The notes beneath the pieces are model-generated. The model was not told the origin of the DNA. It saw only the letters and a program-made list of their open reading frames with translations, and did no database searches. Of a DNA stretch of 64,000 nt, positions 1 to 64,000 are shown piece after piece. Each line of letters begins with the position of its first letter. Position 1 is the stretch's first letter. The stretch comes from Geothrix edaphica (GTDB lineage Bacteria > Acidobacteriota > Holophagae > Holophagales > Holophagaceae), in NCBI RefSeq assembly GCF_030268045.1, contig NZ_BSDC01000002.1, forward strand, positions 310,001 through 374,000. The letters are read 5' to 3'. The position numbers were made by a program, and so were the translations under genes.

Positions 1-1244
1 ACCGCCGCGCCCGCAAGCATCACGAGGGTCCACATGGCGAAGTTCGCCCAGTCCGGCACCACGAGCCGCACGTTCCAGGCCGCGAAGCCCAGCACCACCA
101 GGCCCATGCCCTGCTTGAACCGCGTGAGCCACTCGCCGCTCTTGGGCAGCGCCGCCGAGAAAGTGCCCACCGCCAGGAACAGCACGCCCATGCCCAGGGC
201 GAAGACGAAGAGCTTGAGGCCGCCCATGAAGACGTCGCCCTGCTGGGCGATGCCCACCAGCACCGCGCCAATCACGGGCCCCACGCAGGGCGCCGACAGG
301 GGCCCCAGCACCAGGCCCATGAGGAAGGCGCCTCCAAAACCCTTCCGGGACCCATCCCCCTGCAGCTTCAGCGCGAGGCCCTGGGGCAGGGCGATCTCGA
401 AGGCCCCGAAGAGCGACAGCGCGAAAGCCGCGAAGAGCAGCGAGACGGGGATGAGGAAGGCCGGCTTCTGCGCGAAGGCCCCGAAGGCCGCTCCGCTGCG
501 GGCCGCCAGGACGCCCAGCGTCGTGTAGGTCACGGCCATGCCCAGCACCAGCATGGCCGACAGCGCGAAACCCCGGGCCTTGCCACTGCCCTTGGCCCCC
601 ACGATGGCCATGGTGATGGGGATCATCGGGTACACGCAGGGCGTCAGCGAGGCGCCCATGCCCGCCAGGAAGACCAGGACCAGGGACCAGACTAGGCCCG
701 AGTGCCCGGATGCGGGCGCAGGCGTGGCCGCCTGCGCCGGGGGAAGAGATGAAGCCAGAGGGGCCGTAGGCTCCGCCGTTTTTTCCACCGGAGAAACCGC
801 AGGTTTCTCCGCCGCCACGGCCGCGGGCGCGGCACTCGGAATCTCCGACGCCTTCACCTCCAGTGTCCGCGTGGTGGGCGGGAAACAGACGCCGCCTTCG
901 CCCTCGGTGCAGGGCTGGTAGGTGACCTCCAGCTTCACCGTGCCCGCGAGGCCTTCGCCGCGCACCGGGATGCGCACGGTGCCGTGCCAGATGCCGTCGC
1001 CGATCTCGTCCTTGGCATCCGTGGCGGGCAGGGGCCCGACCTTCACGGCCCCCGGCCCGCCCTTCTTCGCCACTTCCATGAACGAAGCCTTCAGGTGGGC
1101 CCCCGCGGGCACCTTGAGCACCACGGCCCCCTTCTGGAAGGCCAGGCTCACACTCCCCATGGCATCGAAGGCGGGATCCGCCCTCTGGGCCCAGGCGACC
1201 GCCGTCAGCAGCAGGCTCAACAGCAGCGTGGTCAGGCTCCGCAT
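1..1244 (-). CDS. dsbD: Thiol:disulfide interchange protein DsbD (partial, C-terminus beyond the window edge)
   Basis: DsbD carries reducing electrons from cytoplasmic thioredoxin across the inner membrane to periplasmic thiol proteins. The 414 visible codons begin with a signal peptide (residues 1-19, ending VAWAQ), then the periplasmic N-terminal domain with its redox cysteine pair C112 and C120 in a VTYQPC...CFPP context. A Pro/Ala-rich linker (about 133-180) leads to the membrane domain, whose catalytic cysteines sit in LTPCVYP (C203) and LSAPCVGP (C320). The C-terminal thioredoxin domain would lie to the left of the window. The ATG at 1244 has GGAGG upstream. The linker contains a perfect palindrome at 789-811. 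Family membership is secure. Confidence 0.95.
   Translation of the reverse strand, partial: MRSLTTLLLSLLLTAVAWAQRADPAFDAMGSVSLAFQKGAVVLKVPAGAHLKASFMEVAKKGGPGAVKVGPLPATDAKDEIGDGIWHGTVRIPVRGEGLAGTVKLEVTYQPCTEGEGGVCFPPTTRTLEVKASEIPSAAPAAVAAEKPAVSPVEKTAEPTAPLASSLPPAQAATPAPASGHSGLVWSLVLVFLAGMGASLTPCVYPMIPITMAIVGAKGSGKARGFALSAMLVLGMAVTYTTLGVLAARSGAAFGAFAQKPAFLIPVSLLFAAFALSLFGAFEIALPQGLALKLQGDGSRKGFGGAFLMGLVLGPLSAPCVGPVIGAVLVGIAQQGDVFMGGLKLFVFALGMGVLFLAVGTFSAALPKSGEWLTRFKQGMGLVVLGFAAWNVRLVVPDWANFAMWTLVMLAGAA
789..811. repeat. Perfect 10-bp palindrome inside the dsbD linker
   Basis: CGGAGAAACC, a 3-nt GCA loop and GGTTTCTCCG form a perfect hairpin inside the dsbD reading frame. It encodes about residues 145-152 (AEKPAVSP) of the flexible linker between the periplasmic and membrane domains. 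The position, in a tolerant low-complexity linker, fits an inserted palindromic element, but that is inference. Confidence 0.6.
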
Positions 1245-1329
1245 GGGTCCTCCAGGAAGGCCCATCTTACATGGCCCCATGGCGGCCGCTCCACCGGCCA
1301 CCGCAGTGGAGACCCAGAGCTGGCTTGGA

Positions 1330-1806
1330 TCAGGAGAACCCGCCGGCCGCCCGCTGGACGAAGTTCTGGAGCCCCATCTGGCCGATGAGATCCAGCTGGG
1401 TCTCCAGCCAGTCCACGTGTTCCTCCTCGCTCTCCAGGATGTCCTGGCAGAGGTCGCGGCTCACATAGTCGCGGATGCCCTCGGCGTAGGCGATGGCCTC
1501 GCGCAGGTCCTTCATGGCGTCCATCTCCAGGGCCAGGTCCCCCTCCAGGATCTCCTTGGGGTTCTGGCCGATGCGGAGCTTGTTCAGGTCCTGCATGCTG
1601 GGCAGGCCCTCCAGGAAGAGGATCCGCTCCACCAGCCGGTCCGCATGCTTCATCTCGTCGATGGATTCCTTGTACTCGTGCTCGCCCATCTCCTTCAGGC
1701 CCCAGTTCCGGCACATGCGGGCGTGGAGGAAGTACTGGTTGATGGCCGTGAGCTCGTTGCGGAGGAGCCGGTTCAGGTGCTGGATGACCGTGGCGTCGCC
1801 TTGCAT
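1330..1806 (-). CDS. bfr: Bacterioferritin
   Basis: This heme-containing ferritin of 158 aa oxidises Fe(II) and stores it as a mineral inside a 24-subunit shell in the cytoplasm. All ferroxidase ligands line up with E. coli Bfr numbering: E18, E51, H54, E94, E127 and H130, and M52 is the inter-subunit heme ligand. The sequence matches the E. coli protein almost end to end, including the MGLQN motif near the C-terminus. The gene follows bfd after 60 nt on the same strand, so the two are probably co-transcribed. A GGGGAGG ribosome-binding site precedes the ATG, partly inside a small CCCC...GGGG hairpin. Confidence 0.97.
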
Positions 1807-1866
1807 GGGGCCTCCCCTGGAAAGGGGCTCACGATAGCGACTTTTGCCGGTTCTTCACAACGCCTT

Positions 1867-2139
1867 TCAGCTGGCCTTGGCGATTTCGGCCGGTTCACCC
1901 CAGGCGGGCCGGCAGCGGCCGCGGCAGCCCCACGGCGTGGCCAGCGGATCCAGGGCCACGCCCACGGGCTCTCCGGCCCGGATGGCGAGGACCGCCTCCG
2001 CCATGGCGCCCAGGCAGCGGCCGCAGTCCGGCTTGGCGGCCAGGGCCTCGAAGACCGCCGCCACCGAGTCCGCGCCGCGCTCCCGCACGGCCCAGACGAC
2101 CTGGTCTTCGGTGATGGCGTTGCAGACGCAGAGGAACAT
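1867..2139 (-). CDS. bfd: Bacterioferritin-associated ferredoxin (Bfd), C-terminally extended
   Basis: This is a [2Fe-2S] protein that donates electrons to bacterioferritin heme to release stored iron. The four cluster cysteines are in the CVC (C4, C6) and CGRC (C39, C42) arrangement of the BFD-like [2Fe-2S] family, with the typical CNAITEDQV opening. At 90 aa it is longer than the roughly 64-aa E. coli protein; the extra C-terminal part contains two more cysteines (GCRGRC near residues 72-76) whose role is unknown. It is the first gene of a bfd-bfr pair. The upstream region holds a candidate promoter and a Fur-like inverted repeat. Confidence 0.93.
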   Translation of the reverse strand: MFLCVCNAITEDQVVWAVRERGADSVAAVFEALAAKPDCGRCLGAMAEAVLAIRAGEPVGVALDPLATPWGCRGRCRPAWGEPAEIAKAS

Positions 2140-2227
2140 GTCTGACCTCGACTCCCAGTCTAATCAAAAGAGAAAGAGTCTCAATACCAAATAACGTGAT
2201 CATCGGCACAACCGGTAGCCTGGAGCC
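2140..2227 (-). promoter_or_regulatory. Candidate bfd-bfr promoter with Fur-like inverted repeat
   Basis: On the minus strand, TTGAGA (2179-2184) and TAGACT (2157-2162) are separated by 16 nt and could be -35 and -10 boxes for bfd. The -35 box overlaps an inverted repeat GAGA-N5-TCTC (2170-2182). The 15-mer starting TGAGAC matches about 9 of 14 informative positions of the 7-1-7 Fur consensus. Regulation by iron is biologically plausible but unproven here. The plus-strand HD-domain gene starts at the other end. Confidence 0.4.
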
Positions 2228-2902
2228 ATGACGCCGGACTTCCCCTACCCCTGGTTCCACCCGCTGCTGACCCGGCTGCGCACCCACCTGGCCAGCGAGC
2301 CCTTCCCCCGGGACGCGGCCCACGACCTGGGCCACATCCTGCGCGTGGCGCGCCTGGCGGGGGAGCTGGCCGCCGAGGAGCGGGCCGACGCCGAGACCTG
2401 CGTGGCCGCCGCCCTGCTGCACGACCTGGTCTACCGTCCCAAGAACCACCCCGAATCCCCCCTCACGGCCCGCCTGGCTGCGGACCTGGTGCCCCTCTGG
2501 TGCCGGGAGACCCCGGGGCTGGCCGCCAAGGCGGGCGCCATCGCGGCCGCTGTGGCCACCCACAGCTGGAGCGGGGGCCAGGCCCCCGGCAGCCCGGAGG
2601 CCGCCGTGCTCCAGGATGCCGATCGCCTGGAAGCCCTGGGCGCCATCGGCATCGCCCGGGTCTTCGCCACGGGCGCCAGCTTCGGCGCGGGCCTCTGGCA
2701 CCCGGAGGATCCCTGGGCCGAGGGCCGCGGCCTGGACGACAAGGCCTGGAGCCTCGACCACTTCGAGCGGAAGCTCCTCAAGCTGGCCGCCGGCATGACC
2801 ACCGCCGCCGGCCGCCGCCGCGCCGAGGCCCGCCAGCAGGTCATGGCCGCCTACCTGACCGCCCTCCGCCAGGAACTCGATCCCGGCCCTGACCGCCGAT
2901 AG
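2228..2902 (+). CDS. HD-domain phosphohydrolase (YedJ-like)
   Basis: This 224-aa soluble protein belongs to the HD superfamily of metal-dependent phosphohydrolases. The metal ligands are visible in order: H36 in DLGHILRV, the HD pair H65-D66 in ALLHDLVY, H112 in ATHSW, and D130 in QDADRLEALGAIG. The DADRLxALGAIGxAR stretch is characteristic of the YedJ branch. The substrate is unknown for this branch. The gene starts at an ATG preceded by CTGGAG, diverges from bfd, and has no obvious operon partner; the next gene follows after 53 nt that contain two GATAGC-type repeats (about 2900-2950). Confidence 0.85.
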   Translation: MTPDFPYPWFHPLLTRLRTHLASEPFPRDAAHDLGHILRVARLAGELAAEERADAETCVAAALLHDLVYRPKNHPESPLTARLAADLVPLWCRETPGLAAKAGAIAAAVATHSWSGGQAPGSPEAAVLQDADRLEALGAIGIARVFATGASFGAGLWHPEDPWAEGRGLDDKAWSLDHFERKLLKLAAGMTTAAGRRRAEARQQVMAAYLTALRQELDPGPDRR

Positions 2903-2955
2903 TCGATAGCCAGACCTAATGCCCGCTCCCGGATGGCCGATAGCTATACTCAGCC

Positions 2956-3306
2956 ATGCCCTTCACCGTCTCCCTCCGCAGGCCCTTCGTGGCCGATCAT
3001 TTCCATGATCTCCCTGGCTTCCAGGAGGATCGCCACGGGCACAACTGGGAGGTCGAGGCCACTGTGGAACTTGTCTCCGAGGCCGATGAAACCGCCTTCG
3101 CCAAGGCCCTGGATGCCTGGGTGGAGCTGGTGGACTACCACCTGCTCAACGATCTGCCCTCCCTGGCCGGGCGCAATCCCACCGCCGAGCTGCTCGCCGA
3201 GCACGCCTTCCACCACCTGCAGGGCGCCACCTTGAATCCCCGGTGGGTGCGGATCCGCGAGAAGGCCAACTACTGGGCGCTCTGCCGGGCCAGGGAAATC
3301 CAGTGA
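2956..3306 (+). CDS. 6-pyruvoyl-tetrahydropterin synthase / QueD family protein with altered catalytic residues
   Basis: This 116-aa protein matches the 6-pyruvoyltetrahydropterin synthase (PTPS)/6-carboxytetrahydropterin synthase (QueD) fold. The zinc-binding histidines are kept in the ADHFHD motif and in RHGHNW, and the NPTAELLAEH stretch matches the family's NPTxEnla motif. In the positions where QueD carries its catalytic cysteine (four residues before HGH) and its DH catalytic pair, this protein has glutamine and DY. It may therefore bind zinc without the usual chemistry, or catalyse a different reaction. No other queuosine or pterin gene is adjacent. Its stop codon overlaps the GTG start of the deacetylase gene by 4 nt, so the two are probably translationally coupled. 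Confidence 0.75.
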   Translation: MPFTVSLRRPFVADHFHDLPGFQEDRHGHNWEVEATVELVSEADETAFAKALDAWVELVDYHLLNDLPSLAGRNPTAELLAEHAFHHLQGATLNPRWVRIREKANYWALCRAREIQ

Positions 3307-4760
3307 AGATCTCCGGGTCGGCCGCCGCGCCCGCCCTCGGCCTATCGCTCGGTTTATCGCTCGGCCTATCGCTCGGACTGACCCTCGGCCTGACCCTAGG
3401 GTTGGGCGGCTGCACCCGGAAGGCCGCCCCGGCGCCCCCGGCCGCCCAGGTGGCGGCGCCTCTCCCCGCCTGGGCCTGGCACCCCCTCGGTCCCCTGGCG
3501 GTGGTGGAGGGTGAAGTCGCCGAGCCCACCCATTTGGTGCTGGAGGGCCGCTCGCTCCGCGAGACCCGCTTCGCGGAACCGGGGCCCGTGCGCTGGGAGT
3601 TCTTCCGTCCCCCCGAGGGCGAGACCGCCGTGCTGCGCACCGCTGAGGGCCGGGAGCTCGCCCGGTTCCGGTTCGCCCGGGAGGTCGCCCAGGCCCGCCC
3701 CCCCAAGGGCCGGCCAGCCCCCGCGCCGAAGGTGGCCCGGCAGCCCGGCGCCTCTCCGGCCGTCCCTCCGAACGTCCAGCGCGTGGCGCCACCAGCCCCC
3801 CAGCCGGAGCCCCGCGCCCTCAGCCTGGCCCGGTTGCGGAGCGCCCCAGTGGGGCCCCTGGCCGATCGCCGGCCCCCGGCGCCACCCACGGTTCCCGCCC
3901 CCGCACCCACCCCGATCCCCGCGGCGACCGCTGCGGCGACTGGCGCGCGGGCCCGCTTCATCGAGCCCGCCCCGGCAGCCGCTCACCAGGCTCAAGCCTG
4001 GCCCGGCATGGGCGAGGCCCTCAACCTCACCCGCGGCCCCGGCGGGCGGAAGCGCCTGCTGCTCAGCTTCGACGGCGGCTCCAACGCCGAGGTCGCCACC
4101 GAGATCCTCGACACCCTGAAGGCGCGGGGCGTGCGCACCACCATCTTCCTCACGGGCGCCTTCATCCAGCGCTTCCCCGCGCTGGTGAGGCGCATGGCGG
4201 CCGAGGGCCACGAGCTGGGCAACCACACCATGAACCACCCCCACTTCGCGCCGGGCATGAAGCGCGATCCCAAGTGGACCCGCGAGCGGGTGCAGCGGGA
4301 GCTGCTGGAGGCGGACGCGGCGCTGGTGCGCCTCCTGGGCCGCCCCATGGACCCCTACTGGCGGGCGCCCTACGGGGAGCACACCGCCGAGGTCCGCCGC
4401 TGGGCCGAGGAGCTGGGCTACCGGCACGTGGGCTGGAGCGAAGGCGCCGACACCCTCGACTGGGCCACGCCGAAGGAACGCCGACTCTACCGCAGCGGCG
4501 ACGCCATCCTCCAGCGCCTCCGGCAGCGGCTGAACCGCGACGGGGACGGCCTCATCGTCCTGATGCACCTGGGCTCGGAGCGGGTCGAGAAGGACCGGCC
4601 TTCCGCCGGCCTGGGCGCCTTCATGGACCGGGCGAGCCAGGAGGGGTGGACCTTCGTGGCGGTGGGCACCTTCCTGCACGACCTCGGGAAGCCCGCCTGG
4701 GACCCGCAGCTGCGCCTCGCCCTCCTGCAACCGCCCGGCTCCGCGGCCCCGGGCCGCTGA
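3303..4760 (+). CDS. Lipoprotein polysaccharide deacetylase (NodB-fold, CE4-like)
   Basis: The predicted 485-aa protein has a lipoprotein signal ending in the lipobox LGGC (C37), a Pro/Ala-rich spacer to about residue 235, and a C-terminal NodB-type carbohydrate deacetylase domain. Recognisable motifs are SFDGGS (motif 1), GHELGNHTMNH (motif 2, metal histidines), RAPYGE (motif 3), DTLDW (motif 4) and VLMHLGS (motif 5). Motif 1 lacks the second, metal-binding Asp of the classical TFDDG, a known variation in the FDGGS/FDNG subgroup. The likely substrate is peptidoglycan or an exopolysaccharide. I chose the GTG at 3303 because it overlaps the upstream stop and puts a lipoprotein signal at the N-terminus; an in-frame upstream start at 3243 would lie wholly inside the preceding gene. 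Confidence 0.85.
   Translation: MKISGSAAAPALGLSLGLSLGLSLGLTLGLTLGLGGCTRKAAPAPPAAQVAAPLPAWAWHPLGPLAVVEGEVAEPTHLVLEGRSLRETRFAEPGPVRWEFFRPPEGETAVLRTAEGRELARFRFAREVAQARPPKGRPAPAPKVARQPGASPAVPPNVQRVAPPAPQPEPRALSLARLRSAPVGPLADRRPPAPPTVPAPAPTPIPAATAAATGARARFIEPAPAAAHQAQAWPGMGEALNLTRGPGGRKRLLLSFDGGSNAEVATEILDTLKARGVRTTIFLTGAFIQRFPALVRRMAAEGHELGNHTMNHPHFAPGMKRDPKWTRERVQRELLEADAALVRLLGRPMDPYWRAPYGEHTAEVRRWAEELGYRHVGWSEGADTLDWATPKERRLYRSGDAILQRLRQRLNRDGDGLIVLMHLGSERVEKDRPSAGLGAFMDRASQEGWTFVAVGTFLHDLGKPAWDPQLRLALLQPPGSAAPGR
3336..3407 (+). repeat. Six tandem 12-bp units encoding the signal-peptide core
   Basis: Six consecutive 12-bp units (type CTCGGCCTATCG, later drifting to CTCGGCCTGACC and CTAGGGTTGGGC) run in frame through the deacetylase gene. 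They encode LGLS three times, LGLT twice and LGLG once, which form the whole hydrophobic core of its signal peptide just before the lipobox cysteine. Unit 1 and unit 3 are identical at the DNA level. Confidence 0.85.
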
Positions 4761-4784
4761 GGCCCCCGTCGCTGGGCTACACTG

Positions 4785-7355
4785 ATGCCCAGACACCGTG
4801 GAGGCGCGTTGCAGGGGATCGGCCGTTGGATGCTGAGGGCGGTGCTGGGCTTCGTGGCCCTGGTGCTGCTGCTTTCCCTGGCCAGCTTCCATCCGCTGGA
4901 TCCGCACCCGTTCATGCAGGGCACCGCGGGCGCCGGCGTGCAGAACCTCTGCGGCATCGTGGGCGCGGCCGTGGCCGGCCTGCTGCAGACCCTCATGGGC
5001 ATGGGCGCCTGGATCATTCCGCCCTACCTGCTCTGGGAGGCCTGGCCCAAGGAGGGCCATCACTGGCCCGGCCGCCTGGCCTGGCTGTTCCTGGCCCTGG
5101 CCCTGTGGACCGCCCTCGGCGCCTTCGGTAGCCGGACCTGGACCGGTCTGGAGGGCGTGGGCACCGTGGAGATCCGCTGGGGCGGCTGGCTGGGCAGCGC
5201 CCTCTGGCCTGCGCAGCGCCGCTTCCTCGGCCCCGTGGGGCTGCCCCTGCTGCTGGCCCTGGTGGGACTCACCTGCGCCCTGGTGCTGGCCCCGGCCCTC
5301 ACGCGCGCCATCGGCCGGCTGCTCCACCGCTGGCTGGGCGAGACCGCCTGGCCCTGGGTGAAGCCCATGCCGGCCAAGGGCTTCCAGGGCTTCCTCAGCA
5401 TGGTGAGGCGGCCCTTCCTCCGCGGGCGGAACCCCGACCAGCCGGATCTGGACGCGGCGGACGGCGCGGCCCTGGCGGCCCTGGCCCAGCGCCAGCAGGC
5501 CCTGGAGGCCCAGCGTGAGGCCCTCCTCAAGGCCGAGCTGGAAACGGCCGAAGTGCGGAAGCGGAAGCCCGTCATCCGGGCCGAGGACCTGCTGCCGGCC
5601 ATCCAGTCCGTCAACCTCGATGCCGCCCAGACCCTCATCGAGGCGCAGCCCCTTCCCGCGACCTCCGCGCCGACCCCCCCCTTGGCCGCCGACGCCCCCT
5701 TCCGGGCCAAGCTGCTGGCCGAGGCCCCGCCGGCGCCGAAACCCAGGCCCACCGTGGCCAAGCCGCAGGTAGCCAAGGACCGCTACGGCCGGGAGATCGT
5801 CCAGCCGCCCCTGCCGCTCACGGAACCCACGCCCTCGCGTCCCCTGCCCGCCCTGCCCCCCGAGGCGGAGCCCGCCCCCGCCGCGCGGGAGACCCTGCCG
5901 CCTCGCCGCCTCTTCGATCCGCCGGGCCAGCACGCCAAGGCCGATCTGGCCGCGCTGGAGGTCATCAAGGATGTGATTGGACAGAAACTGTCCGAATTCA
6001 AGATCAAGGGTGCCGTCACCGGCATGCAGCCGGGCCCCGTGGTCACCGTCTTCGAGTTCCAGCCGGATCCCGGCATTCCGCTGTCGCGCATCCTGGGCAT
6101 GGAGGAGGACCTGGCCCTGGCCCTCCAGGCCGAGGCCGTGCGCATGGACCGCATTCCCGGCAAGAACCTGGTGGGCATCGAGGTGCCGAACCCCCGGCGC
6201 GAGATCATCACCTTCCGCGAAGTCATCGACAGCCCGGCCTTCCGCGACGCGCCGGGCCTGCTCCAGCTGGCCCTCGGCAAGGACATCGCCGGGAAGCCCG
6301 TGGTGGCGGATCTCAACAAGATGCCCCACCTGCTCATCGGCGGGAGCACCGGCAGCGGCAAGAGCGTGGGCGTCAACGCCATGATCTGCTCCTGCCTCGT
6401 GCGCGCCCAGCCCGACGAGGTGAAGCTCATCCTCGTGGATCCCAAGATGGTGGAGCTGGGCGTCTACGAGGACATCCCGCACCTCTGGGCGCCGGTGGTC
6501 ACCGACATGAAGGAGGCCGGCCGCGTCCTCAAGTGGGTGGTGGCCCAGATGGAGGACCGCTACCGCCGCCTGGCCCTGCTCAGCGTGCGCGACGTGAAGG
6601 GCTTCAACACCAAGATCGCCGATGCCGGCGGCTCGCTGGACATCTCCGAGCGCACGCCCAACCCCCGCTGGCCCGACCGGCCCGCGGTGCTGGAGCCCAT
6701 GCCCCACGTGGTGGTGGTCATCGACGAGCTGGCGGATCTCATGATGGTGGCCCGCAGCGAGGTGGAGGACAGCATCGCCCGCATCGCGCAGAAGGCCCGC
6801 GCCGTGGGCATCCACCTCATCCTCGCCACCCAGCGGCCCAGCGTGGACGTGGTCACCGGCGTCATCAAGGCCAACCTGCCCAGCCGCCTCAGCTACCGCG
6901 TACGCACCAAGATCGACAGCCGCACCATCCTGGATTCCGGCGGCGGCGAGCAGCTGCTGGGCGCGGGCGACGCGCTGTTCCTCCCCAACGGCGCCAGCCA
7001 TCCGAAGCGCATCCACGCGCCCTTCCTCACGGAGGAGGAGACCCTGCGCCTCGTCACCTGGCTGCGGGAGCGGGGCCGGCCCGACTACAACCAGGCCCTC
7101 ATCAGCGCCATGGAGACGGAAGAGGAGACGGCCCTCTTCGACGAGGCGGACCTGGGCGGCGGCGATGACATCTACGTGCGGGCCGTGGCCGTCGTCACCC
7201 GCGAGCGCAAGGCCAGCACGAGCCTGCTCCAGCGCAAGCTGAACCTCGGTTATGGCCGGGCCGCCCGCCTCATCGACCGCATGGAGGAGGAGGGCATCGT
7301 GGGCCCCGACCGGGGCGCAGGCAAGCCGCGGGAGGTCTTCGCCCAGGCCGAGTAA
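4785..7355 (+). CDS. ftsK: DNA translocase FtsK
   Basis: FtsK pumps chromosomal DNA through the closing septum and brings dif sites together for XerCD. The 856-aa protein has an N-terminal membrane region (hydrophobic segments within about residues 15-190), a Pro/Ala/Glu-rich linker (about 220-390), the motor domain with Walker A GGSTGSGKS (about 517-525) and Walker B LILVDPK, and a C-terminal winged-helix gamma domain (YVRAVAVVTRERKAST onward) that reads KOPS/SRS sequences. The ATG at 4785 lacks a good ribosome-binding site; an in-frame TTG at 4809 is preceded by GGAGG at 4800-4804 and may be the true start. Confidence 0.96.
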   Translation: MPRHRGGALQGIGRWMLRAVLGFVALVLLLSLASFHPLDPHPFMQGTAGAGVQNLCGIVGAAVAGLLQTLMGMGAWIIPPYLLWEAWPKEGHHWPGRLAWLFLALALWTALGAFGSRTWTGLEGVGTVEIRWGGWLGSALWPAQRRFLGPVGLPLLLALVGLTCALVLAPALTRAIGRLLHRWLGETAWPWVKPMPAKGFQGFLSMVRRPFLRGRNPDQPDLDAADGAALAALAQRQQALEAQREALLKAELETAEVRKRKPVIRAEDLLPAIQSVNLDAAQTLIEAQPLPATSAPTPPLAADAPFRAKLLAEAPPAPKPRPTVAKPQVAKDRYGREIVQPPLPLTEPTPSRPLPALPPEAEPAPAARETLPPRRLFDPPGQHAKADLAALEVIKDVIGQKLSEFKIKGAVTGMQPGPVVTVFEFQPDPGIPLSRILGMEEDLALALQAEAVRMDRIPGKNLVGIEVPNPRREIITFREVIDSPAFRDAPGLLQLALGKDIAGKPVVADLNKMPHLLIGGSTGSGKSVGVNAMICSCLVRAQPDEVKLILVDPKMVELGVYEDIPHLWAPVVTDMKEAGRVLKWVVAQMEDRYRRLALLSVRDVKGFNTKIADAGGSLDISERTPNPRWPDRPAVLEPMPHVVVVIDELADLMMVARSEVEDSIARIAQKARAVGIHLILATQRPSVDVVTGVIKANLPSRLSYRVRTKIDSRTILDSGGGEQLLGAGDALFLPNGASHPKRIHAPFLTEEETLRLVTWLRERGRPDYNQALISAMETEEETALFDEADLGGGDDIYVRAVAVVTRERKASTSLLQRKLNLGYGRAARLIDRMEEEGIVGPDRGAGKPREVFAQAE

Positions 7356-7495
7356 CCTGTCACGCCTGGATTTTCATCCCCTCGTGAGGTGGGCTGAAAC
7401 TTCCACCATGGTGTCCGTAGACCGTGGTCACAATCCACCTGCATTCATGGGCAAACAACCATAGACTCCAATCGTACTTGACCCATGGAGAATCT

Positions 7496-8872
7496 ATGGC
7501 ATCCCGAACTCGCCTCATCCTTGCGCTGGGCGCCGCCTGCGCCCTGGCGCCCGCCGCCGACGCGCCGGCCCCGAAACCCGCCGCCGCGAAGATCTGCACC
7601 ACCTGCCACACCACGGCCGCCAACAACCTGCGCGGCCACTTCGACAACCTGGTGCTGAAGAACAACTCCTTCCAGATGAGGGTCGACGAGCGCACGGAAG
7701 TGCTGCGCTTCGACAAGGCCACCTTGAAGGTCGTCACGCCCGAGCCCGCCGCCAACGCCGAGGCGGCGCTGAAGTCCATCGCCAAGGGCCACGAGGTGCG
7801 CGTCGAGTACACCGAGAAGGAGGGCGTGAAGACCGCCGTGGGCGTGTTCGTCAAGCCGCCCGTCAAGCTGGCGGCGGAGGAGATCGCCACCCTGGACGAG
7901 GTCCAGAAGCTCGTGGCCATGGGCCCCGAGCAGGGGAAGTACTTCCTCTTCGATTCCCGGCCGGCCCCCCGGTTCATGGAAGGCGCCATCCCCACGGCCG
8001 TGAACCTGCCCTTCCCCGCCTTCGACAAGAACATGGACAAGCTGCCCGCCGACAAACAGGCGCTGGTGATCTTCTACTGCAGCGGGAAGACCTGCAACAT
8101 GAGCCCCGGCTCGCTGGCCAAGGCCAAGAAGCTGGGGTACACCCGCGCCAAGGTGTTCGTGGAGGGCATGCCCGCCTGGGCCCGGAAGAACTTCGGCGTC
8201 CTGAGCCCCGCTTCGCTGAAGGCCGCCTACCTGGACACCAGCACCCCGCTGGTGATCCTCGACGCCCGGCCCGCCGCCGAGGCCTCCAAGGGCTTCCCGA
8301 AGGGCGCCGTGGCCGCCGACCCCGCCAAGGTGGCGGACCTGCTCAAGACCTTCCCCCCGGCCCGGCTGAAGCCCCCCGTGGTGGTGGTGGATGGGACCGG
8401 CGGCGAGACCGCGCGGACCGTGGCCATGGCGTTCGTGAAGGCCGGCTATGTGGGCGTGAACGTCCTCTCCGGAGGGTTCCAGGCCTGGCAGGCCGCGGCC
8501 CTGCCCGTGGAGACCGGCACCCCGGCCGCCAAGGCCACGTTCATTCCCAAGCCCCGCCCGGGCGCCATCTCGTCTGCCGAGTTCACGAAGCTCGCGGAGC
8601 TGGCCCCCGCCCAGCGCGGCGTGGTGATCCTCGATGTGCGGAACCCCGACGAGACGAAGAACGGCGTCATCAAGGGCGCCCTCACGATCCCCGAGCCCCA
8701 GCTCCTGGCCCGTCTCTCCGAGATTCCCAAGGACGCGAAAGTCCTCTGCCACTGCTCCACGGGCATTCGCGCCGAGCTGGCCTACCACCTGCTGAAGGAG
8801 AAGGGCTACGACGTCCGCTTCCTCCCGACGGAGATCACCATCATCGACAGCGGCGAGTTCACCCTCGATTGA
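7496..8872 (+). CDS. Exported protein with one c-type heme motif and three rhodanese domains
   Basis: The 458-aa product starts with a signal peptide (residues 1-23), then a single heme-c attachment motif CTTCH (C34-H38) and a short beta-rich stretch to about residue 120. Three rhodanese-like domains follow. The first (about 130-235) keeps a catalytic cysteine, C195 in FYCSGKTC. The second (about 236-340) has DGTGG where the cysteine loop should be and is probably inactive. The third (about 355-450) has CHCSTGIRAE, with C420 as nucleophile. A periplasmic role in sulfur transfer or redox chemistry is inferred from domains only. ATG 7496 has GGAG five bases upstream, which decides it against an earlier in-frame start. 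It converges with a membrane cytochrome gene. Confidence 0.85.
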   Translation: MASRTRLILALGAACALAPAADAPAPKPAAAKICTTCHTTAANNLRGHFDNLVLKNNSFQMRVDERTEVLRFDKATLKVVTPEPAANAEAALKSIAKGHEVRVEYTEKEGVKTAVGVFVKPPVKLAAEEIATLDEVQKLVAMGPEQGKYFLFDSRPAPRFMEGAIPTAVNLPFPAFDKNMDKLPADKQALVIFYCSGKTCNMSPGSLAKAKKLGYTRAKVFVEGMPAWARKNFGVLSPASLKAAYLDTSTPLVILDARPAAEASKGFPKGAVAADPAKVADLLKTFPPARLKPPVVVVDGTGGETARTVAMAFVKAGYVGVNVLSGGFQAWQAAALPVETGTPAAKATFIPKPRPGAISSAEFTKLAELAPAQRGVVILDVRNPDETKNGVIKGALTIPEPQLLARLSEIPKDAKVLCHCSTGIRAELAYHLLKEKGYDVRFLPTEITIIDSGEFTLD

Positions 8873-8888
8873 GCGCCGGTCGCCCACA

Positions 8889-8916
8889 GGAAAGCCGGCC
8901 CCCGGGCCGGCTTTCC
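8889..8916. terminator. Bidirectional hairpin terminator
   Basis: GGAAAGCCGGCC and its complement form a GC-rich stem whose ends are AAA on one side and TTT on the other. It lies exactly between the convergent ends of the rhodanese gene (stop 8872) and the membrane cytochrome gene (stop 8921), so it can serve both strands. Confidence 0.8.
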
Positions 8917-8920
8917 CATG

Positions 8921-9877
8921 TCACTCCGAGGCGGCCTTGCGCGGCACTCGCCACTTGCTGCGTTTCGCGGGATCCGCCATGCCGCCGGCGTGGCAGGCGC
9001 GGCAGGCCTCCAGGTGGGGGTCCTGTCCCCGCCAGTACGCCCGCGTCTCGCCCCCGGTCTCCCGGCGACGGTCCACGGGCACCTGGGGCCAGTAGAAGGT
9101 GAGGGCCGGGGTCTCCCCCTGCATCTCCAGGGCGTACAGGGGCCCGGGTTCGGTGCCTGGGCGGCCCCAGCGATCCTCGAGGCTGCTCATCACCACCAGG
9201 GCGCCCGGCGGCAGGGTCCGCCCGGCGCGGTAGGCCGCCGCGGCGGCGGGGTTGGCCCAGGCGCGGATCCAGCGGCCGCCGTGGGCCGGCGACTTCACGG
9301 GCTCGGCATGAAGGGGCTCGAGCGCCGCATAGTCGAGGGCCCGCAGGGGGGCCTGGGCCTCCGGATCCACCGGGGGCGCCGGGACTTCCGCCGCCTTCAC
9401 CGGCGCGGTCAGGATGGGGGCGGGGCTGACCGGATGGGCCAGCCCGTAGCCGGAATAACCGGTCGCCAGGAGCGTGGCGGACCAGAGGAGCCCCAGCAGC
9501 AGCGCCAGGATCCCCAGGCTCTGATGGTCCTTGCGGGCCCGGTTCATGGCCCAGAGGGCGGGCAGCGCGAGCAGGGCGGCGCTGGTGGCGATCACCGCGT
9601 GGCGGAACAGGAGGGCGTCCGCGCCGAGGCCCGAGGCCGGCAGCGGGAAGATCCGTCCCGCCGGGACCAGCCCGTGCAGCCGGCCCGCGGCGGGGCCGCT
9701 GACGAGCGCGGCCAGCAGGCCCAGCAGCCCCACCCACCCGAGGTAGCGGCAGACCGTCCACCAGGGCCGGATGCCGCGCCCGGCCCGCTGGGAGGCGAAC
9801 AGCGCCCAGGGCAGCAGCAGTCCCGTCGCCACCGGAAGGTGGGACAGCAGGGCGTGTTTGAGGGCAATCCATTCCAT
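8921..9877 (-). CDS. Membrane protein with DUF2231-like region and C-terminal single-heme cytochrome domain
   Basis: The N-terminal half (residues 1-165 of about 318) has four hydrophobic segments of the DUF2231 type. The exported C-terminal half contains a P460-like stretch ([21 protein letters not shown], a YWP...[10 protein letters not shown] region) ending in one heme-c site CRACH near residue 300. It therefore looks like a membrane-anchored periplasmic mono-heme cytochrome, possibly passing electrons between the quinone pool and a soluble carrier. The ATG at 9877 is preferred; a TTG at 9901 is in frame with a GGGAAG upstream. It converges with the heme/rhodanese gene and shares its terminator. 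The exact family is uncertain. Confidence 0.7.
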
Positions 9878-9966
9878 GGGATCCACGCTCGGTAGGGGCA
9901 ATGCTTCCCGCAGTCTGCCAGGGCTTGGCGGCCTGCGGGAGTGGAATTCCTGTCACAATCGGCGGC

Positions 9967-10530
9967 ATGAAGCAGACCCTCCTCCAGCATGTCCAGGAGT
10001 CCCTCCAGCTGAAGCAGGCCTTCTTCGCCCAGGAGCTGGAGCACATCCTCGCCCAGGCGGACGACATGGCCGAGCGCCTGAAGCGCGGGGGACGCATCCT
10101 CGTCTGCGGCAATGGCGGCAGCGCCGCCGACGCCCAGCACCTGGCGGCCGAGCTGAGCGGACGCTACCTGAAGGAGCGCCGCGCCCTGGCGGGCATCGCC
10201 CTCACCACGGACACCTCGGCCCTGACCGCCATCGGCAACGACTACGGCTTCGATCAGATTTTTTCCCGGCAGGTGGAGGCCCTGGGCCGGCCGGGCGACC
10301 TCCTCATCGGCATCAGCACCAGCGGCAACAGTCCGAACGTCATCCGCGCCGTGGCCTCCGCGAAGGAGCTGGGCGTGCGCACCCTGGGCCTTCTGGGCCG
10401 CGACGGCGGGAAGCTCGCGGGCCTCATGGACGATGCCCTGGTGGTGCCGTCCACCGTGACGGCCCGCATCCAGGAAGTCCATCAGATGATCTACCACTTC
10501 TGGTGCGAGGCCCTCGATGCCCAGTTCTGA
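9967..10530 (+). CDS. gmhA: Phosphoheptose isomerase
   Basis: GmhA converts sedoheptulose 7-phosphate to D-glycero-D-manno-heptose 7-phosphate, the first step of heptose synthesis for the lipopolysaccharide core. The 187-aa SIS-domain protein shows the family signature [18 protein letters not shown], the sugar-phosphate loop [11 protein letters not shown], and the C-terminal [11 protein letters not shown] helix that contributes zinc ligands. The ATG at 9967 is chosen because the sequence before it in frame has no family similarity. It supports a Gram-negative envelope. It is followed after 6 nt by a DUF4124 gene. No other heptose genes lie nearby. Confidence 0.95.
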
Positions 10531-10536
10531 GGCCGC

Positions 10537-11271
10537 ATGGTGACCGCCGTCGCAGGACTGCTCGTCCTCGCCCTCCTCGGCCAGCCGTCGCGGACCTACT
10601 ACTGGCGCGACACCGCGGGACAGACCCACGTCACCAACACGCCCCCGCCCGTGGACGCGGAAATCCTGGAGCCCCCGCCCCCGCCGGCGGTGGAACGGGG
10701 CCGGCCCGACCGGATCCAGCCCATCCGCCAGAGCGAGAATCCCGCCGGTTACCACCAGGTGACGCTCACCCCCGTCCAGAAGCAGGCCTGGGAGGCCCTG
10801 GACCAGCACCTGCTCAAGGCCCGGGACGCCAATGACCGCCGCACCCTGGAGGCCGTGGCCGATTCGCTGATCCACGACTGCCTCTGGGGCAACGGCCTCT
10901 GGGTCATGCCCCTGGCCCCCCTGCTGTCGCTGGTGCTCCTGGGCCTCATCGGCTGGTGGCTGGCCCTGGGGCTGAACTCCGGCCTGCGCCTCCCCCTGGT
11001 GGGCGGCTTCCTCCTCCTGGGGCTCGGCTTCGGGCACATGCTCCTCAACGTGTTCCTCTACCATCCGCAGTCGGCCCGCCTCCAGCAGAACCTCCAGCTG
11101 CTCGAACTCCACATGGGCGGCCGGATCCCCCGTCCCGAGCACCGGGCCCTGCTGCAGCAGCGCTACCAGGCCCTGGAGCAGGCCGCCGAGCCCAGCCGCG
11201 CGCCCTGGCGGTTCCCGGGAGCGGTGCGCGCCCTTCGCCAGACCGTGAAGCAGGTGATGGTTGACCCCTGA
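10537..11271 (+). CDS. DUF4124-domain membrane protein
   Basis: The 244-aa protein opens with a short hydrophobic export segment followed by YYWRDTAGQTHVTNTPPP, the hallmark of the DUF4124 domain. A Pro-rich stretch and a helical region (about 75-110) lead to two adjacent membrane helices (about 122-175) and a charged C-terminal tail. Its function is not known. It follows gmhA after 6 nt and its 3' end overlaps the TTG start of hemW by 11 nt, so the three genes probably share a transcript. Confidence 0.7.
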   Translation: MVTAVAGLLVLALLGQPSRTYYWRDTAGQTHVTNTPPPVDAEILEPPPPPAVERGRPDRIQPIRQSENPAGYHQVTLTPVQKQAWEALDQHLLKARDANDRRTLEAVADSLIHDCLWGNGLWVMPLAPLLSLVLLGLIGWWLALGLNSGLRLPLVGGFLLLGLGFGHMLLNVFLYHPQSARLQQNLQLLELHMGGRIPRPEHRALLQQRYQALEQAAEPSRAPWRFPGAVRALRQTVKQVMVDP

Positions 11272-12451
11272 CCTCCCGTCCCCTCTCGCGGAGCGGCTGA
11301 TGACCCTCAGGACCGCCGCCCATGCGGAGCCCCTGGGTCTGTACCTGCATGTCCCCTTCTGCCTCGACCGCTGCACCTACTGCTCCTTCGCCACCACCCG
11401 CGACCGGAGCCTCCAGCCGGAGACCACCGCCCGCCTCATCGCCCAGGTGCGGACCTGGGGTGCCGCCCTGGAGCGGCCCGCGGTGGACACGCTCTACCTG
11501 GGGGGCGGGACGCCCTCCCTGCTGAACCCGGAGGAACTGGCGGCCCTCACGGGGGCCATTCGCGAAGCCTTCGACCTCCGCCCCCTCGCGGAAGCCACCT
11601 TCGAGGCCAACCCGGGCACCGTGGACCTGACCTGGCTCCAGGGCGCCCGGGACCTGGGCTGGGACCGGGTCAGCCTCGGCGTGCAGGCTCTGGACGACGG
11701 CCTGCTCGGGCGGCTGGGCCGCATCCACGGTGCCGCCCAGGCCCTGGAGGCCCTGGACCTGGCGCAGCGGGCCGGCTTCCGCCGCCGCAGCGCGGACCTC
11801 ATGGTGGGCATCCCTGGACAATCGCTGTCCAAGGTGGTCGAGGATGCCCGGACTCTCGCCGCCACGGGCATCGATCACCTGAGCGTCTACCTCCTGGACC
11901 TGGATAAGGCCTGCCCCCTCCGCGCCGAGATCGACGCGGGCCGCCTGGCGCTGCCCTCCGAGGACGACGTCGCCGACGTGTTCGAAGCCCTCCAGGAGGA
12001 ACTGCCGCGCCTCGGCCTGGCACCCTACGAGATCAGCAACTACGCCCGGCCCGGCGGGGAATCCATCCACAACACCCGCTACTGGGAGCGCCGCCCCTAC
12101 CTCGGCCTGGGCCCCAGCGCCGCCTCCCAGCTGGCGGACCTGCGGTGGACCGAAAGCAGTGTCATCGCGGCCTGGGCTGATGGGCGTGGCGAGGTGGACC
12201 GCCAGGAGCTGGGCCCGGCGGAAGCCCTGGCTGAGATCCCCCTGCTGGGCCTGCGCCTGCACCGCGGCGTGGCTTGGGGCGCCCTCCGGAGGAAGGCGGA
12301 GGCATTGAACCTGCGGCCCCTGGCGGATGCGTGGGAGGCGCGCCTCCGCGCTCTCGCGAGGGAAGGCCTCACGGTCTGGGAGGGCGACCACGTGCGCCTC
12401 AGCGCCCGGGGCATGCTCATGAGCAACGGGATCCTGCAGATGTTCGTATGA
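11261..12451 (+). CDS. hemW: Radical SAM heme chaperone HemW
   Basis: HemW, formerly annotated as oxygen-independent coproporphyrinogen oxidase, binds heme and inserts it into respiratory enzymes. In the 396-aa protein the radical SAM cluster motif is CLDRCTYCSF (C34, C38, C41), followed by LYLGGGTPSLL and the EANPGT and SLGVQ motifs. The C-terminal HemN domain shows RPYLGLGPSA. The cluster sequence CX3CX2C followed by S-F rather than the longer HemN form supports HemW. The listed start is TTG at 11261, inside the upstream gene; an in-frame ATG at 11300 is an alternative. Its stop overlaps the DMT gene's ATG by 4 nt. Confidence 0.93.
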   Translation: MTPDLPSPLAERLMTLRTAAHAEPLGLYLHVPFCLDRCTYCSFATTRDRSLQPETTARLIAQVRTWGAALERPAVDTLYLGGGTPSLLNPEELAALTGAIREAFDLRPLAEATFEANPGTVDLTWLQGARDLGWDRVSLGVQALDDGLLGRLGRIHGAAQALEALDLAQRAGFRRRSADLMVGIPGQSLSKVVEDARTLAATGIDHLSVYLLDLDKACPLRAEIDAGRLALPSEDDVADVFEALQEELPRLGLAPYEISNYARPGGESIHNTRYWERRPYLGLGPSAASQLADLRWTESSVIAAWADGRGEVDRQELGPAEALAEIPLLGLRLHRGVAWGALRRKAEALNLRPLADAWEARLRALAREGLTVWEGDHVRLSARGMLMSNGILQMFV

Positions 12452-13335
12452 CGTATCTCGGCGAAAGCGCCGCCCTCCTCACCTCGCTCTGCTGGTCCCT
12501 GAACTCCGTGTGCTTCACGGTGGCCGGCCGGCGCGTGGGGTCGGCCTCCGTCAACCTCCTGCGGCTGCTCATGGCCTGGGGGCTGCTGGTCCTGCTGCAC
12601 CTCGCCCTCTATGGCCAGGCCTTCCCAATGCAAGCCGGGGCCGCGCGGCTCGGCTGGCTGGGCGCCTCGGGCCTCATCGGCTTCGCCCTGGGCGACGCAG
12701 TGCTGTTCGAGGCCTTCGTGCTCATCGGGGCGCGGCTCGCCATGCTGCTGATGACCCTCTCGCCCATCTTCAGCGCGCTCCTGGCCTGGCTGTTCCTGGG
12801 CCAGAGCATGGGCCCCGCCAAGGTCCTGGCCATGGCCGTCACCCTGGGCGGCATCGCCTGGGTGGTGTGGGGCGGCGGGGATCAGGAGGCCCACCCCCAT
12901 CTCTGGCGCGGCGTCCTGCTGGGCGTGGGCGGCGCCCTGGGGCAGTCCGTGGGGCTCGTGTTCAGCATGAAGGGCCTGGCGGGAGGATTCCCGCCCATCT
13001 CGGCCAATCTCATCCGCGTGACGGCGGGCCTGGGGGCGCTGCTCCTCTACTTCAGCGCCACGGGCCGGCTGCGCGGCACCCTGGGCGGCCTGCGGGACGG
13101 CCGGGCCACGGCCTTCATCGGCCTCGGGGCCGCCACGGGCCCCGTGCTGGGCGTGGTGCTGTCCCTGGTCGCCATCGCCAAGGCCCCCATGGGGGTGGCC
13201 GCCACGCTCATGTCCCTGTCGCCGGTCATCCTGCTGCCCGTCTCCCACTTCGTCTTCAGGGAGAAGCTCGGCGGCCATGCGATCCTGGGCACGCTGCTGG
13301 CCCTGGCGGGTGCGGCGGCCCTGTTCTTCGTGTAA
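12448..13335 (+). CDS. DMT-superfamily (EamA) transporter
   Basis: This 295-aa inner-membrane protein contains ten predicted transmembrane helices arranged as two EamA repeats (about residues 1-140 and 150-295), the classical drug/metabolite transporter layout. The substrate cannot be read from sequence; EamA proteins usually export amino acids or metabolites. The ATG forms an ATGA overlap with the hemW stop, so its translation is coupled to hemW. The iminopeptidase gene follows after 11 nt, which hints at a link between peptide or proline turnover and export, but this is speculation. Confidence 0.88.
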   Translation: MTYLGESAALLTSLCWSLNSVCFTVAGRRVGSASVNLLRLLMAWGLLVLLHLALYGQAFPMQAGAARLGWLGASGLIGFALGDAVLFEAFVLIGARLAMLLMTLSPIFSALLAWLFLGQSMGPAKVLAMAVTLGGIAWVVWGGGDQEAHPHLWRGVLLGVGGALGQSVGLVFSMKGLAGGFPPISANLIRVTAGLGALLLYFSATGRLRGTLGGLRDGRATAFIGLGAATGPVLGVVLSLVAIAKAPMGVAATLMSLSPVILLPVSHFVFREKLGGHAILGTLLALAGAAALFFV

Positions 13336-13346
13336 GGAGTGCCCCC

Positions 13347-14309
13347 ATGTCCCTGCGCAAGGATCCCGTCAGCTGGCTCTACCCGACCCTCGAGCCATAC
13401 AGCACCCTGCGCCTGAAGGTGTCAGGCCTCCATGAGCTGCACGTGGAGGAGAGCGGCAACCCCAGCGGCAAGCCGGTCATCTTCCTCCACGGGGGGCCCG
13501 GCGGCGGCACCAGCCCCAAGCACCGGCGCTACTTCGACCCGGAGATCTACCGCATCATCCTCTTCGACCAGCGGGGCTGCGGCCGGAGCACGCCCTACGC
13601 CGAGGTGCGCGAGAACGGCACCTGGGACCTGGTGGCCGACATCGAGCGCATCCGCACGGAGCTGGGCATCGACCGCTGGATGGTCTTCGGCGGCTCCTGG
13701 GGCGCCACCCTGGGGCTGGCCTACGCGGAGACGCACCCCGAGCGCGTGACCGAGCTGATCCTCCGCGGCATCTTCCTGCTGCGCCAGCGCGAGGTGGACT
13801 GGCTCTACCAGGAGGGCGCCAGCCGCATCTTCCCCGACGCCTGGGAGCCCTACCGCGACGCCATCCCCGAAGCCGAGCGCGGCGACTTCCTCCAGGCCTA
13901 TGCGAAGCGCCTGCTGAGCGAGGACCCGGCCGTGAACCTGCCCGCTGCGAAAGCCTGGAGCATCTGGGAGGGCGCCACCAGCAAGCTCATCCCCGATCCC
14001 GACTTCATCGCCTCCTACGGCGACGAGGCCACGACGCTCGCCTTCGCCCGCATCGAGTGCAGCTACTTCCTCAACAGGGGCTGGATGGACGAGGCCCAGC
14101 TCCTGCGCGACGCGGGAAAGCTGAAGGGCATCCCCGGCACCATCGTCCAGGGCCGCTACGACATGGTCTGCCCCATCGAGAGTGCCTGGGCCCTGTCGAA
14201 GGTCTGGCCCGAAGCCGACCTCGTCATCGTCCCCGACGCCGGCCACAGCGCCTACGAGCCCGGCATCTCCAGGGCCCTGGTGGCGGCCACGGACCGCTTC
14301 GCGGGCTGA
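13347..14309 (+). CDS. pip: Proline iminopeptidase (alpha/beta hydrolase, peptidase S33)
   Basis: This enzyme removes N-terminal proline from short peptides in the cytoplasm. The 320-aa sequence has the oxyanion motif HGGPGGG, the RGCGRS signature of the family, the nucleophile elbow GGSWGA, and downstream Asp (QGRYDMVCP) and His (DAGHSAYEP) to complete the triad. Length agrees with the roughly 310-320 aa family. AAGGAGT lies upstream of the ATG at 13347. It ends one base before the convergent dedA-family gene, with no spacer for a terminator. Confidence 0.93.
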   Translation: MSLRKDPVSWLYPTLEPYSTLRLKVSGLHELHVEESGNPSGKPVIFLHGGPGGGTSPKHRRYFDPEIYRIILFDQRGCGRSTPYAEVRENGTWDLVADIERIRTELGIDRWMVFGGSWGATLGLAYAETHPERVTELILRGIFLLRQREVDWLYQEGASRIFPDAWEPYRDAIPEAERGDFLQAYAKRLLSEDPAVNLPAAKAWSIWEGATSKLIPDPDFIASYGDEATTLAFARIECSYFLNRGWMDEAQLLRDAGKLKGIPGTIVQGRYDMVCPIESAWALSKVWPEADLVIVPDAGHSAYEPGISRALVAATDRFAG

Positions 14310-14978
14310 TCAGCCCTTCGTCCGGTTCTTGAAGTGGTCGTACACGAACCACGCGGCACCGGCCACGATCAACACGCCGATGACGGCATCGAGCTTGTGG
14401 AAGTACTGGCCGAGGGTGTTCCACTTCTCGCCGAGCTTGTAGCCGACCCAGGCCAGGGCCAGGCACCAGGGGAGGCTCCCGGCGAAGGTGTAGAGGTGGA
14501 AGCGGGTGCGGTTCATGCGCGCGATGCCGGCGGGCAGGGCGATGAAGGTGCGCACCACGGGCAGCAGGCGGCCGATGAAGATGGCCCAGGTCCCGAAGCG
14601 CTCGAAGAAGCGGTGGGCCTGGTCCAGGTGGCCCGTGTGCAGCCAGATGTAGCGGCCGTACTTCTCCACGGCGCGGCGGCCGCCCCAGGCGCCGACCTCA
14701 TAGGCCGGGATGCTGCCCAGGTTGCAGCCCAGGGCCCCGAAGACGCCCGCGATCCAGATCTGCGCCACGGGGTGGCCGGCCCCCAGGCCGAACAGGGTCA
14801 TCTGCCCCTTGTAGGCCAGGTACCCCGCGAAGGGCATGATGACCTCGCTGGGCAGCGGAATGCAGGCGCTCTCGATGGCCATGAGCAGCATGACGCCCAG
14901 GGGCCCCATGGCGGCCATGACCATCAGCATCCAGGCGATGACGGGGGCGAGGATCTTCTGCAGCATCAGGCCATCCAA
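14310..14978 (-). CDS. DedA-family inner-membrane protein
   Basis: The 222-aa protein shows the DedA/VTT-domain hallmarks: an acidic segment in a re-entrant loop (ESACIPLPSEVIMPFAG), the NLGSIPAYEVGAWGGR stretch and the conserved arginine motif FIGRLLPVVRTFIALPAGIA. Some DedA proteins recycle undecaprenyl phosphate or phosphatidylethanolamine across the membrane; which applies here cannot be told. Four to six membrane segments are visible. It converges with pip and diverges from smpB, from which it is separated by 34 nt that must hold both promoters or leaders. Confidence 0.9.
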   Translation of the reverse strand: MDGLMLQKILAPVIAWMLMVMAAMGPLGVMLLMAIESACIPLPSEVIMPFAGYLAYKGQMTLFGLGAGHPVAQIWIAGVFGALGCNLGSIPAYEVGAWGGRRAVEKYGRYIWLHTGHLDQAHRFFERFGTWAIFIGRLLPVVRTFIALPAGIARMNRTRFHLYTFAGSLPWCLALAWVGYKLGEKWNTLGQYFHKLDAVIGVLIVAGAAWFVYDHFKNRTKG

Positions 14979-15012
14979 AAGAATGAGTCTACCGGGGCGC
15001 TACACTGGCTTC

Positions 15013-15468
15013 ATGGGTGAAGATCTCGTCCGCAACCGCAAGGCCCTGCACAACTACCACGTCCTCGAGACCTGGGAGGCGGGGATCGCCCTCCAGGGCA
15101 CCGAGGTGAAGGCCCTGCGGGCGGGCCTGGGGCAATTGCAGGATGCCTACGTGGATGCCGTGGCCGGGGAGCTGTGGCTCAAGCAGGCCCACATCTCTCC
15201 CTATGAGTTCGGCACCTACGCCAACCACGACCCCCTGCGGCCCCGCAAGCTGCTGCTGCACAAGGCCGAGATCACCAAGATGACCGCCAAGGTGGTGCGC
15301 AAGGGCCTCACCATCATCCCCCTGGCCATCTACCTGAACGAGCAGGGGAAGATCAAGGTGAAGGTCGCCCTGGCCGAGGGCAAGGCCGTGGGTGACAAGC
15401 GCGAGGCCCTCAAGCAGCGCGAGCAGAAGCGAGAGATGGACCGCATCCGCAAGGGCGCGCGGGAGTAG
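15013..15468 (+). CDS. smpB: SsrA-binding protein SmpB
   Basis: SmpB binds tmRNA and delivers it to stalled ribosomes for trans-translation. The 151-aa product begins RNRKALHNYHVLETWEAGIALQG..., has the conserved GTEVKALRAG motif, the RKLLLHKAEI segment, and the basic C-terminal tail KREALKQREQKREMDRI that enters the ribosomal decoding channel. An in-frame start at 14836 would overlap the opposite-strand gene, so ATG 15013 is used. No tmRNA gene was recognised in the window. It ends one base before the convergent ribE. Confidence 0.96.
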   Translation: MGEDLVRNRKALHNYHVLETWEAGIALQGTEVKALRAGLGQLQDAYVDAVAGELWLKQAHISPYEFGTYANHDPLRPRKLLLHKAEITKMTAKVVRKGLTIIPLAIYLNEQGKIKVKVALAEGKAVGDKREALKQREQKREMDRIRKGARE

Positions 15469-16104
15469 CTAGCCGTTCCAGCCGCCCTGGGCGAAGCGGG
15501 CGAGCTTCTCGTCGCTGGCGCGCAGAGCCAGGGCCCGGGCCACGAAGCGGCCGATGGGATCGGCCTCGAGGTTCACGGGGTCGCCGGGGCGCAGGCCCTT
15601 CAGCGCAGTGTGCCTGACGGTCTCGGGGATGAGGGCCACGGTGAACCAGTCCGTGCCGCAGTCCACCACGGTGAGGGAGATGCCATCCACGGCCACGGAG
15701 CCCTTGGCGGCGGTCATGGGCGCGAGCTCCGAAGGCATGGCGAAGCGCCAGATGCCCTCGTCCTGCGGCCGCTCCAGCAGCCGGCCGACACCGTCCACAT
15801 GGCCGGAGACCAGGTGGCCATCCAGGGGATCGCCCACGCGCAGGGCCGGCTCCAGGTGCAGGGTCGCGCCCAGGGGCAGGCGGCCCAGGGTGGTCTTCTG
15901 CAGGGTCTCGTCACTGAGGTCCGCCTCCCAGGCCCGGCCATCCGCGGCCACGCTCGTGAGGCAGGCGCCGTTCACGGCGATGCTGGCGCCCTGCTCGGCC
16001 CGGGCCAGCAGATCCGCCGGGGCGGCGATGCGGAGCCGTGCCCCGCCGGGCCGGGTCGAGCGGGATTCAAGGGTGCCGAGAAATCTGATCAGTCCGGTGA
16101 ACAT
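15469..16104 (-). CDS. ribE: Riboflavin synthase, alpha chain
   Basis: Riboflavin synthase dismutates two molecules of 6,7-dimethyl-8-ribityllumazine to riboflavin and 5-amino-6-ribitylaminouracil. The 211-aa protein opens with the diagnostic MFTGLI and consists of two lumazine-binding repeats, each showing the family pattern: VNGACLTSV with DLSDETLQKTTLG in the first, and VDGISLTVVD with LIPETVRHTALKG in the second. HLVSGHVDG marks the middle. No FMN riboswitch or other rib gene was seen next to it. The amino-acid permease lies 18 nt upstream on the same strand, so the two may be co-transcribed. Confidence 0.95.
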   Translation of the reverse strand: MFTGLIRFLGTLESRSTRPGGARLRIAAPADLLARAEQGASIAVNGACLTSVAADGRAWEADLSDETLQKTTLGRLPLGATLHLEPALRVGDPLDGHLVSGHVDGVGRLLERPQDEGIWRFAMPSELAPMTAAKGSVAVDGISLTVVDCGTDWFTVALIPETVRHTALKGLRPGDPVNLEADPIGRFVARALALRASDEKLARFAQGGWNG

Positions 16105-16122
16105 GGGGCAGCTCCAGGTCCA

Positions 16123-17697
16123 TCATCGCGCGGCTGGCGTCTCCAGGCGGCTGTTCCGCGAGCCGAAGAAGAAGTAGATCACCAGCCCGATGCCCAGCCA
16201 GCCGAAGAACCGGTACCAGGTGAGGGCCGGGAGCCCCCGGGCGATCCAGAAGCAGCCCAGGATGCCCAGGGGCGCCACGATCCACGCGAAGGGCATGATG
16301 AACTTCCGGGGGGCCTCGGGCCGCCGCTGCCGCAGGATCAGCACCGCCAGGCAGACGATGACGAAGGCGAAGAGGGTGCCGATGTTGGCCAGCTCCACCA
16401 CCTCGTCGATGTTGAGCAGGGCCGCGGGGATGGCCACCAGGAAGCCCGTGAGCACCGTGGCGTGGGAGGGGGTCTTGTAGCGGTCGTGGACCTTGCCGAA
16501 CCAGGACCCCAGCAGACCGTCGCGGCTCATGCTGAGGAAGATGCGCGGCTGGCCCACCTGGTAGACCAGGAGGGCGGCCGTGGTGGCGATGACGGCGCCG
16601 AAGCTGATGACGGCGGCGATGCCGGCCATCTTGTGCTCGGTGAAGATGTAGGCCAGGGGATCCGCGATGCCCCCCAGCTTCGTGTAGTGCAGCATGCCCG
16701 TCACCACCAGGGCCACGGCGGCGTAGATGACGGTGCAGATCACCAGGGAGCCCAGGATGCCCCGGGGAAGGTCCTTCCCGGGGTTGCGGCACTCCTCCGC
16801 CGTGGTGCTCACGGCATCGAAGCCGATGAAGGCGAAGAAGATGATGGCCGCGCCGGCCTGGATGCCCTTCCAGCCGTGGGGCACGAAGGGGTGCCAGTTC
16901 GCGGGACTGATGAACCGGATGCCGAGCCCCACCACCGCCAGCAGGATGATCACCTTGATGACCACCATGACGCTGTTGACGCGGGCGCTCTCCTTGATGC
17001 CGATGTAGCAGAGCCAGGTGATCAGGATGGTGATCACCACGGCCAGGAGGTTGATGGTGATGGGGAAGCCGGCCACGGTGGGGGCGGCCTTCACCACCTC
17101 CCAGTTGAGGAAGGTGGCGGCGCCGTTGGCGAGCCCGGCCTTGGCCTGGGCCAGGGCGTGCAGCTTGGCGCCGAGCTCCATGGCCGGCGCGCCTTCCACG
17201 AGCTTCAGGGCCGAGCGGGGGTCCATCCCCAGCCAGCCCGGGATGTCCACGTGCAGCACCGTGGACAGGAAGCTGCGGGCGTAGTCGCCCCAGGAGATGG
17301 CCACGGCCACGTTGGAGATGGCGTACTCCAGCAGCAGGTCCCAGCCGATGATCCAGGCCATCAACTCGCCCAGGGTGGCGTAGGCGTAGGTGTAGGCGCT
17401 GCCGGACACGGGGATCATGGAGGCCAGCTCGGCGTAGGCCAGGGCCGTGAAGCCGCAGATGAGGGCCACGATGAGGATGCTGAGCACCAGGCCGGGGCCC
17501 GCGGGCAGCCGGCCGCCGGCCAGGTTCCCCGCAGCCGCCGTGCCGATGCTCGAGAAGATGCCCGCGCCGATGATGGCGCCGATGCCGAACATGGTGAGGT
17601 CGAAGGCCGTGAGGTTCTTCTTGAGCTGGTGCTCCGGCTCGTCGGCGCTCGCGCGCAGCTGTTCCAGGGACTTCGTGCGGAAGAGGCGGGTCGACAT
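16123..17697 (-). CDS. APC-family cationic amino-acid permease (CAT type)
   Basis: The 524-aa inner-membrane protein has about 12 hydrophobic helices. It begins with a cytoplasmic N-terminus (RLFRTKSLEQL), then GIGAIIGAGIFSSIG, the helix-1 substrate-binding motif of the APC family. PVSGSAYTYAYATLGE and FFAFIGFDAVSTTAEECRNPGKDLPRGI are typical of the cationic amino-acid (CAT/YfnA) branch. Substrate is probably an amino acid but cannot be specified. ATG 17697 is chosen; ATG 17721 is in frame and also possible. It diverges from the DUF58 gene and is followed by ribE after 18 nt. Confidence 0.9.
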   Translation of the reverse strand: MSTRLFRTKSLEQLRASADEPEHQLKKNLTAFDLTMFGIGAIIGAGIFSSIGTAAAGNLAGGRLPAGPGLVLSILIVALICGFTALAYAELASMIPVSGSAYTYAYATLGELMAWIIGWDLLLEYAISNVAVAISWGDYARSFLSTVLHVDIPGWLGMDPRSALKLVEGAPAMELGAKLHALAQAKAGLANGAATFLNWEVVKAAPTVAGFPITINLLAVVITILITWLCYIGIKESARVNSVMVVIKVIILLAVVGLGIRFISPANWHPFVPHGWKGIQAGAAIIFFAFIGFDAVSTTAEECRNPGKDLPRGILGSLVICTVIYAAVALVVTGMLHYTKLGGIADPLAYIFTEHKMAGIAAVISFGAVIATTAALLVYQVGQPRIFLSMSRDGLLGSWFGKVHDRYKTPSHATVLTGFLVAIPAALLNIDEVVELANIGTLFAFVIVCLAVLILRQRRPEAPRKFIMPFAWIVAPLGILGCFWIARGLPALTWYRFFGWLGIGLVIYFFFGSRNSRLETPAAR

Positions 17698-17757
17698 GGG
17701 GGCCTTGGAGAGAAGGACCATGCTAGCAGGCGGGCCCGGGCGGGTAGGCTGGGGGGC

Positions 17758-18699
17758 ATGCAACTGTGGAGCGACCGCCGCCTGCGCCTGTCCCTCACGG
17801 GCCTGGGTGTCCAGTGCCTGCTGGCCCTGCTGGCCGTGGGCGCCTTCTCCGTGAACACGGGCAACAACCTGCTCTACCTGGTGTTCTCGCTGATGCTGGG
17901 GCTGTTCCTGGTGTCGGGCGTCCTCAGCCGCCGGGCCCTGCAGGGGCTGAAGGTGGTGGGCCTGGAGGAGGGCAACCTCTTCGCCCGGGTGCGGGGCGGG
18001 CTCAGGCTCCGTCTCCAGGACGGGGGCCGGGGGCGGCTCCGGGGCCTGGAGCTGCACCTCACGCTCGACGACAGCCAGGTGGAGCCGGGCTTCCTGGGCC
18101 GGACCACCCGGAATGGCGAGGCCCTGGTGGTCCTCCACGCCCGGGCCGGGCATCGTGGCTGGACCCGGGCCCGGCGCCTGGAGCTCCGCACGCGCTTTCC
18201 CTTCGGCCTGGTGGAGAAGGCCCGCTTCCTCGACCTGGACCAGGAGCTGCTCATCCTGCCCCACCCCCGCACGCCGCCGGCCCCGCCTGCGGGCTGGCGG
18301 GGCGAGGGCCACCGCACCGTGACCCAGGAGGGGACCAGCAGCCCTGAGGGGGCGCGGCCCTGGCGGGCGGGGGATCCTCCCGGCCGGGTCCACTGGAAGC
18401 GCACGGCCCAGCGCAGCCAGCTCTGGGTGCGGACCTTCCAGGAAGAGCGGCCCCAAGGCCTGCATCTGAGGCTCGACCTCACCGCCTGGGCCCCGGGCCG
18501 CCCCTTCGAACGGGAGCTGGAGCGGCTCTCCGGGGCGGTGCTCCAGGCCCGGCTGCAGAAGCGGGACGTCAGCCTGGAGCTGCATGGCGCCGAGGCGGCC
18601 CGCGAGGTGCGGGGGCACACCCCCTGCTGGCGGGCCCTGGCCCTGGTCCAGGCGGAAGGTGCCGGGGAGCGGCCCGCCCCGGAACCTCCGTTAAGCTGA
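17758..18699 (+). CDS. DUF58-domain protein
   Basis: The 313-aa protein has two membrane helices near the N-terminus (about 12-55) and then a soluble part ending in the DUF58 signature RPWRAGDPPGRVHWKRTAQR (about 205-240), related to the von Willebrand A fold. DUF58 proteins usually accompany a MoxR AAA ATPase and transglutaminase-like proteins, but neither is adjacent, so this is an orphan copy. The start ATG 17758 is preceded by GGGGGG, and the gene diverges from the permease. The cytidine deaminase gene follows after 20 nt. Confidence 0.85.
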   Translation: MQLWSDRRLRLSLTGLGVQCLLALLAVGAFSVNTGNNLLYLVFSLMLGLFLVSGVLSRRALQGLKVVGLEEGNLFARVRGGLRLRLQDGGRGRLRGLELHLTLDDSQVEPGFLGRTTRNGEALVVLHARAGHRGWTRARRLELRTRFPFGLVEKARFLDLDQELLILPHPRTPPAPPAGWRGEGHRTVTQEGTSSPEGARPWRAGDPPGRVHWKRTAQRSQLWVRTFQEERPQGLHLRLDLTAWAPGRPFERELERLSGAVLQARLQKRDVSLELHGAEAAREVRGHTPCWRALALVQAEGAGERPAPEPPLS

Positions 18700-18719
18700 A
18701 GACCACGCAGGAGGCGCCG

Positions 18720-19136
18720 GTGTTCGACGATCCCCAATCCCCCGCCTGGACGCCCCTGCTGGAGGCGGCCTGGAGGGCCCGTGCGAACGCCCACGCCCCC
18801 TATTCCCACTTCCAGGTCGGCGCCGCGCTGCTCACGACGTCGGGCGCCATCGTGCCCGGCTGCAACGTGGAGAATGCCGCCTATCCCGTGACCCTCTGCG
18901 CCGAACGGGGGGCCCTCAGCGCGGCCGTGGCCGCCGGGTTGCGCCCCGGGGACCTGGTGGCCGCCGTGGTGGTGACCGATGTGGCGGCGCTGACCCCGCC
19001 CTGCGGCGCCTGCCGGCAGGCCCTGGCCGAATTCGCCGAGGGGCTGCCGGTGCTCCTCGCCAACCGCAGCACCCGGGAGCTCCACCGCCTGGAGGAGTTG
19101 CTGCCCCACAGCTTCACGGGCCGCAACTTCCTGTAA
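18720..19136 (+). CDS. cdd: Cytidine deaminase
   Basis: This enzyme hydrolyses cytidine and deoxycytidine to uridine and deoxyuridine for pyrimidine salvage. The 138-aa protein has the short tetrameric-type layout with zinc ligands C60 (TLCAERGA), C95 and C98 (PPCGACRQ), the proton shuttle E62, and substrate contacts N49 and E51 in GCNVENAAYP. The start is GTG at 18720, preceded by an excellent AGGAGG. A pyrimidine nucleoside phosphorylase that could use the product is encoded 27 kb away in this window. Confidence 0.95.
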   Translation: MFDDPQSPAWTPLLEAAWRARANAHAPYSHFQVGAALLTTSGAIVPGCNVENAAYPVTLCAERGALSAAVAAGLRPGDLVAAVVVTDVAALTPPCGACRQALAEFAEGLPVLLANRSTRELHRLEELLPHSFTGRNFL

Positions 19137-19213
19137 GCACTTCCCTAGCCCTATCCAAGGCGCCCCCCCCCGCCTACACTTTCCGAACCCCGCCAGGCAT
19201 CCCGAGGAAGTGA

Positions 19214-21913
19214 ATGGCCATTGATCGCGTCAAAGTCAAGAAGGAAGCCGACAAGCTCCTGACGTCGGGCAAGGTCGAGCGGGCCATCGAAGAGTTCCTC
19301 AAGCTCGTGGAGGACAACCCGAAGGACTACTCCACCCTGAACCAGATCGGCGACCTCTACGTGCAGATCGGACGGACCCGCGAGGGCGTGGAGATCCACA
19401 AGCGGCTTGGCAGCGCCTATGAACGGGACGGCTTCCACGCGCGCGCGGCCGCCATTTTCCAGAAGGTCGTGCGCAATGCGCCGGAGGACATCGACGCGGC
19501 CCAGCGCCTGGCGGACCTCTACCGCCAGATGAACAAGGTCACCGATGCGGTGAAGGTGCACCTGCAGGTGGCCGAGCACTTCCAGAAAAAGGGCCTCATC
19601 AAGCGGGCCCTGGAGGAGTTCAACAAGGTCGTCGACCTCGACCCCAAGAACCTGAAGATGAAGGTCAAGCTGGCGGACCTCTACAACAAGGAGGGGATGA
19701 AGGACCGCGCGGCGGGCATCTACCTCGAGGTGGCCGAGTCCCTGGCCATGGAGCAGATGCACGGCGAGGCCAACCAGATCCTCGAGCGCGCCAAGGCGAT
19801 GATCTCCACGCCCCACGTCTTCCTCACCCAGAGCCGGCTGGGGGTGATCCAGGGCGACTACGCCACGGCGGCGCAGCACCTGCGCGAGGGGCTGGCCAAG
19901 AACCCGAGGGACATGGACCTGCTGGAGGCCCTGGGGGAGATCGAGCTCCGCAGCGGCCACCCCGACCGCGCCCTGGAGGCCCTGGGGGAGATCGCACAGA
20001 TCCCCGAGAAGTCGCTTCCACTCGCCGAGAAGGCCCTCCGCAACCTGGTGAACGCCGACCGCGCCGAAGAGGGGCTCCGGCTGTTCGCGCCCATCGCCCG
20101 CGAGCTGGCCCGCCGGGGCTCCGGCGACACCGTGGGCCGGAGCCTCCGGTCGGCCCTGCAGAACCACATGAGCGTCGAGTCCTGGACCCTCCTGGCGGAG
20201 ATCTCCCACCAGAGCGGCAACCGGCCCGACCAGATCCACGCCCTCCAGAGCGCCTATGGCCTGGCCCATCAGGCCAACGACCAGTCGCTGATCGGCCATC
20301 TCTCGGGCCAGCTGCGCGCCCTGGGCGCCATCCCCGATGCCTCGGCCCCGGCCAGCGCCCCCCCGACCGGATTCTCCGAGGGCTTCCAGACCCCCGCGAT
20401 CCTGGAAGGCACCCAGCATGGGGAGACGGAGCTGGACCCCATCCGGCGGCTCCGCATGGACCAGTTCTCCCGCGAAGCCGAGGCCCTGCTCCGGAGCGGC
20501 AGCACCGAACGCGCCGTGGAGACCTACAAGAAGGCCCTGGAGCTGGATCCGTCCGACCTGAACCTCATCGAGGCCATCGTCGCCGTCCACCGCACGACGG
20601 GGCACCTCACCAAGGTCCAGATGCAGTACGTGCAGAGCGCCCAGGCCCTCGTCCAGCTGGACCGGAAGCGCGAGGCCACCCACCTGCTGGACATGGCGGA
20701 GCAGCTCTTCCCCGGGTCCACCCGCATCCACCGCCGGACCCTGGGCCTGCCCGAGCCCGGCGCCCGTCCCCCGGCCCCTGCGCCCGCCCCCCCGCGACCC
20801 GCCGCGCCGCCCATGGCCGGGGCTCCCATTCCCCTGCCGGAACCCCCCGGCGAGGTGGAACCGCTCATCGCGCTCGACCTCCCCGCCGCCAGCGCGCCTC
20901 CGGCCATGGCCCCCAAGCCCCCCGCGCGGGAGGCCATCCCCCTGGGCGAGGGCCTGCCCGTCCTGCCGGACCCCTTCGCGCCCCCCGCCGGCCTGCCGCC
21001 CCTCCCCGCGGAACCCGCGGCCCTGGATGCCTCCGACCTGAGCTGGATGGATGACACCCTGACGGACCTGGCTTCGGAGTCGGTGCCCTTCTCGGCCCCC
21101 ACCACGCCGCTTCCCCCCATGCCCACGGGCATCCTGGCTCCGGAAGTCATCGAAGCCCTGCCTCCGCTCTCGGTGGCCGGCGGGCCCGCGCCCATCCCGG
21201 AGGAGTTGGCCAGCCTGCTTGGCGACATCGACTTCCAGCTGGACTACGGGAGCCCCGAGGAGGCCAAGGCCGAAATCGAGGCCGCCCTCAAGCAGTTCCC
21301 GGCGCATCCGGAGCTGGAGGCCCGCCTGGAACGCGCGGCCAGCGCCCTCCAGAAGCTCGGACTCACCGCGAAGGCCAGCGCCCTCGAGGAGCACGACTTC
21401 GCCAACTCCTTCTTCGACCTCACCGACGTGCTGGGCACCGCCCTCATGGACACGGGCGAGGATGAGGAGATGCACGACGCCACCAACGTGGTGGAGAAGA
21501 TCCAGAGTGTCGACGAGCTGTTCAGCGCCTTCCGCGAGGGCGTGGAGAAGCAGGTCAAGGGCGACGACTACGACACCCATTACAACCTGGGCATCGCCTA
21601 CAAGGAGATGATGCTCATCGATCCAGCCATCGAGGAGTTCAAGATCGCCATGGGCGACCCCGAGCGCACCCTGGAGTGCTGCTCCATGCTCAGCATCTGC
21701 GAGCAGGCCCGGGGCGACCTCAAGGCCGCCGTGGACTGGCTGCGCCAGGGCATCGAGGCCCCCGGCTTCCCGCCCGAGGACAGCATCGGCCTGCGCTACG
21801 ACCTGGCCGAGACCTACCTCCTGCAGGGCCAGACCGCGCTCGCCGCCGCCGAGTTCAAGGCCGTCCACGACATGGACCCCGACTATCGCGATGTGGCCGC
21901 ACGACTGGCCTGA
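19214..21913 (+). CDS. Large tetratricopeptide-repeat protein
   Basis: The 899-aa cytoplasmic protein (no signal peptide or membrane helix) begins with at least five TPR-like helix pairs (residues 1-230, for example KRALEEFNKVVDLDPKNLKMKVKLADLY), continues with looser helical repeats to about 530, then has a Pro/Ala-rich disordered region (about 515-650). More TPR-like repeats finish the C-terminus (for example YNLGIAYKEMMLIDPAIEEFKIAMGDP). TPR proteins are scaffolds; no partner can be named. Similar large TPR proteins occur in delta-proteobacteria and Acidobacteriota. GGAAGTG precedes the ATG. It stands alone and is followed by two hairpins. Confidence 0.75.
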   Translation: MAIDRVKVKKEADKLLTSGKVERAIEEFLKLVEDNPKDYSTLNQIGDLYVQIGRTREGVEIHKRLGSAYERDGFHARAAAIFQKVVRNAPEDIDAAQRLADLYRQMNKVTDAVKVHLQVAEHFQKKGLIKRALEEFNKVVDLDPKNLKMKVKLADLYNKEGMKDRAAGIYLEVAESLAMEQMHGEANQILERAKAMISTPHVFLTQSRLGVIQGDYATAAQHLREGLAKNPRDMDLLEALGEIELRSGHPDRALEALGEIAQIPEKSLPLAEKALRNLVNADRAEEGLRLFAPIARELARRGSGDTVGRSLRSALQNHMSVESWTLLAEISHQSGNRPDQIHALQSAYGLAHQANDQSLIGHLSGQLRALGAIPDASAPASAPPTGFSEGFQTPAILEGTQHGETELDPIRRLRMDQFSREAEALLRSGSTERAVETYKKALELDPSDLNLIEAIVAVHRTTGHLTKVQMQYVQSAQALVQLDRKREATHLLDMAEQLFPGSTRIHRRTLGLPEPGARPPAPAPAPPRPAAPPMAGAPIPLPEPPGEVEPLIALDLPAASAPPAMAPKPPAREAIPLGEGLPVLPDPFAPPAGLPPLPAEPAALDASDLSWMDDTLTDLASESVPFSAPTTPLPPMPTGILAPEVIEALPPLSVAGGPAPIPEELASLLGDIDFQLDYGSPEEAKAEIEAALKQFPAHPELEARLERAASALQKLGLTAKASALEEHDFANSFFDLTDVLGTALMDTGEDEEMHDATNVVEKIQSVDELFSAFREGVEKQVKGDDYDTHYNLGIAYKEMMLIDPAIEEFKIAMGDPERTLECCSMLSICEQARGDLKAAVDWLRQGIEAPGFPPEDSIGLRYDLAETYLLQGQTALAAAEFKAVHDMDPDYRDVAARLA

Positions 21914-21918
21914 TGTTC

Positions 21919-21988
21919 TCCGGGGGTTCCGCGCTGCGCGCACACCCCCGGACCCCCGCGCCCTCGCCCAGCGAAGCCGGGCGAGGGC
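21919..21988 (+). terminator. Double hairpin after the TPR gene
   Basis: Two stem-loops follow the TPR stop codon. The first pairs TCCGGGGGT (21919-21927) with ACCCCCGGA (21944-21952) around an inner GCGC-rich loop. The second pairs GCCCTCGCCC (21960-21969) with GGGCGAGGGC (21979-21988) and ends in TTTCAT, so it can act as the terminator. It also separates this gene from the convergent fmt gene. Confidence 0.65.
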
Positions 21989-22033
21989 TTTCATCCTGCT
22001 CGCCCACCCGCTTCCCCTTGGACCTGGCGTGAG

Positions 22034-22954
22034 CTAGCCGAGCGCCCGGCTGCCGCTGGCGCCCCAGGGCTGGAGGGCCTGGAGGGCGGGCTGGACGGGC
22101 TTGCCGGGGCGCTGGAGCTGGGTGAGCTCCAGGGCGCCGTCGGGCGTGGTGAGCCAGGTGCCCTCCTTGCTCCAGACCAGCTGGCCGGGATCGCGGTAGC
22201 AGGCCCGGAGCGCCCCCACGCCGCACACCTTGAGGGGCTGGCCCTCCAGCTGAAGCTCAGAGCCGGGCCAGGGCCAGAGGGCGCGCACCTGGCGGTGCAG
22301 GTCCGCCGCGGGCCGCCGCCAGTCCAGGTGCCCCATGTCCTTGCGGAGCTTCGAGGCGTAGGTGGCGCCCTCGGGGCGCTGCTCCACCGGCTTCCCGCAG
22401 CCGCAGAGCAGCAGGGGCAGCTGGTCCATGAGCAGCTCGGCGGCGTCGGTCGAGAGGGCCGCCAGCAGGCTTTCGGCGGTGTCCGCCTGGCCGATGGAGC
22501 GGCGGGACTGGGCGAGCACGGGGCCTTCGTCCAGGCCTTCCGTGAGCCGCATGAGGCTGACGCCCGTCTCCTCATCTCCCGCCAGGAGGGCGTGGTTCAC
22601 GGGGGCGGCGCCGCGCCAGCGGGGCAGCAGGGAGAAGTGCAGGTTCCAGACGCCGCTGGGACAGGAATCCAGCATCCAGCGGGGCAGCAGGTGGCCATAG
22701 GCCACCACGATCGCCAGGTCGACCTCCATGGATTCCCAGAGTTCGCGGGTCTCCGGAGCCTTCCAGCTCAGCGGCTGGTGGACGGGCAGGCCCAGGTCCA
22801 GGGCCGCCACCTTCACCGGCGGCGCCTCCAGGTGGCGCCCCCGGCCCGCGGGCCGGTCCGGATTGCTGAACACCGCCTCGATGCCCTCCTCGGCCAGGGC
22901 CCGCAGGGCCGGGACGGCCGCGCGGGGGGTGCCGAGAAAGGCGATGCGGGTCAT
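22034..22954 (-). CDS. fmt: Methionyl-tRNA formyltransferase
   Basis: Fmt formylates the methionine on initiator tRNA using 10-formyltetrahydrofolate. The 306-aa protein starts with the Rossmann motif RIAFLGTPRAA and has the catalytic triad N104, H106 (NLHFSLLPRWRGAAP) and D142 (LTEGLDEGPVL), matching E. coli N106, H108 and D144. The C-terminal OB-fold domain (about 205-306) binds the tRNA. It is the second gene of a def-fmt pair; its ATG overlaps the def stop by 4 nt, which implies translational coupling. Confidence 0.96.
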   Translation of the reverse strand: MTRIAFLGTPRAAVPALRALAEEGIEAVFSNPDRPAGRGRHLEAPPVKVAALDLGLPVHQPLSWKAPETRELWESMEVDLAIVVAYGHLLPRWMLDSCPSGVWNLHFSLLPRWRGAAPVNHALLAGDEETGVSLMRLTEGLDEGPVLAQSRRSIGQADTAESLLAALSTDAAELLMDQLPLLLCGCGKPVEQRPEGATYASKLRKDMGHLDWRRPAADLHRQVRALWPWPGSELQLEGQPLKVCGVGALRACYRDPGQLVWSKEGTWLTTPDGALELTQLQRPGKPVQPALQALQPWGASGSRALG

Positions 22955-23454
22955 CCGCGGGCCTGCTTCTGGTAGCGGCGCTGGATGACCTGGCGCTTCA
23001 CGGGCCCGAAATATTCCACGAAGAGGCGGCCCCGCAGGTGGTCGATCTCATGGCAGAAGGCCCGGGCCAGCAGGTCCTCGCCCTCCAGTTCGTGCCAGCT
23101 GCCGTCCTTGGCCCGGTTGCGGATGGCCACCTTCTGGGGGCGCTCCAGCACTTCCCGGATGCCGGGAATGGACAGGCAGCCCTCCGGGCCCACCTGGCTG
23201 CCCTCCTCCCGGACGATCTCGGGATTGATGAGGATGAGCTTCTGGGAGGGGTCCTCGCCGCAGGAACAGTCGATCACCGCGAGGTTCAGGTTCACGCCGA
23301 CCTGGGGCGCCGCCAGGCCCACACCCTCCTCGTCGAGGGCCGTCTCGAACATGTCCGCCACGAGCTGCTCCAGCTCCGGGGTCCAGGCCCCCACATCCTC
23401 ACTGTTCTTCTTCAGTCGGGGATCGCCCCAGGTCAGTACGGGCAGGACGGCCAT
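22951..23454 (-). CDS. def: Peptide deformylase
   Basis: Def removes the N-formyl group from nascent proteins. The 167-aa protein shows all three family motifs: GVGLAAPQVG (46-53), EGCLSIP (C93 is a metal ligand) and HEIDHLRG (H135, E136, H139). ATG 23454 is chosen over an in-frame ORF start at 23520 because family similarity begins at MAVLPVLTWGDPRLK. It is paired with fmt by a 4-nt overlap. It diverges from the foldase gene across a 77-nt promoter region. Confidence 0.96.
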   Translation of the reverse strand: MAVLPVLTWGDPRLKKNSEDVGAWTPELEQLVADMFETALDEEGVGLAAPQVGVNLNLAVIDCSCGEDPSQKLILINPEIVREEGSQVGPEGCLSIPGIREVLERPQKVAIRNRAKDGSWHELEGEDLLARAFCHEIDHLRGRLFVEYFGPVKRQVIQRRYQKQARG

Positions 23455-23531
23455 GCAAACGCTCCAGCATTCCAGTGTAATCCATCGCCCATCCCTTGTT
23501 AATCTGGGAGGTCCGTCCACCGGAGCCCCGC

Positions 23532-25436
23532 ATGCTGCGTTCCTTCCGTCAGGTCTTCAAATCCAACCGCACGCCCATGGCGGCGGTCATGATCGTGGTC
23601 CTCCTGGGCCTGGTGGCCTATCTGGCCCCCTCGGGCCGGGTGGACACTCCAGACACAGTGGTGGCGAGGGTCTACGGCCGCGAGGTGCTGCTGCGCGACC
23701 TGGCGGAGCACATGCAGGAGCTCTACCAGCGCTACGGCAAGCAGGCCAGCCCGGAGGCGCTCAAGCCCTTCGTCCAGTCCCAGGCCCTGCGCGACCTCAT
23801 GAACCAGAAGCTCATGGAGGAGCTGGCGGAGCGGCACCACGTGGTGGTGACCGATGAAGAAGTCGGCGCCCGCCTGCGGGCCTTCCTGAAGCAGTACCCC
23901 ATCCTCCTGGACGCCCAGGGCAACCTGAAGTCCACGGCGGAGCTGAAGCAGATCTTCCAGGAAACCGGCTTCAACCCGGCCCTCCAGGAGCGGAACCTGC
24001 GCAGCGAGCTGCTGCGCACCAAGCTGATCCAGCAGGCGGCCTTCCAGGTGCCCGTGGACGAGGCCTGGCTGGCAGTGGAGAACCGCCTGCGCAATGAAAA
24101 GGTCGCCTTCCAGCAAGCCACCCTGGCCGTGGATCCCGCCACCGTGGCGGATCCCGGCGACGGCGCCCTGGAGGCCTTCCACAAGGCCGGCGGCGAGCGC
24201 TTCCTCCAGCCTCCCCGGCGAGTCATCCAGTTCGTGGCCGTGGACCGCGCGGCCCTGGGCAAGGAGGTCCAGGTGGACGAGGCCACCCTCAAGGCCGGCT
24301 TCGAGGCCCGGAAGAACGACTTCATCGAGTTCAAGGCCCGCCACATCCTCTTCAAGGCCGAGGGCGACACCCAGGCCCAGGAGGCGACCGCCAAGGCGCA
24401 GCTGCTGCGTGAGCGCCTCGTCAAGGGCCAGGACTTCGCCAAGGCCGCCGAGGAACTGAGCGAGGATCCCAGCGCCAAGGGCAACGGCGGCGACCTGGGC
24501 TGGTTCCGTTTCCCCCAGATGCAGAAGCCGTTCTCCGAGGCCGCGGCCACGCTGAAGCCCGGCGAGATCAGCCAGCCCGTGCGCACCGTCTACGGCATCC
24601 ACCTCATCAAGCTGGAGGGCCGCCGCGAGAAGCGCTTCGAGGACGTCAAGGACCAGCTCGCCAAGGAGATCTCCGACGACCGCTTCAACGCCCGGGCCCA
24701 GGAGCGCCTTGAGCAGATCCGCAAGCGCGCCAACGGCGGCGACCTGGCCGCGGCCGCCAAGAGCCTGGGCAGCCAGGCCCAGCTGAGCCAGCCGTTCAGC
24801 AACGAGCCGGCCGCCCAGTCCGAGGGCCTGCCCGAGCTGTCCCAGATCGCCCCCGAGGCCTTCCGCCTGAAGGTCGGCGAGGTCTCCAAGCCCATGCGCT
24901 TCGCCGATCGCCACCTCCTGTTCCGCGTCCAGGAGGAGCTGCCGGAGGCGGTGCCGCCCTTCAAGGAGATCCGCGCCAAGGTGCTGGCCGCCTACCGCCT
25001 TGAGGAATCCCGCAAGCAGGCCCTGGCCAAGGCCCAGCAGGCCCTCGCCTCCGGTGGCCTGCAGGCCGTCGGCCCCGTCTCCGACCAGGCCGCGGCCCCC
25101 CTCAGCGGGCTGCGCGACCTGGCCGCCCACCCCGGCATCCGCAAGGCCCTGCTGGAGACCCCCGTGGGCCAGACCACGCCCCTGCTCTGGGCCCAGGACG
25201 GCAAGCTCTGGGCGGCCCGCATCGTCTCCCGGGAACCCGCTCCCGCCCTCAGCTTCGAAGCCCGCCGGACCCTCATCCAGGAAGTCCAGACCACCGAGGC
25301 CCAGAAGCTCCTGTCCGCAGAGCTCCAGTCCCTGGACCAGCAGGGCCGCCAGCGGCCCGGCCTCAGCAGCTTCTGGGGCCACTTCGGCGGCATCTACGTC
25401 AATGCCGGTGCCGTGCAGGTGCCGGTGGAGGAGTAG
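23532..25436 (+). CDS. PpiD/SurA-like peptidyl-prolyl isomerase, membrane anchored
   Basis: The 634-aa protein has one N-terminal transmembrane helix (about 15-33), then a SurA/PpiD N-terminal chaperone region with the family's EVLLRDLAEHMQELYQR and LMNQKLMEELAERHHVVVTDEEV patterns, and a parvulin-type prolyl isomerase domain (about 262-365: KARHILFKAEG, GGDLGWFRFPQM, VRTVYGIHLIKLEG). A second, degenerate parvulin-like region fills about 400-600. Anchored in the inner membrane and facing the periplasm, it probably helps outer-membrane proteins fold. ATG 23532 has GGAG upstream and gives the expected short cytoplasmic N-terminus. It ends in the CAGCTGACAG repeat region. Confidence 0.85.
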   Translation: MLRSFRQVFKSNRTPMAAVMIVVLLGLVAYLAPSGRVDTPDTVVARVYGREVLLRDLAEHMQELYQRYGKQASPEALKPFVQSQALRDLMNQKLMEELAERHHVVVTDEEVGARLRAFLKQYPILLDAQGNLKSTAELKQIFQETGFNPALQERNLRSELLRTKLIQQAAFQVPVDEAWLAVENRLRNEKVAFQQATLAVDPATVADPGDGALEAFHKAGGERFLQPPRRVIQFVAVDRAALGKEVQVDEATLKAGFEARKNDFIEFKARHILFKAEGDTQAQEATAKAQLLRERLVKGQDFAKAAEELSEDPSAKGNGGDLGWFRFPQMQKPFSEAAATLKPGEISQPVRTVYGIHLIKLEGRREKRFEDVKDQLAKEISDDRFNARAQERLEQIRKRANGGDLAAAAKSLGSQAQLSQPFSNEPAAQSEGLPELSQIAPEAFRLKVGEVSKPMRFADRHLLFRVQEELPEAVPPFKEIRAKVLAAYRLEESRKQALAKAQQALASGGLQAVGPVSDQAAAPLSGLRDLAAHPGIRKALLETPVGQTTPLLWAQDGKLWAARIVSREPAPALSFEARRTLIQEVQTTEAQKLLSAELQSLDQQGRQRPGLSSFWGHFGGIYVNAGAVQVPVEE

Positions 25437-25439
25437 CTA

Positions 25440-25495
25440 TCGGCTGTCAGCTGTCAGCTTTCAGTAACTGAGAGCTGACAGCTGATGGCTGACAG
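25440..25495. repeat. CAGCTGACAG-type intergenic repeat (copy A)
   Basis: Repeats of GCTGTCAGCTGTCAGC (plus orientation) and AGCTGACAGCTGATGGCTGACAGC (inverted) face each other across TAACTGA and can fold into a long imperfect hairpin. The element sits between convergent genes, overlaps the 3' end of the ABC ATPase gene, and encodes its last 12 residues (SAISCQLSVTES). A related sequence occurs at 29712-29740. Confidence 0.75.
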
Positions 25496-26146
25496 CTCCA
25501 TCACCCGGTCGCAGAGAGCCTCGACGGCCAACCCATCGTGGCTGGCCAGCAGGAGGGCCGTGCCTTCGGCCTTGAGATCCAGGAGCAGGGCCAGCAGGTG
25601 GCCCGCCAAGGTGGGATCCAGGGCCGAGAAGGGCTCGTCGAGCACCAGCAGCGCCGGCTCCAGCATGAGGGCCCGCCCCAGGCAGAGGCGCTGGGCCAGA
25701 CCCCCGGACCAGGCCCCGGGCCGCTGAGCCAGGGCCGCCTCCGGGAACTTCACGCGCGCGGCCATGCGGGCCGCGGCCTCCCGCCGCTCCATGTCCGTGC
25801 CCCGGTTCCAGATCGCCAGGGGCTCCTGGAGGATCTCCCAGCCCGTGCGATGGGGGGGCAGGCTGGCCTGGGGATCCTGGAACACGGCCTGGATCCGCGG
25901 ACGGCGGAGGCGGCGCTCCCGCTCCGGCAGGGGCGACCAGGGCGCGCCCTCCAGCAGGATCCGGCCCTCCGTGGGCTCCAGGAGCCCCAGCACCAGGTTC
26001 AGCAGGGTGGTCTTGCCCGCACCGCTCGCGCCGGCCACGCCCAAGGCTTCGCCCTGGTCGATAGAAAAAGAGACGTTCTTGAAGACATTCTTTCCCAGGC
26101 GCTGAAGCCGCAGGCCTTCAGCGCAAAGGACGGGCCCTGCCCTCAG
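25454..26146 (-). CDS. ABC transporter ATP-binding protein, probable CTG start
   Basis: The 230-aa protein is a complete ABC ATPase: Walker A GASGAGKTT, Q-loop in QAVFQDPQ, signature WSGGLAQRLCLGRAL, Walker B LLVLDEPFSALDP and H-loop LLASHD. It most resembles the DppF/OppF/NikE subgroup of peptide or nickel importers. No permease or binding-protein gene is adjacent. No ATG, GTG or TTG exists in frame before the conserved beta strand without running about 250 nt into serS in another frame. A CTG at 26146 overlaps the serS stop (CTGA) and has a nearly perfect Shine-Dalgarno sequence. The last 12 residues come from an intergenic repeat. Confidence 0.8.
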   Translation of the reverse strand: MRAGPVLCAEGLRLQRLGKNVFKNVSFSIDQGEALGVAGASGAGKTTLLNLVLGLLEPTEGRILLEGAPWSPLPERERRLRRPRIQAVFQDPQASLPPHRTGWEILQEPLAIWNRGTDMERREAAARMAARVKFPEAALAQRPGAWSGGLAQRLCLGRALMLEPALLVLDEPFSALDPTLAGHLLALLLDLKAEGTALLLASHDGLAVEALCDRVMELSAISCQLSVTES

Positions 26147-27411
26147 CGGATCACCTCGACGCCCAGGTAGGGCCGCAGGGCCTCGGGCACCACGATGCTG
26201 CCGTCGGGCTGCTGGTAGTTCTCCAGGATGGCCACCCAGGTGCGGCCCACGGCCAGGCCGCTGCCATTCAGGGTGTTCACGAAGGCGGGCTTGCCCTCCT
26301 TGCCCTTCATGCGGATGTTGGCGCGGCGGGCCTGGAAGTCGCCGAACCAGCTGCAGGAGCTGATCTCCCGGTAGGTGTTCTGCGAGGGCAGCCACACTTC
26401 CAGGTCGTAGGTTTTCTGGCTGCTGAAGCCCATGTCGCCCGTGCAGAGCAGCACGCGCCGGTACGGCAGGCCCAGGGCCTCCAGGATGGCCTCGGCGTTC
26501 TCCGTGAGGCGCTCCAGCTCGGCCTCGGCCTGGTCGGCGGCGGCGAAGGTGACGAGCTCCACCTTGTGGAACTGGTGCTGGCGGATGATGCCCTTGGTGT
26601 CCTTGCCGTAGCTGCCGGCCTCGCTGCGGAAGCAGGGCGTGAAGGCGCAGTGGCGCAGGGGGAGGGACTCCGCGGCCAGGATCTCGTCGCGGTAGAGGTT
26701 GGTGACGGGCACCTCCGCGGTGGGGATGAGGTAGAGCGCGGCGCCGTCCCCGCGGGAGGTCTTGAAGAGGTCCTGCTCGAACTTGGGCAGCTGGCCCGTG
26801 CCGTACATGCTCTCGGCATTCACCAGGTAGGGCGGGATCACCTCGGTGTAGCCCGCGGCGGTCTGGCGGTCGAGCATGAAGCTGATGAGGGCCCGCTCCA
26901 GCTTGGCCCCCAGCCCCTTCAGCACGGCGAAGCGCGCACCGCTGAGCTTGGCCGCGCGGTCCAGGTCGAGGATGCCGAGGGCCGTGCCCAGATCCACATG
27001 ATCCCGGGGCGCGGCGATCTCCGGGAGCTGCCCCCAGCGCCTGACCTCGACATTGGCGTGCTCGTCGCGGCCTGAGGGCACACTGGCGTGGGGCGGGTTC
27101 GGAATGCCTGCCAGGAAGTCTTTGAAGGCCGCCTCGATCTCGCGCTCGGCCGCCTCGAGGGCCTTCAGCTGATCGCCCACCTCCCGCTGCTGGGCGATGA
27201 GGTGGTCGGCGTTCTCCTTCGCCCGCTTGAGGCGGCCGACCTCATCACTCACACGGTTGCGCTCGGCCTTCAGGGCCTCGGCCTCCTGGAGCGCGGCGCG
27301 GCGGCGCTGGTCCAGCTCCTGGTAGCGCGCCCGGTCCAGCGTATAGCCACGCTCGGACAGGCGCGCCGCCACGGCGTCGAGGTCGGTGCGGAGGAGGTTG
27401 GCGTCGATCAT
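26143..27411 (-). CDS. serS: Seryl-tRNA synthetase
   Basis: SerRS charges tRNA-Ser (and tRNA-Sec) with serine. The 422-aa class II synthetase begins with MIDANLLRTDLDAVAARL and the long antiparallel coiled-coil arm (about 30-105) that grips the variable arm of tRNA-Ser. Class II motif 2 is seen in FRSEAGSYGKDTKGIIRQHQFHKVE-type sequence (about 265-290) and motif 3 in SGLAVGRTWVAILEN near the C-terminus. The ABC ATPase gene overlaps its stop by 4 nt. Upstream lies a perfect 16-bp hairpin and a duplicated 123-bp unit. Confidence 0.97.
   Translation of the reverse strand: MIDANLLRTDLDAVAARLSERGYTLDRARYQELDQRRRAALQEAEALKAERNRVSDEVGRLKRAKENADHLIAQQREVGDQLKALEAAEREIEAAFKDFLAGIPNPPHASVPSGRDEHANVEVRRWGQLPEIAAPRDHVDLGTALGILDLDRAAKLSGARFAVLKGLGAKLERALISFMLDRQTAAGYTEVIPPYLVNAESMYGTGQLPKFEQDLFKTSRGDGAALYLIPTAEVPVTNLYRDEILAAESLPLRHCAFTPCFRSEAGSYGKDTKGIIRQHQFHKVELVTFAAADQAEAELERLTENAEAILEALGLPYRRVLLCTGDMGFSSQKTYDLEVWLPSQNTYREISSCSWFGDFQARRANIRMKGKEGKPAFVNTLNGSGLAVGRTWVAILENYQQPDGSIVVPEALRPYLGVEVIR
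26144..26157 (-). promoter_or_regulatory. Ribosome-binding site that supports the CTG start
   Basis: On the minus strand GAGGTGATCC (26157-26148) is a ten-base match to the complement of the usual 16S rRNA 3' end (TAAGGAGGTGATCC). The space from GAGG to the CTG at 26146-26144 is 7 nt, which is ideal. The site lies in the last codons of serS, so initiation is likely coupled to serS termination. Confidence 0.6.
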
Positions 27412-27443
27412 GTCGGTTTTCCCAGTGACCTATCAGTCTACCT

Positions 27444-27478
27444 AGCTCCAAAACGCGCCATGGGCGCGTTTTGGAGCT
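27444..27478. terminator. Perfect 16-bp stem-loop between asparaginase and serS
   Basis: AGCTCCAAAACGCGCC, the loop ATG, and the exact reverse complement GGCGCGTTTTGGAGCT form a 35-nt hairpin 33 nt upstream of the serS start. It lacks a run of T after the stem, so it is not a textbook terminator, but it can end the upstream minus-strand asparaginase transcript or act in the serS leader. Confidence 0.55.
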
Positions 27479-27510
27479 GGCCTCCGGCGATGCTCAGGCT
27501 TGCGGCCAGG

Positions 27511-27756
27511 GCCCTCCCGACCATGTGGGTCGCGGAACAGGCTGCGGGGCAGCCTGTGGAGCGGGGTCCCACAGGGAGGGAATCACGCAGCCCTCAGGCT
27601 TGAGGCCAAGCTCCATCCGGGCTGGGCTCTCCGGCCCTCCCGACCATGTGGGTCGCGGAACAGGCTGCGGGGCAGCCTGTGGAGCGGGGCCCCACAGGGA
27701 GGGAATCACGCAGCCCTCAGGCTTGAGGCCAAGCTCCATCCGGGCTGGGCTCTCCG
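27511..27756. repeat. Tandem duplication of a 123-bp structured unit
   Basis: Copy 1 (27511-27633) and copy 2 (27634-27756) differ at a single base (T27567 against C27690). Each begins with a 69-nt segment closed by CCCTCCC/GGGAGGG, enclosing GACC/GGTC and the perfect 9-bp hairpin ACAGGCTGC-GGG-GCAGCCTGT, which is a multi-branched fold. Copy 2 overlaps the last 13 codons of the asparaginase gene. A degenerate fragment of the unit's end (CTCAGGCTTGCGGCCAG) precedes copy 1 at about 27492. Unit length equals 41 codons and has no stop in one minus-strand frame. Confidence 0.9.
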
Positions 27757-28724
27757 GCCCACTGTACCCGGAACGCCTCCCGCACCTCGTCGATGCCGCC
27801 CCCGGCGCCCAGCACCAGGCCCAGCTTGGCGAGGGCCGCCCAGCGGGTGGACAGGCCGCCGGAGATGGCGCCCATCTCCTCGATCCTCCGGCCCATTTCG
27901 TAGGCCGAGAGGTCCACGCCGCCATAGGGGCACTGGGAGATCACCACCACGGGCAGCCGCCGCCGGCGCGCATCCTCCAGCATCGCCCGGAGGTCTGCGC
28001 GGCCCATGGGCAGGTTGCCGGCGCCGAAGGCCTGGATCAGGACGGCCCGGGCCCCCTGGGGCGCCGGATACCAGGCCATGCCCGGGTGGGGCGTCAGGGT
28101 GTGGATGGCCAGGTCCAGGCGGTCGCCCAGCCCCGCGGGCACCTGCCGCACGAACTGGCCCACCTCGGGGTGCAGGCGGATCTCCGCCCCGATCTCGGCC
28201 AGGGGCGGCAGGTTCGGACTCTGGAAGGCCTCGAACTGGTGGACGCTCAGCTTGTCCGCCGCCACCCCCCGGATCCAGTGGGTGCCGAAGCAGATCCCCA
28301 CCTCGGGGATGCCGCGGCAGGCCAGGTCCACCGCATTGACGAGGTTGCTGCGGGCGTCGCTGCGGACAAACGCCAGCGGTCTTTGGCTGCCCGTGAGCAC
28401 CACGGGTTTGCCCAGGTCCGCCAGCAGGAAGCCCAGGCAGGAGGCCGTGAAGGCCATGGTGTCCGTGCCGTGGATGATGACGAAGCCGTCGAATTCCTGG
28501 GCCGAGGCCCGCACCCGCGAGGCCAGCATCAGGATGTGCTCCGGCTCCAGGCAGGAGGAGTCCTGGTTGAAGGGCACCTCCACGGACAGCCTCGCCATCT
28601 GGCCCAGCTCCGGGACCTGCTCCAGCAGGTGGTCCAGGAAGCGCCCCGGGGCCAGGGCCGCCGGATCGCCGCTCGGCATCATGCCCAGGGTGCCGCCCGT
28701 GTGGAGGAGGAGGATCGTCCGCAT
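27717..28724 (-). CDS. ansA: Asparaginase, type I
   Basis: Asparaginase hydrolyses L-asparagine to aspartate and ammonia in the cytoplasm. The 335-aa protein has the two catalytic threonine motifs of the family: LLLHTGGTLGM (T12) and IIHGTDTM (T87, D88). It lacks a signal peptide, and its length agrees with E. coli type I enzyme (338 aa). The C-terminal residues EPSPDGAWPQA are encoded by the second copy of the 123-bp repeat, so the natural end of the protein may have been altered by the duplication. It diverges from the DUF1275 gene. Confidence 0.92.
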   Translation of the reverse strand: MRTILLLHTGGTLGMMPSGDPAALAPGRFLDHLLEQVPELGQMARLSVEVPFNQDSSCLEPEHILMLASRVRASAQEFDGFVIIHGTDTMAFTASCLGFLLADLGKPVVLTGSQRPLAFVRSDARSNLVNAVDLACRGIPEVGICFGTHWIRGVAADKLSVHQFEAFQSPNLPPLAEIGAEIRLHPEVGQFVRQVPAGLGDRLDLAIHTLTPHPGMAWYPAPQGARAVLIQAFGAGNLPMGRADLRAMLEDARRRRLPVVVISQCPYGGVDLSAYEMGRRIEEMGAISGGLSTRWAALAKLGLVLGAGGGIDEVREAFRVQWAGEPSPDGAWPQA

Positions 28725-28797
28725 GAGAGGAGTCTACCGTCTGGGCGCCGGTCCCAGGCCACCGGCCGGCCCCGACCCAGTAGACTGGAATCTCTGC

Positions 28798-29709
28798 ATG
28801 CGCCGCATTCCCCGCTATTTCCAGATGATCGCAGGCCGCTACCTCCGGCGCCTGTTGAGGAAACGCCTGTCGGGCCATCAGTTGCAGGCGGCCGTGGAGA
28901 CGGCGCTGGCCACCCTGCCCATCCAGGAGAAACTCCTGGTGCGCGAAGGGGCCCTGCGCTCGGAATCGCTCAACCGGCAGCTGGCCTGGGCCATGGCCTT
29001 CGTGGCCGGAGCGGTCAATGCCGGTGGCTTCCTGGCCGTCAGCCACTACACCTCGCACGTGACCGGCGTGGTCTCCTCCATGGCCGACGAGCTGGCCGAC
29101 GGCGACCTCGCCACCGCCCTCGCGGCCCTGGCCATGATGCTGAGCTTCCTCGCGGGCGCCTTCGTCTGCACCACCCTGATCAGCCTCGGCCAGCGCCGGC
29201 GCATGCGCAGCCGCTACGCCCTGACCCTCGTGCTGGAGGCCGTCCTCATGATGGTCTTCGGCTTCATGGGGAACCGCCTCCAGCAGGAGATCCGCTTCAC
29301 CCTGCCCAGCACCGTCATGCTGCTCTGCTTCATCATGGGCATGCACAACACGGTCACCTCCATCATCTCGGGCGCCGCGGTGCGCACCACGCACCTCACG
29401 GGCACGGTCACCGACATCGGCATCGAGCTGAGCCGCCTGACCTACGTCAATGTCCACCACCGGCATGGCCGGGAGCGCATCGTCGCCAACCGCCAGAAGC
29501 TCACGCTGCTCCTGCTGATCCTGGCCTCCTTCATGGCCGGTGGCGTGACGGGGGCCCTCGGGTTCCGGCACATCGGCTTCAAGATCACCGTGCCCCTGGC
29601 AGGCTTCCTCTGTTTCCTGGCGGCCCGGCCGCTGCTGCTGGAAGTGCGCCTGTTGCTGCACCGCCTGCGTCGCCAGTGGGATCCCGATCGCCCCACCCCC
29701 GGCCGCTGA
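28798..29709 (+). CDS. DUF1275 (YoaK-family) membrane protein
   Basis: The 303-aa protein begins with a basic cytoplasmic segment of about 65 residues, longer than usual, followed by six membrane helices. The family signature is FVAGAVNAGGFLAVSHYTSHVTGVVSSMA. A second diagnostic stretch, IMGMHNTVTSIISGAAVRTTHLTGTVTDIG, confirms the YoaK/DUF1275 assignment. The function of this family is unknown. The preceding long reading frame in the same phase overlaps the opposite-strand asparaginase and is not coding. It converges with the next gene across a CAGCTGACAG repeat. Confidence 0.88.
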   Translation: MRRIPRYFQMIAGRYLRRLLRKRLSGHQLQAAVETALATLPIQEKLLVREGALRSESLNRQLAWAMAFVAGAVNAGGFLAVSHYTSHVTGVVSSMADELADGDLATALAALAMMLSFLAGAFVCTTLISLGQRRRMRSRYALTLVLEAVLMMVFGFMGNRLQQEIRFTLPSTVMLLCFIMGMHNTVTSIISGAAVRTTHLTGTVTDIGIELSRLTYVNVHHRHGRERIVANRQKLTLLLLILASFMAGGVTGALGFRHIGFKITVPLAGFLCFLAARPLLLEVRLLLHRLRRQWDPDRPTPGR

Positions 29710-29711
29710 CC

Positions 29712-29740
29712 AGTGACAGCCGACAGCTGACAGCCGTCTA
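29712..29740. repeat. CAGCTGACAG-type intergenic repeat (copy B)
   Basis: AGTGACAGCCGACAGCTGACAGCC shares its CAGCTGACAGC core with the repeat at 25440-25495. As there, it sits between the 3' ends of two convergent genes and reaches the stop codon of the minus-strand gene. It may work as a bidirectional terminator or be a spreading repeat that tolerates such sites. Confidence 0.6.
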
Positions 29741-30382
29741 GACCGCGACCACCACGGCCTTGACCTCGTCGAAGCCCTGGTCGCAGCTGCAGCTGACCAC
29801 CACGGCGCACTGGCCCGGCTGGCTGGGCGGCAGCTGGATCTCACCAGTGAAGCGGCCGTCGCTGGCCGTGCGTCCCGTCAGGAGGTTGTTCGCCTTCTTC
29901 AGGCTGGAGACGAGCTTCACGGAGACCTCGGCATCGGCCACGGGGCTCTGGCTCTGGCAGAGACGCGCCCGCACCTGCACCCGGAAGGGCTCGCCGAAGG
30001 TGGGCTTCATGGGCTGGTCAAGCACCAGCTCCAGGGTGTCCACATCCCCCTCCAGCTGGAGGAACTCGAGGATGGCCTGGTCCAGGGGGCGGTCATTGAA
30101 GGCCTGCTGCTCCAGCATGTCCGGCGGCGTCTGGTCGTACTTGCCGTTCTTGATGTCCCGGATCACGGCCCGGTGCTGCTCGTCCATGCGGCCCTGGATG
30201 GCCCCATCGGAAATGGGCGGAGCCGCGGTCAGGTCCTCGTACGAGGACCGGTAGCTGTCGAGGATCTCGCCGCCCACGTAGATGAGGGTCTCGATCTTGG
30301 GATTCGTGAGGCCCTTGTCCTCGGTCTGCACGTGATAGACCCGATTCCCGTGGCGGATGTCCGTGTTGTAGCCGGTGATCAT
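29738..30382 (-). CDS. Conserved hypothetical protein, 214 aa
   Basis: I do not recognise a named family. The protein starts MITGYNTDIRHGNRVYHVQTEDKG, continues with LIYVGGEILDSYRSSYEDL, and has no signal peptide or membrane helix. The first half has the feel of a small conserved domain in a cytoplasmic protein. The second half (about 115-214) looks like an immunoglobulin/carboxypeptidase-regulatory beta-sandwich (VRARLCQSQSPVADAEVSVKLVSS, TASDGRFTGEIQLPP) with CSCDQG near the end. Codon use matches neighbouring genes, so it is real. It follows the response regulator gene on the same strand after 42 nt. Confidence 0.7.
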   Translation of the reverse strand: MITGYNTDIRHGNRVYHVQTEDKGLTNPKIETLIYVGGEILDSYRSSYEDLTAAPPISDGAIQGRMDEQHRAVIRDIKNGKYDQTPPDMLEQQAFNDRPLDQAILEFLQLEGDVDTLELVLDQPMKPTFGEPFRVQVRARLCQSQSPVADAEVSVKLVSSLKKANNLLTGRTASDGRFTGEIQLPPSQPGQCAVVVSCSCDQGFDEVKAVVVAV

Positions 30383-30424
30383 GGGAAGAGCCTGGAGGAC
30401 GGGGAGGCAGGACGCGTCATGGGC

Positions 30425-31747
30425 CTACCTCTGCAATCTTCCAGCCAAATCCGGCATGACTTCCCAGGCGATCTCCCGGACCACCTGATCGCCCATGCGC
30501 GCCACGACCGCCTTCACCAGGGCATCCATAAGCGCGGGATCGGCCAGGAGCGCCTGGACCTGGTCTGGCGTCAGAGGCGCCTGACCGAGCGCGGCAACAG
30601 CCTGCCCAGACGCGGCAGGGGCCGGAGCCGCCGGGGCCTCCACCCTGGACTCAGCTGGGGACTCGGCCGGGGCAGCTTGGAGGTGTTCCGCGGGGGGCGC
30701 GGGGACCGGAACCACCGGGAGTTCCACCATCGGAGCCGGCGGCGTTTCCTGGTGCCTCTCCAGCATGGGGATGGCCGCGGCCGCCAGGCCCGCGGCGGCG
30801 AGGCCGGCCACGGGAAGGATCGTGTGCGTCTCCGCCGGGGGCGGCTCGGAAATGGAAGGCAGCTCGAGGCCGCCAGCCAGATCGTCGAAGGATTCCAGGT
30901 CGGTGAAGGAGGCGAGGCTCTCCGCGGCCAGGGCCTCGGGCGCCGCGGCTTCCACCGGGGGCAGGTCGGACGGGACCGCCAGGACCGGGTGGACGGGCGG
31001 CGGCTCGGAGGGAGCGGCTTCCGACGTCAGCTCGTGGAGGCTCTCCAGGTCCAGCTCCTCCAGTTCGAGGTGCACATCGGGCGCCGCGCTGGGCAGGGCG
31101 ACCGGGGCGGCCTCGGCCGGAACGTCCTCGGGCCAGAGGTCCTCGGCCGTGAGCAGCAGCAGGTCCTCATCGGATCCCGTGGGCCCGGGTTCGGGAAGGT
31201 CCAGGTCCGATCCCAGGTCCAGCGGAGGCAAGGCCTCGCTGTCTCCGATGGAGGGGACGTCTGGCCTGAACTCCGGCATGGGCATCTCGGCGGTCCTCGC
31301 CAGGTCCATGGCCGGGGGGGCGACAGGGGCGGCGGGGGCGGCAACCACGGCGGCTGGCGGCTCATCGGCTGCGGCGACTGGACTGGCCAGCAGGGCCCGC
31401 ACGCGGTCTCCCAGCTCCCGGAGCTCGATGGGCTTCTTCAGGAACCCCTGGATCGGCGCCTTGGCCAGCCGGGCGGGGTCCACGGGGTCCAGCACACCGG
31501 CCATCAGGGCGATGGGGAGGCGGGCCGTCGCCTCCATCTCCCTCAGCCGGGCCAGCAGGGTCCACCCGTCCATGCCGGGCATGACCGTATCCACCAGGGC
31601 CACGTCGAAGTGCTCCCCCCGCTCGAAGCGGTCCAGGGCCTCCGCGGCGGAATCGACGCAGACCAGCTCCACATCCGTCGGGGCCAACAGGGATTCGGCG
31701 ATGCGGTGGATGCTGGGGTTGTCGTCCACGAGGAGGAGGCGGGGCAT
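30425..31747 (-). CDS. Response regulator with long low-complexity linker and C-terminal helical domain
   Basis: The 440-aa protein begins with a receiver domain: D8-D9, the phosphorylation site D53 (VALVDTVMPGMDGW) and K in GFLKKP. A Pro/Ala/Glu-rich region rich in EDLxxL-like acidic helices extends from about 125 to 390. The C-terminal 50 residues (TPDQVQALLADPALMDALVKAVVARMGDQVVREIAWEVMPDLAGRL) form a conserved-looking helical module without DNA-binding character. This suggests protein-protein signalling output. No histidine kinase gene is nearby. Frame upstream of 31747 overlaps another gene, so ATG 31747 (GAGG upstream) is the start. The next gene follows on the same strand after 42 nt. 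Confidence 0.8.
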   Translation of the reverse strand: MPRLLLVDDNPSIHRIAESLLAPTDVELVCVDSAAEALDRFERGEHFDVALVDTVMPGMDGWTLLARLREMEATARLPIALMAGVLDPVDPARLAKAPIQGFLKKPIELRELGDRVRALLASPVAAADEPPAAVVAAPAAPVAPPAMDLARTAEMPMPEFRPDVPSIGDSEALPPLDLGSDLDLPEPGPTGSDEDLLLLTAEDLWPEDVPAEAAPVALPSAAPDVHLELEELDLESLHELTSEAAPSEPPPVHPVLAVPSDLPPVEAAAPEALAAESLASFTDLESFDDLAGGLELPSISEPPPAETHTILPVAGLAAAGLAAAAIPMLERHQETPPAPMVELPVVPVPAPPAEHLQAAPAESPAESRVEAPAAPAPAASGQAVAALGQAPLTPDQVQALLADPALMDALVKAVVARMGDQVVREIAWEVMPDLAGRLQR

Positions 31748-31857
31748 CTGGGTACCTCGGGAGGCCGGGAGGAAGAAAGAGTGGCTGGGCACAACGCTAC
31801 CAGAAATGTGCACTTCCAACGTCACTGATTGGGCCGGGAAGTGTCTGGATTCCGACC

Positions 31858-33162
31858 CTAGCGCAACAGCTTCTTCAAGAGCCGTACCCGTTCCGCCTCC
31901 ACCAAGCGCACCAGCAGCACGCGGTCCCCCACCCAGACCCACGCGACGCCGAGGGGTTCGCGCAGGGCCACCTCGGGACCGCCGGGCAGCCAGCCCTTCA
32001 CGGAGGCGCGGAGGTTCAGGGCGGTCCGCCACTCCGGGCGATAGGCCTCGTACAGGGCCTGACGCTGGCGCTCCGGCGGAAGGGCGCTCTCGTTCCACCG
32101 CTGGTCCCAGGCATCGAAGGCGCCGTTCTCCCGCCAGGCCCAGGCCGCATCCCAGGCGGGCCAGGGCAGCGCCGTGTCGGGGACGGGAGTCCATTCGACC
32201 TCGGCCACCGGGCTGAGGCGCCGGGCCATCCCCTCGTCCGGAAGCACCGCCACCAGGGCCATGCGCTGGGGCGGGTGGGCCGTCAGCAGTCCCTGGCCTG
32301 CGGCGGCCCGGCGCCACCGGCCGCCCTGCAGCACCCAGGCCGACCAGCCCTGGATGCCGCCGTGCCAGAGGCGGTCCGCCCGCGGAAACCACAGCCGATC
32401 CCCGGCGTGCCAGGGCAGCTCGAGGCGGGCCCCGGGCAGGTCCCGGCCATCATCCGACAGGGCCTCTGCCTTGGTGGCCAGACTCCGGGGCGGCGGGGGA
32501 AGGCCGGGCTCGTCCCATGCGGCGAGGGTGGCCTCGCCGGGATCCGCCTCCAGGGAGAGGGTGCTGAGCAGCAGGCGGGATTCCCCCCGGGGCTCCAGCT
32601 TCTCGAAGCGCCCCAGCAGCACCGCCTTCCCATCCCAGCTGAAGCGGCTCCACGGGCCGGATTCCGTGGACCAGATCACGCGCCCCTCGGGAACCTCCAG
32701 CAACCGGGTCTCGAAGCGGCCCTCCCCCATCTGGAGGGTCACCAGCAGGCGGCTGCCCTTCGCCGGGTCGAGCCGGGCCGAGGCAAGGGGGGCGTCGAAG
32801 CGGTAGCGGCGCCATTCCAGCCCGCGCCACAGCACGACCTCGCTGCGCCCCTGCGGACCGTTCAGGGCCAGGCCCTGGTCGCCCAGGTAGGGCGAGGCGG
32901 GCTCCCAGGGCGTGCCGAAGCCCCCCTCGAAGGGCCAAGGATCGGACTGGTCGGGATCCAGGGTCCCCTGGAACCGGGGGGCCCAGCCGTCCACCAGGCG
33001 CAGTTCCGCCAGGGACTCGTAGCCGCCGAGGTTCATGACCGCCGGGGCCTCCACCGCCGTGACGCCGCCGGCGCTCACGGGACGCGGCGCCTGCACCACC
33101 GCGAAGAGCAGCAGCATGGCGGCGATGAAGAGGGTGGCGATGATGTACCGTTGTGGGATCAC
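31858..33162 (-). CDS. Hypothetical membrane-anchored periplasmic protein, 434 aa
   Basis: I do not recognise this protein. It has one N-terminal membrane helix (about 8-24, IIATLFIAAMLLLFAVV) that could be a signal anchor, followed by a soluble part rich in tryptophan, proline and arginine. The repeated strands and spacing of Trp and Gly (for example SWDGKAVLLGRFEKLEPRGE, WHGGIQGWSAWVLQGGRWRR) suggest a beta-propeller-like or beta-rich fold. Codon bias is normal for the region. It diverges from the CYTH gene across about 50 nt and lies 110 nt upstream of the response regulator gene on the same strand. Confidence 0.6.
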   Translation of the reverse strand: MIPQRYIIATLFIAAMLLLFAVVQAPRPVSAGGVTAVEAPAVMNLGGYESLAELRLVDGWAPRFQGTLDPDQSDPWPFEGGFGTPWEPASPYLGDQGLALNGPQGRSEVVLWRGLEWRRYRFDAPLASARLDPAKGSRLLVTLQMGEGRFETRLLEVPEGRVIWSTESGPWSRFSWDGKAVLLGRFEKLEPRGESRLLLSTLSLEADPGEATLAAWDEPGLPPPPRSLATKAEALSDDGRDLPGARLELPWHAGDRLWFPRADRLWHGGIQGWSAWVLQGGRWRRAAAGQGLLTAHPPQRMALVAVLPDEGMARRLSPVAEVEWTPVPDTALPWPAWDAAWAWRENGAFDAWDQRWNESALPPERQRQALYEAYRPEWRTALNLRASVKGWLPGGPEVALREPLGVAWVWVGDRVLLVRLVEAERVRLLKKLLR

Positions 33163-33212
33163 GATGGAACCGCAGAGACAGCACCATCATGACTGATCGG
33201 AGACGCGCCGCG

Positions 33213-33737
33213 ATGAAGCACAAACCCGCCGTGGAGACCGAGCTGAAGCTGCGCATCCCCGCGACGGGGCCCCTCCGCCCCCTGCTGGAGGCCCTCGGCT
33301 TCCGGGAGACCGTCCCCGCCCAGGCGGAGACAAGCGTCCTCTGGGACCGGCGCGGCGAGCTGCGGGCCGCGGGCTCGGCATTGCGGACGCGGCGCTTCGC
33401 CGGGACCTTCCGCCTGACCTGGAAGGGCCCCAAGGTCCCCGACGCCATGCTGAAGATCCGGCCGGAGCGCGAGACCGGCATCGAGGATGGCGAGGCCCTG
33501 GAGGCCATCCTCCGCGCCCTGGGCTACGAGCCTGTGCTGCGCATGGAGAAGATGCGCGCCGTGTGGGAGCGCGCCGAGCTGGAGGCCTGCCTCGACGAGA
33601 CCCCCTTCGGCTGCTACCTGGAGCTGGAAGGCGAGCCCCAGGCCATCCGCGCCGCCATGGAGGGCCTGGGGCTCGCCCCCGACCGCGCCGAGCCCCGCAG
33701 CTACCCCGAGTTGTACCAGGCCCACGGCCTCGGTTAG
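33213..33737 (+). CDS. CYTH-domain protein (class IV adenylate cyclase / triphosphatase family)
   Basis: CYTH proteins bind triphosphates in an eight-stranded tunnel and act as adenylate cyclases, thiamine triphosphatases or inorganic triphosphatases. The defining ExExK motif is present as VETELKLRIP close to the N-terminus, and the conserved basic and acidic strands follow (RTRRFAG, FRLTWKGPK, KIRPERETGI, CYLELEGEP). The 174-aa form starting at ATG 33213 fits the family; ATG 33189 is in frame and possible. Activity cannot be told from sequence. Its TAG stop overlaps the stop of the convergent trans-sulfuration gene. Confidence 0.82.
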   Translation: MKHKPAVETELKLRIPATGPLRPLLEALGFRETVPAQAETSVLWDRRGELRAAGSALRTRRFAGTFRLTWKGPKVPDAMLKIRPERETGIEDGEALEAILRALGYEPVLRMEKMRAVWERAELEACLDETPFGCYLELEGEPQAIRAAMEGLGLAPDRAEPRSYPELYQAHGLG

Positions 33738-34888
33738 ACCTTCAGCACCCGCTCCAGGTCTTCGATCAGATCCTGGACGTCCTCCACGCCCACACTGAGG
33801 CGCAGGAGGTTGTCGTTGATGCCGAGGCGCTGGCGGTCGGCCTCGGGCACGCTGCCATGGGTCATGCTGGCGGGGTGGCAGACGAGGCTCTCCACGCCGC
33901 CCAGGCTCTCGGCCAGGGAGAACACCTTGAAGGAGGACGCCATGCGCCGGGTGCGCTCGGCATCGCCCGTGTCGAAGCTCACGATGCCGGAGAAGCCCTT
34001 CATCTGCTGCTTGGCCAGGGCGTGCTGGGGGTGGGATTCCAGGCCCGGGTAGTAGACGGCCTTCAGATCCTTGCGGGCCTCCAGCCAGCGGGCGAGGGTG
34101 AGGGCACTCGCGTTGTGGCGTTCCATGCGCAGGTGCAGCGTCTTGGTGCCGCGCAGGATGAGCCAGGATTCCATGGGCGAGAGGATGCCGCCGGCGGCCT
34201 TCTGGTGGAAGCGCAGGCCCTCGGCGATGTCCTCACGGTTGGTGATGGCGATGCCGCCGATGGAGTCGCTGTGACCGTTCAGGTACTTGGTCGTGGAGTG
34301 GAAGACCAGGTCCGCGCCCAGCTCCAGGGGCCGCTGGTTGTAGGGCGTGGCGAAGGTGTTGTCCACGGCCAGCACGGCCTTGGAGCCCATCACCGTCATG
34401 ACTTGGCGCACGCCGGGGATGTCCGTGAGCCCCAGCATGGGGTTGGTGGGCGTCTCCAGCATCACCAGCTTGGTGTTCGGCCGCAGCGCCGCCTTGAAGG
34501 CCGCCAGGTCGCCCGTGTCCACCTGGGTGTAGGTGAGGCCGAAGCGGGTCATCACCTTGTCCAGCAATCGGAAGGTGCCACCGTAGACGTTGTCGCCCAG
34601 CACCACATGGTCGCCGCTCGAAAGCTGCTCGAAGATGGCCTGCACCGCCGCCATGCCGGATCCGAAAGCCATGCCATGGGCGCCGCCCTCCAGTGCCGCC
34701 AAATTGCCTTCCAGAGCGTCGCGGGTGGGGTTGCGCACGCGGGCGTAGTCGAAGCCCTTGTTCTGGCCGATGCCCTCCTGCACATAGGTGCTCGTGAAGT
34801 AGACGGGCGTCATGATGGCCCCGTTGTTCGGATCCGGCGACTGGCCGGCGTGGATGCAGCGGGTGTCGAAACGGCCTTCGAGGTTCAT
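33734..34888 (-). CDS. Cystathionine gamma-synthase/gamma-lyase family PLP enzyme
   Basis: This 384-aa trans-sulfuration enzyme uses pyridoxal phosphate. K201 in HSTTKYLNGHSD is the cofactor lysine, D176 in LAVDNTFATP binds the pyridine nitrogen, and Y48 and R50 (FDYARVRNPT) reach the neighbouring subunit's phosphate. The long reading frame that continues upstream is a shadow; MNLEGRFDTRCIHAGQ is the natural N-terminus. Whether it is a gamma-synthase (methionine synthesis) or gamma-lyase (cysteine synthesis) is not decided. Its stop codon and that of the CYTH gene overlap by 4 nt (convergent). A cysteine synthase is encoded elsewhere in the window. Confidence 0.9.
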   Translation of the reverse strand: MNLEGRFDTRCIHAGQSPDPNNGAIMTPVYFTSTYVQEGIGQNKGFDYARVRNPTRDALEGNLAALEGGAHGMAFGSGMAAVQAIFEQLSSGDHVVLGDNVYGGTFRLLDKVMTRFGLTYTQVDTGDLAAFKAALRPNTKLVMLETPTNPMLGLTDIPGVRQVMTVMGSKAVLAVDNTFATPYNQRPLELGADLVFHSTTKYLNGHSDSIGGIAITNREDIAEGLRFHQKAAGGILSPMESWLILRGTKTLHLRMERHNASALTLARWLEARKDLKAVYYPGLESHPQHALAKQQMKGFSGIVSFDTGDAERTRRMASSFKVFSLAESLGGVESLVCHPASMTHGSVPEADRQRLGINDNLLRLSVGVEDVQDLIEDLERVLKV

Positions 34889-34930
34889 GGGACCATCCTT
34901 CGTGATCCTCCAGTGTGATGGGGTGCCGCC

Positions 34931-35344
34931 ATGAGGAAAAGCATCGCTTCGGTTTCTATGGCCCTGACCCTCCTGGCTTGTCGATCCGACAAGCCGGAAG
35001 ATCAGGTGCGAAAGGCCTTCCAGACCTGCGTGACGGCGGTGGAGGCCGGGGATGCCGCGGCGGCGGCCGCGCCCCTCGACGCCACCTTCCGGGGGCCCGA
35101 GGGCATGGACAAGGCGGGCGCGAGGCTGTTCCTCCTGGGCCTCCTCCGCCGGGAGAAGGTGGGCGTGACCGTGGTCCGCAACCAGGTCACCGTGACGGGG
35201 GCCGAGGCCTTCCAGGAGGTGGACCTGGTCCTCACCGGCCGGAGCGGAGGCCTCCTGCCCCAGGACGCCTCCCGGCGCTCCTTCGGACTGCGCTGGCGCA
35301 AGACCGGCGGCGACTGGCGGCTCCTCGAGATCCAGGAGCGCTGA
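34931..35344 (+). CDS. Small lipoprotein, possible NTF2-like fold
   Basis: The 137-aa protein has a lipoprotein signal ending in LLAC (C17), so it is probably lipid-anchored. The rest (EDQVRKAFQTCVTAVEAGDAAAAAAPLDATFRGP...) has the helix-helix-strand pattern of the NTF2/SnoaL-like fold, ending in a WRKTGGDWRLLEIQER strand that is frequent in DUF4440-type proteins. No function can be named. It diverges from the trans-sulfuration gene and converges with the kinase gene, 11 nt away. Confidence 0.6.
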   Translation: MRKSIASVSMALTLLACRSDKPEDQVRKAFQTCVTAVEAGDAAAAAAPLDATFRGPEGMDKAGARLFLLGLLRREKVGVTVVRNQVTVTGAEAFQEVDLVLTGRSGGLLPQDASRRSFGLRWRKTGGDWRLLEIQER

Positions 35345-35355
35345 GCCCCGGTCCC

Positions 35356-36636
35356 TCAGCCCGCCAGGTACGCCATGAACTCCTGGTGCAGCTCGAGCGG
35401 CAGCCGGCAGGTCCCCGCCTCCTCGTCCACCAGCTGGGCGCAGCGGGGGACCTCCAGCAGACTCGAGGGGGGGATGCCACCCTCCCGGGCCCGGCGCAGG
35501 CTCTGCATCAGGGCGTCCATCCAACCCAGGCGGTAGAGGGTGACCAGCAGCATGGCATGGGCCTTGGCGTTGCCGGGGTCGATCTCGATGGCCTGGAGCA
35601 GCTGCCTGCGGGTGGTCTCCAGGACGTCCTTCCGGACCTCCGCCCGGCTGAGCATGACCTCTTCGGACGGGGCGGTCTCCGCGGCGATCCGGCGGGGGAG
35701 CGTGCCCCCCCTGGCCCTGGCGGAACCGGATTCGTCTCCGGCGGCCTTCGCCGCCGGCCGGTCCGGCCCAGGTCGCGGGGGCGGGGCCGCCGCGGCGCGC
35801 TCCGGATCCCAGCGCCAGGTGGGATCCTTGGCCGAACGCAGCGCCTCGGCCAGGTCCTCGGCGGTCTGGAAGCGGTTCAGGGGATCCTTGGCCAGCGCCC
35901 GGTTCAGGAGGCTCTGCACATCGCGGCTGATGCCCCGGAGAGCCGCGGGCGGCAGGGGCGGCGGCAGGTCGTGCAGCAGGCGGTAGATCACCGAGCCGGG
36001 ACTGGGCCCATCGAAGGGCTGCTCGCCGGTCAGCGCCTCGTGGAGGATCACGCCCACGGCGAAGAGGTCGCTGCGGGCATCGGCGCGCCCGCTCTGGAGA
36101 TACTCCGGCGCCATGTAGTTCACGGTGCCGAACACCGTGCCCTCGTCCGTGGTGTCGGTGTTGAAGATCTTGGCCACGCCGAAATCCAGCACCTTGGCCT
36201 GGAGGGCCTTCCCGTCCCATAGCACCCGGATGTTGGAGGGCTTGATGTCCCGGTGCAGCACCTGGTGCCGGTGGGCCACGGCCAGCCCGTCGCAGACCTG
36301 CGCCAGCACCTCGAGGACATCCCAGGGCACGAGGGTGCCCGCCCGGATGAGGGTGCCCAGGTCCTCGCCCTTCACCAGCTCCATGGCGAGGTAGAGCACG
36401 CCCTGCTCCTCGCCCATCTCGTGGATGGTCACGATGTTCGGATGGTTCAGGGCGCCGGCGGCCCGGGCCTCCCGGGCGAAGCGCTCCCGGGCCTCGGGCC
36501 CGGCGGCGGCGGCCGCCTGGATGACCTTGATGGCCACCTCGCGGCCGAGAATGGGATCCCGGCCCACGTAGACATCGCCCATGCTTCCCTGAGCCAGCAG
36601 GCGGAGGATGTCGAACTTGCCGAGGCGCGTGAGCAC
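35356..36636 (-). CDS. Serine/threonine protein kinase (Hanks type), soluble
   Basis: The 426-aa protein has a complete kinase domain (about 1-265): glycine loop AQGSMGDVYVG, K37 (AIKVIQ), HRDIKPSN with catalytic D130, DFG at 151-153 and the APE-like APEYLQSG. A Pro/Ala-rich spacer with many charged residues follows, then a TPR-like C-terminus (LLQAIEIDPGNAKAHAMLLVTLYRLG). It has no membrane helix and no PASTA domain, unlike the cell-wall kinases PknB/PrkC. It is the last gene of the elongasome-ligA operon, 27 nt after ligA. The target is unknown; MreB/RodA-linked proteins are candidates by position only. Confidence 0.93.
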   Translation of the reverse strand: MLTRLGKFDILRLLAQGSMGDVYVGRDPILGREVAIKVIQAAAAAGPEARERFAREARAAGALNHPNIVTIHEMGEEQGVLYLAMELVKGEDLGTLIRAGTLVPWDVLEVLAQVCDGLAVAHRHQVLHRDIKPSNIRVLWDGKALQAKVLDFGVAKIFNTDTTDEGTVFGTVNYMAPEYLQSGRADARSDLFAVGVILHEALTGEQPFDGPSPGSVIYRLLHDLPPPLPPAALRGISRDVQSLLNRALAKDPLNRFQTAEDLAEALRSAKDPTWRWDPERAAAAPPPRPGPDRPAAKAAGDESGSARARGGTLPRRIAAETAPSEEVMLSRAEVRKDVLETTRRQLLQAIEIDPGNAKAHAMLLVTLYRLGWMDALMQSLRRAREGGIPPSSLLEVPRCAQLVDEEAGTCRLPLELHQEFMAYLAG

Positions 36637-36663
36637 AGGACTTTCCAGGGATTCGACCCTAGA

Positions 36664-41667
<5,004 letters not shown>

Positions 41668-41668
<1 letters not shown>

Positions 41669-42156
41669 CAGCCCAGCCGAGGGGAAGGCCCGGAGTACAT
41701 CAGCCGCCAGGTCGCCCAGCCCCAGAGCGGCAGGCTGAGCAGGGCCCAGAACCAGCCGGAGCCCCAGCCATGGGGACCCGCGGCCAGGCGCACGGCCAGA
41801 TGGACCAGCAGGGTGTGCGCCACGAGCAGGCCCGCCAGGCGCGCAAGCCAGCCCTTCACGTCCTCCAGGGGCCAGCGGCCCGCCAGCCCGCCCGCCACCA
41901 GGGCCAGGGTCATGTCCGCCCAGGCCGTGCCGCCCAGGTGGGGATAGAGCCGCAGGGAGCCCTCCAGGGCCCAGCCCGCGGCCCCGGCCCAGAGGACGCT
42001 GGAGAGCGGAGAGCCGGAACGGGGGGCCAGGGCCAGCACCAGCACGACGTGGACCACGACCTGCAGGCGCGGGAAGGGGGCGCTGAGGAACATCAGGCCC
42101 AGGGCGGCGGCGCACAGGAGGTTCTGGCGGGTGGCGGAAGGGAGCGAGATCCTCAT
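41668..42156 (-). CDS. mreD: Rod shape-determining protein MreD
   Basis: MreD is a small inner-membrane protein of the elongasome that links MreC to RodA/PBP2. This 162-aa protein has five or six hydrophobic helices filling most of its length, and its position between mreC and mrdA is the standard one. Sequence conservation of MreD is generally weak, so the assignment rests on length, topology and context. It overlaps mreC by 4 nt (ATGA) and mrdA by 1 nt (TGATG). Confidence 0.85.
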
Positions 42157-43040
42157 GGCGTCCCCCGCTTGCGCTGCGGTTTCTGCTCGGGCGCCACAAA
42201 GGGCGGCTGCACCTCCAGCGGCGGCTGGGAGGGCAGCAGCAGCACCGTGGAGATCCGGTCCAGGGGCGCGGACAGGTTGACCTGCACCCGCAGCTCCAAG
42301 TCGCCGGGGGCCACCTCGGCCACGTAGCCCACCAGCAGGCCCCGGGGGAACACGCGATCCAGCCCCGAGGTCAGCACGGCCTCACCCACCTGCACCACCT
42401 CCTGGTTGCTGATGTAGCGGATCAGGGCCCGCCCGGAGCCCAGCCCCTGGAGGACCCCCGTCGCGCGGCTCCGCATGAGCATCACGGCCACGGAGGCGTT
42501 GGGCGCGTCCGCGGGCAGCACCTTGGCCTGGGTGGGCCCCACGGACCAGAGCCGGCCCACGATGCCCTCGGGCACCAACACGCCCTGGTCGGGCACCAGG
42601 CCCAGGTCCTGGCCCCGGTCGATCACCAGGCCCCCGAAGGCGGCGGGGCGCGTGCTGAAGATCACCCGCGCGGCCCTCAGGTCCAGGGGGATCTGCCGCT
42701 TCAGGCCCAGGAGCCGCACGGCCTCATCCGCCTCGGCCAGCCGGGGTCCCTCCTGGGCGGCCTGGGTCCGGAGCTGCGCGAGCTCGGCGGCCAGCCGCGC
42801 GTTCTCCGCCCGGGTCTCCCGGAAGCTGCGGGCGGTGTCCCGGCGGTTGGTCCGCCACTGGGCCCACCGGGAGGCCAGGCCCTGGGAGGGGCGCGAGAGG
42901 GTGTCGGCCACGCGCGCCCAGTGGCGGCCGGGAGCCGGTCCGAGCAGGGCCCAGATCCCGTGGCCCAGCCAGAGGAGGACGACGAGGAGGCGCTGCCACC
43001 CCGTGCGGCTCCATCCCCATTTGGACCTGTGGACGACCAT
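42153..43040 (-). CDS. mreC: Rod shape-determining protein MreC
   Basis: MreC is a bitopic periplasmic scaffold that activates PBP2. The 295-aa protein has an N-terminal membrane helix (about 12-35), a coiled coil (about 60-100, RETRAENARLAAELAQLRTQ), and the beta-rich MreC domain: RVIFSTRPAAFGGLVIDRGQDLGL, LVPEGIVGRLWSVGPTQAKVL, and LVGYVAEVAPGDLELRVQVNLSAPLDR. It lies 18 nt downstream of mreB and overlaps mreD by 4 nt. The C-terminal tail beyond about 270 is Pro/Gln-rich and likely disordered. Confidence 0.94.
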   Translation of the reverse strand: MVVHRSKWGWSRTGWQRLLVVLLWLGHGIWALLGPAPGRHWARVADTLSRPSQGLASRWAQWRTNRRDTARSFRETRAENARLAAELAQLRTQAAQEGPRLAEADEAVRLLGLKRQIPLDLRAARVIFSTRPAAFGGLVIDRGQDLGLVPDQGVLVPEGIVGRLWSVGPTQAKVLPADAPNASVAVMLMRSRATGVLQGLGSGRALIRYISNQEVVQVGEAVLTSGLDRVFPRGLLVGYVAEVAPGDLELRVQVNLSAPLDRISTVLLLPSQPPLEVQPPFVAPEQKPQRKRGTP

Positions 43041-43058
43041 GCCCCCTCCGGGCGGAGG

Positions 43059-44102
43059 CTAATCGAGGATCTGGATGCGGCGCAGGAGCGGGATGTTCTC
43101 CAGCAGCAGCGCGGTGCCCCGCACCACGGCGGTCTGCGGATCCTCCGCGCGGAAGACCGGCAGGTGCGTCTCCTTGCGCAGCCGCTCGTCCAGGCCCTGG
43201 ATCAGCGAGCCGCCGCCCGTGAGGCAGATGCCCCGGTCGATGAGGTCCGCCGCCAGCTGGGGCGGCGTCTCGTTGAGCGCCTTGCGGACCAGGTCGATGA
43301 TGGCGCCGATGGGTTCGGCGAGGGCCTCCCGGATCTCCGCATCGTTGAGGGTGAGCGTCTTGGGCAGGCCCTCGAACTGGTCCCGGCCGCTCACCTCCAT
43401 GGTGCGCGTCAACTCCGAGGGGAAGGCCGAGCCCAGCGTCCACTTCACCTCCTCGGCCGAGGACTCGGAGATCAGCACGTTGTACTTCTCGCGGATGTAC
43501 TTGACCACCGCCTCGTCCATCTCGTCGCCGGCGATGAGGATGGAGTCCGAGAACACCTTGCCGTTGTAGCTGATGACGGCCACGTCCGTGGTGCCGCCGC
43601 CGATGTCGACGATCATGCAGCCGCGCTTCTCGTTGATGGCCAGCCCGGCGCCGATGGCGGCCACCATGGTCTGGTCCACGATGAAGACCTCGCCGGCCTT
43701 GGCGTCGTAGCAGACCTGCTTCACGGCGCGGCGGGCCACCTGGTGGGCCCGGGGCGGCACGCTCACCACGATGCGGGTGCGGGCGATGCCGCGGTTGGGG
43801 CGGGCCTTGGCGATGAACTGGGCCAGCATCTTCTCGGCGGCGTCCACCTCGTAGATCATGCCGTCCTTCATGGGCCGGATGGTCCGGACGCCCTGGGGGG
43901 CGCGGCCCAGCAGCTGCTTGGCTTCGTCGCCCACGGCCTCCACCTCGTGGGTCACCGTGTTCACGGCCACGATGGAGGGCTCATAGATGACGATGCGGCC
44001 CGCCTGCTTGGTGTGGATCAGGGTCGAGGCCGTACCGAGGTCGATGGCGAGGTCCGAATTGAAGATGTTGGACCAGAACTGGCTGGAAAAAAGGCTGGCC
44101 AC
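43059..44102 (-). CDS. mreB: Rod shape-determining protein MreB
   Basis: MreB is the bacterial actin homologue that directs lateral wall synthesis. The 347-aa protein has the ATP-binding motifs of the actin fold: phosphate loop 1 DLAIDLGTASTLIH (with Ser in place of the common Asn), phosphate 2 MIVDIGGGTTDVAVIS, and the adenosine loop ICLTGGGSLIQGLDERL. The N-terminal residues MASLFSSQFWSNI could form a membrane-binding amphipathic helix. It is the first gene of the mreBCD-mrdA-rodA-ligA-kinase operon; its promoter should lie in the 91 nt up to the glutaredoxin gene. Confidence 0.97.
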   Translation of the reverse strand: MASLFSSQFWSNIFNSDLAIDLGTASTLIHTKQAGRIVIYEPSIVAVNTVTHEVEAVGDEAKQLLGRAPQGVRTIRPMKDGMIYEVDAAEKMLAQFIAKARPNRGIARTRIVVSVPPRAHQVARRAVKQVCYDAKAGEVFIVDQTMVAAIGAGLAINEKRGCMIVDIGGGTTDVAVISYNGKVFSDSILIAGDEMDEAVVKYIREKYNVLISESSAEEVKWTLGSAFPSELTRTMEVSGRDQFEGLPKTLTLNDAEIREALAEPIGAIIDLVRKALNETPPQLAADLIDRGICLTGGGSLIQGLDERLRKETHLPVFRAEDPQTAVVRGTALLLENIPLLRRIQILD

Positions 44103-44193
44103 TGGCGGCTCCCGGAGAACCTCTTAGCGTGCCACGAACCAGGCCCCCCGGCCAGTCGTGGAGGGCCCCGGGGCCAATTGCCCCCGAGGCGGG

Positions 44194-44487
44194 TTATTTC
44201 CCCGCCGCCACCAGCTCCTCCATCAGCAGATCCCCGTCCAGCCGCTGGGGCAGCTCCTTGTGATAGCCCCGGACCCAGCGCCTCCCGTTCACCAGCACGA
44301 ACGGAATGGCCCGCTTGCCCGTTTCGGCCTCCAGCTTCTCGGCCGCTCCGGGCACGGCCTCGATATCCACCTTCTGATGGGCCACGCCGTGCCCGGTGAG
44401 CCAGGCCTCCAGCCGGCGGCAGTCCGGGCACCAGGTGGCGCTGTACACCGCCAGATCCAGGCCCTTCAGGTCATCAATTCGGCTCAT
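44194..44487 (-). CDS. Glutaredoxin family protein
   Basis: This 97-aa thioredoxin-fold protein has the dithiol active site CPDC (C20, C23) in YSATWCPDCRRLEAWL, the cis-proline motif AIPFVLVNGRRW and a GYHKELPQRL C-terminal stretch. The CPDC active site is common among NrdH/glutaredoxin-like proteins. It probably reduces cytoplasmic disulfides, but the partner is unknown. It lies 91 nt upstream of mreB on the same strand and diverges from the SurA-like lipoprotein gene. Confidence 0.88.
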   Translation of the reverse strand: MSRIDDLKGLDLAVYSATWCPDCRRLEAWLTGHGVAHQKVDIEAVPGAAEKLEAETGKRAIPFVLVNGRRWVRGYHKELPQRLDGDLLMEELVAAGK

Positions 44488-44542
44488 GGGATCCTCCCGG
44501 ACCTGTCATTCTGGAGCCTTAGATGCTTTTGTTGGGGGTTCC

Positions 44543-45151
44543 ATGTCCAAGATGACCATCCAGGCCGGGCTCGTCGTAGCGCCAGCCCTTCTCCTCGCCC
44601 TCGCCCTGGGCTGCGGCAAGAGCACGCCCGATGCCAGCCGCGTCATCGCCAACATCGGCGGAGGCAAGCTCACCGAGGCCGAGTTCCAGGACATCGTGAA
44701 GAGCCTCTCACCGGACCCCAAGGAGGCCCAGGCCTTCCTCACGGATGCCACGGCCCGGAACGACCGCGCCCAGCTTGCCCAGCGCATCGCCATGTCGCGG
44801 GCCATCACCGTCTATGCCGCGCAGACCGGGCTCGACAAGGAGCCGTCCGTCAAGCGCCAGCTCGAGCAGCAGCAGGCCAACATCTACTTCCAGGCCCTCA
44901 TGAAGAAGCGCATGGCGGGGATGACCCCCACCGACGAGCAGCTCCAGGCCTTCTACAAGGAGCGGGTCGCCGCCCTCCAGGCCCAGGGCCGCGCCCAGGG
45001 CGTGCCGCCCTTCGAGACCGTCAAGGCCCAGCTGCCGGAGCTCTGGAAGCAGCAGCAGATGCAGACCCTCAGCGACCAGATCCAGAACGAGGTCAAGCAG
45101 AAGGTTCCCGTGACCCTGGCTGACGACTACCGGCCGGCGGGCGCGGAGTAG
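44543..45151 (+). CDS. SurA N-domain-like lipoprotein
   Basis: The 202-aa protein has a lipoprotein signal with LALALGC (cysteine about residue 24). The remaining part resembles the N-terminal chaperone domain of SurA/PrsA foldases (VIANIGGGKLTEAEFQDIVKSL, AVYAAQTGLDKEPSVKRQLEQQQANIYFQ-like segment, TPTDEQLQAFYKER). No parvulin isomerase domain is present. It may be a periplasmic chaperone for membrane-anchored or outer-membrane proteins. The ATG at 44543 follows GGGGG and has no strong competitor. It is followed by a long gap, then the minus-strand tRNA terminator. Confidence 0.75.
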   Translation: MSKMTIQAGLVVAPALLLALALGCGKSTPDASRVIANIGGGKLTEAEFQDIVKSLSPDPKEAQAFLTDATARNDRAQLAQRIAMSRAITVYAAQTGLDKEPSVKRQLEQQQANIYFQALMKKRMAGMTPTDEQLQAFYKERVAALQAQGRAQGVPPFETVKAQLPELWKQQQMQTLSDQIQNEVKQKVPVTLADDYRPAGAE

Positions 45152-45266
45152 CCTCCGCCGCGCGCAGGCTAGGGGCGCCTCCACGGATCGGGCGCCCCCC
45201 CCGCGGCACCCTCCCAATCGCCTTCGGCGCTCGGCAGCGGAGCCTCGACTTCGCTGCCGCCTCTCC

Positions 45267-45305
45267 ACAAGCAAACAGCCCCCAGGTCGGGGGCTGTTTG
45301 CTTGT
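45267..45305 (-). terminator. Strong terminator hairpin of tRNA-Phe, overlapping its last base
   Basis: ACAAGCAAACAGCCCCC and its exact complement GGGGGCTGTTTGCTTGT form a 17-bp stem with a 5-nt AGGTC loop. On the minus strand it begins at the final A of the tRNA's CCA end, so the tRNA transcript stops almost at once. The symmetric stem can also end plus-strand transcripts from the lipoprotein gene. Confidence 0.85.
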
Positions 45306-45380
45306 GGTGCCTGGAGACGGAATCGAACCGCCGACACATGGATTTTCAATCCATTGCTCTACCAACTGAGCTACCCAGGC
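45305..45380 (-). tRNA. tRNA-Phe (GAA)
   Basis: The 76-nt cloverleaf has acceptor stem GCCTGGG/TCCAGGC, D-arm GCTC-AGTTGGTA-GAGC, anticodon arm ATGGA-TTGAAAA-TCCAT with anticodon GAA, and T-arm GGCGG-TTCGATT-CCGTC. The CCA end is encoded in the DNA (45305-45307). The last acceptor pair is a G-T wobble. Confidence 0.96.
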
Positions 45381-45485
45381 AGGAAGGTCCAGGATATCAG
45401 GCGCAGGCGCATTTTCAAGTGCCGGAACGGAGGGGATTGGTGCATCCTCAATGGTTTGGATGATGCTCCATCAGAGAGGTCCGTC

Positions 45486-46166
45486 ATGGCCCAGCCCACC
45501 AAGAATCGTGAGATCCAGGTCCAGAAGCCTGCGCAGAGCCTTGCCCACTTCCAGACCAAGCTTGGCAAGGGCGAGGAGGAGGATGGCGGGCTGCTGAAGC
45601 CCATCCTCATGGGCGTTGCGGGCGTGGTCCTCGTGGGTGTGCTCTATGGCGCCTGGAGCGCCTACCAGACCTCCGCCGCCGAGAAGCACGAAGCGGCCCT
45701 CTCGGCCCTGCAGATGGAAGTCGAGGGCGATGGCGTGACCCCGATGCCTCCCGCCGAAGTGGAAAAGCGCATGCGCGAGCGGCTGGGCCGCCTGGAGGCC
45801 CTGGTGGCCGACGCGCCGTCCTCACGGAAGGCCGCCACCGCCGGATTGCTGGCCAGCTGGCGCCTGGCCCTGGATGGCAAGGGGCAGGCCCCGGCCAAGG
45901 CCGAGGATCCCTGGGGTCAGATCCGGCTGGCCCAGCGGGCCCTGGCCCTGGGCCAGGCCCAGGCCGCCCGGGCTCAGCTGGACGGGCTGCGGGCCAAGGC
46001 CACGCCCGGCGAGCCCTGGGCCGAGGCCTTCTGGGCCAGCCAGCTGGACGCCGACCGCCTTGCGGGGGACCGCGCCCAGGCCCTCAAGGACCTGGCGGAG
46101 TACAAGGCCCGCTTCAAGGGACGCGCCGACACCAGTGCCTTCGAAGGCCTGATCCAGAGCATCTGA
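45486..46166 (+). CDS. YfgM-like single-pass membrane protein with TPR-like domain
   Basis: The 226-aa protein has a polar N-terminus, a transmembrane helix (about 37-57, LLKPILMGVAGVVLVGVLYGAW) and a periplasmic part with tetratricopeptide-like helices (AALSALQMEV, ERLGRLEALVADAPSSRKAATAGLLASWRLAL, RLAQRALALGQAQAARAQLDGL). This resembles YfgM, which works with PpiD near the SecYEG translocon. A PpiD-like gene is present in the window but 20 kb away. GAGAGG precedes ATG 45486. The nucleoside phosphorylase gene follows after 24 nt. Confidence 0.7.
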   Translation: MAQPTKNREIQVQKPAQSLAHFQTKLGKGEEEDGGLLKPILMGVAGVVLVGVLYGAWSAYQTSAAEKHEAALSALQMEVEGDGVTPMPPAEVEKRMRERLGRLEALVADAPSSRKAATAGLLASWRLALDGKGQAPAKAEDPWGQIRLAQRALALGQAQAARAQLDGLRAKATPGEPWAEAFWASQLDADRLAGDRAQALKDLAEYKARFKGRADTSAFEGLIQSI

Positions 46167-46190
46167 GGCTTTCCGACAAGGAGTCATCCC

Positions 46191-47495
46191 ATGCGGATGT
46201 ACGACCTGATCTACACCAAGAAGCTGGGCGGCGCCCTGTCGCCTGAGCAGATCGCCTTCTGGGTGAAGGGGGCCGCCGACGGCAGCATTCCCGACGAGCA
46301 GAGCGCCTCGCTGCTGATGGCCATCTGCTGGCGGGGCATGACCACCGACGAGACCCTGGCCCTCACCCTGGGCATGCGGGACTCCGGCAAGCGCATGGAT
46401 CTCTCCTCCGTGCCCGGCACCAAGGTGGACAAGCACAGCACCGGCGGCGTGGGGGACAAGACCACGCTGATCCTGGGCCCCATCGTGGCGGCCTGCGGGG
46501 TGCCCTGCCCCATGTTCAGCGGCCGCGGCCTGGGCCACACCGGCGGCACCGTGGACAAGTTCGCCGCCATCCCGGGCCTCAAGGTCGAGCTCACCGATGC
46601 CGAGTTCCTCCGCAGCCTGAAGGAGACCCGCTTCGCCAACTCCGCCCCCACCGGCAACATCGCCCCGGCGGACAAGAAGCTCTACGCTCTGCGGGACATC
46701 ACCGCCACCGTGGAGAGCATCCCCCTCATCACCGCCAGCATCATGTCCAAGAAGCTGGCGGGCGGCGCCGACGCCCTGGTGCTCGACGTGAAGTGCGGCC
46801 CCACGGCCTTCATGAAGACCCTCGAGGACGCCCGCACCCTGGCCCAGAGCATGGTGGATGTGGGCACCGCCCACGGCATGCAGATCCGCGCCCTCATCAC
46901 CCGCATGGATGCGCCGCTGGGCTGGGCCATCGGCAACGCCCTGGAGGTCATGGAGTCCGTCGAGATCCTCCGCGGCGAGCATGGTGACTCCGAGCTGGCC
47001 CAGATGAGCTTCCGCCTGGCCGCGGAGATGCTGATCATGGGCGGCGCGGCGAAGACCCTGCCCGAGGCCCAGGCCAAGGTCCAGGCCAGCATCCAGGACG
47101 GCTCGGCCCTGGAGGCCCTGCGGCGCTTCGTGGCCCTCAACGGCGGCGATGCCGAGGCCCTGGACGACTTCACCCGCCTGCCCCAGGCGGGCCAGGTGGT
47201 TGAAGTGCGAGCTGATCGCGGCGGCTACGTCACCGCCATCGACGGCCGCGCCCTCGGCCTGCTGGCCATGGACCTGGGCGCCGGGCGCAAGGACCGGAAC
47301 GACATCCTCGACCTGGGCGTGGGGATCCGCGTGCAGGTGCGGGTGGGCCAGCGGATCGAGAAGGGGGACGTGGTGTTCACGGCCCATGCCAAGGCCGGGT
47401 TCAGCCTGAAGCCCGAAGCCTACCTTGCCACCTTGAGCCTGGCGGACAGCCGGCCCGTGGCTGAACCCTGGCTGCTGGCCACCATCGGCTGCTGA
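46191..47495 (+). CDS. pdp: Pyrimidine-nucleoside phosphorylase
   Basis: This enzyme reversibly cleaves uridine and thymidine with phosphate, releasing the base and ribose-1-phosphate. The 434-aa protein has the diagnostic signature KVDKHSTGGVGDKTTL (about 79-94) and SGRGLGHTGGTVDKF, plus the three-domain thymidine phosphorylase layout with the C-terminal PYNP domain (GRKDRNDILDLGVGI). It is shorter and closer to the Bacillus Pdp type than to E. coli DeoA. AAGGAG lies upstream of the ATG. Cytidine deaminase in the same window makes its substrate. Confidence 0.93.
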   Translation: MRMYDLIYTKKLGGALSPEQIAFWVKGAADGSIPDEQSASLLMAICWRGMTTDETLALTLGMRDSGKRMDLSSVPGTKVDKHSTGGVGDKTTLILGPIVAACGVPCPMFSGRGLGHTGGTVDKFAAIPGLKVELTDAEFLRSLKETRFANSAPTGNIAPADKKLYALRDITATVESIPLITASIMSKKLAGGADALVLDVKCGPTAFMKTLEDARTLAQSMVDVGTAHGMQIRALITRMDAPLGWAIGNALEVMESVEILRGEHGDSELAQMSFRLAAEMLIMGGAAKTLPEAQAKVQASIQDGSALEALRRFVALNGGDAEALDDFTRLPQAGQVVEVRADRGGYVTAIDGRALGLLAMDLGAGRKDRNDILDLGVGIRVQVRVGQRIEKGDVVFTAHAKAGFSLKPEAYLATLSLADSRPVAEPWLLATIGC

Positions 47496-47960
47496 GAACC
47501 TGGACCTGAATCCCGAATTCTGGCGATGCGCCCTGGTCATCAGGAGCAACCCTTGCTTCGCCAAAAGTGAGATCTCGGGTGCCTCGATCACCAGGGCACC
47601 GGCCGTCACCGCTTCACGAACTCCAGAACGCCTTGCCGCCGGCTCATGAGCCGACGATGCGCGGTCGGCCCCACCTGTGCGCTCTCCCGGCCGCCGAGGC
47701 GTGACCATTGTATTGATATATCATCTCAATATCGCCGCAATATGTCGCCTTTGGTAGATCAGTTCCCGGGTTTTTTGAAAAATTAACAAAAATTAATACC
47801 CCTCGTATTGCAATGCTCGCATCATCACCCTTGGATATTTCTCTCTACCCCTTCTGTCACACCCCTGCCCGGGGGCAATTCTCCGTGCAATCCAAGGGGT
47901 CACAGATGCTTTTTCACCACGGAGCCGCCACCGTCCGGCTCTGGCCTTCTGGAGGATGCT
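47496..47960. other. Intergenic region upstream of the first receptor operon
   Basis: No gene was recognised in these 465 nt. The first half is GC-rich and contains GCCCTGGT and ACCAGGGC as an inverted repeat 48 nt apart (about 47531-47599). The second half is AT-rich, with TGATATATCA (47714-47723, a perfect palindrome) and ATTGA-N9-TCAAT over the same stretch, plausible operator sites for the beta-barrel/receptor operon. Confidence 0.4.
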
Positions 47961-48695
47961 ATGCATCTCTTGAACCACCGAATGGGCTGCCTCATGGCCC
48001 TTCTCATCCTCGGTTCCCCCGTTCTTCTGGCCCAGGAGAAGGGGATCGGGTATGACCTCAAGCTGAGAGCTGCCAGCGGCCTCAGCACCAACGACCACCT
48101 CAGCTCCTCGGCCTTCGGGCTTGGCCTGAATGTCAGGTACGGATTCGAGTGGGGCACGCTCAATGGTGAGCTTGGCTATTTCTACAAACCGGGTCGCCAG
48201 TATCTGGTTGGGTTCAATGCCCCCGCTGCCGGCATGCCGGCTGCTGATCCGGGCTATTCCGTGGACAGCCGGAAGAACTCCCTGAACCAGTTGAACGCCA
48301 GGTTCAGCTATGAAAGGGCCATCAACAATACCTGGTCCTGGCAGGCGGGCCTGCAGCTGGGCCAGTCCAAGTTCCGGCATGAGTACATCGGGGATGTCGG
48401 GGATACCGGCTGGGCCACCTACGAGGATACCTACAACGGAACTCCGACGAAGAGCGTGTTCACCGTGAATCCCTTCGCGGGGGTGACCTATCAGATCAAC
48501 CAGGATTCGGCTTTCGAGCTCAACCTGATTTCCATTTCCTACACCGCCATCGAATTCCAGCATTCGCCTGGCTCCCCGATTGTCTCAGGAAGCGCATCCG
48601 TTCCCGGCTCCCACCTTGTCTACGCTGGCGACCGCCTGGAAGAGAAGAAGCGCAATTCGCTGCACATCGAAATCGGATACACCTTCCGGTTCTGA
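47961..48695 (+). CDS. Outer-membrane beta-barrel protein
   Basis: The 244-aa product has a signal peptide (about 1-25, ending LLAQ) and alternating-strand sequence across its length (GYDLKLRAASGLSTND, AFGLGLNVRYGFEWGTLNGELGYFYKPG, ARFSYERAINNTWSWQAGLQLG). It ends HIEIGYTFRF, a terminal aromatic residue typical of BAM-inserted barrels. ATG 47961 has GGAGG five bases upstream; earlier in-frame starts lack this. It is 48 nt upstream of the first TonB-dependent receptor, with no terminator between them. The small barrel at 51876-52445 has a similar opening pattern. The function is not known. Confidence 0.8.
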   Translation: MHLLNHRMGCLMALLILGSPVLLAQEKGIGYDLKLRAASGLSTNDHLSSSAFGLGLNVRYGFEWGTLNGELGYFYKPGRQYLVGFNAPAAGMPAADPGYSVDSRKNSLNQLNARFSYERAINNTWSWQAGLQLGQSKFRHEYIGDVGDTGWATYEDTYNGTPTKSVFTVNPFAGVTYQINQDSAFELNLISISYTAIEFQHSPGSPIVSGSASVPGSHLVYAGDRLEEKKRNSLHIEIGYTFRF

Positions 48696-48743
48696 GGTGG
48701 CATTCGTTCCGGCATCGACCAAATCCTAAGGAGATAAAAAACC

Positions 48744-51700
48744 ATGTTTCGAACGAAATCAATTCTTGGCGGATCTGCGGTCACATTCGCCCTGGTCTCT
48801 GGAAGCGCGCTGTTCGCGCAGGTGACGAGCGGATCATTGTCGGGGCAGGTGAAGGATGCCAAGGGGGCTCCGATCGCCGGGGTCACCGTGACCTTGGACT
48901 CTCCCGCTCTCTTCAACCCCCGCGTCGTGAAGACCAACAATCGCGGTGAGTGGCACGCCCCCCTGCTGCCCGTCGGCAACTACAAGGTCACTGCGGTGAA
49001 GGATGGCTTTGTGACGGCCGGCGCCAAGGACATCCGATTGGGCGTGGGTGCCGCGGTGTCTCAGGACCTGACCATGCAGCCTGTGGCCGCCGCGGGCACC
49101 ACTGTTGAAGTGGTGGCCAGCGCCGCCACCGTGGACAAGACGGACACCAAGGCCGCTACCAATTTTTCATCTGACGACCTGATCGCGCTCCCCGGTGTTG
49201 ATCGCAGCTTCACAGGTGCTGCCGACATGGCCCCCGGCCTGACGACCGGGCGCGGTGGCTCGTTCAGCGTTCGCGGCGGTGCCACCCAGAACACCAACTA
49301 CCGCGTCAACGGCGTGGATGTGAAGGACGACTACCAGGGAGATCTGACCGGAACCTTCGTCATCGAAGACAACATCGATGACGTCCAGGTCATCCTGTCC
49401 CCCCTGAATGCCCGCAACGGCCGTGCCCTCGGCGGCGCTGTGAACGTCGTCACCAAGTCGGGTGGCAACGACTTCAAGGGCAGTATCCGCGCGACGCTCG
49501 CTCGAGATTCCTGGAATGCCCACAATCCCTCGTACACCTATCAGGCCGGCGAGACCAACGACAACCTGAACCGGGATTACCAGGTCACCCTGTCCGGCCC
49601 GATCTGGAAGGACAAGATCTGGTTCAGCCTGGGAACCATCCTCACGCCCTCCACGTCGGATGCGTTCAAGCTTGGAACGGCCTACAACACCCTGGCCGTG
49701 CGCACTGTCAGAACCGGCATTGCGGCCGTGGACGCCTTGACGCTGGCGGGTCCCGGAGGAGGTTACGCCTTCACCAAATTCGAGCAGGGATCGCCCTACA
49801 CGCGCACCCGTTCCTTCGATTATTACGAAGGCAAGATCACAGGCGCCATCACGCCCGACCACACCGTTGAAGCAAGCTTCACGAAATCCCTGTCCACCCT
49901 GAACAACCGCAACCCCTACGGCGATGGCAGCAGCGTGATCGGACGCCTGGCCGCCCTCGGCAAGCAGACAACGGACAAAAAGGTCTTTGGCCTGGGGTAC
50001 AAGGGCATCCTCGCCAGCAACCTCTTCATCGAAGCCCACTACAACCGCCTCGATTCCGAGACCGTGTTCCCCTCCGGCGACCCAGCTTACGGAACGGGCG
50101 AAGGGTTGTATGTCTATGCAGGTCGTACTTCCAGCACTGGCCGCACCGGTTTCACCTTCCCCTTCGGCATCGGCATCACACCGACACCGGATGCCCGCAA
50201 CAACCGCAGCGGCAATTTGAATGTCATGTACATCCTGGATTTCATGGGCAGCCACGAAATCGACTTCGGCTATGACTACTACGAGTCCGTCCGGGGCACC
50301 TCCAGGGCCGCGGGCAAAAAGAACCAGTTCTTCCGCGTGGGCGGCGCCTATTACAACCCCTCAAGCAACAGCTACCTCTTCCAGGCCATCAATGACGTGC
50401 CCGGCCTCTATGGCCAGGATCCAGACGGTCTCCGGGGCCCCGCGCCCAGCCTTGTGGCCTATTCCGGCGTGGATGGAACCACGCGCAACCGCACTGACTC
50501 CATCTATTTCAATGACCAGTGGACCATCAACCAGCACTGGAACTTCATGCTGGGCCTCCGCTACGACAACATCGGCGTGAAGGATACCGATGGCACCCGG
50601 CTCGGGAAGGCCAGCGACATCTCCCCCCGTCTCCAGCTCCGCTACGACGTCAATGGGGATAGCAAGCACATCTTCACGGCCACGGCAGCTCGGTTCGGTG
50701 GTGATTTCACCACCGGCTTCACCGACGCTTTCATCAAGAAGGCCGATGCCGCCGGTGTGAACCGCGGATGGAACGCAAACCTCGCCAACCCGGGCCCGGG
50801 CATCCTCGGCCAGGACGTGCAGTTCGTGGACTACAACACGATCACCAACCCCGCCAATTACGGCCGGGTGCTCGGCTATTTCGACAACAGTAAGAGCTAT
50901 GTGGTTGCCGGGGACCTGCGTGCTCCTTACCTCGACGAGTACACCCTGGGCTACAAGCGCTCCTACAGCAATGGATCGCGGGTCGGACTCACCTTCATCC
51001 ACCGCGAGTGGAAGAAGGATTGGGCCTTCTCCGTGGATTACCTGCCCACCGAGATGGTGACCCTGACCGATCCCACGGGATCAGGCCTGCCCGACCAGAA
51101 GGCCCAGATCACGCACGTGTTTAATTCCGACCAGCTTTCCCGCAAGTACAACGGGCTTGAGCTGGAATGGCTCGGCAAGATCAACGCCATGTGGACCTGG
51201 GGCGGCAACTACACCTACAGCCGTCTCGTGGGCAACAACAACGGTGGCGACTCCAATACGGGCCAGTCCTTCCGTGAGAACGCACCCGCTGGCTACTACT
51301 ACAACCGGACCCAGCTAACGCAGGTCCTGGGTCGCTCTGAAAGCGACTTCGCCCCCACCGGTCCCCTCCTTCAGGACCAGACGCACCGCGCTCGTGTCCA
51401 CCTGACCGCCGTGCTGCCCCTTGGCAAGGGCCAGATCTCCTACTCCTGGCTTCTGCGCTACGACTCCGGCCTGAACTACTCTGCCGCCTCGAACGCCCCC
51501 CTTGGCCTCACCAACCTGCCGGCACCTGCCCCTGCGGCCCCTCGGACCTACACCCAGTTCTACGGCGGTCGCGGCCAGTACAACTACAACGACACCTACC
51601 AGGTGGACTTCAAGATCGCCTTCCAGGTGCCCCTGGCCCTGTGGAAACTGAAGCTGATCGGCGATCTGCAAATCAACAACCTGTTCAACACGCAGATGGT

Positions 51701-51857
51701 TTCGGATTTCAGCACGGCCATGTACAACGCCAACGCTGGAACCAACGTCCTCTATGTGAATGATTCAACCACCTTCGGAACTACCCAGCCTGGTTCCGGT
51801 CTCAATTACTTTGTGAACGCTCGGTCCTTGGCTTTCAGCCTCGGCCTGCAGTTCTAG
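48744..51857 (+). CDS. TonB-dependent receptor, Oar-like, with carboxypeptidase-regulatory domain (receptor 1)
   Basis: This 1037-aa outer-membrane receptor has a signal peptide (1-26), a carboxypeptidase-regulatory-like beta-sandwich (about 29-112, SGSLSGQVKDAKGAPIAGVTV), a plug domain (about 120-245 with SVRGGATQNTNYRVNGVDV and GRALGGAVNVVTKSGGNDF), and a long C-terminal barrel that ends SLAFSLGLQF. The layout is that of the Acidobacteriota/Myxococcus Oar group. The ligand is unknown. It lies between two small barrel proteins in one apparent operon. AAGGAG is upstream of the ATG. Confidence 0.9.
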   Translation: MFRTKSILGGSAVTFALVSGSALFAQVTSGSLSGQVKDAKGAPIAGVTVTLDSPALFNPRVVKTNNRGEWHAPLLPVGNYKVTAVKDGFVTAGAKDIRLGVGAAVSQDLTMQPVAAAGTTVEVVASAATVDKTDTKAATNFSSDDLIALPGVDRSFTGAADMAPGLTTGRGGSFSVRGGATQNTNYRVNGVDVKDDYQGDLTGTFVIEDNIDDVQVILSPLNARNGRALGGAVNVVTKSGGNDFKGSIRATLARDSWNAHNPSYTYQAGETNDNLNRDYQVTLSGPIWKDKIWFSLGTILTPSTSDAFKLGTAYNTLAVRTVRTGIAAVDALTLAGPGGGYAFTKFEQGSPYTRTRSFDYYEGKITGAITPDHTVEASFTKSLSTLNNRNPYGDGSSVIGRLAALGKQTTDKKVFGLGYKGILASNLFIEAHYNRLDSETVFPSGDPAYGTGEGLYVYAGRTSSTGRTGFTFPFGIGITPTPDARNNRSGNLNVMYILDFMGSHEIDFGYDYYESVRGTSRAAGKKNQFFRVGGAYYNPSSNSYLFQAINDVPGLYGQDPDGLRGPAPSLVAYSGVDGTTRNRTDSIYFNDQWTINQHWNFMLGLRYDNIGVKDTDGTRLGKASDISPRLQLRYDVNGDSKHIFTATAARFGGDFTTGFTDAFIKKADAAGVNRGWNANLANPGPGILGQDVQFVDYNTITNPANYGRVLGYFDNSKSYVVAGDLRAPYLDEYTLGYKRSYSNGSRVGLTFIHREWKKDWAFSVDYLPTEMVTLTDPTGSGLPDQKAQITHVFNSDQLSRKYNGLELEWLGKINAMWTWGGNYTYSRLVGNNNGGDSNTGQSFRENAPAGYYYNRTQLTQVLGRSESDFAPTGPLLQDQTHRARVHLTAVLPLGKGQISYSWLLRYDSGLNYSAASNAPLGLTNLPAPAPAAPRTYTQFYGGRGQYNYNDTYQVDFKIAFQVPLALWKLKLIGDLQINNLFNTQMVSDFSTAMYNANAGTNVLYVNDSTTFGTTQPGSGLNYFVNARSLAFSLGLQF

Positions 51858-51875
51858 TCTGAGTCAGGAGACCCA

Positions 51876-52445
51876 ATGATGATTCGATCCACTCTTCGGT
51901 ACCTGGCCCTCGGGGCCCTTCTCGCTGGCACGAGTCTCGTGGCCCAGGAGACACAGAAAACCTGGACTGCTGGGGCGAGCCTGACTTCCGCCCTGGACGG
52001 CCTCAAGGAGGTCACCCACAACACCACCGGGTTTGTGGTGGACTTCGGGTACAACGGCCACCTCGGCAATAGCACCGTGCCGTTCCGGGCCAGCCTGGGC
52101 TACCAGTATTTCCCGGGCAGCGATCATCTCGGCCTGAAGCAGAGCCTCACCAGCTTCCAGGTGGCCGGGGACATCTTCATCGCCTCCCCCTGGACAGACC
52201 TGCAGTTCATCACGGGCCTGTCGATCAATAAGTACAAGGTGAAGTCCGAGGCGGCCGGGCTTGGAAGCTCGACCGACAACGTCAAGGGCCCTAAGTTTGG
52301 CGCCCGACTGGGGCTTGAGTACCGCTTCACGCCCGCCTGGTCCGGTCAGTTGCTGGTCCAGATGACTGAATTGGGCACGGATGCCACTAGGACCACCGGC
52401 ATCAATCCTTCCTGGGTTCAGGCCGGGGTGAAGTTCCACTTCTAG
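51876..52445 (+). CDS. Small outer-membrane beta-barrel protein
   Basis: The 189-aa product has a signal peptide (about 1-23, LGALLAGTSLVAQ) and about eight amphipathic strands (WTAGASLTSAL, GFVVDFGYNGHLG, RASLGYQYFPG, LGLEYRFTPAWSGQLLVQM), ending WVQAGVKFHF. It starts 18 nt after the receptor's stop and is followed by a strong terminator, so it is probably the last gene of the operon. Its strand pattern recalls the barrel encoded just before the receptor. It may assist or gate the receptor, but this is inferred from position. Confidence 0.8.
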   Translation: MMIRSTLRYLALGALLAGTSLVAQETQKTWTAGASLTSALDGLKEVTHNTTGFVVDFGYNGHLGNSTVPFRASLGYQYFPGSDHLGLKQSLTSFQVAGDIFIASPWTDLQFITGLSINKYKVKSEAAGLGSSTDNVKGPKFGARLGLEYRFTPAWSGQLLVQMTELGTDATRTTGINPSWVQAGVKFHF

Positions 52446-52473
52446 GAACTCGCCAGCAGCTGCCACTAGCCAT

Positions 52474-52503
52474 GCAGGCCCCGCCCGTGCGGGGCCTGCT
52501 TTT
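52474..52503 (+). terminator. Terminator after the barrel-receptor-barrel operon
   Basis: GCAGGCCCC (52474-52482) pairs with GGGGCCTGC (52491-52499) around an 8-nt loop and is followed by TTTT. It is a standard intrinsic terminator, 28 nt past the last stop codon of the operon. Confidence 0.9.
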
Positions 52504-53034
52504 ACATTGAGGGGCACGGGCCAAGCGCCGCAGGAAGCGCTTACTCCGGCTGTGCTTGCCACCACCCTGGCCGGAGCCCGGGGCACCCGGGTCAATGCGG
52601 TTCCGCTGAATTCAGCCCTCACCGAGATGCTTACCCAAGATGGGGCCCCTTCCGGTCGGCAGCTCGGCTCAACGCACTACCCTCCGTACCGCTGCCATAG
52701 TAGGCATAATTGGCATCTATAGCTTTTCCAGTCAGGTTTCCGCACTGCCAGGTGCAGACGGCTGTGCCCTGATATCCCAAATGTTCACAGAAGGCGGGAA
52801 TGGGTTTGAACCACATATATCGCAATGCGATGCTCGAATCTCGAACCCGTATCGAAATTATTTGTAAAGATCGTGGAACCTGACCTATTCTTGCGACACT
52901 CGCCCCCGGTCTTTGGCAGTCCTCCCAGACTTCAGAACCACCCACCGCCACAGTCTCTGTGGCGGGTTTGCTTCTCTCCCCCAATTCGCACCTGCACCAT
53001 GCGGCTCTGCCGCCTTCCCCCCAAAGGAGTTTCT
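52504..53034. other. Intergenic region upstream of receptor 2
   Basis: No gene can be supported in these 531 nt. The middle (about 52690-52900) is AT-richer than the surroundings. A possible promoter for receptor 2 is TTGTAA (52862-52867) and TATTCT (52886-52891) with an 18-nt spacer, about 145 nt before the ATG. A minus-strand open frame covers 52631-52984 but lacks a clear ribosome-binding site and the usual codon bias. Confidence 0.35.
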
Positions 53035-56000
53035 ATGAGTCGAGTCTTTTCCCGGCTGGGCTTCACCGCCGCGGCCATCGTTGCCGGCAGCGGCATCATG
53101 GGCTATGCCCAGGATGCGACTACCGGTGCCATCTCCGGAGTCGTGACGGGGCCGAACGGCGCCCTGATCGCCGGCGCCCGCGTCATTCTGGATGGTGGCC
53201 GCGGACAGATCGTGCGCGCCACTGATGCCAACGGGTCCTTCAAGGCCTCCGCCCTGATTCCCGGTCAGTACACCGTCACCGTGACTGCGCCTGGCTTTGA
53301 AACGGCTGCCAAGCTCACGGCCAACGTCTCCATCAACACCCTGACCCCTGTCAGGCTCACCCTGTCCAAGGCCGCTGGCGCGGTCGTCGAAGTGCTCGCC
53401 ACCTCCCAGAGCATCGACACCACCACCCAGACCTCCGGCACCTCCTACAACTCCGAGACGATCTCCGCCCTTCCCCTGGGTCGCTCGTTCTCGTCCATCG
53501 TGAACCTTGCCCCTGGCGTTTCCAGCAGCGGCATCGATTCCAACAACCCCTCGGTCGGTGGTTCCTCCGGTCTGGAGAACCAGTACGTCATCGATGGTGT
53601 GAACACCACCGGTGCCGGTTATGGCGCCAACGGGTCCTACTCGATCGTCTACGGCTCCCTCGGCACCGGCATCAACACCGACTTCATCAGTGAAGTGCAG
53701 ATCAAGAGCTTCGGCATGGATGCCGAGTTCGGCGGTTCCACCGGCGGCATGGTCAACGCTGTCACCAAGACCGGCGACAACACGCTGCATGCTCAGGTCT
53801 TCGCCTACTTCGACCTGAATTCGCTGCAGTCCAAGGACAAGGAACCCCCCCGCATCGATCCCACGCTGCGCCTCACGCCCTCGTTCGACAGCACCAACCG
53901 GTATGAGCTGGGCTTCACCGTCGCCGGCCCCATCATCAAGGACAAGCTGTTCTACTTCGTCGGCTACAACCCCATCCGCAGTTCCGTGAAGCGGACCCAG
54001 ATCGATCCCGCCCAGCCCTACTACGGCCGCCAGATCGAGCAGAAGACCGAGACCAACTCCTACTACGGAAAACTGAACTGGATGATCACCTCCACTCAGT
54101 CCCTGGAGTTCAGCATCTTCGGCGATCCCGGCAAGCTGCCGTTCGGCGCCAACCGCACCGCCTCCATCTACACCGCTCCCTTCAGCTGGGAAGAAGTCCA
54201 ATTCGGCGGCCGGAACTGGACCCTGAAGTACAACGGCGTCTTCTTCAATGACTTCCTGGTGGAAGCTCGTGTCTCCCAGGCCAACAACAAGTTCCGGCGC
54301 ATCCTCGACCCCGTCGTCCAGAAGACCTACCGCGTGTCCGACGTGTACACGGGCGTGCAGTACGCTCCTGGCCCGGGCTTCGTGGATGGCACGGACGATC
54401 GCAACCGCCAGTACGACCTGAAGCTGACCAAGACCTTCGGCGCCTTCGAGTTCAAGGCCGGTTACTTCAAGGAAGACATCGAGCACAAGGGCGGCAACAC
54501 CTACCAGGGCCCCGCCGGCTTTGTGGACCCCCACACCGGTGCCACCGGCCAGCCCTACTCCAGCGGCGCTCTGGTCAGCCAGCGCTACTATGTGGTTGAC
54601 CCTTCACTGAATTACACCGTCGGCACACAGGTCCGGACGCCGTCTACCAACATTGCGCCCTACTACCGCATCACCCGCGCCCGCACGACGCCGCCCCTCA
54701 TCCCCACCACCGCCCCCTGGGAAGGCTATTTCGTCCAGGCGAAGTACTCCTGGAACAACCGCCTGTTCGTGAAGGCCGGCTTCCGCTGGGAATCGGAAGA
54801 CATGGCGGGTCTCCAGCAGACCTACAAGTTCAAAGCCAAGGACGCCATGGCGCCCCGCCTCTCCATTACCTGGGATCCGAACGGCGACGGCAAGAACAAG
54901 ATCTACGCCTTCTATGGCAAGTACTTCGAGAAGGTCCCCCTCGATCTCGCGGTCCGCTCCCTCAGCACCGAAGTCGGCGTCAGCCGTTCCGACTTCTACA
55001 ACATCAATAGCGCCTACAATTCCCTTACCAACCCCATCCAGACGGGCACCGTCATTCAGGACGTTCGACCGGCCTCTGGTTACGGTGTGGTGGGAGCCAA
55101 CAATTCGCTCCACTTCGTCGGCAGCGCTGGCTTCCTGACTCCTGTGCTCCCCGGCACGAAGCTGCCCTACACCAACGAGTATGTCCTCGGCTGGGACATG
55201 CAGCCCTCCGAAGGCCTGACCATCAGCAACCGGGTCATCTACCGTTCGCTGGGTCGCGCCCTGGAAGACATGGGCATCGACGGCGGGAACAACCTGCCCT
55301 ACTACATCGCCAATCCCGGCGAGAACTCCGCCCCCATCGGTCAGCTGGCCGCCGCCATCGACCCGACCCTGGGGAACAGCGTGACCCCCACTGCCAGCTG
55401 GCCGAAGCCCAAGCGCGACTACTGGGCCTTCGAAATCGAAGTGTCGAAGACCACCAAGCACCTGAATGGGTTCTTCAACCTTCGTCTCTCCAGGCTCGAG
55501 GGTAACTACGAGGGTCTGTTCCGCAACGACAACGGCCAGAGCGACCCCAACATCACCTCGCTGTTCGACTTCTCCAGCGAATACCTGAAGAAGTACGAGG
55601 ACCCCGCCAACCCCGACTACCATCCCCGCGGCCTGACCGGTGATGAGGCCTTTGCTTCCGGCCCCCTCCCCAACGACCGCACCGTGGTGGCGAACGCCGG
55701 CGTGACCTATAGCTGGGACTTCGGCTTCTCCCTCACGACCCTGGTCAAGTTCCAGACCGGGACGCCCTTGAACAAGTTCTACGGCCTGATCGACTACGAC
55801 AACACCGGTGAGCTCGCCGCCGGTGGCCGCGGATCCCAGGGACGCACCCCCAACACCCTGAACTTCGACCTGAGCGGCCAGTACGTCGTGAAGCTCGCCA
55901 ACAAGCATCAGGTTTCTTTCCGTGCGGACGTCTTCAACCTGTGGAATGTCCACAAGCCGACCTCCTACGATCAGAACTACGAAGCTTCGGTGGACGCTCC

Positions 56001-56076
56001 CAACCAGAACTTCATGAACGTCCTGAACTACCAGACCTCCCGCCGCATCCGCTTGGGCGTGAAGTACCAGTTCTAG
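53035..56076 (+). CDS. TonB-dependent receptor, Oar-like (receptor 2)
   Basis: The 1013-aa product has a signal peptide (about 1-27, SGIMGYAQ), an N-terminal carboxypeptidase-regulatory-like domain (about 30-110, ISGVVTGPNGALIAGARVILDGG), a plug with YVIDGVNTTGAGYGANGS and FGGSTGGMVNAVTKTGDN, and a large barrel that ends RRIRLGVKYQF. AAAGGAG is upstream of ATG 53035; the in-frame start at 52825 would add a non-signal, Pro-rich extension and is rejected. It stands alone between its own promoter region and terminator. Substrate unknown. Confidence 0.92.
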   Translation: MSRVFSRLGFTAAAIVAGSGIMGYAQDATTGAISGVVTGPNGALIAGARVILDGGRGQIVRATDANGSFKASALIPGQYTVTVTAPGFETAAKLTANVSINTLTPVRLTLSKAAGAVVEVLATSQSIDTTTQTSGTSYNSETISALPLGRSFSSIVNLAPGVSSSGIDSNNPSVGGSSGLENQYVIDGVNTTGAGYGANGSYSIVYGSLGTGINTDFISEVQIKSFGMDAEFGGSTGGMVNAVTKTGDNTLHAQVFAYFDLNSLQSKDKEPPRIDPTLRLTPSFDSTNRYELGFTVAGPIIKDKLFYFVGYNPIRSSVKRTQIDPAQPYYGRQIEQKTETNSYYGKLNWMITSTQSLEFSIFGDPGKLPFGANRTASIYTAPFSWEEVQFGGRNWTLKYNGVFFNDFLVEARVSQANNKFRRILDPVVQKTYRVSDVYTGVQYAPGPGFVDGTDDRNRQYDLKLTKTFGAFEFKAGYFKEDIEHKGGNTYQGPAGFVDPHTGATGQPYSSGALVSQRYYVVDPSLNYTVGTQVRTPSTNIAPYYRITRARTTPPLIPTTAPWEGYFVQAKYSWNNRLFVKAGFRWESEDMAGLQQTYKFKAKDAMAPRLSITWDPNGDGKNKIYAFYGKYFEKVPLDLAVRSLSTEVGVSRSDFYNINSAYNSLTNPIQTGTVIQDVRPASGYGVVGANNSLHFVGSAGFLTPVLPGTKLPYTNEYVLGWDMQPSEGLTISNRVIYRSLGRALEDMGIDGGNNLPYYIANPGENSAPIGQLAAAIDPTLGNSVTPTASWPKPKRDYWAFEIEVSKTTKHLNGFFNLRLSRLEGNYEGLFRNDNGQSDPNITSLFDFSSEYLKKYEDPANPDYHPRGLTGDEAFASGPLPNDRTVVANAGVTYSWDFGFSLTTLVKFQTGTPLNKFYGLIDYDNTGELAAGGRGSQGRTPNTLNFDLSGQYVVKLANKHQVSFRADVFNLWNVHKPTSYDQNYEASVDAPNQNFMNVLNYQTSRRIRLGVKYQF

Positions 56077-56098
56077 TCAGCACGCACGACCGCAAGAG

Positions 56099-56128
56099 AA
56101 CCGGGCCCCTCGGGGCCCGGTTTTTTTT
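56099..56128 (+). terminator. Terminator after receptor 2
   Basis: AACCGGGCCCC and its complement GGGGCCCGGTT form a strong stem followed by eight T residues (56121-56128). It is the clearest intrinsic terminator in the window. Confidence 0.95.
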
Positions 56129-56608
56129 ATCGGTGGTTGCGCGGGCAGGGATGAGTGGCCATCCCACTGAAGGCCACCTGGCATGAGTTCAGAGCCAGGC
56201 GGGCCGCTTGTCGCGGCGAGGATGGGGGGCACATCCTTCTAGGCGGGGAGATTTGTCGAGCCAGAGACGAGGCATGTTTCATACCTGATCTTTTAATCGT
56301 CAATTCATTTACTAATTCCGAGTCATCCCACATCTGCCTATCGGCACGATGGATCAACGGTGACATTCATATCGCACTGCGAGGTAGTGGATAAAAAATG
56401 CAAGAAAAGTTCCCGCGAAATTTTGAAGTCCGAGTTTATCCTTGTCTCACCCCTCAACTCTTTGGACATTACTATCCCCTTTCTTCTGAACCAAGACAGC
56501 CGACCTTCCTGAATTTCAGAGGTGAGGCTGCCGCTGACCAGACGGAGGAGGGACAGGGTGATCCGCCAACTTCCCCGTGCGGCTGCCCGCACTCATCAGG
56601 AGTCCTAC
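56129..56608. other. Intergenic region upstream of receptor 3
   Basis: No gene was recognised in these 480 nt. GC content falls between about 56270 and 56470, where A/T-rich stretches (for example GTGGATAAAAAATG at 56387-56400) probably hold the receptor 3 promoter. An open frame at 56155-56394 has no good ribosome-binding site and no recognisable similarity, and is not called. Confidence 0.35.
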
Positions 56609-59600
56609 ATGTATTCATCTCCCCTCCGGATGGCCCGCACCACGGCCCTCCTTGTAGCGGCGGGCGCCGCTGCCTACGCCGCTGGCGACGGCAACCTGTA
56701 CGTCAAGGTGCTGGATTCCCAGGGCAAGCCCGTCGCTGGCGCAACGGTGATCGTCACCAGCCCCACTCAGATCGGCGGTGCCCGTACCGTACCCTCCGAC
56801 AAGGACGGCAACGCCCGGTTCATCCGTCTCAGTCCTGGTGATTTCAAGGTCCAGGTTTCCAAGGAAGGCTTCCAGACCGCCACCCTGACTGCCCTCGAAG
56901 TGAAGGTGGATCAGACGGCCGCGGCCAGCATCAAGATACAGGCCCTGGGTACCGCCACCGTTGAGGTGTTGTCCACCGTGTCCAACGTGGACGCCACCAC
57001 CGTGACCACTGGCACCCAGATCACCTCCGCCGAATTGGAGACCCTGCCCATAGGCCGTACTCAGCTGTCGGTACTGAACCTGGCTCCGGGCGTCATCTCC
57101 ACCCTTGGAAGCTCCAACAGCAACCCGACCCTGACCACCGGCCTCAACCGCGACAATTTCGGATCGGGCGGTGGCCGCAACAACACCTACCTCGTGGACG
57201 GTGTGGACGTGACCAGTCCCGAAGCCGGGACGCTGCGCACCACCATCGCACCCGAGCTGATCCAGGTGCAGGATGTGAAGACTGGCGCCATCACCGCGGA
57301 ATACACCGCTCGTGCCGGCCTGTTCTCCAGCGTCACCACCAAAGTGGGCGGCAACGACTTCTCCGGCGGCCTCACCCTCGATTTCCAAAGCCCCTCCCTC
57401 CAGAACAAGGTGGGTTATGGCAAGTACGACGTGGGTGAGCGCAGCGTCCGTGACTACAGCGCCTATTTCATGGGCCCCATCATCAAGGATCGGCTCTGGT
57501 TCGTCGGCAGCGTCCAGACCATCAAGGACGAATACACGGTCAAGCTGCCCAGCGGGGAATCCCGCACGGGCCTGAACGAGGACGGCAAGCGGTTCTTCGG
57601 GAAGCTCACCTGGCAGATCACTCCCATCGATCTGGTCAGCTTCACCTACAACACCAATCCTTACGAATTGAACAACCTGTCTAACCCCGGCATCGTCACC
57701 CGCCGGGCGTCCAAGACCGAGCAGGGCGGTAATCGCTGGATCGCGGCCTACTCCCACCAGTTCAGCGATATTTTCGTGGACGTACACTACTCCCATCACC
57801 AGGAGGACAACAAAGCCACGCCGCTCTACACCAATGCGGGCCCTCAAAACAACATCGTCTCCCTCCTGCCCGGCGGCCTCACCCCGGATCAGGCTCAGCT
57901 CGGCAACAGCGCCGCCATGGACCTCCGCGTCTACAAGAAGGACCTGCTCCGTGCCGACTTGACCTGGCTCCTCAATGCCCTGGGCAACCACACGATCAAG
58001 CTCGGTGCCCAGAGCGGCGAGGACTCCCTCACTCGAACGGCTGGCATCAGCCAAGGCGTGGCGTACGAGAGCTTCGATAGCAATTCCTACACCTGGGGCG
58101 GCGTACCTGGCCTGCCCGGTGGCCAGGTGAAGTCCCAGCGAACCCGCGTCCTTGGCGCCATCAACAACACGCCCTCCCTCAAGGCCACAGCCATCGCCGC
58201 TGGCTATACACCCACCGGGGCGGGTGGGATATTCCAGTCCTCGGACTTCAATGCCTACACCTTCAACGAAGCCAATCCCGTCGGTGGCTACTACGGTTAC
58301 CGAAATAACTTCGTGTCCTCCGCCAGCTCCACGCCCAAGCAGAAGACCCAGGGCTTCTACATCCAGGATCAGTGGCAGATCGGCAGGTTCACCCTCAGCC
58401 CCGGGTTCCGCTTCGACAAGTACGAGTACGAGGCTGACAACGGCCAATCCCTGTTCAAGACCGACTACAACTTCGCGCCCCGAATCGGCGCGACCTACGA
58501 TGTCAAGGGTGACGGCCATTCCAAGATCTATGCCTACTGGGGCCGCTACATCGACCCCATCCGCCTGGACATGGTGCGGTTCACCGGCAGCCTCCAGGCT
58601 TCGGCCACCACCGAAGACGTGCGGATGTTCAACACCTGGATCACCGCCATCAACCGCGGGACCAAGGGCTCGGTGGATGCCGTTTTCGTGGACAAGTTCA
58701 AGCTCCCCAAGACCGATGAATTCCGCCTCGGCTACGCCACGGACTTCGCCAGCATCTACTCCTTCGAAGTGGTCGGCACCCTGCGCCGCGACTTCGACAT
58801 TGTGGAGGACTGGGACATCGGCCTCTACTCCAGTGCCGACAACCTTGAAGGCGAGGCACGGGGCCTCTACAACATGGGCTCCGCCGTCACCAATCCGTAC
58901 GCCAGCCTTAGCACCCAGCAGAAGCGCGTGGTCGACTACTTCCGCGGGCTCGCCATGCCGGTGGAGTATTTCGCCGGCGGCGGCTTCACTGGGGCCCAGA
59001 ACCTCGCCCGGGCCCAGGCTGGCCAGCTCAACTTCGCCCTCGCCAACCTGCCCGGCGGTGTCCGCAAGTACAAGACCCTTGATGTGAGCGTCACTCGCCG
59101 CGAAGCCAATAACTGGGGTGGCTTTGCCTCCGTTAGTCTGGTGGATGGCCAGGGCAACAGCTTCAGTCTCGGCAACGCCGACTACCAGGGTGATGTGGCC
59201 CAGTGGGATCCGCGTCTGCCCTACATGAATGGCAAGCTCGATGGCTCTGTGGATTGGATGGCGAAGTTCAATGTGTTCTACCACTGGGACATGGGCCTGC
59301 AAGTGGCCATGAACTTCAACGCCAATTCCGGATACCACTACAGTGCCAGTGAAAAGGTCGGCACCCGCGTTCTGAATTCCGCCCCGGCTGATATCAATGA
59401 GGTGTTCAAGGAGCAGGCCGGGAAATACCGGACGCCCAACTTCTGGCAGAGCGATATCCGCGTCCAGTACGCCTGGAAGTGGAACCAGAAGCTCCGCTCC
59501 GAGGTCTACCTCGACATCATCAACCTGACCAACCGCCAGGAACCGACGGGTATTTCGGAGGGGCTCAATGTCCGCTCCGGGATCACGACCATCTACAACG

Positions 59601-59674
59601 CGGCCGTGGCCGGCACGCCGTACCAATTCCAGGCGCCCCGACGCTACCAGGTGGGCTTCCGCTTGAAGTTCTAG
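56609..59674 (+). CDS. TonB-dependent receptor, Oar-like (receptor 3)
   Basis: The 1021-aa product has a signal peptide (1-25, ending AAYAA), an N-terminal carboxypeptidase-regulatory-like domain (about 26-108, YVKVLDSQGKPVAGATVIV), a plug (about 115-240, with the ELETLPIGRTQLSVLNLAPG stretch and NNTYLVDGVDV) and a C-terminal barrel that ends RYQVGFRLKF. AGGAG lies upstream of ATG 56609; the longer in-frame start at 56522 would put basic sequence before the signal peptide. The three receptors share architecture but differ enough in sequence to suggest old duplication or different ligands. Confidence 0.92.
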   Translation: MYSSPLRMARTTALLVAAGAAAYAAGDGNLYVKVLDSQGKPVAGATVIVTSPTQIGGARTVPSDKDGNARFIRLSPGDFKVQVSKEGFQTATLTALEVKVDQTAAASIKIQALGTATVEVLSTVSNVDATTVTTGTQITSAELETLPIGRTQLSVLNLAPGVISTLGSSNSNPTLTTGLNRDNFGSGGGRNNTYLVDGVDVTSPEAGTLRTTIAPELIQVQDVKTGAITAEYTARAGLFSSVTTKVGGNDFSGGLTLDFQSPSLQNKVGYGKYDVGERSVRDYSAYFMGPIIKDRLWFVGSVQTIKDEYTVKLPSGESRTGLNEDGKRFFGKLTWQITPIDLVSFTYNTNPYELNNLSNPGIVTRRASKTEQGGNRWIAAYSHQFSDIFVDVHYSHHQEDNKATPLYTNAGPQNNIVSLLPGGLTPDQAQLGNSAAMDLRVYKKDLLRADLTWLLNALGNHTIKLGAQSGEDSLTRTAGISQGVAYESFDSNSYTWGGVPGLPGGQVKSQRTRVLGAINNTPSLKATAIAAGYTPTGAGGIFQSSDFNAYTFNEANPVGGYYGYRNNFVSSASSTPKQKTQGFYIQDQWQIGRFTLSPGFRFDKYEYEADNGQSLFKTDYNFAPRIGATYDVKGDGHSKIYAYWGRYIDPIRLDMVRFTGSLQASATTEDVRMFNTWITAINRGTKGSVDAVFVDKFKLPKTDEFRLGYATDFASIYSFEVVGTLRRDFDIVEDWDIGLYSSADNLEGEARGLYNMGSAVTNPYASLSTQQKRVVDYFRGLAMPVEYFAGGGFTGAQNLARAQAGQLNFALANLPGGVRKYKTLDVSVTRREANNWGGFASVSLVDGQGNSFSLGNADYQGDVAQWDPRLPYMNGKLDGSVDWMAKFNVFYHWDMGLQVAMNFNANSGYHYSASEKVGTRVLNSAPADINEVFKEQAGKYRTPNFWQSDIRVQYAWKWNQKLRSEVYLDIINLTNRQEPTGISEGLNVRSGITTIYNAAVAGTPYQFQAPRRYQVGFRLKF

Positions 59675-59691
59675 GCTGAGGCATCACCACC

Positions 59692-59723
59692 AAGAAAAGA
59701 GGGCCCTCGGGCCCTCTTTTCTT
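59692..59723 (+). terminator. Bidirectional terminator after receptor 3
   Basis: AAGAAAAGAGGGCCC and GGGCCCTCTTTTCTT form a perfectly symmetric stem with A-run and T-run ends. It can end both receptor 3 (stop 59674) and the convergent adenosyltransferase transcript (stop 59738). Confidence 0.9.
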
Positions 59724-59737
59724 GTTCGACAATCAGA

Positions 59738-60295
59738 TCAGTCCTTCGGCACCCACTGCACATCGGCCGTGCCGGCGGTGGCGTTCTCGGCGCGGGCGAG
59801 GGCGAAGAGCCAGTCGCTGAGGCGGTTCAGGTAGGTCAGGACGGCGGGGTTCAGGGGCTCCTCATGGGTGAGGGCCACCACCTCGCGCTCGGCCCGGCGG
59901 CAGACCGTCCGGGCCAGGTGCGCGTACGCGGAGGCGGCCGTGCCGCCGGGCAGCACGAAGGCGGTCATGGGCGGTGCCAGGGCCGTGAGGCGGTCGATGT
60001 CCGCCTCCATGTCCCCCAGGGCCCAGGTGGGCGTGCTCATGCGGGCTCCCAGGAGCTCCTGGCGGGAGGCGGGCGTGGCGAGGATGGCCCCCAGCACGAA
60101 GAGGTCGTGCTGGATGCGCTGCAGGGCCTCCCGGGAGGCGCAGGGAGCCGTGGCGTGCAGGCAGAGCAGGCCCATGATGCTGTTCAGCTCGTCCAGCGTG
60201 CCGTAGGCCACCAGCCGCAGGTGCGACTTGCTCACCCGGTCCCCCCCGAAGAGCCCCGAGGAGCCGTCGTCGCCGGTGCGGGTATAGAGCTTCAT
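59738..60295 (-). CDS. Cob(I)alamin adenosyltransferase, PduO type
   Basis: The enzyme transfers adenosine from ATP to reduced corrinoid to make adenosylcobalamin. The 185-aa protein has the PduO N-terminal ATP-binding motif TRTGDDGSSGLFGG, the GTLDELNS helix and the C-terminal RRAEREVVAL and NPAVLTYLNRLSDWLFALAR motifs. No cobalamin synthesis or B12-dependent enzyme gene lies nearby. It is downstream of pyrE on the same strand, separated by 172 nt containing repeat elements. Confidence 0.93.
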   Translation of the reverse strand: MKLYTRTGDDGSSGLFGGDRVSKSHLRLVAYGTLDELNSIMGLLCLHATAPCASREALQRIQHDLFVLGAILATPASRQELLGARMSTPTWALGDMEADIDRLTALAPPMTAFVLPGGTAASAYAHLARTVCRRAEREVVALTHEEPLNPAVLTYLNRLSDWLFALARAENATAGTADVQWVPKD

Positions 60296-60315
60296 GATCA
60301 GACCTCGAAAAACAG

Positions 60316-60440
60316 GGACAGGATTAACAGGATTGCGGAGGATTCACAGGATTCAAGAAACAAAACCATGCCATCAAAATCCAAATCATTTCACTGCTTT
60401 GATCCTGTTAATCCAGCTTTTCATCCTGTTAATCCTGTCC
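60316..60440. repeat. ATCCTGTTAATCC-type inverted repeats
   Basis: GGACAGGATTAACAGGATT (60316-60334) faces CATCCTGTTAATCCTGTCC (60422-60440), 18 of 19 bases inverted, and a further partial copy GATCCTGTTAATCC (about 60400) lies between. The arms could form a long hairpin around an AT-rich centre. Sequences of this kind are scattered in intergenic regions of many soil and sediment bacteria. Confidence 0.8.
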
Positions 60441-60467
60441 ACGCCTTTCGTCGGCGCCGGTTGGCGC

Positions 60468-61109
60468 CTATGCCCCGCCGCGGGCGCGGCTCCAGGCCAC
60501 GGTGTCGGTGCGCCAGTCCTTCAGGGCGGTGAGGCCGGCGGCATCCAGGATCCCGCGACGCTCCGCCTCCTCGGCGAGCACCTGGAATGAGCCCAGCACT
60601 TCGAATGCGATCCGGGCTGCGGTGAAGGCCTTCTCCGCCTGGGGCAGGCCGTAGCTGAAGAGGGCCAGCACCGCGGGGAGCTCCGCGCCCTCGGCCCTGA
60701 GCGCGTCCGCACACTTGAGGCTGGACATGCCCGTGGAGATGAGGTCCTCGATGAGCACGGCGCGGTGGCCCTTGGCCAGCGGACCCTCCACCTGGCGGCC
60801 CATGCCGTGGTTCTTGGGCGTGGGTCGCACGTAGGCCATGGGCAGGCCCATGCGATCCGCCACCATGGCCGCCCAGGGGACTCCCGCCGTGGCCGCCCCG
60901 GCGATGAGCGTGGGGGCGAAGGAGGCCGTCCGCGCCACCAGGGCCTCCACGATCAGGCCGCGCGCCTCGGGGAACCCCAGCAGCTGGCGGTTATCGCAGT
61001 AGATGGGGGCCTTCAGGCCGCTGGCCCAGGTGAACGGGTCCAGGGGCTGCAGGCGCACGGCGCCCGCGTCCAGCAGGCAGGCGGCGAGATCCCGGGGCGA
61101 GAGGGGCAT
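60468..61109 (-). CDS. pyrE: Orotate phosphoribosyltransferase
   Basis: PyrE converts orotate and PRPP to orotidine 5'-phosphate in pyrimidine synthesis. The 213-aa protein shows the phosphoribosyltransferase motif VLIEDLISTGMSS (about 118-130) and the substrate segment YVRPTPKNHGMGRQVEG. LQPLDPFTWASGLKAPIYCDNRQLLG marks the N-terminal hood. The ATG overlaps the cysK stop by one base (TGATG), so translation is coupled to cysK. Reading frames that extend further upstream in the same phase lie inside cysK. Confidence 0.95.
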   Translation of the reverse strand: MPLSPRDLAACLLDAGAVRLQPLDPFTWASGLKAPIYCDNRQLLGFPEARGLIVEALVARTASFAPTLIAGAATAGVPWAAMVADRMGLPMAYVRPTPKNHGMGRQVEGPLAKGHRAVLIEDLISTGMSSLKCADALRAEGAELPAVLALFSYGLPQAEKAFTAARIAFEVLGSFQVLAEEAERRGILDAAGLTALKDWRTDTVAWSRARGGA

Positions 61110-62047
61110 CACAGCTCCAGGTCGGCCACAGGCTGCTTGGACATGTAGCGCTCGGCCCCGTCGGGGAAGAGCGTCACCACCCGGGCCCCGGCGGGCAGGA
61201 CCTTGGCGACCTCGCGGGCGGCCCAGGCGTTGGCGCCGCTGGAGGCGCCCACCAGGCAGCCCTCGGTGGCGATGAGTTCCCGGGCCGTGGCCAGGCTGTC
61301 GGCATCGGCCACATCGATGATGCGGTCCGCGATGGACAGGTCGAGGCTGGCGGGGATGAAGCCGTTGCCCACGCCCTCCACCACCCACTCGCCCAGGGGC
61401 GCGCCGCAGTAGACGGAACCCACGGGCTGCACCACCACGGCCTGGATCTTCGGGTTCTGCTCCTTCAGGTAGCGGGCGATGCCCGTGAAGGTGCCGCCGC
61501 TGCCGGCGCCCAGCACCACGGCGTCGACGCGGCCCTCCATCTGGGCCCAGATTTCCGGCCCCGTGGTGGCGTAGTGGCTGTCGGGATTGCTGGGGTTGTC
61601 GAACTGCTGGGGCACGAAGGCGTGGGGGATGCTCGCGGCCAGCTCCTGGCACTTGGCGATGGCGCCCTTCATGCCCTGTTCCTTCGGGATGAGCACCAGC
61701 TCGGCACCCAGGGCCTTCATGAGCATCATCTTCTCGCGGCTGTACTTGGTGGGCACGCACAGGATGCAGCGGTAGCCCAGCGCCTTGGCCGCGATGGCCA
61801 GGCCCACGCCCGTGTTGCCGGCCGTGGGCTCGATGATGGTGCTGAGGCCCGGCTTGATCTGGCCGAGGGCCTCCGCGGCGCGGATCATGCCCACGCCGAT
61901 GCGGTCCTTCACGCTGCCGCCGGGGTTGAGGTACTCGAGCTTGGAGAAGAGCTGGAAGCCGGGCGCGAAACGGGTCAGGCGCAGCAGCGGGGTGTTCCCC
62001 ACCAAGTCCAGGACGGTATCGACGACAGGAGGTAGGAAGTTCGTCAC
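61109..62047 (-). CDS. cysK: Cysteine synthase (O-acetylserine sulfhydrylase)
   Basis: The enzyme makes cysteine from O-acetylserine and sulfide using PLP. The 312-aa protein has the cofactor lysine K47 in NPGGSVKDRIG, the substrate loop PTAGNTG (74-80), the phosphate loop GAGSGGTFTG and the C-terminal VGASSGAN motif. CysK and CysM are not easily separated by eye, but the length and motif layout fit CysK. It is the middle gene of leuS-cysK-pyrE, 4 nt after leuS and overlapping pyrE by 1 nt. Confidence 0.93.
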   Translation of the reverse strand: MTNFLPPVVDTVLDLVGNTPLLRLTRFAPGFQLFSKLEYLNPGGSVKDRIGVGMIRAAEALGQIKPGLSTIIEPTAGNTGVGLAIAAKALGYRCILCVPTKYSREKMMLMKALGAELVLIPKEQGMKGAIAKCQELAASIPHAFVPQQFDNPSNPDSHYATTGPEIWAQMEGRVDAVVLGAGSGGTFTGIARYLKEQNPKIQAVVVQPVGSVYCGAPLGEWVVEGVGNGFIPASLDLSIADRIIDVADADSLATARELIATEGCLVGASSGANAWAAREVAKVLPAGARVVTLFPDGAERYMSKQPVADLEL

Positions 62048-62051
62048 GGGA

Positions 62052-64000
62052 TCAGCCTTTCACCACGATGCTCACCAGCTTGCCGCCGGGAGGCAGGACC
62101 ACTTTCACGATCTCCTTGCCCGCCAGGTGGGGCTGGGCCTCCACGCAAGCCAGGGCGGCCGCGCGGCGTTGCTCCTCGCCGGCCTGGACGGGCACGGTGA
62201 TGCGGCCGCGCACCTTGCCGTTCACCTGCACCACCACCAGCACCTCGTCGGCCTCCAGGAAGGCGGGGTCCGCCTCGGGCCACGCGGCCTGCATGCAGAG
62301 GCCCCGATTCTCAAGCTGGTTCCCGAGCTGGCTCCAGAGCTGCTCGGCCAGGTGGGGCGCCACGGGGGACATCATCCGCACGAAGGCGTCGAGTGCATGC
62401 TGCATGACTGCGCTGCGATGCGGCGCATCCGCCGGGAGATCACCCAGCGCGTTGGACAGTTCCATGAGGCCGGACACCACCGTATTGAACTGGTAGCGGC
62501 GCTCCAGGTCGTCCGTGAGCCGGGCGATGGTCTGGTTGAGCTTGATGAGCAGCGCCTTCTCCTCAGCGCTGAGCTGGTCCTTGGCGGGCAGGGGCTCGGC
62601 GGTGACCGACGAGGTAGCAGGGCTTTGCCCGGACACCGAGTGGGGGGTCCCGGGGGGGACATCGCGAGCGTCAGCGAGCAGGCGGTCCCCCCCGGTCATA
62701 GCCAGGTGGTCTTCCACCATGCGCGTGACGCGCTTGAGGAAGCGGCTGGCCCCCTCGATGCCCTCGAAGCCCGTCCAGTCGATCTCCTTCTCGATGGGCG
62801 CGGCGAAGATCATGAAGAGCCGCAGGGCGTCGGCCCCGTACTTCGAGATGACCTCGTCGGGATCCACGATGTTGCCCTTGGACTTGCTCATCTTCGAGCC
62901 ATCCTTCAGCACCATGCCCTGGCAGATGAGCTTCTGGAAGGGCTCGGGGCCCGAGGCCAGGCCCAGGTCGCGCAGCACCTTGTAGAAGAAGCGGGCGTAG
63001 ATGAGGTGCATGGTGGCGTGCTCGATGCCGCCCACGTAGAGGTCCACGGGCATCCAGGCATCGCTCTCGGCCTTGGCGAAGGGCAGCTCTGTGTTTTTCG
63101 GATCCAGGTAGCGCAGCCAGTACCAGCTGCTGTCCACGAAGGTGTCCATGGTGTCGGTTTCGCGGCGGGCGGGCTTGCCGCAGGCCGGGCAAACACAATC
63201 GAGGAAGGATCTCGACGTGGTGAGGGGAGACGGCCCGACGCCCGTGAAGGCCACATCCTCGGGCAGGCGCACGGGGAGGTTCTCGGCCTTCTCGGGCACG
63301 ACGCCGCAGTGATCGCAATGCACGGTGGGAATGGGTGTGCCCCAGTAGCGCTGGCGGCTGAGGCCCCAGTCCTTGAGCTTGTAGGTGGTGGTCTTCTCGG
63401 CGCGGCCATTCAGTTTCGCCACCATGGCCGTGACGGCGTCTTCGCTCGCCATGCCCGTGAACTCGCCACTGTTGATGAGTGTTCCGAGATCCCACTCGCT
63501 CTCGGCCTCGATGACCTGGGGGATGGGCAGGCCGTACTTCTTCGCGAACTCGTGGTCGCGCTCGTCGTGGGCGGGCACGCCCATGACCGCGCCCGTGCCG
63601 TAGTCCATGAGCACGTAGTTGGCGGCGAAGACCGGCACCTTGTCGCCCGTGAAGGGGTGGATGACGGAAAGCGCCGTGCGGTGGCCCAGCTTCACGTCGC
63701 TGGTGAGGCGCTCCTCGCGGCTCACCGAGGCCACCTGGTCGCAGAAGGCCTTCAGCGCGGCATCGGCTTCCGCGGCCTTCTCGATGACGGGATGCTCCGT
63801 GCTGAGGGCCATGAAGGTGACGCCGAAGAGCGTATCGAGGCGGGTGGTGAAGACCTCGACCTGGCCGCCGCCCTCGAGGTCGAAGGCCAGGCGCGCGCCC
63901 TCGGACCGCCCGATCCAGTTGCGCTGCATGGTCTTCACGTTCTCGGGCCAGTCGAGACCGTCCAGGCACTCGAGCAGCTCATCCGCGTACTTGGTGGTCT
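62052..64000 (-). CDS. leuS: Leucyl-tRNA synthetase (partial, N-terminus beyond the window)
   Basis: LeuRS charges tRNA-Leu. About 649 codons including the stop are present, covering the editing domain (TTRLDTLFGVTFMALSTEHP, GTGAVMGVPAHDERD), the zinc-containing region (CDHCGVVPE), the WYWLRYLDP segment, the catalytic KMSKS loop (GSKMSKSKGN), the anticodon-binding domain (RRYQFNTVVSGLMELSNAL) and the C-terminal domain. Between the KMSKS side and the anticodon domain there is a Pro/Ser-rich spacer, about residues MTGGDRLLADARD to SVTAEPLPAKD, longer than in E. coli, containing a perfect 11-bp DNA inverted repeat. HIGH and the N-terminus lie to the right of the window. Confidence 0.96.
   Translation of the reverse strand, partial: TTKYADELLECLDGLDWPENVKTMQRNWIGRSEGARLAFDLEGGGQVEVFTTRLDTLFGVTFMALSTEHPVIEKAAEADAALKAFCDQVASVSREERLTSDVKLGHRTALSVIHPFTGDKVPVFAANYVLMDYGTGAVMGVPAHDERDHEFAKKYGLPIPQVIEAESEWDLGTLINSGEFTGMASEDAVTAMVAKLNGRAEKTTTYKLKDWGLSRQRYWGTPIPTVHCDHCGVVPEKAENLPVRLPEDVAFTGVGPSPLTTSRSFLDCVCPACGKPARRETDTMDTFVDSSWYWLRYLDPKNTELPFAKAESDAWMPVDLYVGGIEHATMHLIYARFFYKVLRDLGLASGPEPFQKLICQGMVLKDGSKMSKSKGNIVDPDEVISKYGADALRLFMIFAAPIEKEIDWTGFEGIEGASRFLKRVTRMVEDHLAMTGGDRLLADARDVPPGTPHSVSGQSPATSSVTAEPLPAKDQLSAEEKALLIKLNQTIARLTDDLERRYQFNTVVSGLMELSNALGDLPADAPHRSAVMQHALDAFVRMMSPVAPHLAEQLWSQLGNQLENRGLCMQAAWPEADPAFLEADEVLVVVQVNGKVRGRITVPVQAGEEQRRAAALACVEAQPHLAGKEIVKVVLPPGGKLVSIVVKG
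62650..62695. repeat. 11-bp perfect inverted repeat inside leuS
   Basis: CCGGGGGGGAC (62650-62660) and GTCCCCCCCGG (62685-62695) are exact complements flanking a 24-nt centre that contains GCGAGCGTCAGCGAGC. The whole is in frame in leuS and encodes the unusual spacer between the catalytic and anticodon-binding parts. It has the look of an in-frame palindromic insertion. Confidence 0.75.

Follow-up and report, generated by a model that had tools for sequence, protein, structure and literature searches.

A dispersed Holophagaceae hairpin whose 3' foot is, in about half of its copies, the exact start of a duplicated flank

The window, i.e., the whole 64-kb stretch of Geothrix edaphica DNA analyzed here, carries on its minus strand an asparaginase gene followed by the gene for seryl-tRNA synthetase (serS). 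The end of the asparaginase gene lies in a tandem repeat, whose adjacent 123-bp copies occupy 27510-27632 and 27633-27755 and differ by a single mismatch, T27567/C27690; the TRF score of this repeat is 495, and the six other TRF rows in the window score 53 to 81. On the minus strand the 123-nt unit divides into 52 nt, here called D, and 71 nt, here called E, and the order from the asparaginase body outward is D, E, D, E, and a partial D. The features are as follows.

27717..28724, minus strand: asparaginase gene (Pfam PF00710 and PF17763), whose 3' end is the duplicated segment
27709..27760, minus strand: D, 52 nt, composed of the final 44 nt of the asparaginase gene, stop codon included, and then an 8-nt spacer; it abuts E at each end (distance 52)
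27638..27708, minus strand: E copy 2, gene proximal, 71 nt, TGATTCCC...GGTCGGGA; covariance model R1, 99.5 bits, and fold
27586..27637, minus strand: second D, identical to the first; its start abuts the 3' foot of E copy 2
27515..27585, minus strand: E copy 1, 71 nt, differing from copy 2 at one base; covariance model R1, 97.8 bits
27493..27514, minus strand: 22-nt fragment of a third D, abutting the 3' foot of E copy 1
26143-27411, minus strand: serS, next after asparaginase

An earlier sequence-only reading had described two adjoining 123-bp copies with a one-base difference, an asparaginase C terminus supplied by the second copy, and a degenerate third fragment before the first. All of this holds: the mismatch is the one given above, the asparaginase open reading frame terminates inside copy 2, and the third fragment repeats some of the gene-end portion and is probably the oldest of the displaced gene ends. 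We read the window as a fresh tandem case, D-E-D-E with a partial third D. Between asparaginase and serS there is also an inverted repeat whose 16-bp arms match perfectly around a 3-nt loop (27444-27478), possibly a terminator, and a similar inverted repeat is present at the same place in several Geothrix genomes.

A BLAST-type search of the genome itself, one of the checks suggested by that reading, returned the two window copies, one degenerate copy (E value, 6e-4), and 16 short weak matches. At an E value of ≤1, some match to the repeat occurs in 51 of 60 genomes, the window's own included, and the strong matches are mostly to E. A covariance search across Holophagae, also suggested there, showed E to be dispersed, with strongly covarying stems. 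With a model built from 22 copies, E is found in 46 of 47 Geothrix genomes at an E value of ≤0.01, with at most 26 matches each and 8 in G000. At ≤1e-4 it is present in 58 of 93 genomes of the class, namely, 45 of 47 Geothrix (up to 25 matches) and 13 of 30 other Holophagaceae genomes, and in none of the 16 class members outside Holophagaceae. A phylum sample of 149 genomes gave 11 matches, 10 in Geothrix and 1 elsewhere in Holophagaceae, and a degenerate-pattern scan recovered 13 stretches, from Geothrix terrae, G. oryzisoli, G. campi, G. rubra, G. fermentans, further Geothrix, and one Holophagaceae metagenome-assembled genome. E is therefore a dispersed element restricted to Holophagaceae among the genomes searched. 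Plasmids and phages gave no match at blastn sensitivity and no viral contig had an exact match to one degenerate E pattern, so a plasmid or phage origin was dropped. Among the literature matches listed, no repeat of this kind in Geothrix was found.

The sequence-only reading had offered three options for the 123-bp unit, and the closest of them is a repeat family in the act of spreading: the 71-nt E is indeed a dispersed, covarying family. The part that has spread is E and not the 123-bp unit: a host gene end and 8 nt make up the remaining 52 nt, and at many loci the duplicated flank is the locus's own. Since E is dispersed, covarying, and present in relatives, the repeat is not just a local duplication. 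At loci whose genes were readable by eye, E adjoins gene boundaries.

The E consensus is a single unbranched imperfect hairpin of ~71 nt with unpaired positions between its stems: a foot TCSC/GSGA, then CC/GG, TGTGGG/CCCACA, and CGC/GCG, followed by a 9-bp top stem. Changes on both sides were found in 15 of the 24 pairs, and 97.8% of cells are paired (22 sequences, 21 distinct); neither value was reached in any of 500 shuffles, and slid versions pair in at most 45.2%. Part of this covariation could come from quasi-palindrome correction, without function. In DNA folding, the strand of E copy 2 gave -19.4 kcal/mol (z -3.8) and the opposite strand -23 (z -4.65). A tRNA-like or cloverleaf fold is excluded by the covariation, so the cloverleaf outline drawn from the window alone gives way to one hairpin. 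The 7-bp closing stem proposed with it, CCCTCCC/GGGAGGG, survives in part: 4 bp form the conserved foot, and the other 3 bases lie in the duplicated flank, beyond the conserved element.

The two remaining options for the unit, a structured RNA or a 3' untranslated region element, find no support. An Rfam search of 26000-29500 at an E value of ≤5 gave two matches, both under the gathering score and neither over the repeat, and a known structured RNA was accordingly rejected. Among 88 E copies, 2,015 of 2,081 cells are Watson-Crick, 19 are G-U, and 31 are A-C; G-U is thus not favored, and these counts lend no support to an RNA role on this strand. Some E copies, moreover, precede gene starts in antisense orientation, the genes behind them being, from inspection by eye, presumably miaB and a MerR-like regulator.

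Where do the flank duplications begin with respect to the hairpin? The joint was scored by comparing 300-nt flanks, with a score of ≥14 as the threshold for a repeat and with the 3' boundary of E fixed from the alignment before the flank statistics. Of 148 E copies (88 from 80 loci, 58 from further loci, and two from the window), 146 were usable, two having too little flank. The loci had been chosen by model or BLAST score, and the flanks of some had already been seen beforehand; 88 of 124 matches were kept in the first set, 58 of 69 in the second, and 22 of 24 in a third set apart from these 148. Three dropped rows of the first set outscored the weakest kept row, two without a repeat at threshold and one flush at base 0, and the others were weaker or lay on the opposite strand of a better match.

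A flank repeat is present in 95 of the 146 copies. The repeat of the upstream flank begins exactly at base 0 after E in 73 of the 146 and within 1 base in 75, and it is this that is new here: in about half of the E copies, the flank duplication starts exactly at the 3' foot. The 5' side is flush in 16 copies, 10 of which are flush at both ends, as in tandem units. The other 20 repeats begin neither at the joint nor within one base of it, and 51 copies have no flank repeat at threshold. Control pseudo-elements shifted by 250 bases, which adjoin the real repeats and may owe some of their own to them, have a flank repeat in 38 of 285 cases, with 7 flush at the 3' side (6 at base 0), 13 at the 5' side, and none at both. 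The 75 flush cases (74 with enough flank) represent 31 target contexts, some of which share a gene; within the 300 nt searched, the start of the repeat precedes E by 28 to 279 nt, and 20 of the 31 context medians lie at 38 to 67. The 4-bp foot is fully complementary in 145 of 170 E copies and occurs there in 12 different sequences, and since the foot varies in sequence yet stays complementary, the joint goes with structure.

The unchanged model was also applied outside Geothrix, to 11 copies in four genomes that represent three genera, where the offset is 0 in seven, 1 to 2 in three, and 5 in one (the copies at offsets 1, 2, and 5 include three that score under 14). Eleven further Geothrix copies gave five at offset 0, one at offset 3, and five without a repeat at the joint. 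At the start of D, position -1 is A or T in 23 of 31 families, +3 is T in 16, and +9 is A in 17; these positions fall largely in codon phase, and for this reason no recognition motif is claimed. A likeness of the D start to the last 9 bases of E was weak and shift dependent and was dropped. D length and spacer length are anticorrelated (r -0.59, 21 families), a relation not used as evidence because a fixed total length would produce it.

The asparaginase 3' end was compared in 30 Geothrix genomes, one cut by a contig end, with E called by eye. E stands 7 to 8 nt past the stop codon in G000, G007, G032, G021, G008, and G017, an apparent remnant is seen in G002 and G003, and 21 other genomes have no E within 330 nt. 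The empty ends (G024, G025, G006, and G029 among others) are unduplicated and bear the tail that, in filled genomes, follows D', the gene-end copy behind E. Because this second gene end runs into the same native sequence as the empty sites (G017 versus G024 and G025; G021 versus G029), the added part is spacer plus E. Counted from E, the duplication starts at a distance of 51 to 52 in G000, G007, G032, G021, and G023, 51 in G008, and 22 in G017, and the tandem stage is found in G000 and G007. A constant E position with a differing duplication start fits an old insertion with renewed duplication, and it fits repeated insertion as well. On the asparaginase gene tree (29 rows), E requires at least 5 gains or losses, 4 of them forced by well-supported branches, and its presence is no more clustered than shuffled labels; this pattern is compatible with gain or with loss by D-D' recombination and does not separate the two.

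Other loci show the same turnover at different stages. At the end of a gene that we take, by eye, to encode a threonine-dehydrogenase-like protein, the site is contiguous in 13 of 23 genomes and filled in G008 and G006, with duplications of ~149 and ~82, respectively; in the remaining genomes the match is in the gene alone or absent from the matches listed. At the end of a presumed hexapeptide-protein-like gene, likewise named by eye, the spacer from stop codon to E is common to several species, which makes E old at this place. There G025 has D, spacer, E, D, spacer, a truncated E, and a short older gene end and is an intermediate stage, and in G006 and G017 the short end is accompanied by a truncated E. 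At one locus, D' begins at the same base in five species (G032, G024, G061, G022, and G025), and D and D' are 89 to 99% alike within a genome, compared with 76 to 88% for D between genomes. D' was here either remade in the same place or kept alike by conversion, and the likeness within genomes could be gene conversion. Because D and D' stay alike within genomes at this locus, where the five species share the D' start, dating by D-D' identity was dropped. G205, which belongs to a different genus, has two E copies with identical 107-nt D segments and a third fragment of 30 nt and so shares the anatomy of the window at the tandem stage.

We consider it fairly probable that E is a structured DNA element, that gene-end duplications are joined at the foot of its hairpin, and that they arise by the following steps. 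E would act as folded single-stranded DNA; a cut or stall would occur at its foot, and the 3' end of E would be joined to a site some tens of nucleotides upstream. Upon insertion, this would leave a long, variable target duplication; later, it would yield a tandem duplication of gene end, spacer, and E with one end fixed at the foot. The right-hand hairpin would then often be lost by recombination between the direct repeats, leaving E with an orphan gene end. The order of events would be insertion with a short duplication, later tandem duplication, and still later hairpin loss, with the window as a fresh tandem stage of this cycle. Dispersal and the empty sites suggest that E reached its sites by transposition. 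On a more tentative note, E may be the core of an undescribed mobile or duplicating element, in which a structure-defined hairpin base is joined to an upstream cut and the host gene end is copied at each event.

A stationary E could alternatively stall replication or be opened by a hairpin nuclease, of which an SbcCD-like enzyme is the kind meant, with error-prone host repair duplicating the upstream flank. We regard this as rather unlikely, although several observations agree with it: most E-bearing genomes yielded neither a Y1 transposase nor an RVT_1 reverse transcriptase, tandem D-E units recur (the 10 copies flush at both ends), and per locus the position of E is common to species while the duplicated length changes. 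However, host repair leaves unexplained the spread of a 71-nt family with conserved unpaired bases to 31 target contexts and the exactness of the joint at one foot only, and Ku, the usual end-joining protein, was found in 1 of 47 Geothrix genomes.

If a structured DNA element is preferred, how does it compare with known families? E works somewhat like a REPIN or a miniature inverted-repeat transposable element (MITE) and fails a defining test of each family tested. MITEs are small and noncoding, with imperfectly inverted termini and flanking direct repeats, and E is alike in these respects. Unlike the MITE of a DDE transposon, E has no fixed short target duplication, given the variable start of its repeat, and the flanking repeat is usually flush at one end only. 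MIRU, ERIC, and RPE are dispersed structured repeats near gene ends, as E is, but they are not known to be related to E in sequence or to make more than short target duplications.

It is improbable that E moves as a REPIN-like element, with a Y1 tyrosine transposase working on the hairpin in single-stranded form. According to passages of PMC3116915, REPs and REPINs are short hairpins in many copies that form tandem clusters including flanks, and in this E resembles the REP/REPIN and RAYT system. E differs in that it is one long unbranched hairpin and not two inverted REP palindromes, that its gene-end duplication is flush at one foot, and that no Y1 transposase was found in most carriers: Y1_Tnp (PF01797) occurs in 5 of 47 Geothrix genomes and was not found in G000 or in the E-rich G006, G017, G001, and G008.

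A SINE-like retroposon, in which target-primed reverse transcription inserts an RNA that has E at its 3' end, would account for one exact and one ragged end and for the long, variable target duplications. It is quite improbable, as RVT_1 was detected in 14 of 47 Geothrix genomes, with none found in G000, G001, G008, or G017, and E has no G-U excess.

An integron attC-type site, with gene end and E as a mini-cassette, is the least probable of these readings: passages of PMC3053210 describe attC as folded, with conserved unpaired bases and at the 3' end of a head-to-tail unit, like E, and an integron integrase is above the cutoff in 29 of 47 Geothrix genomes, yet the RYYYAAC and GTTRRRY core sites by which attC is defined there occur in 0 of 170 E copies on either strand, and the E "cassette," unlike integron cassettes, is the local gene's own end. 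In 19 of 30 integrase loci (L377-L407), the genus has attC-type sites of its own (GCCTAAC...GTTAGGC, often 124 bp), a family unlike E, and on 3 of the 30 IntI loci the E model gave two weak matches (19.7 and 17.1 bits). The integrase of G000 lies outside the window (G000:C3:557586-558482), and attC-type sites were not found at its locus. The complete genome G067 has 17 E matches, integrase in broken pieces alone, and no RVT_1, but has Y1 and Ku. None of Y1, RVT_1, Ku, and integron integrase goes with E, single absences being weak since many genomes are drafts.

Small dispersed hairpins are common in bacteria, and to our knowledge their movement outside RAYT systems is mostly unexplained. The recent duplication and the fold noted in the sequence-only reading are both real, but gene end and hairpin were taken there as one unit; the main interest lies in the hairpin family and in a joint that is one-sided and defined by structure, with a proposed mechanism at the DNA level. 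Named species such as Geothrix fermentans carry the family, which offers a sharp, testable rule, namely, that duplication starts at the base of the hairpin, and this rule would let the mechanism be caught by sequencing. At the loci read, E accounts for the duplication and replacement of gene ends and leaders. If E is such an undescribed mobile or duplicating element, it would rewrite gene 3' ends and 5' leaders across Holophagaceae by means of an enzyme new to such a role.

Some loci depart from the gene-end pattern. At L100, L147, and L148, E copies stand head to tail with a period of ~70 nt and no gene segment between them, which is a second way of amplification. At the hexapeptide-protein-like end of G008 (L275, G008:C9:69295-70100), one full E is preceded by an array of ~31-nt units, in each of which a truncated 5' part of E is combined with a few more bases. 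An E subfamily with a GCGC-type foot lies beside a GCCCGGCCC-rich inverted repeat at L120, L124, L131, L138, L139, and L153; its flanks are similar in several genomes, and the flank repeat, where seen, begins 0 to 3 nt after E.
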